Below, in pieces: positions 1-32,036 of a DNA stretch of 32,036 nt (within the stretch, counting starts at the first letter, position 1; each line of letters opens with the position of its first letter). Both the position numbers and the translations under genes were made by a program. The notes under the pieces are model-generated. The model was not told the DNA's origin. It saw nothing but the letters and a program-made list of their open reading frames with translations, and did no database searches. The stretch comes from Proteocatella sphenisci DSM 23131 (GTDB taxonomy: Bacteria; Bacillota; Clostridia; Peptostreptococcales; Filifactoraceae), in the NCBI RefSeq assembly GCF_000423525.1, contig NZ_AUID01000026.1, positions 1 through 32,036 on the forward strand. Direction: 5' to 3'.

Positions 1-230
1 GCTCTAATTCCTCTCATATTTGCGTAAAGCAATACTGCAAATAACATAATAGGGTTATAGCCTTTTCTTCCCTTGTTTGAGTATCTAGCCAGTAAGCTAG
101 AAAAATCGAAATCCTCCAATGTATTTATTAGGGTATAGACTGGATCGTCAGCAGATAAACCTAAATTGTAAAGATTAAAATTAATAACCTGTTGTCCTTT
201 TTCAAAAAATTGGTTATAATATTGTTTCAT
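1..230 (-). CDS. IS1182-family transposase, N-terminal part (truncated by window edge)
   Basis: Reading leftward from an ATG at 228-230 gives 76 uninterrupted residues that run off the window. They start MKQYYNQFFEKGQQ, contain ADDPVYTL and end NPIMLFAVLLYANMRGI. This is the DUF772 N-terminal domain of IS1182/IS5-like DDE transposases, where the 'P..ML..VLLYA' helix is characteristic. The enzyme would catalyse cut-and-paste transposition of its element. The catalytic DDE core is outside the window, so I cannot tell whether the gene is intact. No clear Shine-Dalgarno precedes the ATG, and the predicted transcription start lies only a few bases upstream. Confidence 0.8.
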   Translation of the reverse strand, partial: MKQYYNQFFEKGQQVINFNLYNLGLSADDPVYTLINTLEDFDFSSLLARYSNKGRKGYNPIMLFAVLLYANMRGIR

Positions 231-240
231 GAGTAGTTAT

Positions 241-270
241 ATTATAAAATATAACGGGAAAAGATGGCAA
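241..270 (-). promoter_or_regulatory. Promoter of the IS1182-like transposase
   Basis: On the minus strand TTGCCA (265-270) and TATAAT (241-246) are separated by 18 bases, a good sigma-A arrangement. The predicted start is near 234, about 4 bases before the transposase ATG at 230, so the mRNA would be almost leaderless. Confidence 0.55.
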
Positions 271-307
271 TATATTTTGTCATTTTTTTTTGCTTTTTTT
301 TGCATTA

Positions 308-332
308 AAAAAAGCGAACTAGTCGCTTTTTT
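308..332. terminator. Bidirectional hairpin terminator inside the IS end
   Basis: A perfect 10-bp stem (308-317 with 323-332, 5-base loop) has an A-run on its left arm and a T-run on its right arm, so it could terminate in either direction. It lies between the IS tip and the transposase promoter. It would stop host transcripts from entering the transposase gene and also act as a second terminator behind rplQ. Confidence 0.75.
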
Positions 333-336
333 CTTT

Positions 337-359
337 GGGGGCTATTTCCCGACAGCCCC
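337..359. repeat. Short hairpin at the IS1182-like tip
   Basis: GGGGGCT (337-343) pairs with AGCCCC (354-359) around a 10-base loop. It forms the subterminal end of the element and probably overlaps the terminal inverted repeat recognised by transposase. The matching repeat at the far end is not in the window. Confidence 0.5.
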
Positions 360-382
360 TTTATTTTTTTGGAATTATGGAT

Positions 383-408
383 AAAAAAAACACCCATCTC
401 GGGTGTTT
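383..408 (-). terminator. Rho-independent terminator of the S10-spc-alpha operon
   Basis: Twenty bases after the rplQ stop, AAACACCC (388-395) and GGGTGTTT (401-408) form an 8-bp stem with a 5-base loop. On the minus strand it is followed by a U-rich tract (383-390 is A-rich on the plus strand). This is the only strong terminator seen after the rpsJ promoter, so it probably ends the whole ribosomal supercluster. Confidence 0.9.
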
Positions 409-428
409 AATTCTGTTTAGTAAAGCTA

Positions 429-770
429 TTACACTAATTCGATTATTGCCATTGGAGCTGCATCCCCACGTCTTGGCATAGTCTTGATTATTCTTGAGTA
501 TCCACCATTTCTTTCAGCATACTTTGGTGCAATCTCATCGAACAGATTCTTAACTACAGTCTCGTCCATCATATATGCAAGAGCTTGTCTTCTGGCATGA
601 AGATCTCCTCTTTTTCCAAGAGTTATCATTTTATCAGCCATTCTCTTTAATTCTTTTGCTCTGGTTTCTGTTGTTGTGATTTTTCCATGTTTCAACAGGT
701 CAGTTGTCATATTTCTTAGAACAAGGTTTCTATGTGAGCTAACCATTCCAAGCTTTCTGTATTTTGCCAT
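429..770 (-). CDS. rplQ: 50S ribosomal protein L17
   Basis: L17 is a large-subunit protein near the peptide exit tunnel. The 113-residue product is the usual bacterial length and shows the family start [15 protein letters not shown] and the basic stretch [20 protein letters not shown]. An AGGAGG ribosome binding site lies 6 bases before the ATG. It is the last gene of the alpha operon, 16 bases after rpoA, and is followed by a strong terminator. In many Firmicutes cobalt/ECF transporter genes and truA come next; here an insertion sequence follows instead. Confidence 0.98.
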
Positions 771-786
771 CTATGTCCTCCTTATC

Positions 787-1728
787 CTAGTCTTCGCTTG
801 ATTTTAGTCCAAATCCAAGCTCTTCTAGTTTTTGAATTACCTCTTCCAGGGATTTTTTACCCAGGTTTCTGACTTTCATCATATCATCTTCAGTCTTTTC
901 TGTAAGCTCTTCAACAGTGTTGATTCCAGCTCTCTTAAGACAGTTGTATGATCTTACTGAAAGATCTAGTTCTTCTATAGTCATCTCAAGAACTTTTTCT
1001 TTTTTGCCTTCTTCTTTTTCTACCATTATTTCCATAGTGCTTAGGTTTTCACTAAGATTAATGAATAGATTAAGGTGTTCCACAAGTATTTTAGCAGCCA
1101 ATGAGACTCCTTCTTGTGGATTTATACTTCCATCAGTCCACAATTCTAGTACAAGTCTCTCAAAGTCTGTTCTGGCTCCGACTCTTGTATTTTCTACTGA
1201 GTAACTGCACTTGTGTACTGGTGTATATATAGAATCAACAGGTATTACGCCTATTGGCATTGATTCAGATTTATTATTCTCTGCAGCAACATAACCTCTG
1301 CCTTTGTCAACGTATATTTCCATATACAGATCCGCGTCTTCTGTCAGTGTTGCTATGTGAAGGTCTTCATTTAGTATTTCTACTCCTGCAGGACAATATA
1401 TGTCTCTTGCAGTTATAGTCCCTTCACCCTTGTGCTCAATTTTCAGAGTTTTAGGTCCGTCCCCTTCAATTTTCATTGAAAGTTCCTTTAAAGTCAGTAT
1501 CAGCTCTGTAACATCTTCTTTTACACCTGGAATCGTTGAGAACTCATGAAGAACTCCATCAATCTTAATAGAAGTAACAGCAGCACCAGGGAGTGAAGAT
1601 AGTAGAAGTCTTCTCAGTGAGTTTCCTACTGTGTGGCCAAAACCTCTTTCCAGTGGTTCGACTGCAAATTTTCCATAATTTTCTTTGAACTCCAATACAT
1701 GAATATTCGGTTTTTCGATTTCTATCAT
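787..1728 (-). CDS. rpoA: DNA-directed RNA polymerase subunit alpha
   Basis: The alpha subunit dimerises to start assembly of RNA polymerase, and its C-terminal domain contacts UP elements and activators. The 313 residues contain the N-terminal dimerisation domain (about 1-230, with [20 protein letters not shown] near 30-50) and the helix-hairpin-helix C-terminal domain (about 245-313, with [13 protein letters not shown] and [10 protein letters not shown]). Both domains look complete. AGGAGG lies 11 bases before the ATG. The gene sits between rpsD and rplQ as in the classical alpha operon. Confidence 0.99.
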
Positions 1729-1794
1729 TTGATTTTAACCCTCCTTGGATTATACAAAATATAATAGTTGCTGTTTACCGAGGGTACTAAGATT

Positions 1795-2421
1795 TTACTT
1801 AGAGTAAAGCTCGACAATAAGGTGCTCTGATACTTCAAGGTCGATATCTTCTCTATCAGGTATAGCTACAACTCTTGCTTTCATGTTTGCAAGGTCTGCT
1901 TCTAACCATTTTGGAGCTGTTCTTATAGCTGCCTCAACAAAGCCCTTAAATTTAGCTGATGATCTTGAACCTTCTTTAACTTCTATTACATCTCCAACTT
2001 TAACAAGAAGTGACGGTATATCAACTTTGTGTCCGTTTAATATAAAGTGTCCGTGCGTTACAAGTTGTCTTGCTTCTTTTCTTGAATTAGCAAGTCCCAT
2101 TCTGTAAACTGTATTGTCAAGTCTTCTCTCAAGCAGGCTAAGTAGGTTTTCACCTGATTTTCCTGGCATTTTGTCAGCCTTTTCAAATAAGTTGTAGAAC
2201 TGAGTCTCAAGTAATCCATATATTCTTTTAACTTTTTGTTTTTCTCTTAATTGCTCACCGTAGTTAGAAACTTTTTTTCTATTATTCTGACCGTGTTGTC
2301 CAGGTGCGTATGCTCTTTTAGCCATAGCACATTTGCCTGTATAACATCTGTCGCCTTTTAGGAAAAGTTTCATTCCTTCTCTACGGCATAGTCTGCATGA
2401 TGCTTCTGTATATCTTGCCAT
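1795..2421 (-). CDS. rpsD: 30S ribosomal protein S4 (zinc-binding form)
   Basis: S4 is a primary 16S rRNA binder that nucleates 30S assembly; in many bacteria it also represses its own operon. The 208 residues include an N-terminal zinc knuckle with Cys9, Cys12, Cys26 and Cys31, and a central S4 RNA-binding domain ([14 protein letters not shown] onwards). AGGAGG is 6 bases upstream of the ATG. It lies between rpsK and rpoA, in the order usual for Firmicutes that keep rpsD in the alpha operon. Confidence 0.99.
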
Positions 2422-2435
2422 AACTCTCCTCCTAA

Positions 2436-2831
2436 TTACACTCTTCTTCTCTTTGGCGGTCTACAACCATTGTGAGGGATTGGAGTTACGTCTTTGATCA
2501 TTGTAACATCTAATCCAGTTGCCTGTAGCGCTCTGATTGCAGCTTCTCTGCCTGAACCTGGTCCCTTAACAAATACTTCTACAGATTTTAATCCGTGCTC
2601 CATTGCAGCTTTTGTAGCTGACTCTGCTGCCATCTGTGCAGCATATGGAGTTGCTTTTCTTGATCCTTTGAAGCCTAATTGTCCAGCACTTGCCCATGAT
2701 AATGCGTTTCCATGAACGTCAGTCAGTGTAACTATTGTGTTATTAAATGTTGACTGTATATGTGCATGACCTTTTTCTATATTTTTACGTTCTCTTCTTC
2801 TTACACGAGTAACTTTTTTTGGTTTAGCCAT
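2436..2831 (-). CDS. rpsK: 30S ribosomal protein S11
   Basis: S11 lies on the 30S platform near the mRNA exit and the Shine-Dalgarno helix. The 131-residue product has the normal length and family motifs: [34 protein letters not shown], and the C-terminal [15 protein letters not shown]. It is 23 bases downstream of rpsM and 14 bases upstream of rpsD, in conserved order and probably translationally coupled. Confidence 0.99.
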
Positions 2832-2854
2832 TTTTTTCCCTCCTTACTGATAGA

Positions 2855-3223
2855 TTATTTCTTCTTCTTACGTCCTACTGTTCTCTTAGGTCCTTTTCTT
2901 GTTCTTGCGTTAGTCTTAGTCTTTTGACCTCTTACAGGAAGACCTTTTTGATGTCTGATTCCTCTATAGCATCTGATATCTCTAAGTCTCTTGATATTAA
3001 GTGCTATTTCTCTTCTAAGGTCACCCTCAACAGTGAATTCGTCTATAGCTTTTCTAAGATTGTTTACTTCTTCGTCAGTAAGGTCTTTAATTCTTGTATC
3101 AGGATTTACTCCTGTAGTAGCAAGAATTTTATGAGAAGTTTCTTTCCCAATTCCATATATATATGTCAGACCAATCTCAACTCTTTTTTCTCTTGGTAAG
3201 TCTACACCGGCAATACGAGCCAT
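2855..3223 (-). CDS. rpsM: 30S ribosomal protein S13
   Basis: S13 is in the 30S head and makes bridges to the large subunit and contacts with P-site tRNA. The 122 residues start [22 protein letters not shown] and show the helix-turn-helix-like middle and the basic tail [18 protein letters not shown] ending in lysines. It is the first S-protein gene after rpmJ in the alpha segment, with an AGGAGGTGT ribosome binding site upstream. Confidence 0.99.
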
Positions 3224-3279
3224 GTATTACACCTCCTATTTGTGAATTTTATCTGAAATTTTCATACAAATTTTAATTT

Positions 3280-3411
<132 letters not shown>

Positions 3412-3630
3412 TTATTTCTTTCTCCATGTGATTCTGCCTTTAGTCAAATCATAAGGCGAAAGTTCAACCGTAACTTTATCTCCTGGCAGTATCCTGATGA
3501 AGTTCATCCTCAGTTTACCAGATATATGTGCTATTATTTCATGATCATTTTCCAATTTCACTTTAAACATTGCGTTTGGAAGAGCATCTAATATTGTTCC
3601 TTCAAGTTCTATTACGTCTTTTTTAGACAT
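3412..3630 (-). CDS. infA: Translation initiation factor IF-1
   Basis: IF-1 binds the 30S A site and assists IF-2 and IF-3 during initiation. The 72 residues form a single S1/OB-fold domain with the family sequence [19 protein letters not shown] and end [14 protein letters not shown] plus two lysines. The start overlaps the end of the upstream KOW protein gene by 8 bases, and its GGAGG lies inside that gene, which suggests translational coupling. rpmJ follows 18 bases later. Confidence 0.98.
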
Positions 3631-3916
3631 AAACTACTTCCTCCATTTCATTTCCTAGTCTCTTTAATTCTTTCCTGATTGTGGCATTTTGACTTTCCGG
3701 GTCGGTTGTTTCTTCATCAATCTGTATACTGGCCACGCGTTTCATATCATCTAAGTGTTTTGCATTTTTCAGCTTTGGAGTTTGTACCGTTTTGTACTTT
3801 CCATCTACTATATATACATACCCATTATCTGACAGTCCTATGACAATGAAGAGCCTGTTTTTATCTCTTCCAGAGTTACTTCTGACTATTTGACCTATTT
3901 CAAGCTTCTCCATCAT
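3623..3916 (-). CDS. KOW-domain RNA-binding protein (L14e/L24-like), clostridial type
   Basis: The 97-residue protein opens with a KOW-like segment ([21 protein letters not shown], about residues 7-27) of the kind that binds rRNA in L24, L14e and NusG. A charged C-terminal helix with [14 protein letters not shown] follows. Proteins of this type occur between map and infA in many Clostridia, but a firm function has not been assigned as far as I know. The context suggests a role on the ribosome or in translation. It is 6 bases after map and overlaps infA. Two adjacent ATG codons (3916 and 3913) are possible starts behind AGGAG. Confidence 0.85.
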
Positions 3917-3922
3917 TTGCTC

Positions 3923-4672
3923 CTATAGTTTTGTTAATATATCGGGTCCGTTATCTGTAATGGCTATAGTGTGCTCATAATGGGATGATTTCTTTCCGTC
4001 TATTGTTTTAACAGTCCAACCATCTTCCAATACCTGTACTTTATAGGTTCCTTGATTTATCATGGGTTCTATAGCAAGTACCATGCCGCTTTCGAGTCTA
4101 GGTCCTCTATCTGGTGGTCCATAGTTGGGAATCTGCGGATCTTCATGCAGACTTCTGCCGACACCGTGTCCAACGAATTCCCTTACTACTGAGAATCCAA
4201 ACTCTTCAACGTGTGACTGAATTGCATGTGATATGTCTGACAACCTCTTACCAACCAATGCTTGTTCTATTCCTTTATAAAAACTTTCTCGAGTTTCTTT
4301 AATCAGCCTTGCATCATCTTCAGTTATCTTTCCTACAGGATGGGTCTTTGCCGCATCTCCATGGTAACCCTTGTACTCGGCACCAATGTCTATGCTTATT
4401 ATGTCCCCTTCCATAAGGATGTCATCTTTTTTCGGAATTCCATGAACTACAACTTCATTTTTTGAAGCACATATGCTTGCAGGAAATCCTCCATAACCTT
4501 TGAAAGATGGTAAAGCATTATGCTTTATTATCGCTTTGTAGGCAATCTCGTCTAACTCAAATGTCGATATACCTGGTTTGATTGCTTCTCTAAGCAACTC
4601 ATGCGTGTATGCTACTATCTTGCCGGCTTCTCTTATAAATTCGATTTCGTTTTTCGACTTTAGTATAATCAT
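3923..4672 (-). CDS. map: Methionine aminopeptidase, type I
   Basis: This M24 metallopeptidase removes the initiator methionine from nascent proteins after deformylation. The 249-residue length is typical of a type Ia enzyme. The five metal ligands are visible as Asp95 and Asp106 (in [18 protein letters not shown]), His169 (FVGHGVG), Glu202 (AIEPM) and Glu233 (YEHTIAI). The start codon overlaps the adk stop codon by one base (TAATG), so the two genes are probably translationally coupled. The order adk-map-infA is common in Firmicutes spc operons. Confidence 0.98.
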
Positions 4673-5322
4673 TAATCTTCACTTCCCAAAGCCAGCTTTA
4701 TGTCATTGAATACTTTGCTTATATCCTGGTCGCCATTAATTGTAACTATGGTGCCTGATTTTGTATAGTAGTCAATTAGCGGCTGTGTCTCATCAAGATA
4801 AACTTGAATTCTCTTGGCTACTGTTTCTTCTACATCGTCAGTTCTCTGGTATAGTTCACCTTCGCAAACATCACATATTCCCTCAGATTTGGAAGGATTG
4901 AAGCTTATGTGGTAAGTCGCTCCACATTTTTTACAGATTCTTCTGCCTACCGCTCTTTCAACAAGATTATTCTTGTCTACTTGAATGTTTATAACTTTAT
5001 AAATCTTTCCATTTAAGCTTTCAAGTACTTTGTCAAGCGCCTGCGCCTGGTTTACTGTTCTTGGAAAGCCATCAAGCAAGAATCCGTCTTTTACATCGTC
5101 TTGCTCAAGTCTGTCAGCCACAAGTTCTACCACTAATTCATCCGGAACAAGTAGGCCTTTATCCATATATTCTTTGGCTTTTTTACCAAGATCGGTATTT
5201 TCTTTTATATTCTTTCTGAATATATCTCCTGTCGAGATGTGCACAGCCTCATATGCATTTACAATATTGGCTGCTTGCGTCCCTTTACCTGCCCCTGGAG
5301 GCCCAAGTAATATAAGTTTCAT
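4672..5322 (-). CDS. adk: Adenylate kinase, zinc-LID form
   Basis: It converts ATP plus AMP into two ADP and balances adenine nucleotides in the cytoplasm. From the ATG at 5320-5322 the product is 216 residues, with the P-loop GPPGAGKGT at 7-15, the AMP site DGFPRT near 84-89, and a LID domain with Cys130, Cys133, Cys150 and Cys153, the four-cysteine zinc site typical of Gram-positive enzymes. An upstream ATG at 5331 directly abuts the GGAG and is too close; the chosen start has a 9-base spacing. It follows secY by 21 bases. Confidence 0.98.
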
Positions 5323-5343
5323 TACAATCATCTCCTTTAAGGA

Positions 5344-6618
5344 TTATTTTAAGAATCCTTGATAATTTCTCATCACTGTCTGTGATTCCAGCTGTTTAGC
5401 TGTTTCTATAGCAACTCCTACCACTATCAGCAGTGACGTTCCACCGAACTGAAAAGGCACGTTTGTAGCCTGATAAAGCATAGTTGGTACAGATGCTATT
5501 ATAGCAAGGAATACAGCTCCTACGAATGTTAATCTGTTCAGTGATTTAGTTATAAAATCAGATGTTGGTTTTCCTGGTCTTATTCCTGGAATAAATCCGT
5601 TTGCATTTTTTAGATTATCTGCCACCTCAACTGGGTTGAATGTGATTGAAATATAAAAATACGAGAATCCTATTACCAGTACAAACTGTAAAAGCGAGAA
5701 TACATATATTCCAGGTGCTTGAGTTCCATTAAACCACTTAGCTACAAATTGTGCATAAGTTGGATTTTTAATAAAAAGCTGAAGAACCTGTGGGAATGCC
5801 AGCAGTGAAGATGCAAATATTACTGGTATAACACCTGCCTGATTTACTTTAAGTGGCATATGCGATTGCTTGCCACCGTAAGTACTTCTTCCTACTGTTC
5901 TTTTTGCATACTGTACAGGTATTTTTCTAACACCTTGCAGTATCATTATAACTCCTACCACTATCAATATAGAAATAAGAAGGAATAACGCTATTTGTAT
6001 ATAATTGATCTGTCCTGCTTTAGCAAGAGCTATAGTCTGCTTTACGTCATTAGGGAATCTTGATACTATTCCAAAGAATATTATCATTGACATTCCGTTT
6101 CCTACTCCCTTTTCTGTTATCATTTCGCCCAGCCACATCAAGAATGCTGTTCCTGCTGTAAGTGTTAGGACTACTGCAACAGTAGACATTATAGAGTCTG
6201 ACATTAATGCACTTCTGAACATACCAATGCTTAATGCAGTTGCTTGTATCAGTGCTAACATTATTGTTAAATACCTGGTCCATGAAGCAAGTTTTTTTCT
6301 TCCCTGTTCTCCGGATTTCTGCATTTCTTCCATTGAAGGTATTGCTACTGCCAGCAACTGTATTATGATTGAAGATGTAATGTAAGGGGTTACACTCAGT
6401 GCAAACAATGTAAAGTTGCTCAGTGCGCTTCCTGAAATAACATCATACAGTGCAAATGCTCCACCATGTTGATTTATTGCCTCTTTTACAACTGCAACGT
6501 CAATTCCTGGTACCGGTATCGATGAACCTATGCGAAATACTATCAGCATCAGAAACGTAAATACTAGTTTTTTTCTTAGTTCGGGAATTTTCAGTGCCTT
6601 CTTAAAAGTATTAAGCAA
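5344..6618 (-). CDS. secY: Protein translocase channel subunit SecY
   Basis: SecY is the membrane channel for Sec-dependent secretion and membrane insertion. The 424 residues contain about ten hydrophobic helices, the plug-side motif IPVPGID near residue 35-41, the cytoplasmic loop with RRK-like basic residues, and the C-terminal loop FNPVEVADNLKNANGFIPGIRPG. The start is TTG at 6616-6618, directly after the rplO stop (TAATTG). Its ribosome binding site GAGGTGATC is built from the last rplO codons, so translation should be tightly coupled to rplO. Confidence 0.98.
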   Translation of the reverse strand: MLNTFKKALKIPELRKKLVFTFLMLIVFRIGSSIPVPGIDVAVVKEAINQHGGAFALYDVISGSALSNFTLFALSVTPYITSSIIIQLLAVAIPSMEEMQKSGEQGRKKLASWTRYLTIMLALIQATALSIGMFRSALMSDSIMSTVAVVLTLTAGTAFLMWLGEMITEKGVGNGMSMIIFFGIVSRFPNDVKQTIALAKAGQINYIQIALFLLISILIVVGVIMILQGVRKIPVQYAKRTVGRSTYGGKQSHMPLKVNQAGVIPVIFASSLLAFPQVLQLFIKNPTYAQFVAKWFNGTQAPGIYVFSLLQFVLVIGFSYFYISITFNPVEVADNLKNANGFIPGIRPGKPTSDFITKSLNRLTFVGAVFLAIIASVPTMLYQATNVPFQFGGTSLLIVVGVAIETAKQLESQTVMRNYQGFLK

Positions 6619-7068
6619 TTAGATCACCTCAGCCTTTCCTCCAGCTGCTTCAATCTTGCTAGCAGCTGATCCTGTAAACTTGTTTGCTTTCACAGTAAGT
6701 TTCTTTTCCAGATTGCCGCTTCCTAATATTTTTATTCCGTCTTTTTCTATTTTTTTGATCGTTTTAGTTTCTTTTAATAGTTCCGCTGTAATTTCGGTTC
6801 CATCTTCGAATCTATTTAATACATCAAGGTCTATTACAGTATATTTTGTTTCAAAATCAACGTTGCTGAATCCTCTTTTAGGAAGTCTTCTCATTATAGA
6901 AGTCTGTCCTCCCTCGAATCCAGGTCTAACGCCTCCACCTGAACGTGACCATTGTCCTTTTTGACCTCTACCAGCTGTTTTACCTTGTCCAGTCGCTGTA
7001 CCTCTACCAATTCTTCTCTTTGGCTTAACTGCACCGCCTTCTGCAGGTCTTAGTTCGTGTAGTCTCAA
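6619..7068 (-). CDS. rplO: 50S ribosomal protein L15
   Basis: L15 is a late-assembling large-subunit protein. With a TTG start at 7066-7068 the product is 149 residues beginning [12 protein letters not shown], matching the family start. A GTG three codons upstream overlaps the GGAGG and is rejected as start, whereas TTG has an 8-base spacing. Family motifs [19 protein letters not shown] and [12 protein letters not shown] are present. The gene lies between rpmD and secY as usual in the spc operon. Confidence 0.96.
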
Positions 7069-7085
7069 CGCGTACACCTCCTTTA

Positions 7086-7259
7086 TTAAGCTTCTTCTAC
7101 TGTTACTAAATGACTAACTACATTTATCATTCCTCTGATTTGAGGATTGTCTTGTTTTTCAACTACTTGCTCTCTCTTAGTAAGTCCAAGAGCAATTAGA
7201 GTTTTCCTTTGATTAGGTCTTGTACCTATTGGACTTCTAGATAGTTTTATCTTAAGCAA
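7086..7259 (-). CDS. rpmD: 50S ribosomal protein L30
   Basis: This 57-residue product uses a TTG start (7257-7259) behind AGGAGG at 8-base spacing, so an ATG-based search misses it. The protein starts [17 protein letters not shown] and contains [14 protein letters not shown] and [15 protein letters not shown], the conserved L30 core that includes the loop contacting 23S rRNA. It lies between rpsE and rplO, its standard location, with TAA at 7086-7088. L30 is a small, bacterially often dispensable 50S protein. Confidence 0.95.
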
Positions 7260-7293
7260 TGTTCTTTCCTCCTATCTTAAAAGGTCTTCGCCA

Positions 7294-7794
7294 TTAAAGG
7301 TCTTCTACTTTTTTCCCTCTAAGAGCCGCTACGTCTGCTGCCAGTCTAAGCCCTTTAAGGCCTTCCATTGTAGCGTTAACCATGTTTCTTGGATTGTTGG
7401 TTCCTAAAGATTTAGCTCTTACATCTGTTAATCCTGCAAGCTCAAGTACTGATCTAACTGGTCCTCCAGCTATAACTCCTGTACCTTCTCTAGCGGGCAT
7501 AATAAGAACGTTTCCTGCTCCAAATCTTCCTTTTATCTGGTGAGGAACTGTTGTTCCTACCATTGGAACTACGATTAAAGATTTTTTTGCATCTTCTTCA
7601 GCTTTTCTGATAGCTTCTGGAACTTCCATAGCTTTTCCAGTTCCTATACCAACGTGTCCATTTTTATCTCCAACTACAACCAGTGCAGCGAATCTAAAGT
7701 TTCTACCACCTTTAACAACTTTTGTTACTCTTCTGATTTCAAGAACTTTAGTCTCTATATCTAGTTGTTTTGCATCTATTTGCTTTGCGCGCAT
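7294..7794 (-). CDS. rpsE: 30S ribosomal protein S5
   Basis: S5 supports decoding accuracy and the mRNA-unwinding site of the 30S entry channel. The 166 residues contain the N-terminal double-stranded RNA-binding domain ([20 protein letters not shown], about 18-37) and the C-terminal domain with [19 protein letters not shown]. Length and motifs are normal. GGAGG lies 7 bases before the ATG. It follows rplR by 17 bases. Confidence 0.99.
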
Positions 7795-7811
7795 TTATTC
7801 TCCTCCTTCTC

Positions 7812-8180
7812 CTAGAATTCAAGGCCAGCTTCTCTAGCTCCGTTTGCAAGTTCCTGGATTCTTCCGTGGTAAATATATCCACCTCTGTCAAATACAACTT
7901 GCTTGATTCCTTTTTCTATTGCTCTCTTAGCAGCAAGTTCTCCCACTTTTCTAGCAGCTTCCTTATTTCCCGTATGCTCTACTGCTGACTTGATTTCTTT
8001 GTCTAAAGTAGAAGCTGAAGCAAGAGTTACTTTGTTTACGTCATCTACGAGCTGTACATATATGTTATTTGTACTTCTGAATACGTTCATTCTCGGTCTT
8101 TCAGGAGTTCCAAATACGTTTTTGCGGACTCTTTTGTGTCTAGCTATACGATTTGAGTTTTTATCTATCTTTTTGAACAC
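7812..8180 (-). CDS. rplR: 50S ribosomal protein L18
   Basis: L18 binds 5S rRNA and, with L5, joins it to the large subunit. The GTG at 8178-8180 is the best start: it gives 122 residues beginning [20 protein letters not shown], as in relatives, with 8 bases between GGAG and the codon. ATG and GTG codons just upstream overlap the ribosome binding site. The protein contains [20 protein letters not shown] and ends AREAGLEF, both typical. Confidence 0.97.
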
Positions 8181-8207
8181 CTTCATCACTCCTTTCGCTT
8201 TTATTTA

Positions 8208-8750
8208 CTATTTCTTACCAGTTTTTCCTTCTTTACGTCTTACTTTTTCGCCTGAGTATCTGATTCCTTTACCTTTGTAAGGCTCTGGCTCTCTCCAAGC
8301 TCTTATTTTTGCAGCGTAGTTTCCTACAACTTGCTTGTCAATTCCTTTTACGATGATCTCTGTCTGAGTTGGAACCTCAGTCTCGATACCTTCTGGGTCT
8401 ATCATTTCTACCGGATGTGAGAATCCAAGGCTCAGGTTAAGTGAATTACCTTGCTTTGCAGCTCTGTAACCAACTCCTACGACTTCCAGTTTCTTAGTAT
8501 AACCTTCTGTAACACCTGTCATCATGTTGCTTAGTAATGTTCTTGTAAGTCCGTGTAGCGATTTATGTTTTTTCTGCTCAGTAGGTCTAGACACTGTTGC
8601 TATTCCTTCTGAAATCTCTATTTTCATATCTGGGCTGAACTGCTGAGTTAATGTTCCTTTTGGTCCTTTAACTTCGCAGAAGTTCTTATTATCCAGTTTT
8701 ATTTCAACGCCTGCTGGCACTGTAATTGGTTTAAGTCCTATTCTTGACAT
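8208..8750 (-). CDS. rplF: 50S ribosomal protein L6
   Basis: L6 lies near the sarcin-ricin loop, the factor-binding site of the 50S subunit. The 180 residues start [15 protein letters not shown], have the two repeated L6 domains, and show the C-terminal signature [16 protein letters not shown]. The ATG lies behind AGGAGGTGCCTAA. It sits between rpsH and rplR in standard spc order. Confidence 0.99.
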
Positions 8751-8773
8751 TTAGGCACCTCCTTTGCATATTA

Positions 8774-9172
8774 TTACCAAACGTAGCAGATTACCTCTCC
8801 GCCTATTCCAAGCTCTCTAGCTTGCTTGTCAGTTAGTATTCCTTTTGATGTGGAAATTATTGAAATTCCAAGTCCATTTAAAACTCTTGGTACTGAGTGA
8901 CTATCTGCATAAACTCTCATACCCGGCTTTGATATTCTCTTTATTCCAGTGATTACTTTCTCACCATTTTTACCATACTTTAGTTGTAATCTGATAAGGC
9001 CTTGCTTACCATCTTCGATTACATCGTATCCTTTTACGAATCCTTCTTCAAGAAGTATTCGAGCTAATTCTTTTTTTATATTTGATGCAGGTACGTCAAC
9101 ATTTTCGTGTCTAACTGTGTTAGCATTTCTTACACGTGTCAGCATATCTGCGATTGGATCTGTCATTGTCAT
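8774..9172 (-). CDS. rpsH: 30S ribosomal protein S8
   Basis: S8 is a primary binder of the central domain of 16S rRNA. The 132 residues start [18 protein letters not shown] and end with the C-terminal signature [24 protein letters not shown] is 8 bases before the first ATG; a second ATG two codons later is possible. In gamma-proteobacteria S8 represses the spc operon; whether it does so here cannot be read from the sequence. Confidence 0.99.
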
Positions 9173-9200
9173 GATTTTAACCTCCTTCCATGGTTTACAA

Positions 9201-9386
9201 TTACCAGCTTGCTTTTCTTACTCCTGGTATTTGTCCTTTGTAAGCTAATTCTCTAAAGCATATACGGCATATTCCGAATTTTTTCAGAACTGCGTGAGGT
9301 CTTCCGCAAAGGCTACATCTTGTATATTCTCTAGTAGGGTACTTTTGCTTTTTTGCCTGTTTAATTATCATAGCTTTTCTTGCCAT
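9201..9386 (-). CDS. rpsN: 30S ribosomal protein S14, type Z (zinc form)
   Basis: The 61-residue protein is the short zinc-containing S14 with Cys24, Cys27, Cys40 and Cys43 in two CxxC pairs. It is built into the 30S head and is needed for late assembly. It starts [16 protein letters not shown] and ends IPGVRKASW. It lies between rplE and rpsH. This form is the normal operon-encoded one in Gram-positive bacteria. Confidence 0.98.
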
Positions 9387-9403
9387 GCTTTTTACCTCCT
9401 TTT

Positions 9404-9946
9404 TTACTTAGCGAAAGGCATTCCGTAGAGCTTTAGTAACTCTCTTGCCTCTTCGTCAGTCTTTGCTGTAGTAACGAATACAATATCCATTCCCCTTACT
9501 ACATCTACTTTATCATACTCTATTTCAGGGAAAATTAACTGTTCCTTTATTCCAAGGGCATAGTTTCCTCTACCATCAAAAGATTTTGTGTTTACTCCTC
9601 TGAAGTCTCTTACACGTGGAAGTGATATATTAACAAGTTTGTCTACAAAATGTAGCATGTTATCTCCTCTAAGTGTAACTTTAGCTCCTATCGGCATTCC
9701 TTCTCTTAGCTTGAAGTTTGCAACTGATTTACTGGCTTTTGTTACAATAACTTTTTGTCCAGTGATAGTTTCAAGTTCTGATACTGCCGCATCAAGAAGT
9801 TTTACATTCTCCTTAGCTGATCCAAGTCCCATATTTATAACAACTTTGTTGATTTTTGGAATTTCCATAACGTTTGAGTAATTGAATTTCTCCATCATAC
9901 CTTTGGCTATTTCGTTTTTATATTTTTCTCTAAGTCTTGAAGCCAT
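9404..9946 (-). CDS. rplE: 50S ribosomal protein L5
   Basis: L5 binds 5S rRNA, lies in the central protuberance and contacts P-site tRNA. The 180-residue length is typical. Visible family motifs are [17 protein letters not shown] (about 26-42), [23 protein letters not shown] and the C-terminal [22 protein letters not shown]. The order rplX-rplE-rpsN is the usual spc order. Confidence 0.99.
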
Positions 9947-9975
9947 TTATTTGCCTCCTTTCGTCCATTCTAAAT

Positions 9976-10281
9976 CTATATCTGCTCGCCTGTTTTTTTA
10001 GAAACACGAACTTTCTTGCCATTCACTTCTTTAAATGATACTCTAACGCCTTTTCCAGCTTTTGAGTCATATGGCATTACATTCGAACTGTGAATTGCTG
10101 ATTCTTTTTTTATAATTCCACCTTGTGGGTGGTCTTTGCTTGGCTTTTGGTGTTTTGTAACTACATTTACTCCTTCTACCAGTACTTTATCAGCACTAGG
10201 GAATACCTGCATTATTTTACCTTTTTTGCCTTTATCTTTTCCACTTATAACTACGACTGTATCTCCGCTTTTTATACGCAC
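9976..10281 (-). CDS. rplX: 50S ribosomal protein L24
   Basis: L24 starts 50S assembly and lies at the tunnel exit. The 101 residues begin with a KOW domain (IKSGDTVVVISGKDKGKKGKI, about 3-23) followed by the family motif EGVNVVTKHQKPS. The start is GTG (10279-10281), 9 bases after AGGAGG. It lies 19 bases after rplN. Confidence 0.98.
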   Translation of the reverse strand: MRIKSGDTVVVISGKDKGKKGKIMQVFPSADKVLVEGVNVVTKHQKPSKDHPQGGIIKKESAIHSSNVMPYDSKAGKGVRVSFKEVNGKKVRVSKKTGEQI

Positions 10282-10300
10282 TTTCTAACACCTCCTTGAA

Positions 10301-10669
10301 TTATAGTACTTCTGGTGCAAGTGAAATAATTTTCATAAACTGTTTATCTCTAAGTTCTCTAGCAACAGGCCCGAATATACGAGTACCTACTGGAGACTTG
10401 TCATCTTTGATTATTACCGCAGCATTTTCATCAAATTTAACGTATGATCCATCTTTTCTTCTTACGCCAGTTTTTGTACGAACAATAACTGCTTTCACTA
10501 CTTTACCTTTTTTAACAACGCCGCCTGGTGTTGTGCTTTTAACTGAACAAACTATAATGTCTCCGATGTTTCCTGACTTTCTAGTCGATCCACCTAATAC
10601 TCTAATACAAAGTAGCTCTTTTGCTCCCGAGTTGTCTGCAACTCTAAGACGTGATTCTTGTTGTATCAT
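10301..10669 (-). CDS. rplN: 50S ribosomal protein L14
   Basis: L14 lies at the subunit interface next to L19 and is the binding site for the silencing factor RsfS. The 122 residues begin [18 protein letters not shown] and end REKQFMKI-like sequence ([17 protein letters not shown]), both diagnostic. It is the first gene of the classical spc segment and follows rpsQ by 26 bases with no separate promoter seen. Confidence 0.99.
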
Positions 10670-10695
10670 TGTATCTGCCTCCTTCCTGCTAAAAT

Positions 10696-10953
10696 TTATT
10701 CAGCAGCTCTTTCTATTACTTCTACTACTCTCCATCTCTTATCTTTAGATAGTGGACGAGTTTCCATTATTTTCACACGGTCACCTGTTTTACAAGTGTT
10801 CTCTTCATCATGCGCCTTGAACTTTACAGTTCTCTTTACAGCTTTTCCATAAAGCGGGTGACGCACAAACTCAACTATTGATACTACAACAGTCTTATCC
10901 ATTTTATCAGACGTTACATGTCCAATTCTGACTTTTCTATTTGCTCTTTCCAT
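10696..10953 (-). CDS. rpsQ: 30S ribosomal protein S17
   Basis: S17 is an OB-fold protein that binds 16S rRNA early in 30S assembly. The 85 residues show [19 protein letters not shown] (about 12-30), [11 protein letters not shown] and the motif [18 protein letters not shown]. Length is typical. It is the last gene of the classical S10 segment, 31 bases after rpmC. Confidence 0.99.
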
Positions 10954-10984
10954 TATTCTTGACCTCCCTCCAAACAGGCTTTTG

Positions 10985-11176
10985 TTACGCTCTTTGTTTC
11001 TCGTTTAAAATAGTTTTTACACGAGCGATTTCTCTTTTAACGAACTTAACTTTTACAGGATTCTCAAGCTGTCCTGTTGCCAGCTGGAATCTAAGGTTGA
11101 ATAATTCTACTTTAAGCTCTGTTAATTTAGTAGAAAGTTCTTCGTTAGTCATTTCTCTTAAATTCTTAGCCTTCAT
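10985..11176 (-). CDS. rpmC: 50S ribosomal protein L29
   Basis: L29 is a small helical protein at the tunnel exit that helps dock trigger factor and SRP. From the ATG at 11174-11176 the product is 63 residues beginning [15 protein letters not shown], with the C-terminal signature [19 protein letters not shown] four codons upstream (11188) extends the frame but has no better ribosome binding site. The gene overlaps the end of rplP by 11 bases, indicating coupled translation. Confidence 0.96.
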
Positions 11177-11609
11177 TCGTTTCACCAACCTTTACTTCAA
11201 AATCTGCTTTCGTCACGAATTTGCATTTAATTGGCAATTTGTGACTAGCAAGTCTCATGGCTTCTCTGGCTTTCTCTTCAGAAACACCCGATAATTCAAA
11301 TAATATTCTTCCTGGTTTTACTACTGCTACCCAATACTCTGGGGAACCTTTTCCAGCTCCCATACGAGTTTCAGCAGGCTTTTTTGTTATTGGCTTATGT
11401 GGGAATATTTTTATCCACACCTTACCGCCTCTTTTTATATATCTGTTAATCGCTATACGTGCAGCCTCTATCTGATTTGCAGTTATCCACGATGGCTCCA
11501 TTGCAACCAGTCCAAAATCTCCATAAGCAAGCTTATTTCCTTTTTGTGCAGTTCCTGACATATGGCCTCTATGCACTCTACGACGTTTTACTCTTTTTGG
11601 CATTAACAT
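11166..11609 (-). CDS. rplP: 50S ribosomal protein L16
   Basis: L16 organises the A-site side of the peptidyl transferase centre and is assembled late. The 147 residues contain [20 protein letters not shown] and the signature [24 protein letters not shown]. The ATG at 11609 has an 8-base spacing to GGAGG; an ATG two codons later (11603) gives the more common MPKRVKRR start but with 14-base spacing. Confidence 0.98.
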
Positions 11610-11638
11610 GATTGTTTCCTCCTTCCTTTGAATAAGAC

Positions 11639-12427
11639 CTAGTTTTGGTCGTCTCTGCTAGCTGGTCTAGGCCCTCTTTTGTTGGGTCTATCACTTTTCT
11701 TAGCATTTGGATCAAAGTCTCTTCTCTTTGGTTTTCTTCCTGCATCTTTTGGAGATACTACTGGAGCACTGAAGTCTCTCTTAGGTCCTCTTCTTGATGG
11801 TAATATTTCACCGTGACATATCCAAACTTTTACACCAAGTTTACCATATGTTGTGTCTGCTTCTGCGAATCCGTAGTCAATGTCAGCTCTAAGCGTATGC
11901 AGTGGAACTATTCCTTCAGAATATCCCTCTGTTCTTGCCATCTCTGCTCCACCAAGTCTCCCTGCTGTTGCTACTTTTATTCCCTTAGCTCCTGATTTCA
12001 TAGCTCTTTGCATTGCTTGCTTCATAGCTCTTCTGAATGCTATTCTACGCTCAAGAGCCATTGCTATGCTCTCTGCAACTAGTTGTGCATCTTTTTCAGG
12101 TCTTGATACTTCGATTATATTAACAAACACTGTCTTTCCCTTTGTTAATCTCTCGATATCTTTTTTAAGATCTTCTATTCCCTGTCCACCTTTTCCGATA
12201 ACCATTCCAGGTTTTCCAGAGAATACATTTACCTTAACTTTTTGGCCTTGTCTTTCAATCTCTATTTTAGCTACGCCTGATAGGTATAGCTTTTTCTTTA
12301 CAAAGTCTCTTATTACAGCGTCTTCTTTTATGAATGCTGCGAAATCACCTTTACCAGCGAACCATCTAGAATCCCAGTCTTTGTTGACTCCGACTCTCAG
12401 TCCGTGTGGGTTAACTTTTTGACCCAT
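11639..12427 (-). CDS. rpsC: 30S ribosomal protein S3 with basic C-terminal extension
   Basis: S3 lines the mRNA entry channel and has helicase-related function with S4 and S5. The 262 residues contain the N-terminal KH domain ([19 protein letters not shown], about 74-92) and the C-terminal domain with [20 protein letters not shown]. The conserved core ends near GEILPSRRG (about 206-214). About 48 further residues follow, rich in Lys, Arg, Pro and Asp and probably disordered, making the protein longer than the roughly 210-220 residues usual in Firmicutes. It lies 11 bases after rplV. Confidence 0.98.
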
Positions 12428-12438
12428 GCTATTTCCTC

Positions 12439-12771
12439 CTATCTCTCTTTTACTGTAACTCCGATATGGCTAGTTCTTTTTCTTATACCGGTTGCTCTTC
12501 CTTGTGCTCTTGGCATAAATCTCTTAAGAGTTGGTCCTTGGTTTGCACATATCTCTGCAACATAAAGTTTTTCTCTATCCATATTATTGTTATTTTCAGC
12601 ATTTGCTGCTGCTGATGCAACTACTTTTGATATTATTTTTGCACTTCTTTGAGGCATATATTTCAAGATCGCTATTGCTTCGTCAACGTTCTTTCCTCTA
12701 ACCAGTGAGCATACATATCCCGCTTTTCTTGGGGAAGTTCTCACGTATTTCGCTATTGCTTTCGCTTGCAT
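12439..12771 (-). CDS. rplV: 50S ribosomal protein L22
   Basis: L22 binds all domains of 23S rRNA and sends a beta-hairpin into the exit tunnel, where macrolide resistance changes occur. The 110 residues start [20 protein letters not shown], and the tunnel hairpin is [22 protein letters not shown] near 82-103, without an obvious deletion or insertion. It follows rpsS by 33 bases. Confidence 0.99.
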
Positions 12772-12804
12772 GTTCCTTACCTCCTTCCTTATTATAAACA
12801 GGAA

Positions 12805-13086
12805 TTATTTTCTCTTTGAAGACCTATCGTCGTCCTTATGTCCCTTGAATGTTCTAGTCGGAACAAATTCGCCTAACTTATGTCCTACCATATCTTCAGT
12901 TACATATACAGGAACGTGTTTTCTTCCATCATGTACTGCTATTGTGTGTCCCACGAATTCTGGGAATATTGTTGATGCTCTAGACCATACTTTGATTACA
13001 GTCTTGTCATTTGTCTTATTCATTTCTAATATCTTTTTGTAAAGTCCTTCGTGTACAAAAGGGCCTTTTTTAGATGATCTTCCCAC
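12805..13086 (-). CDS. rpsS: 30S ribosomal protein S19
   Basis: S19 is in the 30S head and pairs with S13. The 93 residues begin [19 protein letters not shown] and contain the family signature [30 protein letters not shown]. The start is GTG (13084-13086) behind GGAGG at about 9 bases. Order rplB-rpsS-rplV is standard. Confidence 0.98.
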
Positions 13087-13112
13087 TTATGAAATCCTCC
13101 TTTCAAAGGTTA

Positions 13113-13943
13113 TTATTTCTTTCTTCCTGATACTATCATCTTGTTAGATGCTTTCTTTTTGTCTCTTGTTTTGTATCCTAGTGCTGGTTTACCCCATGGA
13201 GTTACTGGTGATGGTCTACCTATTGGTGATCTACCTTCTCCTCCTCCGTGTGGATGGTCATTAGGATTCATTACAGATCCTCTTACAGTTGGTCTGATTC
13301 CCATATGTCTTTTTCTTCCAGCCTTACCTATTACAACGTTTCCATGCTCTATGTTTCCAACCTGTCCTATTGTAGCCTTACAGTTTGCATTTACATATCT
13401 CATTTCTCCAGATGGAAGTCTCAGAAGTACATTTTTACCTTCTTTTGCCATTAACTGAGCTGAAGTTCCTGCTGATCTTACGATCTGTCCGCCTTTTCCT
13501 TCTTTAAGCTCTATGTTGTGGATTAGTGTTCCCACTGGCATGTCTTTCATCTTAAGGCAGTTTCCAACTTTTATGTCTGAGTCTGCTCCAGAATATATCA
13601 TATCGCCAACTTTAAGTCCTACTGGAGCAAGAATGTATCTCTTCTCTCCATCAACATAATGAAGCAGCGCTATATTTGCACTTCTGTTTGGATCATATTC
13701 GATTCCAGCAACCTTTGCAGGCACCTGATCTTTATTTCTCTTGAAGTCTATTATTCTGTATTTTCTCTTAGCACCGCCACCTCTGTGACGAACTGTGATT
13801 TTTCCTCTTGAATTTCTTCCTGCGTTCTTTGTTAATGTTGCAAGAAGTGTCTTTTCTGGCTCGTGTTTAGTGATCTCATCAGAATTTAATACTGTAAGAG
13901 ATCTAAGTCCAGGTGACGTAGGTCTAAATTTCTTTATAGCCAT
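13113..13943 (-). CDS. rplB: 50S ribosomal protein L2
   Basis: L2 is needed for subunit association and peptidyl transferase activity. The 276 residues start [19 protein letters not shown] and contain the highly conserved [23 protein letters not shown] (about 225-247), including the histidine of the HPHGGGEG loop linked to catalysis. Length is normal. Confidence 0.99.
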
Positions 13944-13958
13944 TTAATTCCCCTCCTT

Positions 13959-14243
13959 TTATACACCAAAGAACTCTATTTCTTTGCTTGCTGCTGTCAA
14001 GGTTACAACTGCTTTCTTGAAAGATGAAGTTTTACCTTCGTTCTTTCCCATTCTTTTAGTCTTTCCAGCATAGTTCATTGTGTTTACTTTTTCTACTTTA
14101 ACTTTGAATATTTCCTGTACAGCTTTTTTAATTTCCGTTTTATTTGAGTTTTTCGCAACTATGAAAGTGTACTTTTTATCTTGTGCCTGTGTCATACTTT
14201 GCTCAGTAATTACTGGTCTTATTATGATATCTTGTGCTAGCAT
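13959..14243 (-). CDS. rplW: 50S ribosomal protein L23
   Basis: L23 is the tunnel-exit docking site for trigger factor and SRP. The 94 residues include [13 protein letters not shown] (about 5-17) and [22 protein letters not shown], typical of the family. The start codon overlaps the rplD stop by one base (TAATG), so translation is coupled. rplB follows after 15 bases. Confidence 0.98.
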
Positions 14244-14866
14244 TATGCGTACACCTCCTCTACTTTTTCAATTGCTTTCCTTGTTATAACAAGCACGTCA
14301 CTGTTTACAACGTCGTACACGTTAAGCATGTTAACAAATGAAATTTTTACTCCCGGAACATTTCTTCCTGATTTTACAACTACAGGTGAATTCTCTGCTG
14401 TTATTATCAGTGGTTTTCTTCCAGTGTTAAGTGCTGACATTACGTTAATAAAGTCTTTTGTCTTTGGCGCGTCCATAGCAAATTCATCTACTACTATCAG
14501 CTTGTTTTCAAGTGCTTTTGAAGTAAGAACACTCTTCATAGCCAGTCTCTTTACTTTCTTAGGTATTGCGTAGCTGTAATCTCTTGGTTTTGGTGCGAAT
14601 ACTACTCCGCCGCCTTTCCACTGTGGTGATCTCGTGCTACCTTGTCTAGCTCTACCAGTTCCTTTTTGTTTCCATGGCTTTCTTCCTCCACCACGTACTT
14701 CTGCTCTGGTCTTAGCACACTGAGTACCTTGTCTCTGGTTTGCTAAATAGTTTTTAATCGCTTCATAAACCGCATGCTCGCTCATTTCGATTCCGAATAC
14801 GCTTTCTGATAGCTCTATTTCATCAACTTTTTTTCCGTTTAAGTCTAATACATCAACTTTAGGCAT
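14243..14866 (-). CDS. rplD: 50S ribosomal protein L4
   Basis: L4 has a globular surface domain and a long loop into the exit tunnel. The 207 residues contain the tunnel loop ([20 protein letters not shown], about 55-74) and the C-terminal region ending [12 protein letters not shown]. In Escherichia coli L4 represses the S10 operon through its leader; that mechanism is not known for Clostridia, but the long leader upstream of rpsJ leaves it open. Confidence 0.99.
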
Positions 14867-14890
14867 TTTTTATTCCTCCTTTCCTTCGCA

Positions 14891-15517
14891 TTAACCTTTG
14901 ATGGCTTTCTTTACTACTACTAAGCCCTTCTTAGGTCCAGGAATTGCTCCTTTAATTAGTATTAAGTTCTTGTCAGCGTCTATTCTGATTATTTCAAGAT
15001 TTTGGATTGTTTTAGTAACAGCTCCCATATGTCCCGCAAGTTTTTTTCCTTTGAAAACTCTTGATGGGTCAGATGCAGCTCCCATTGATCCAGGTCCTCT
15101 GTGGTATCTTGAACCGTGAGTCATTGGTCCTTTTGACTGATTATGTCTTTTTATTGGACCCTGGAATCCTTTACCTTTTGAAGTTCCTGTTACGTCAACC
15201 TTTGATCCTACTTCGAACATAGTTACATTTAACTCTTGAGCCAATGTATAATTCGCAACATCTTCACTTCTGAACTCTCTAACAAATTTCTTAAGGCCTA
15301 CTCCTGCTTTTGCAAAGTGTCCTTTTTGTGGCTTGTTAAGACTTTTTTCTTTAGTCTCTCCGAAACCAACCTGTACAGCCTTGTAACCATCGTTTTCAAT
15401 AGTTTTAAGCTGTGTAACTACCATAGGACCTGCTTCTACTACTGTTACCGGAACCATTATTCCGTCTTCAGTGAATATCTGAGTCATTCCTAGTTTTTTT
15501 CCTAATATTCCATTCAT
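14891..15517 (-). CDS. rplC: 50S ribosomal protein L3
   Basis: L3 starts 50S assembly, and its finger loop reaches the peptidyl transferase centre. The 208 residues start [19 protein letters not shown] and contain [18 protein letters not shown] and [26 protein letters not shown] in the finger region. Length is normal. The 92-base gap to rpsJ is the largest within the S10 segment and holds two hairpins. Confidence 0.99.
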
Positions 15518-15543
15518 TTTGGAAACCTCCTATTCTTACAGCG

Positions 15544-15594
15544 GATTGCTATGCAATCATTCTAAGATAAGGTATCTTTTATTGTAATACCTTA
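15544..15594 (-). promoter_or_regulatory. Two RNA hairpins in the rpsJ-rplC gap
   Basis: One stem is GATTGC (15544-15549) with GCAATC (15553-15558), 3-base loop. The other is 8 bp (15568-15575 with 15587-15594) with an 11-base loop. Neither is followed by a U-run, so they are not classical terminators. They lie just ahead of the rplC ribosome binding site and may serve RNA processing or translational control of L3. Confidence 0.5.
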
Positions 15595-15609
15595 ACTTCA
15601 TTTCTTTAA

Positions 15610-15921
15610 TTAAAGTTTGATTTCGATATCTACTCCTGCTGGCAGATCTAATCTCATCAGTGAATCTACAGTCTTTGGACTTGGATTCGAAATGTCGATT
15701 AATCTCTTGTGAGTTCTTATTTCAAACTGCTCTCTAGAGTCTTTGTACTTGTGTACCGCTCTTAGAATTGTGATTATTTGCTTCTCAGTTGGCAGTGGGA
15801 TTGGGCCCGCTACTGAAGCACCTGTTGTTTTTGCAGTTTCTACAATTTTCTCAGCTGACTGATCAAGCATTCTGTGATCATAAGACTTTAATCTTATTCT
15901 GATTTTTTGGTTCTTAGACAT
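15610..15921 (-). CDS. rpsJ: 30S ribosomal protein S10
   Basis: S10 is a 30S head protein that also works as NusE in transcription antitermination. The 103 residues begin [20 protein letters not shown] and contain [22 protein letters not shown] and [14 protein letters not shown]. The ATG lies 9 bases after AGGAGG. It is the first gene of the S10 operon here, preceded by a leader of about 190 bases and a consensus promoter. Confidence 0.99.
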
Positions 15922-15937
15922 TCTTCTTTACCTCCTA

Positions 15938-15956
15938 TCGTACGATTCTCGTACGA
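15938..15956 (-). promoter_or_regulatory. Perfect hairpin directly before the rpsJ ribosome binding site
   Basis: TCGTACGA (15938-15945) and TCGTACGA (15949-15956) form an 8-bp stem with a 3-base loop, one base from AGGAGG (15931-15936). A stem this close to the ribosome binding site can influence initiation or be a protein binding site. Confidence 0.6.
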
Positions 15957-15997
15957 CTCGATCCGTAAACTGTCCCGGGTGTTTCGTAAACATCCGT

Positions 15998-16018
15998 AAA
16001 AAAACAGCCTTTTCGGCT
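15998..16018 (-). terminator. Attenuator-like hairpin with U-run in the rpsJ leader
   Basis: On the minus strand AGCC-GAAAA-GGCU is followed by G and seven U (plus-strand A-run 15998-16004). The 4-bp stem is weak for an efficient terminator, so partial termination or attenuation is the more likely use, if any. Confidence 0.35.
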
Positions 16019-16119
16019 CTAGTCGCCACATTCTTTGATGTTGCATGCTCCACGGAAATTCCCTGGACTTAACCAGCCACCTTCCGTTTCTACGCAATTC
16101 TTATTAAACACACTAATAT

Positions 16120-16148
16120 ATTATATAACAGTAGTTTTATAAATGCAA
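16120..16148 (-). promoter_or_regulatory. Main promoter of the S10-spc-alpha supercluster
   Basis: TTGCAT (16143-16148) and a perfect TATAAT (16120-16125) are separated by exactly 17 bases on the minus strand. The -35 box lies only about 20 bases past the helicase stop codon, with no terminator between, so readthrough from the helicase gene can add to this promoter. Confidence 0.85.
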
Positions 16149-16167
16149 CATTTTTTTTATAATTTTT

Positions 16168-17415
16168 TTATTTTTTTTTGTTAGGTCTTCTTTTGCGGTC
16201 AGATCTTGGTGCTTCCGCTCTTGGATTCCTGGATTTTGTATTGTTTTTTGTGTTGATTTTATCTTTCTCAGGTACTGACATTACTATCATAGGGTAGTTA
16301 TGCTCGTCATTGACAACAATTTTCTTTCCTATAAGCTTTTCTATATCTTTTAGATATGGTTTTTCTTCTATATTACAAAAAGATATGGATATTCCTTCAA
16401 GTCCAGCTCTTCCTGTACGACCTATACGATGAACATAAGTTTCAGGTATATTTGGAAGGTCATAGTTGAATACATGTGAAAGTTCTTCTATATCTATTCC
16501 CCTGGCTGCCAGATCGGTAGCTACAAGTACTTTGATTTTTCCACTCTTAAATTCGCTAAGGGCTGCCTGCCTTGCATTTTGAGATTTGTTTCCATGGATA
16601 GCTCTTGCATTTATTCCTGCTTTTATAAGTTCTTTTACAAGTTTGTCTGCTCCATGTTTAGTTCTTGTAAATACCAGCGATGATCCTATATTTCCGCTTT
16701 TAAGAAATTCAATCAGCAGTCTGTGTTTGTTGTTTTTATCTACAAAACATACTGACTGTTCAATTGTGTCAGCTGTTGAAGATACTGGAGCTACTTCAAT
16801 TTTTACCGGGTTTTTGAGTATTTTTGAAACCAGGTTTTGTATTTCTGAAGGCATTGTTGCTGAAAAGAACATAGTCTGTCTTTTTTCTGGAATCATCGTT
16901 ATGATTTTTTTTACATCATGGATAAATCCCATATCAAGCATCCTGTCTGCCTCGTCAAGAACAAAGATTTCCAGACTTTTCAAATCTACTTCTCTTTGAG
17001 AAGCAAGGTCTTTGAGCCTTCCTGGGGTTGCAACAAGTATGTCTACACCTCTTCTAAGCTTTTCAATCTGTGGTTTTGCAGACACTCCTCCAAAAATCAC
17101 GCAGTTTTTAATTCCTGTATGTCTTCCATATGCCTCTATGCTTTCATAAATTTGAAGAGCAAGTTCTCTTGTAGGAGTTAATATCAGGGCTCTTATCTTC
17201 TTTTGTTTTCTATCTTTGTTTTGAATTAGCTTATTTAGTATAGGCAGTGCAAATGCAGCTGTCTTTCCTGTTCCCGTCTGTGCACATCCAAGTATGTCTC
17301 TGCCCTCAAGAGCTGGCGGGATTGCTTGTTTCTGAATTGGAGATGGTTTTTCATAACCTTCTTCAGTCAAAGCTTTTAGTAATTGTTTTTCTAGGTTTAA
17401 TTCTTTAAATTTCAT
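16168..17415 (-). CDS. DEAD-box ATP-dependent RNA helicase (RhlE-like)
   Basis: The 415 residues show all helicase motifs in order: Q motif (F3 and Gln28), AQTGTGKT (45-52), PTRELA (81-86), TPGRL (130-134), DEAD (154-157), SAT (185-187), then TDLAARGID and HRIGRTGRAG in the second RecA domain. A lysine/arginine-rich tail ends the protein. Such enzymes unwind RNA duplexes in ribosome assembly, RNA decay or cold adaptation. It lies between rpoC and rpsJ, where rpsL-rpsG-fusA-tuf usually stand. The RhlE/CshA subgroup is inferred from general similarity; a role in ribosome assembly is inference from context. Confidence 0.95.
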   Translation of the reverse strand: MKFKELNLEKQLLKALTEEGYEKPSPIQKQAIPPALEGRDILGCAQTGTGKTAAFALPILNKLIQNKDRKQKKIRALILTPTRELALQIYESIEAYGRHTGIKNCVIFGGVSAKPQIEKLRRGVDILVATPGRLKDLASQREVDLKSLEIFVLDEADRMLDMGFIHDVKKIITMIPEKRQTMFFSATMPSEIQNLVSKILKNPVKIEVAPVSSTADTIEQSVCFVDKNNKHRLLIEFLKSGNIGSSLVFTRTKHGADKLVKELIKAGINARAIHGNKSQNARQAALSEFKSGKIKVLVATDLAARGIDIEELSHVFNYDLPNIPETYVHRIGRTGRAGLEGISISFCNIEEKPYLKDIEKLIGKKIVVNDEHNYPMIVMSVPEKDKINTKNNTKSRNPRAEAPRSDRKRRPNKKK

Positions 17416-17443
17416 ATTTTTTCCTGACTCTTAATAAACTTAA

Positions 17444-17479
17444 AGGACCTGTCATCGCTTATACAGATGACAGGTTCCT
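17444..17479. terminator. Strong hairpin after rpoC (possible weak terminator or processing site)
   Basis: A perfect 10-bp stem (17447-17456 with 17466-17475, 9-base loop) is extended by AGG/CCT across a one-base bulge. On the minus strand it is followed by only three U before AAG, so termination after rpoC may be incomplete. It lies 33 bases past the rpoC stop and about 29 bases ahead of the helicase ATG. Confidence 0.6.
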
Positions 17480-17511
17480 GTTTTAATTGTATTTTTATTA
17501 TTATTATTATT

Positions 17512-20500
17512 TTATAGAGCTATATTATCTCCATCTTGCTTGGGATAATTTGGTGTCTCTTCAAGGTTTGTTATGTGGATTGATTTGTATCTCTTAAGAC
17601 CTGTTCCTGCAGGAATAAGCTTTCCAATTATAACATTCTCCTTAAGACCAATAAGATTATCCTTGCTTCCTTTTATTGCTGCTTCAGTAAGGACTCTTGT
17701 AGTTTCCTGGAATGATGCTGCTGACAAGAATGAATCCGTCGCAAGAGAAGCTTTTGTAATTCCAAGAAGAACTTGCCTGAAAGTTGCCGGCTCTTTGCCT
17801 TCATCTTGAAGTTTTTCATTGGTTCTTCTTACTTCAGCAAGACTCATAAGTGCTCCTGAAAGGAATGTAGAGTCATTAGGCTCTTCAATCTTAACTTTAC
17901 TAAGCATCTGTCTTGCTATTATCTCTATATGTTTGTCGTTTATATCAACACCTTGAAGTCTGTAAACTCTTTGAACCTCTTTTACTATATAGTCCTCTAC
18001 TCCAATTACTCCGTTTACCCTCAGTATATCGTGTGGGTTTATAGATCCTTGAGTAAGCTGCTCTCCAGGCTTTACGCTCTGGTCTGCTTTTACTTTGAGT
18101 ATTGCACCGTATGGTATCTGATATTCATGTTCTTCCCCAGATTCAGTAGTTACTATTACGTCTTTACGTTTTCCGTTTTCGACTAATTTTACTGTTCCTG
18201 AAACTTCGGTTATAACAGAGAGTCCCTTTGGTTTACGAGCCTCAAAAAGCTCCTCAACCCTTGGAAGACCTTGAGTTATATCTCCACCTGCAACTCCTCC
18301 TGTATGGAATGTTCTCATTGTAAGCTGTGTTCCTGGCTCACCTATAGACTGGGCTGCTATGATTCCAACAGCTTCTCCTACGTTTACATTTTTTCCTGTT
18401 GCAAGGTTTCTTCCGTAGCATGTTGAACATACTCCATGTTTAGATTTACAGTTAAGAACTGTACGAAGAATAAGTGTTGTTATTCCAGATGCAACTATTT
18501 CTTCTGCCACATCTTCAGATATTTCTTCGCCTTTTCTTGCTATTACTCCTCCATTTGTTGGATGAGGTACATCTGAAACTGGGTATCTTCCAACTATTCT
18601 GTCGTAAAGATTTTCTATAACTTCGTTTCCATCCTTGAATGCACTTACTTCGATTCCCTCTGTCGTTCCACAATCTATCTCTCTTATGATGACATCTTGT
18701 GATACGTCAACAAGTCTTCTTGTAAGGTATCCTGAATCGGCTGTACGAAGCGCTGTATCGGCAAGTCCTTTTCTAGCTCCGTGTGAAGATGTAAAGTACT
18801 CAAGTACTGTAAGTCCTTCACGGAAGTTTGATTTAACTGGAATCTCAACTGTCTTACCTGAAGCATTGGCCATAAGTCCACGCATTCCTGCAAGCTGTCT
18901 GATCTGGTTCTTAGAACCCCTTGCTCCTGATACTGCCATTATATTTATATTGTTTAGTGGTCCAAGGTTTTTCATAAGAGCATCTGTTACAAGTTCTGTT
19001 GTTGCAGCCCATGTTTCTATTACTCTTTCGTATCTCTCTTCATCTGACATAAGACCACGTTTAAAGTTCTTTTCGTATTTTGCAACTTTTTCTTCTGCCT
19101 GTCTTACAAGGTCGTGTTTCTCTTTTGGAATTATCATGTCTGCAACCGACACCGTCATGGCACCTTTTGTAGAATATTTGAATCCCAGATCTTTTATTTT
19201 ATCAAGCATAAGAGCAGTTTGCGTATTTCCATGTTTTCTGAAACACTTGTCTATTACTTTCCCGATTTGATTCTTTGCAAGTACAAAGTCTACTTCAAGA
19301 GAGTACTTGTCTACGTTTCTATCTACATATCCAAGGTTTTGAGGGATGTTATCGTTAAATATGAATCTTCCTACAGTAGATTCAACAAGTTGTCCCTTAT
19401 CATTTTCATCAAGCTTTACTCTTACCTTTACTCTTGCATGAAGATTTACCTGTTTGTTATCATAGGCCAGCATCATTTCATCAAAGTCTTTGTATATAGA
19501 TCCTGAGCCCTTTACATCAGGTTCGTCCATTGTAAGGTAGTAAGCTCCAAGAACCATATCCTGTGAAGGAGTAGTTATAGGAGAACCGTCTTTTGGAGCC
19601 ATGATGTTATTTGGTGATAGCATAAGGAATCTACACTCCGCCTGAGCTTCAACTGAAAGCGGAACGTGGACTGCCATCTGGTCTCCGTCAAAGTCTGCGT
19701 TGTAGGCTGTACATACAAGTGGATGAAGCTTTATGGCCTTACCTTCCACAAGTACTGGTTCAAATGCCTGGATTCCAAGTCTGTGAAGCGTAGGGGCTCT
19801 GTTTAGAAGTACAGGGTGACCCTTAATTACTTCTTCAAGTACTTCCCATACTTCTGGTTTGACTTTTTCTACCATTCTCTTTGCATTCTTTATGTTTTGA
19901 GCATAACCTTTTTCAACAAGTCCGTTCATTACAAAAGGTTTAAAGAGTTCAAGAGCCATCTTTTTAGGAAGTCCACACTGATAGAATTTCAGATCAGGTC
20001 CAACAACGATAACCGAACGTCCAGAGTAGTCAACTCGCTTACCAAGTAAGTTTTGACGGAAACGTCCCTGCTTACCTTTTAGCATGTCAGAAAGCGACTT
20101 AAGCGGTCTGTTTCCAGGACCAGTTACCGGTCTTCCTTTTCTACCATTATCTATAAGTGCATCTACTGCCTCTTGAAGCATCCTTTTTTCATTTCTTATG
20201 ATTATGTCGGGTGCACCAAGCTCAAGTAGTTTCTTTAGTCTGTTGTTTCTGTTTATAACTCTTCTGTAAAGGTCATTAAGGTCAGAAGTTGCGAATCTTC
20301 CTCCATCAAGCTGAACCATTGGTCTTAGCTCTGGCGGTATTACCGGAATAACATCAAGTATCATCCATGAAGGATCATTGCCTGACTGTTTAAAGGCCTC
20401 TACAACTTCAAGTCTTCTAATCGCTTTTATACGCTTTTGTCCACTTGCATCTTTAAGCCTGTTCTTAAGGTCTTTTGAAAGTTCCTCAAGATTCAGCTTT

Positions 20501-21048
20501 TGAAGCATATCTTTTACCGCTTCAGCACCCATCTTGGCAACAAAGGAATTTCTTCCATTTGCCTCAATGGCATCTCTGTATTCTTTTTCACTGAGAAGTG
20601 CATTTTCAGTAAGGTTGGTCTCACCCGGATCTATAACTACATAAGAAGCGAAATAAAGTATCTTCTCAAGCAGTCTTGGAGACATATCCAAAAGAAGTCC
20701 CATTCTTGATGGTATTCCCTTGAAGTACCATATATGCGAAACTGGTGTTGCCAGCTCTATATGGGCCATTCTTTCTCTTCTTACTTTTGCTCTTGTGACT
20801 TCAACACCGCATTTATCACATATTACGCCTTTATGTCTGGCTCTGTCTTTTTTGTACTTTCCACAGTGACATTCCCAGTCTTTCTGTGGTCCAAATATAG
20901 CCTCACAGAAAAGACCATCTTTTTCGGGCTTTAATGTTCTATAGTTAATTGTTTCAGGTTTTTTTACCTCACCAAAAGACCATTCTCTTATCTTCTCTGG
21001 CGATGCTAATCCTATTTTGATCGATTCAAAATTATCTAATTCAAACAA
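17512..21048 (-). CDS. rpoC: DNA-directed RNA polymerase subunit beta'
   Basis: Beta' carries the catalytic magnesium site of RNA polymerase. The 1178 residues contain the N-terminal zinc ribbon (Cys60, Cys62, Cys77, Cys80), the invariant catalytic loop NADFDGDQM, the bridge-helix region, a second zinc site (CGTTEG ... [13 protein letters not shown]) and the C-terminal GAGTGL-like segment. Length is typical for Firmicutes. The start is TTG (21046-21048), with GGGAG nine bases before it. It follows rpoB by 102 bases, which hold a stable hairpin. Confidence 0.99.
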
Positions 21049-21113
21049 GGAGTGCAGCTCCCTTCTTCTATATCTTAAACTGGAAGTAAATTTAGGTTAA
21101 CACTATTTTAAGG

Positions 21114-21143
21114 AATAAACCGCGCTATATGGCGCAGTTTATT
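21114..21143 (-). promoter_or_regulatory. RNA hairpin in the rpoB-rpoC gap
   Basis: Arms AATAAAC-C-GCGC (21114-21125) and GCGC-A-GTTTATT (21132-21143) surround a 6-base loop. In the DNA one position is a C/A mismatch, but in the minus-strand RNA it becomes a G-U wobble, giving a continuous 12-bp stem. No U-run follows, so it is more likely an RNA processing, pausing or stabilising element than a terminator. Confidence 0.65.
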
Positions 21144-21150
21144 CTTCAGT

Positions 21151-24100
21151 TTATTCTTCAATTTCCTCTTCTTCAACAATAAAGTCATCTTCGAAGTCTT
21201 CGTCATCTTCTTCATCCATATATTCAAGTTCAAATCCTGGACTTTCTTCAATAATCGAAGCATCCTTTGTGATATCTACTTCAATCATATCGTCTCTATC
21301 TTCGTCTATATATATTGAATCGTCTTTTATTTCGATATCGTCAGTGTCTTCTCTAACCTCGACCTCTTGTTCGTCTTCTGAAAGAAGTTTTACATCCAGG
21401 CATAGAGACTGAAGTTCTTTTATAAGAACTTTAAAGGATTCTGGTATTCCTGGCTCAGGTACATTTTCACCTTTTACAATTGACTCATATGTCCTTACTC
21501 TTCCTACTACGTCGTCTGACTTAACTGTAAGAATTTCCTGAAGTGTATGTGCTGCTCCGTATGCCTCAAGAGCCCAAACCTCCATCTCTCCGAATCTCTG
21601 TCCACCAAATTGAGCTTTTCCTCCAAGTGGCTGCTGAGTTACAAGTGAGTAAGGTCCTGTAGATCTTGCGTGAATTTTATCGTCAACAAGGTGATGTAGT
21701 TTCAGCATATACATGTAGCCTACAGTAACCCTGTTATCAAAAAAGTCTCCTGTTCTTCCGTCCTGGAGCTGTATTTTTCCATCTTCAGGATATCCAGCCT
21801 CTCTAAGAGCCTTGAATATATCATCCTCGTTTGCTCCGTCAAATACTGGAGTTGCAACGTGCCATCCAAGCTGTTTAGCTGCAAGGCCCATATGGACCTC
21901 AAGTACCTGTCCTATGTTCATACGAGAAGGTACTCCAAGTGGGTTAAGAACAATCTCAAGTGGTGTTCCATCTGGCATAAAAGGCATATCTTCTTCTGGA
22001 AGAATACGAGATATTACACCCTTATTACCATGACGCCCCGCCATCTTATCTCCGACATTTATTTTTCTTTTTTTGGCAATATAGCATCTTACAAGTTCGT
22101 TAACTCCAGCTGGAAGTTCGTCGCCATTTTCTCTTGTAAATATTCTTATATCTACGATTATCCCTGATTCTCCATGAGGAACTTTCAGTGATGTATCTCT
22201 TACTTCTCTTGCTTTTTCTGCAAATATTGCTCTTAGAAGTCTCTCTTCAGGTGTTATCTCAGTCTCTCCTTTGGGAGTTACTTTTCCAACGAGTATATCT
22301 CCAGATTCAACCTCAGCACCTATTCTGATTATCCCTCTTTCGTCAAGATTTTTAAGTGCATCATCTCCGACATTTGGGATATCTCTTGTTATTTCTTCAG
22401 GTCCAAGTTTTGTATCTCTTGCTTCTGATTCATATTCTTCAATATGGATTGTGGAAAGTCTGTCTTCTCTTACAAGCTTTTCATTTATCAGTATAGCATC
22501 CTCGTAGTTGTAGCCTTCCCATGTCATGAATGCAATAAGGCAGTTTCTGCCCAGCGCTATCTCTCCAAGGTCTGTAGAAGGCCCATCAGCAATAACATCA
22601 CCTTTTTCGATGATTTCGCCCTTTTTAACTATAGGCGTCTGATTTATGCAAGTTCCCTGGTTTGAACGTTTGAATTTGAGAAGTTTATAATAGTCCTTTG
22701 TACCAGCTTCATTTTTCACTACTACCTGGTTTGCAGAAACTTTTTCAACTGTTCCAGCTTGTCTTGCAACTACAACCGCTCCAGAGTCAACAGCAGATCT
22801 GTACTCTATAGCTGTACCTATCATAGGAGCTTCTCTTCTTACAAGAGGTACCGCCTGACGCTGCATGTTTGATCCCATAAGGGCTCTGTTGGCGTCGTCG
22901 TTCTCAAGGAAAGGTATCATGGCCGTAGCTACCGAAACAACTTGCTTAGGTGAAACGTCCATTACGTCTACTTTATTTCTGTCTATAAGCTGTACGGAAC
23001 CATTTACAGTTCTACAGGCAACTCTCTCATTTACAAACTCTCCATTTTCAGCTAATGGTTCATTTGCCTGAGCTCTTATATATAAGTCTTCTTCATCTGC
23101 TGTAAGATACACTATTTCAGGCGTAACAATTCCAGTAGATTTGTCTACTTTTCTGTATGGCGATTCTATGAATCCATATTCATTTATTTTTGCATATACC
23201 GAAAGTGAGTTTATAAGTCCGATGTTTGGCCCCTCGGGAGTCTCTATCGGGCACATTCTTCCGTAATGCGAGTAATGTACGTCTCGAACCTCAAATCCTG
23301 CTCTATCTCTTGAAAGTCCTCCAGGTCCAAGCGCTGAAAGTCTTCGTTTGTGTGTAAGCTCAGAAAGCGGGTTTGTCTGGTCCATAAACTGTGACAACTG
23401 CGAAGAACCAAAGAATTCTTTTATGGCAGCAGTAACTGGCCTTATATTTATAAGAGTGTTAGGAGTCAGTTCCATGGTCTCTTGAACTGTCATTCTTTCT
23501 TTAACAACTCTTTCCATTCTGGAAAGCCCTATTCTGAACTGATTCTGCAGAAGTTCTCCTACAGACCTTACTCTTCTGTTTCCAAGATGGTCTATATCGT
23601 CAAGATTTCCTACTCCACTGAATAAGTTGAACTGATAGCTTATGGAAGCTACTATGTCTTCAATTACTATGTGTTTTGGTACAAGTTGACGTTTTCTTTT
23701 TTCAATAAGGTTTCTTCTTTCCTCAGGGTCATCTGTCTCTTCCAAAATCTCCTCAAGTACTTTGTATCTTACTTTTTCTTTTATCTTCAAATCGCTTATA
23801 TCAAAATCAATATGTTTTTTAATATCTACGAATCTATTTCCAACAATTTTAACCTCTTTGCCTTCATCGCCTTCGACGAATACAGCTTCAAGGCCCGTGT
23901 CTTCAATTGAATCTGCTTGTGCGAATGTCAGTCTGTGACTTGCTTCAAATAGTATTTCTCCTGTATTAGGGTCTACTACATCTCTTGTCAGTTTCTTTCC
24001 ATGAGCTCTGTTGGCAATTGAAAGTTTTTTATTGAATTTAAATCTTCCCACCTTTGCAAGGTCATATCTCTTGGGATCAAAGAAAAGGGAATTTATAAGT

Positions 24101-24879
24101 GAATCCGCACTTTCAAGCGTAGGCGGTTCACCAGGTCTTAATTTTTTGTATATTTCTATCAAAGCTTCTTCTCTTGTAGTAGTACTGTCTTTTCCAAGAG
24201 TAGCTTCAAGTCTTTCATCGTCTCCAATAAGTTCTCTTATCTGTTCATTGCTTCCATAACCAAAAGCTCTGAGCAGCATCGTTATTGGCTGTTTTCTATC
24301 TCTGTCAACTCTTACAGAAACTATGTCATTAGAATCCGTCTCATACTCCAGCCATGCTCCCCTGTTGGGTATAACTGTAGCTGAAATCAATCGCTTACCT
24401 GATTTGTCAATTTCCTGAGAGTAATATACACCCGGAGATCTTACAAGTTGACTTACTATAACTCTCTCTGCTCCGTTTATAATGAAGGTTCCCTTGTCAG
24501 TCATAAGTGGGAAATCTCCAAGGAACACAGGGTCTCCACCCTCATTTTTAACTATCTTGGAACCATCCTCGTCAGGTACTGTAAGTTTCACTTTAACCCT
24601 TAACGGAGTAGCATAGTTCACGTCTCTTTCCTTGCTCTCTTCAACGCCATATTTGGGTTCATTCTCCAAATAATAGTCTATAAATTCAAGCTTGATGTTT
24701 CCAGTATAATCTTCTATTGGGAAAACTTCCTCAAATACTTCTCTAAGTCCTTCCTCGATAAACCACTTGTATGAATCCAACTGTATCTCAATAAGATTCG
24801 GCAGACTCGTAACCTCGTTAATCTTCGAAAAACTCATTCTCTTTCTTCTCCCGATTTGCACAGGATGTGGATATTGCAT
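21151..24879 (-). CDS. rpoB: DNA-directed RNA polymerase subunit beta
   Basis: Beta forms half of the RNA polymerase active-site cleft and is the rifampicin target. The 1242 residues contain the full beta core. The rifampicin region reads [18 protein letters not shown] followed by [14 protein letters not shown], with sensitive-type residues at the positions equal to E. coli Gln513, Asp516, His526 and Ser531. The last ~76 residues are an acidic tail (about 40 Asp/Glu). GAGAGGTGA precedes the ATG. It has its own promoter and is not preceded by rplL/rplJ. Confidence 0.99.
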
Positions 24880-24959
24880 TCAGACTTCACCTCTCAATTA
24901 ATAAAAAAAGAATTTCTAATTAGACATACGTCCCCATTATTATTCCATAGCATTATATA

Positions 24960-24988
24960 AATATATCATATTGAAATGCTTTTTGCAA
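24960..24988 (-). promoter_or_regulatory. Promoter of rpoBC
   Basis: On the minus strand TTGCAA (24983-24988) and TATATT (24960-24965) are 17 bases apart, predicting a start near 24953 and a leader of about 75 bases. A second TATAAT (24952-24957) lies slightly downstream without a matching -35. No terminator separates it from the upstream amrS gene. Confidence 0.65.
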
Positions 24989-25007
24989 TAAATTTTTAGA
25001 ACATATG

Positions 25008-25910
25008 TTAAATTTCTATAATACTCCTCAATTCTTCCAAAGTCAAGTTTCCTACTCTTACATCCGGTAATATTTTTTTAAGTGTGTGATAAGACTTTCC
25101 TATTGTTTCTATTTCGGTAGGAGGTTCACTCATTTTATAGCAGGGGAAATATCTGGATATATGCAGTGTAATATCCGGGTTTATATTTTTTATAAACTCC
25201 CCTATATCAATAAGTGTTTCATCATCACTGTTTATTTTACCAATTATCAGAGTCGATACTTCTACATGAACTCCCATTTCATCTGCTATTTTTATAGTTT
25301 GCATTACTTCTGGCATAGTCCCCGAACATATATTTCTGTAGAAATTGTCATCTCCTTTTAAATCTATATTCATAGCATCTATATAAGGAAGAAGTTTTTT
25401 AAGAGGCGTCTCATTTATATATCCATTTGTAACAAGTACAACTTTTTTATCTGGTAAATGTTTTTTCAGTAACATTGCAGTATCAAGTACGCATTCATAC
25501 CAGACTGTCGGCTCATTGTACGTAAATGCAATACCGATACTGTCTGTATGCGCCTGTATTTTTTTGACCATGTCTTCAGGGGACATGAAAACTGTATGCG
25601 GATCTTCATGTGCAATGTGATAATTCTGACAGAAAAGACATTTAAGATTGCAACCGTATGAACCCACAGAAAGTATAAACGTTCCTGGAAAAAAATTTAC
25701 CAGCGGCTTTTTCTCGATAGGATCTAGCGCCAGAGAAGAAACCTCCCCATAATTGAACGTGTATAGTCTCAGATTCCCAGATTCATCTCTAAGCGCTCCC
25801 CTTACTCTGCATACCCCTCTATTACCTTCTTTTATGTGACAACCATGAGGGCAGAGCATACATATGGCAAAATCTCCTTCTATTTGATAAAACAGAGCCT
25901 CTATTTTCAT
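25008..25910 (-). CDS. amrS: AmmeMemoRadiSam system radical SAM enzyme
   Basis: The 300 residues carry a radical SAM cluster motif Cys87-x3-Cys91-x2-Cys94 (GCNLKCLFCQN) and an N-terminal cysteine set (Cys17, Cys20, Cys24, Cys34) typical of the PflA-like AmrS group. Members use SAM and an iron-sulfur cluster to make a radical; the substrate of this system is not established to my knowledge. The ATG overlaps the upstream gene by 4 bases (ATGA), so the two proteins are made together. It ends about 128 bases before rpoB. Confidence 0.93.
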   Translation of the reverse strand: MKIEALFYQIEGDFAICMLCPHGCHIKEGNRGVCRVRGALRDESGNLRLYTFNYGEVSSLALDPIEKKPLVNFFPGTFILSVGSYGCNLKCLFCQNYHIAHEDPHTVFMSPEDMVKKIQAHTDSIGIAFTYNEPTVWYECVLDTAMLLKKHLPDKKVVLVTNGYINETPLKKLLPYIDAMNIDLKGDDNFYRNICSGTMPEVMQTIKIADEMGVHVEVSTLIIGKINSDDETLIDIGEFIKNINPDITLHISRYFPCYKMSEPPTEIETIGKSYHTLKKILPDVRVGNLTLEELRSIIEI

Positions 25911-27271
25911 AGCTTTTCCTCCTTATGTCTTATGACTTCAAACCTTTCAATTTTGTAATCAGAGTTTTCCGGTATTCCCGCTTTTCTAAGCGCTATGCTC
26001 AGCTGATATTCTACTGTGTCTACTCCCTCAAGATTTGGAAGCAGCAGGCCTTTTCTTGATCCCCTGCTTACTATTACTCCATATTTTTTTGGATCAAGCC
26101 CTTCATATGATGTAGGCTCGGCCTCCAAAAGCACATCCACAGATATATCACATCTTACAAATTCTTCATATGTCATAGGCGCAAATCTTGGATCCTGAGT
26201 GGCTGCAGATATTGCATTTTGAACGATTTCCTGCGCAACCGAATCCGTGGTAGGTGCTATGGTTCCTATGCACCCCCTGAGAGCGCCCTCAAGTTTTATT
26301 GAAACAAATACTCCGTTTCTTCTGCTGAAAAGCTCAGACCATTCTTTTCTTTGAGGTATGAATTTTTTATTATTTTTAAAATAAAAGTCAAGACTCCTGC
26401 GTGCAAGACTTACGTACTCATCTCCAGTCCTAATCTTGAGACCGTGTCTTTCTGATGCACCTTCTTCGAAATGAAAATCCACAACCGCGTATCCTACTCC
26501 AAAAGGTCCCTCATAACTCAAGACTTCTCCTTTGACTTTTTTCTCATCAAGGGCGCCAGCAAGTATAAACAGGCTCCTGAGGCCGCACTCTCCCGCCTCA
26601 CTTACCAGTTTGCCCTTGAGATTTATAAGTGCGTGCATGTCTCCCTCAGTTATAATTTCTATAAGTCTTTGGTCAAATTCCTCTCCAAATGGACTATATG
26701 GGTATGGACCAGAATGAGAAAGACGATGTGAAAGATCTCCCGATGCTATAATTACAGCGTTTCGACCTGTGTCTCTTACACTTTTTTCAACAATCATCCC
26801 AAATCTGTAGAGCTCTTCAGCAGAAAGCAGACCATATGATATATTAACAATTTTCAATTTAGATGACTCTATAAAATGAAGCGGTACCATCACTCCATGA
26901 TCAAGATCTGTGCTGATTCCATAGCCCACAGCTGTTTCACTGTTTATTTCAGCTACAGGCAAAGAAGCATCTCTTGCATTTTCTAATATCTTCTCTGCCA
27001 AAATCATATCCGTTTGAAAACTCATTTCTACCAAAGGGGCTCCAAATCTTGCAAAACTCCCTGCGATAACAGGTTCATTATATACAGCCGTTGCATCCCG
27101 AAATACTATGCCGTGCGGACTTATAATTATGACCGTATCTGCTCCAATAAGTTTTATCCTTTTTCCAATTTCGTGGCATGCATTTACTGTGGACTCTATT
27201 TTTTGTTCCTCTCCTCTTCCTATCTCAGGCATTATAAGAGGAGGGTGGGGCATCAGATAATAACCTTTCAT
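25907..27271 (-). CDS. AmmeMemoRadiSam system fusion: MEMO/extradiol-dioxygenase-like domain plus AMMECR1 domain
   Basis: The 454 residues join two domains. Residues 1-265 are a class III extradiol-dioxygenase/MEMO-like fold with candidate metal ligands His9 (MPHPP), His53 (ISPHG) and His182 (ASGDLSH). Residues about 275-454 are an AMMECR1 domain with the hallmark LRGCIG at 331-336. Together with AmrS these are the three parts of the AmmeMemoRadiSam system, an uncharacterised modification pathway found in bacteria and archaea. GGAGGTG precedes the ATG. Its own promoter is probably at 27330-27358. Confidence 0.93.
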   Translation of the reverse strand: MKGYYLMPHPPLIMPEIGRGEEQKIESTVNACHEIGKRIKLIGADTVIIISPHGIVFRDATAVYNEPVIAGSFARFGAPLVEMSFQTDMILAEKILENARDASLPVAEINSETAVGYGISTDLDHGVMVPLHFIESSKLKIVNISYGLLSAEELYRFGMIVEKSVRDTGRNAVIIASGDLSHRLSHSGPYPYSPFGEEFDQRLIEIITEGDMHALINLKGKLVSEAGECGLRSLFILAGALDEKKVKGEVLSYEGPFGVGYAVVDFHFEEGASERHGLKIRTGDEYVSLARRSLDFYFKNNKKFIPQRKEWSELFSRRNGVFVSIKLEGALRGCIGTIAPTTDSVAQEIVQNAISAATQDPRFAPMTYEEFVRCDISVDVLLEAEPTSYEGLDPKKYGVIVSRGSRKGLLLPNLEGVDTVEYQLSIALRKAGIPENSDYKIERFEVIRHKEEKL

Positions 27272-27329
27272 TTTTACACCTCCGTAAATATTTTAACTTC
27301 TTTATACCCAAAGACTGCATACCTAAAGA

Positions 27330-27358
27330 GTTATAATCTTTTACGTCAGTTTCTTTAA
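27330..27358 (-). promoter_or_regulatory. Possible promoter of the AmmeMemoRadiSam operon
   Basis: TTAAAG (27353-27358) and TATAAC (27330-27335) lie 17 bases apart on the minus strand, about 50 bases before the ATG. Both boxes deviate from consensus, so the call is tentative. Confidence 0.4.
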
Positions 27359-27374
27359 CCTCAATTTTTTAGCT

Positions 27375-27908
27375 CTATATCATGAGTCCCATAGATACCA
27401 GATGAGAAAACTTTCCATCTATCAAAATTTCATTCTTTAATATTCCTTCTACTTCAAACCCACATTTCTCATACAGCGCCATTGCTCCCTGATTATCCTG
27501 AGCGGTTACCAGCGAGATTTTTCTGGTTATGTTGTTGCTCTTTGACCAGTCTATGAGTTCTTTCATCATGGCTTTTCCAATACCAGCGTTGCAGCACTTT
27601 TGAGCGATAACTATACCCAGCGTGCCTACGTGTCTGCCTTTTATTTTTTGATTAGATGAAATTGTTCCTATTCCAACTATCTCATTTCCCGAAGTAGCCA
27701 GTATCATGGTATTATTCTTTGATGAATTAGCCTCATCTATCATATCCTTTTGCTGTTCTTCTGTAGCCTTATATTCTCCACCGCAAAAAGAAAGATACGT
27801 GGTCTCTCCTCCAACAGCATTATAAAATTCTATCATCGCTTTTGCATCTTCATGAACAGGATCTCTTAATATTATTTCTTGTCCTTTTTTTGTGATAATT
27901 TTTTTCAT
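27375..27908 (-). CDS. GNAT-family N-acetyltransferase
   Basis: The 177-residue protein has the GNAT fold pattern. The acetyl-CoA pyrophosphate loop is QKCCNAGIGKA (103-113), matching Q/R-x-x-G-x-G/A only with an inserted-looking CCNA stretch, and the C-terminal motif DNQGAMALYEKCGFEVEG is typical. The substrate cannot be told from sequence; relatives act on small molecules, antibiotics or protein N-termini. The ribosome binding site is modest (AGAGG). It has its own promoter at 27968-27996. Confidence 0.88.
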   Translation of the reverse strand: MKKIITKKGQEIILRDPVHEDAKAMIEFYNAVGGETTYLSFCGGEYKATEEQQKDMIDEANSSKNNTMILATSGNEIVGIGTISSNQKIKGRHVGTLGIVIAQKCCNAGIGKAMMKELIDWSKSNNITRKISLVTAQDNQGAMALYEKCGFEVEGILKNEILIDGKFSHLVSMGLMI

Positions 27909-27920
27909 TTACAAAACCTC

Positions 27921-27948
27921 TTTCTTATTTCTTATTTCTTGTTTCTTG
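27921..27948. repeat. Four tandem 7-bp repeats (TTTCTTR)
   Basis: TTTCTTA, TTTCTTA, TTTCTTG and TTTCTTG stand head to tail just upstream of the GNAT start codon, in its 5' leader. A fifth degenerate unit follows. Such a tract can change copy number by replication slippage and so alter leader length. Confidence 0.75.
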
Positions 27949-27967
27949 TTTATTTATTAGCTATTAC

Positions 27968-27996
27968 ATTATATTGCCAATCTCGTTTTTTTTCAA
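27968..27996 (-). promoter_or_regulatory. Promoter of the GNAT gene
   Basis: TTGAAA (27991-27996) and TATAAT (27968-27973) are 17 bases apart on the minus strand. The predicted start is near 27961, giving a leader of about 53 bases. The -35 box is about 10 bases past the polymerase gene stop. Confidence 0.7.
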
Positions 27997-28005
27997 TGAT
28001 TAATA

Positions 28006-29244
28006 TCATCTTGACATAGAAGGAAGAACCATGATATCAGTTCGTTCTCTGGCGATATTTATATCTCCCATAAGCGAAGCAAAAGTTACCGATTTTTTGC
28101 CATAGCGTTTCCTCAGTTCATACATCACCTTTTCAGCTCTGTCAAATTTTTCATGCCTTTCATAATTCCCAAACAGATCCTGCTGCAAGGGTGCATTTTG
28201 ATCTGTAAGATTTATGGCAGATATGCTAAGCGCTCTCACAGGAATATCCCAAGTGTACCTTTTCTTGAAAAGGTCTATAGCTGCGTCTGTTATCTCTGAT
28301 GAACACTGCGTTGGCAAATCCAGTATGCACTGATATTGTCTGTCGGCAAATGATGAATCTCTTACAGTTATTTTTACTCCCGAGGCCTTAAGTTCATTGT
28401 CACGAAGCTTTTTGGAGACATCTTGACATAATTCCAGAAAAACCAGTTTTACTTCCTGATTATTTACAAGGTCTCTTATGCAAGTTATCCCGTGCCCTAT
28501 ACTTTTCACGGGCGGTCTGTATCCTGCTACCATAACATTTGATTCATCACGGCCATTAGCATGATTCCATATGTCTATTCCATTTTTTCCAAGAATCTGA
28601 ATTATAAAGCGAGGGTTCGCTTCTGCCAGATCTCCTATCGTAATTATGCCATACCTGCTTAATTTTGAATAGGTTGAGCCTCCCACTCCAAGAAGCTCCG
28701 AGGCTTTAAGTTTCCAAAGCTTTTTCTTGAAATCATCCATTTTTATCACACTTACTGCATCTGGCTTTTTCAGATCGCTCCCGAGTTTAGCAAATACCTT
28801 ATTAAAACTCACCCCTATCGATACCGTAATCCCGAGTTCTGTCTTTATTTTTTCTCTTATTTCATTTGCTATTTTTTCTCCGCCACCAAACAGACTTGTG
28901 CTTTCGCTACAGTCCAGCCAGCATTCATCCAGCCCAAAAGGTTCAACTCTGTCTGTATACCGATAATATATGTTTCGAGCCAGTCTGGAGTATTTCATGT
29001 ATTCTTCGTAATGAGGCTCTACCGTTATAAGCTGTGGGCACTTTATCATGGCCTGCCACACCGCTTCTCCAGTTTTAATTCCGTATTTCTTTGCCTCTTC
29101 AGACTTTGCAAGTACTATTCCGCGACGCTCTTCTACTGAGCCACACACCGCAAGCGGCTTTCCTCTCCACTGCGGATTTGTTATCAGTTCTATAGATGCA
29201 TAGCAGTTATTCATATCACAGTGCAATATGGTTCTTTCCATCAT
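28006..29244 (-). CDS. Y-family translesion DNA polymerase (DinB/UmuC type)
   Basis: The 412 residues contain Y-family catalytic carboxylates Asp10 (HCDMNNCY) and Asp106-Glu107 (GLDECWLD), the palm/finger/thumb region, and a C-terminal little-finger domain with a likely beta-clamp motif QQDLF at 354-358. Such enzymes copy damaged DNA with low fidelity. Tyr15 is at the steric-gate position. The form is nearer to the mobile-element UmuC/UvrX-like group of Firmicutes than to classical chromosomal DinB (inference). AGGAGG lies 8 bases before the first ATG. It is divergent from an XRE repressor gene whose predicted operators cover its promoter. Confidence 0.94.
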   Translation of the reverse strand: MMERTILHCDMNNCYASIELITNPQWRGKPLAVCGSVEERRGIVLAKSEEAKKYGIKTGEAVWQAMIKCPQLITVEPHYEEYMKYSRLARNIYYRYTDRVEPFGLDECWLDCSESTSLFGGGEKIANEIREKIKTELGITVSIGVSFNKVFAKLGSDLKKPDAVSVIKMDDFKKKLWKLKASELLGVGGSTYSKLSRYGIITIGDLAEANPRFIIQILGKNGIDIWNHANGRDESNVMVAGYRPPVKSIGHGITCIRDLVNNQEVKLVFLELCQDVSKKLRDNELKASGVKITVRDSSFADRQYQCILDLPTQCSSEITDAAIDLFKKRYTWDIPVRALSISAINLTDQNAPLQQDLFGNYERHEKFDRAEKVMYELRKRYGKKSVTFASLMGDINIARERTDIMVLPSMSR

Positions 29245-29257
29245 TTACGTTTCCTCC

Positions 29258-29286
29258 TTGACAAAAAGTGCAACATATAATATTCT
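29258..29286 (+). promoter_or_regulatory. Possible promoter of the repressor-protease operon
   Basis: TTGACA (29258-29263) and TATTCT (29281-29286) are 17 bases apart on the plus strand and contain a GTGCA repeat in the spacer. The leader would be about 100 bases. TTGCAC (29300-29305) with TATTTA (29322-29327) is a weaker alternative. Confidence 0.45.
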
Positions 29287-29378
29287 AAGTGTAAATAAAT
29301 TGCACTTTAGATCATTATAGGTATTTAAACTGCACCTGTCAAGATATTCAGTATATATAAGTGCAGTTGTTTTGCACC
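29266..29378. promoter_or_regulatory. Operator array: five RGTGCAR repeats
   Basis: GTGCA cores occur at 29268-29272 (+), 29301-29305 (-), 29331-29335 (-), 29361-29365 (+) and 29373-29377 (-). Their centres are 33, 30, 30 and 12 bases apart. Flanks agree with RGTGCAR. One lies in the polymerase -35/-10 spacer, one over its predicted start, one in its leader, and two just before the repressor ribosome binding site. They are the best candidates for binding by the adjacent XRE protein. Confidence 0.7.
29314..29342 (-). promoter_or_regulatory. Promoter of the Y-family polymerase gene
   Basis: On the minus strand a perfect TTGACA (29337-29342) and perfect TATAAT (29314-29319) are 17 bases apart. 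Such a strong promoter needs tight repression; an operator-like GGTGCAG sits inside the spacer. No LexA box (GAAC...GTTC) is present in 29245-29393. Confidence 0.85.
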
Positions 29379-29393
29379 AAAAAGGAGAGTACA

Positions 29394-29822
29394 ATGAAAT
29401 TCAGTGATAAACTGAGGGAACTTAGAAAAAAAACTAATTATACTCAGGCAGAAATGGCTGCAAACGCGGGTGTATCACTTCGAACGTATAAAAATTACGA
29501 ACTTGGAGAGAGCTATCCCAGAAAACGAGAAGTCTATTTTATCCTCGCTGATATATTAAACGTAGATGTCAACTATCTCCTGACCGAAAACGAAGAATTT
29601 GTTACCTCAGCAGGAGAGAATTACGGATATAACGGGCAAAAACAAGCCGAGAACATCATAACCGAGGTAGCTGGACTATTTGCAGGAGGAAAACTCTCTG
29701 AAAATGATAAAGATGCTGTAATGCAAGCGCTCCAGCAGATATACTGGGATTCAAAGAACGAGAATCGAAAATACGGCAAAAAGTTGGATACAGGGGGTGA
29801 GGGTGATGGCTCGCCTGAATAA
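29394..29822 (+). CDS. XRE-family transcriptional repressor (ImmR/Cro-CI type)
   Basis: From ATG at 29394-29396 (AAAGGAG 6 bases upstream) the product is 142 residues. Residues about 4-62 form a Cro/CI helix-turn-helix (LRELRKKTNYTQAEMAANAG, then SLRTYKNYELGES). The C-terminal part (GLFAGGKLSENDKDAVMQAL) resembles the tail of repressors paired with ImmA proteases. It probably represses itself and the divergent polymerase. Its last codons overlap the protease gene by 17 bases, the arrangement known from immR-immA pairs. The frame is open further upstream to 29361, but that start lacks a ribosome binding site. Confidence 0.92.
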   Translation: MKFSDKLRELRKKTNYTQAEMAANAGVSLRTYKNYELGESYPRKREVYFILADILNVDVNYLLTENEEFVTSAGENYGYNGQKQAENIITEVAGLFAGGKLSENDKDAVMQALQQIYWDSKNENRKYGKKLDTGGEGDGSPE

Positions 29823-30342
29823 AATAAAAAATACCGCGGAATCTCTCGTTAAAAAACATGCTACCCGTGAACCTGCAAAACTGGCAGAGCGACTTGGAAT
29901 TCATCTATACTACCTTAACGACCTGAAGGATATGCTTGGAATGTATACAGTTATAAACAAAAGAAGATCTATACTTGTAAACGCCTCTCTAAACAAGCGT
30001 CTAATAGAGCTTGTCATTGCACACGAAATAGGCCATGATAGACTTCACCAAAAAATATGCAAAGAATCTTCTTTTAGAGAATTCCAGGTCCTGGATGTGA
30101 CTTCCAGACCAGAATATGAAGCCAATGTATTTGCAGCGCATATTCTTATCGATGACCATAAACTAATCGGTCTTTTAAAAGAAGGTTATGATGTTCTTCA
30201 GATATCTTTGATAATGGATGTAAACGTAAATCTACTTCTTATAAAGCTCAATGAACTTAAAAGAGATGGCGCCAATTACAATATAAGTCATATCCCACCG
30301 GGGGATTTTTTAAAAAAAGTAAGCATTCATATGGAAAAATAA
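29806..30342 (+). CDS. ImmA/IrrE-type metalloprotease (COG2856)
   Basis: The 178 residues carry a zincin motif HEIGH at 73-77 (IAHEIGHDRLHQ) and a third-ligand region EYEANVFAAHIL with Glu103 or Glu105. Relatives (ImmA of ICEBs1, IrrE of Deinococcus) cleave a partner XRE repressor when DNA is damaged. ATG at 29806 behind GGGGGTGAGG is preferred over a GTG at 29797. It is translationally coupled to the repressor gene, so the repressor is its likely substrate. Confidence 0.92.
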   Translation: MARLNKIKNTAESLVKKHATREPAKLAERLGIHLYYLNDLKDMLGMYTVINKRRSILVNASLNKRLIELVIAHEIGHDRLHQKICKESSFREFQVLDVTSRPEYEANVFAAHILIDDHKLIGLLKEGYDVLQISLIMDVNVNLLLIKLNELKRDGANYNISHIPPGDFLKKVSIHMEK

Positions 30343-30413
30343 TGGGATATATGCTAATCTATACTATGGAAAGTCAGCGCTTAATAAACAAATACGAAAC
30401 GAGGAAACAAAAA

Positions 30414-31640
30414 ATGAAGGCTTATGAGAGATTTTTAAATTATATTAGAGTGCATACATCAAGTAACAGCCAAAGTGAAACTGTCCCTACAAGCATAATA
30501 CAGTTTGATCTCGCAAAAATTCTTGTAGAAGAACTCCACTCTATGGGAGTCCAAAATGCAAGAGTAGATGATAAGTGCTATGTCTATGCATCGATTGACG
30601 CAAGCCCTGGATATGAAGAAAAACCAAGTCTCGGCTTTATTGCCCATATAGACACCTCTCCTGATTTTTGCGGCGAAAATGTAGAGTATGAAATAATAGA
30701 TAATTATGATGGAAGCGAGCTGGTTCTTGGCCAAAGTTCAAGGACTCTTTCTCCAAAAGAGTTTTCACATCTTTCAAATCTAAAGGGAAGAACACTTATC
30801 ACAACTCATGGAAACACCCTGCTTGGCGCTGACAATAAGGCTGGCATAGCTGAAATATTGACTTTAACAGAAAATATAATAACAAAAAATATCCCTCACG
30901 GCAAAATATGTATAGGTTTTACACCCGACGAAGAAGTAGGTTCAGGTGCCGACCACCTTGACCTCCAAGCTTTTGGAGCCGATTTTGCATATACGGTAGA
31001 CGGGGGGCCCGAAGGGGAGATATCCTACGAAAACTTTAATGCCAGCAGTGCCTTGTTTGAAATAAAAGGTTTCAATGTTCATCCTGGCGAAGCTAAGGAT
31101 ACCATGATTAATGCATCTCTTGTGGCTGCAGAAATAAACTCCATGCTTCCTTCTGGTGAGACTCCAAGAGATACCCAGGACTACGAAGGTTTTTTCCACA
31201 TGACCTCTATAAATGGAAATGTCGAACATGCAACTATGGAATATATAATAAGAGACCATGATATAGCAGCTCTGGAAGCAAGAAAATCCACACTTATGCT
31301 GATAGTCAAACTGATGAACGAAAAATATGGAGAAGGTAGTGTTATTCTTACAATAAAAGACCAGTATAGGAATATGGCAGAAAAAATAAAACCTTGTTTC
31401 CATCTCATAGATAATGCAGCCCAGGCCAGCAGAAAAGCCGGCGTGGAACCAGTAATAATTCCTGTAAGAGGAGGCACTGATGGTGCAAACCTGAGCTTCA
31501 AAGGCCTTCCCTGTCCTAACCTTGGTACCGGCGGCTATGCCTTTCACGGTCCTTATGAACACATTACAGTAGAAGCTATGGATAAAACAGTTGAAATACT
31601 TGAAAATATAGTAGAAATTTATGCCCATATCAATTTTTGA
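30414..31640 (+). CDS. pepT: Peptidase T (tripeptide aminopeptidase)
   Basis: PepT is a dizinc M20 enzyme that removes the N-terminal residue of tripeptides in the cytoplasm. From ATG at 30414 (CGAGG 9 bases upstream) it has 408 residues, as in E. coli. Metal and catalytic residues are visible: His78 and Asp80 (AHIDTSPD), Asp140 (LLGADNKAG), Glu173-Glu174 (TPDEEVG), Asp196 (TVDGG) and His378 (FHGPYE). An in-frame upstream ATG at 30342 would add 24 unrelated residues and is rejected. The TGA stop (31638-31640) overlaps the apparent right end of a tnpB element. Confidence 0.97.
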   Translation: MKAYERFLNYIRVHTSSNSQSETVPTSIIQFDLAKILVEELHSMGVQNARVDDKCYVYASIDASPGYEEKPSLGFIAHIDTSPDFCGENVEYEIIDNYDGSELVLGQSSRTLSPKEFSHLSNLKGRTLITTHGNTLLGADNKAGIAEILTLTENIITKNIPHGKICIGFTPDEEVGSGADHLDLQAFGADFAYTVDGGPEGEISYENFNASSALFEIKGFNVHPGEAKDTMINASLVAAEINSMLPSGETPRDTQDYEGFFHMTSINGNVEHATMEYIIRDHDIAALEARKSTLMLIVKLMNEKYGEGSVILTIKDQYRNMAEKIKPCFHLIDNAAQASRKAGVEPVIIPVRGGTDGANLSFKGLPCPNLGTGGYAFHGPYEHITVEAMDKTVEILENIVEIYAHINF

Positions 31641-31758
31641 ACGCTCCCTCAACCTATAGAGGTAGGGGATTCTTGGGTAGGGCAAACCAATATTCGCTAA
31701 TGTACCAAGTTATCTCCACAGTTCCTGCGGTTGTTTTGTATGACAACTAAGCAGATTA
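31637..31758 (-). ncRNA. Right end and probable omega/reRNA scaffold of the tnpB element
   Basis: The 118 bases between tnpB and the pepT stop hold no gene. A 9-bp imperfect stem (31647-31655 with 31660-31668, loop ATAG) fits the subterminal hairpin bound by Y1 transposases. A smaller stem (31730-31734 with 31743-31747) and the repeat GGTAGGG (31661-31667, 31676-31682) are also present. In related elements the guide RNA covers the tnpB 3' end and this region and takes its guide from the flanking DNA, which here is the pepT 3' end. Confidence 0.5.
31647..31668. repeat. Subterminal imperfect hairpin of the tnpB element
   Basis: CCTCAACCT (31647-31655) pairs with AGGTAGGGG (31660-31668) around ATAG, with one A/A mismatch and one T/G pair. 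It lies 6 bases inside the predicted element end. Confidence 0.65.
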
Positions 31759-32036
31759 CTAAGTTAGCAACTGCTGCAGTCCTTTATTCAAAATATTAAC
31801 AGCTGCATTTTTATCACGTTGATGGTTCTCTCTGCAGATTGGACAAGTCCATTCTCTGATTTTCAGGTCTTTGACAAGCGAGTTTTTATAGCCACAACCT
31901 GAACATATCTGTGAACTTGCAAAATTTCGTGGTACAGAAACTACTGTCCTGCCATACCATTTTGCTTTATATTCAATCATTGATTTGAATCTACTCCAAC
32001 TGGCATCAGCTATACTTTTGGAAAGTTTTGTATTTT
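31759..32036 (-). CDS. tnpB: RNA-guided endonuclease TnpB, C-terminal part (truncated by window edge)
   Basis: The open frame enters from the right edge (reading [16 protein letters not shown]) and ends with TAG at 31759-31761; about 91 residues are visible. They hold the RuvC/zinc-ribbon end: [20 protein letters not shown] and CPIC cysteine pairs, and [13 protein letters not shown] with the third RuvC aspartate. TnpB is the Cas12 ancestor that cuts DNA next to a target-adjacent motif with a guide RNA from the element end. An internal ATG at 31980 is not the true start, because the homology continues upstream. Confidence 0.9.

Follow-up and report, generated by a model that had tools for sequence, protein, structure and literature searches.

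In Proteocatella sphenisci a Y-family translesion polymerase gene stands divergent from a gene for an XRE repressor, which in turn overlaps a gene for an M78 (ImmA/IrrE-type) zinc protease, and we consider it probable that the three make up a self-contained proteolytic switch for translesion synthesis, ImmR/ImmA-like in build and with the polymerase as its output. The ImmR/ImmA mechanism, standing in here for LexA, is the most likely way for it to work, and gene content and sequence place the system with the XRE-M78 pairs and not with ICE, the IrrE/DdrO regulon or the S24 systems. For the Clostridia at large we see about an even chance that control of one translesion-polymerase lineage has repeatedly shifted between two systems, the global LexA response and a private switch that is released by a protease, has mutually exclusive face-to-face promoters and is also found as a part of phages and conjugative elements, and that this genus, seemingly LexA-less, keeps it as its only proteolytic damage switch, so that it induces mutagenesis and not repair. 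If true, inducible mutagenesis could do without LexA in many anaerobes, including gut bacteria, and run through a zinc protease and a private repressor; a type of switch familiar from mobile elements would be connected with repair in the cell; and close relatives of a single polymerase, some governed by LexA and others by the switch, would offer a natural comparison. No description of the trio was found in the literature by title or abstract start, a scope outside which lie most subscription journals and bioRxiv preprints, and the words Xre and ImmA are absent from surveys of bacterial polymerases (PMC6511836 among them).

Locus layout and genomic setting

The window, by which we mean the whole 32,036-bp stretch of DNA analysed, is an entire contig of a 2.41-Mb draft genome that is 98.7% complete. 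Open reading frames and Pfam matches confirm the arrangement proposed by an earlier sequence-only reading, with the polymerase and XRE genes in divergent orientation and the XRE and M78 protease genes overlapping; all three genes are intact, and the overlap amounts to 17 or 26 nt, depending on the choice of start codon. The features of the locus are as follows.

28006-29244, minus strand: Y-family translesion polymerase, 412 aa (Pfam IMS, E 1.9e-42; IMS_C, 8.6e-20)
29253-29259, minus strand: ribosome-binding site of the polymerase gene, AAGGAGG
29258-29286, plus strand: XRE promoter, TTGACA-17-TATTCT
29268-29274: single half-site GTGCAAC in the XRE promoter spacer, by eye
29289-29305: candidate operator O1, dyad GTGTAAATAAATTGCAC, between the two -10 elements
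29314-29342, minus strand: polymerase promoter, TTGACA-17-TATAAT, facing the XRE promoter
29319-29335: weak candidate operator O2, AGGTATTTAAACTGCAC, inside the polymerase promoter, with one good half-site, by eye
29361-29377: candidate operator O3, dyad GTGCAGTTGTTTTGCAC, just ahead of the XRE ribosome-binding site
29381-29387, plus strand: ribosome-binding site of the XRE gene, AAAGGAG
29394-29822, plus strand: XRE repressor, 142 aa (Pfam HTH_19/HTH_3)
29679-29684, plus strand: F96-A97 codons in the LFAGG linker, predicted cleavage site (from conservation and likeness to the ImmR cut)
29797 (alternative ATG 29806)-30342, plus strand: M78 (ImmA/IrrE-type) zinc protease, 181 aa (Peptidase_M78, E 1.8e-10)
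31759-32034, running off the contig end: TnpB-like fragment (Cas12f1-like TNB domain, Pfam)

On one side the switch is neighboured by GNAT and LigB/AMMECR1 genes (Pfam), beyond which radical-SAM-like, RNA polymerase and ribosomal-protein genes were identified by reading translations, and on the other side by pepT (NCBIfam), whose apparent start at 30342 is an artefact, the sister gene beginning at the equivalent of 30414. The sister genome (G001, locus L023) carries polymerase, XRE, protease, pepT, GNAT and AMMECR1 genes side by side. Between the two genomes pN/pS is 0.17 for the polymerase, 0.16 for the XRE protein and 0.25 for the protease, with stops in none of the three; GNAT and pepT were left out of this comparison, the GNAT gene beside the trio having an in-frame stop in the sister draft assembly (L023:7786-8319) and the pepT query being out of frame.

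The sequence-only reading had taken the trio for a stand-alone chromosomal cassette with no integrase, structural or conjugation gene nearby. This stands for the genus, where the sister keeps the same GNAT, AMMECR1 and pepT neighbours and where a reading of the 32-kb contig (translations mostly by eye, Pfam on 7 proteins) turned up no integrase, transfer or phage structural gene. It has to be qualified at the contig end, where the TnpB-like fragment puts one mobile-element remnant near the switch, and it fails for the class, which takes in phages, a plasmid and a minority of loci with mobile-element matches: within the stretches retrieved, 6 of 36 trio loci matched recombinase or integrase queries, against 2 of 37 others (seven queries, named by eye).

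Facing promoters and candidate operators

The perfect polymerase promoter claimed from the sequence is present (TTGACA-17-TATAAT) and points at that of the XRE gene, with 84 bp between the -35 elements and 38 bp from the first base of one -10 element to that of the other. Sigma-A-like promoters pointing at each other occur in 39 of 40 trio gaps, compared with 1.2% of dinucleotide shuffles, and in 34 of these 39 facing pairs the -35 to -35 distance is 79-93 bp. RNA polymerase footprints would then overlap, and each transcript would cross the opposite promoter. Of 21 other XRE-protease loci 11 have facing promoters too, as do three gaps from phages and one from a plasmid; the presence of the geometry in loci without this polymerase makes it look general for the switch family. 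The 11 loci (L024, L026, L029, L031, L032, L058, L061, L063, L064, L066, L067) have 79-97 bp between -35 elements, and some adjoin recombinase or transfer genes. A facing promoter was absent from four loci with a co-directional polymerase (described below) and from L030, L033, L034 and L035; L065 and L070 yielded no promoter of any kind. The idea that the facing promoter is restricted to loci with a divergent target found no support, several loci that lack it having a divergent gene further off.

The shared operator-like repeats noticed earlier take the form of two exact 17-bp dyads, GTGYA-N7-TRCAC, within the 149-bp gap (O1 and O3). Only 3 exact sites occur in the 2.41-Mb genome, two of them in this gap, while the reversed control pattern has five; the third has no repair gene seen adjoining it and no neighbours with an evident repair role, by eye. 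The dyad is absent from the recA promoter, so that an operator common to a regulon with recA, as in IrrE/DdrO, was not found. With one mismatch allowed there is no clear excess within the window (4 matches, 1.77 expected, 11 of 100 shuffles reaching 4), and what supports the dyad is therefore the presence of two exact sites in a single gap of 149 bp. By eye, the 17-bp dyad is also found in L023, L060, L024 and L058.

Repeated 7-mers in the window gap exceed those in dinucleotide shuffles (p 0.02). Across the 40 trio gaps we counted 382 direct and 398 inverted 7-mer pairs against 87 and 82 expected, the inverted total being inflated by the facing TTGACA boxes, which count as repeats; the excess reaches p<=0.05 in 30 gaps and is lacking in 10, L060 included (p 0.27). 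Peaks lie between the promoters, in the polymerase -35 region and near the XRE start, so that at the level of sequence repeats cover both divergent promoters, as in an ImmR/ImmA-type pair. One fixed operator length for the whole class was considered and rejected: perfect dyads over the 40 gaps number 5 at 17 bp (3.7 expected), 14 at 18 bp (3.0 expected) and 15 at 24 bp (3.1 expected).

Repressor and protease

The adjoining XRE and M78 genes, the latter with an HEXXH motif, have the make-up of an ImmR/ImmA-type pair. In an AlphaFold2 model (pLDDT 86.6) the repressor consists of an HTH domain and two C-terminal helices, 65-97 and 103-127, and F96-A97-G-G of the LFAGG sequence ends the first of these and opens the linker to the second. 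All of 42 repressors have G98 and G99, and F96 and A97 each occur in at least 90% of them. ICEBs1 ImmR is cut at F95-M96, in the linker joining two predicted helices (PMC8960796), and we predict cleavage here at or next to F96-A97. The best solved-structure profile match of the repressor is the ImmR DNA-binding domain (E 9.4e-13), DdrO (6jq1) matching at E 3e-8 over the HTH part only; a Foldseek search with the repressor model returned no match at E 0.001 or better.

The catalytic motif ascribed to the protease is borne out as HEIGH at residues 76-80, and H76, E77, H80 and E106 are invariant across 40 proteases. The structure model of the protease has a pLDDT of 88.2, and the protease profile matches IrrE (3dte) at E 3e-6; it is the only PF06114 match found in the genome. 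Of Pfam domains, M78 alone was above cut-off on its 181 aa, with no GAF-like domain.

Distribution of the trio

A search of other genomes for the same divergent trio, proposed in advance as a check, showed it to be conserved and present in many anaerobic bacteria. Within the order, 64 of 297 genomes hold a protease relative at E <=0.001, and among 39 stretches around the better protease matches it turned up in G205 and G116, from two other families, which makes four genomes of the order with the trio (loci: the window, L023, L060 and L068). We also scanned an 84,980-species collection with an alignment of four trio-bearing polymerases; local profiles assigned the best 80 of 545 confirmed loci to 36 with the divergent trio, 37 without and 7 with less than 1.5 kb upstream and no trio. 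These 80 were chosen by likeness to the four trio-bearing polymerases, so that 36 of 80 overstates the general rate, and the rows include near-copies (L085/L086, L101/L108). Trio carriers include Oscillospiraceae, Lachnospiraceae, Peptoniphilaceae and a Desulfosporosinus, and among them is a cultured, non-pathogenic strain, Hespellia stercorisuis DSM 15480 (L096); the near-identity of L085 and L086, in two families, is a sign of recent transfer.

Mobile elements carry the same layout. Nine of the 10 nearest phage polymerase records (of 93 matches), several of them near-identical, hold the protease divergently; the repressor was read in three of the nine and confirmed by Pfam in two, and the tenth record, PV036438, has an annotated transcriptional repressor at that place. 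The trio is also present on a Monoglobus plasmid record.

A distant Y-family polymerase comes after the XRE-protease pair, in the same direction, in four genomes (G019, G252, G050, G003); in the three loci that the window protein matched, it is 24-26% identical to the window polymerase. The four loci are L025, L027, L028 and L062; for the gene that follows the L025 polymerase, neither Pfam nor NCBIfam gave a match. The same kind of XRE-protease pair also occurs in loci with no polymerase nearby. Four family members without a strong LexA match (G010, G009, G006 and G002; loci L030, L033, L034 and L035) have the pair and no polymerase seen adjoining it.

LexA and LexA boxes

As the sequence-only reading had stated, there is no LexA box in the divergent gap, the best fit to GAAC-N4-GTTC having 2 mismatches. 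The case for LexA independence is stronger than could be known from the locus. Neither this genome (14 candidates scored) nor the sister (88% complete) gave a match to the LexA DNA-binding domain, this genome yielded no S24 peptidase, the self-cleaving domain of S24 systems (5 candidates scored), and polymerase relatives tend to carry one mark or the other, trio or LexA box. Of the broader claim, a self-contained switch independent of LexA, both the conservation of the trio and the LexA independence held up, and the chromosomal setting did not hold for the class.

Some LexA domain match is present in 50 of 59 relatives, and in 45 it falls under E 1e-10. Three LexA-bearing family members have GAAC-N4-GTTC in their recA promoters (G005, GAACTTATGTTC; G008, GAACAAACGTTC; G004, GAACATACGTTC), whereas the recA promoters of this genome and its sister have no LexA box. 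A fourth member, G007, has a LexA match (E 6e-12) yet no LexA box at recA (L171), so that box and gene are not in perfect step; this is perhaps a case of stepwise SOS loss in the family. An XRE-protease-polymerase arrangement occurs in 4 of the 14 relatives without a LexA match under E 1e-10 (G000, G001, G003, G050) and in 1 of the 45 with one (G019; Fisher p 0.009), a count made by hand on small numbers of related rows that we treat as a lead only.

Among the polymerase loci, 17 of 37 without the trio have an exact GAAC-N4-GTTC in the 220 bp ahead of the polymerase gene (0.06 expected), but only 2 of 40 trio loci do (0.12 expected; Fisher p 3e-5); 2 of 5 short loci examined have one as well. 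With one mismatch allowed the counts come closer (20 of 37 against 8 of 40, with 2.3 and 2.7 expected), which locates the contrast in the exact sites; these expectations are from single-base and not dinucleotide shuffles. L060 and L131 combine the trio with an exact LexA box, 20 of the 37 non-trio loci have neither, and in L122 and L125 a lexA-type gene lies just upstream (by Pfam for L122). When the 59 rows labelled as either trio or LexA box are placed on a quick tree of 84 polymerases, a minimum of 7 changes is required; scoring the trio against everything else raises the number to 16, 6 of them forced by well-supported branches. The window itself belongs to a supported group of 20 rows, among them 8 LexA-box and 7 trio loci. 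To judge from these sequences, the pattern of LexA box and trio is one of repeated regulatory swap on one polymerase lineage.

Proposed mechanism and alternatives

At rest, a dimer of the XRE repressor would sit on dyads overlapping the two face-to-face promoters, holding the strong polymerase promoter shut and setting its own level; the promoters stand so close that RNA polymerase should not hold both, which would make the choice nearly all-or-none. Stress, probably DNA damage or replication arrest, would act as the trigger, and the M78 protease of the same operon would cut the repressor in the stretch between its two C-terminal helices, at F96-A97 or close by. The cut repressor would leave the DNA and the polymerase would be made.

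The trio could instead be the leftover immunity region of a prophage or ICE, its polymerase the first early gene left behind and its switch without a present role. Such a descent would fit the divergent layout shared by nine of the 10 nearest phage records (of 93) and the plasmid, the 11 of 21 further XRE-protease loci with facing promoters, some of them next to recombinase or transfer genes, and the TnpB-like fragment at the contig end. We nevertheless regard it as improbable, given that in both genus genomes the trio has the same chromosomal surroundings, is free of stops and shows pN/pS of 0.16-0.25, and that in the window (translations read by eye, Pfam on 7 proteins) neither an integrase nor a phage structural gene could be recognised; a phage origin is, moreover, compatible with present function. 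It also seems unlikely that the switch, working as described, senses zinc, redox or starvation and not DNA damage, with the polymerase serving general stress-induced mutagenesis. The anatomy of the locus identifies no signal, and cleavage of DdrO by IrrE has been linked to zinc availability and oxidative stress (PMC8072749, PMC7907104), but the LexA boxes at 17 of 37 non-trio relatives of the polymerase point to damage as the usual cue, and ICEBs1 ImmA acts upon launch of the DNA damage response (PMC8960796). That the pair is a toxin-antitoxin-like COG2856-Xre module, with the polymerase a neighbour by chance, we hold to be very improbable: COG2856-Xre pairs have been listed as toxin-antitoxin-like (PMC2701414), and an antitoxin model is among the weak NCBIfam matches, yet the divergent polymerase recurs in 36 of the best 80 loci with fixed promoter geometry, and a second kind of Y-family polymerase follows the XRE-protease pair in four genomes.

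Comparison with known systems

The nearest likeness to the proposed damage switch is with ImmR/ImmA of ICEBs1 (Bacillus subtilis), where an XRE repressor and M78 protease are counter-transcribed to the controlled promoter and six ImmR sites span both promoters (PMC8960796), and where the ImmR cut site lies in an inter-helix linker, as LFAGG does in our model. The output differs, being excision and transfer there and a translesion polymerase here, where no element genes were recognised around the switch in this genus. In Deinococcus an M78 protease, IrrE, which has a GAF-like domain, inactivates DdrO, an XRE repressor of repair genes (PMC8072749); the protease here is a protein of 181 aa, and the operator appears private to one locus and is not found at recA. 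FddR of Francisella is a co-opted phage-type repressor that acts on itself and divergent genes after DNA damage, the canonical SOS response not being induced, through an operator GTG-N11-CAC (PMC13148647); FddR is itself an S24 peptidase, whereas in this locus the two functions lie in separate proteins, and the family is a different one. Acinetobacter, likewise LexA-less, has in UmuDAb a dedicated repressor over error-prone polymerases (PMC7273328, PMC11332147). UmuDAb derives from UmuD, in contrast to the XRE/M78 pair of this locus. In lactococci a phage-type repressor, HdiR, adjoins a umuC-like gene, and unlike the XRE/M78 pair HdiR is self-cleaving.

Polymerase group and adjoining genes

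The best NCBIfam model for the polymerase, the sole PF00817 gene found in the genome, is PRK03103 (YqjW/UvrX group), at 343.6 bits and thus under its 381 cut-off. A rule of co-occurrence with YolD has been described for this group (PMC6511836); YolD (PF08863) has no match in this genome and 1 weak match in 11 family genomes. Small genes of 80-85 aa with a W-DG/Y-EIDRV-type look in common adjoin polymerase relatives in L084, L093, L102, L122 and L125; that of L122, the single one of the set scanned, has no Pfam match and may encode a polymerase partner. In the trio of Helcococcus massiliensis (L140:6001-8401) two polymerase genes lie in tandem.
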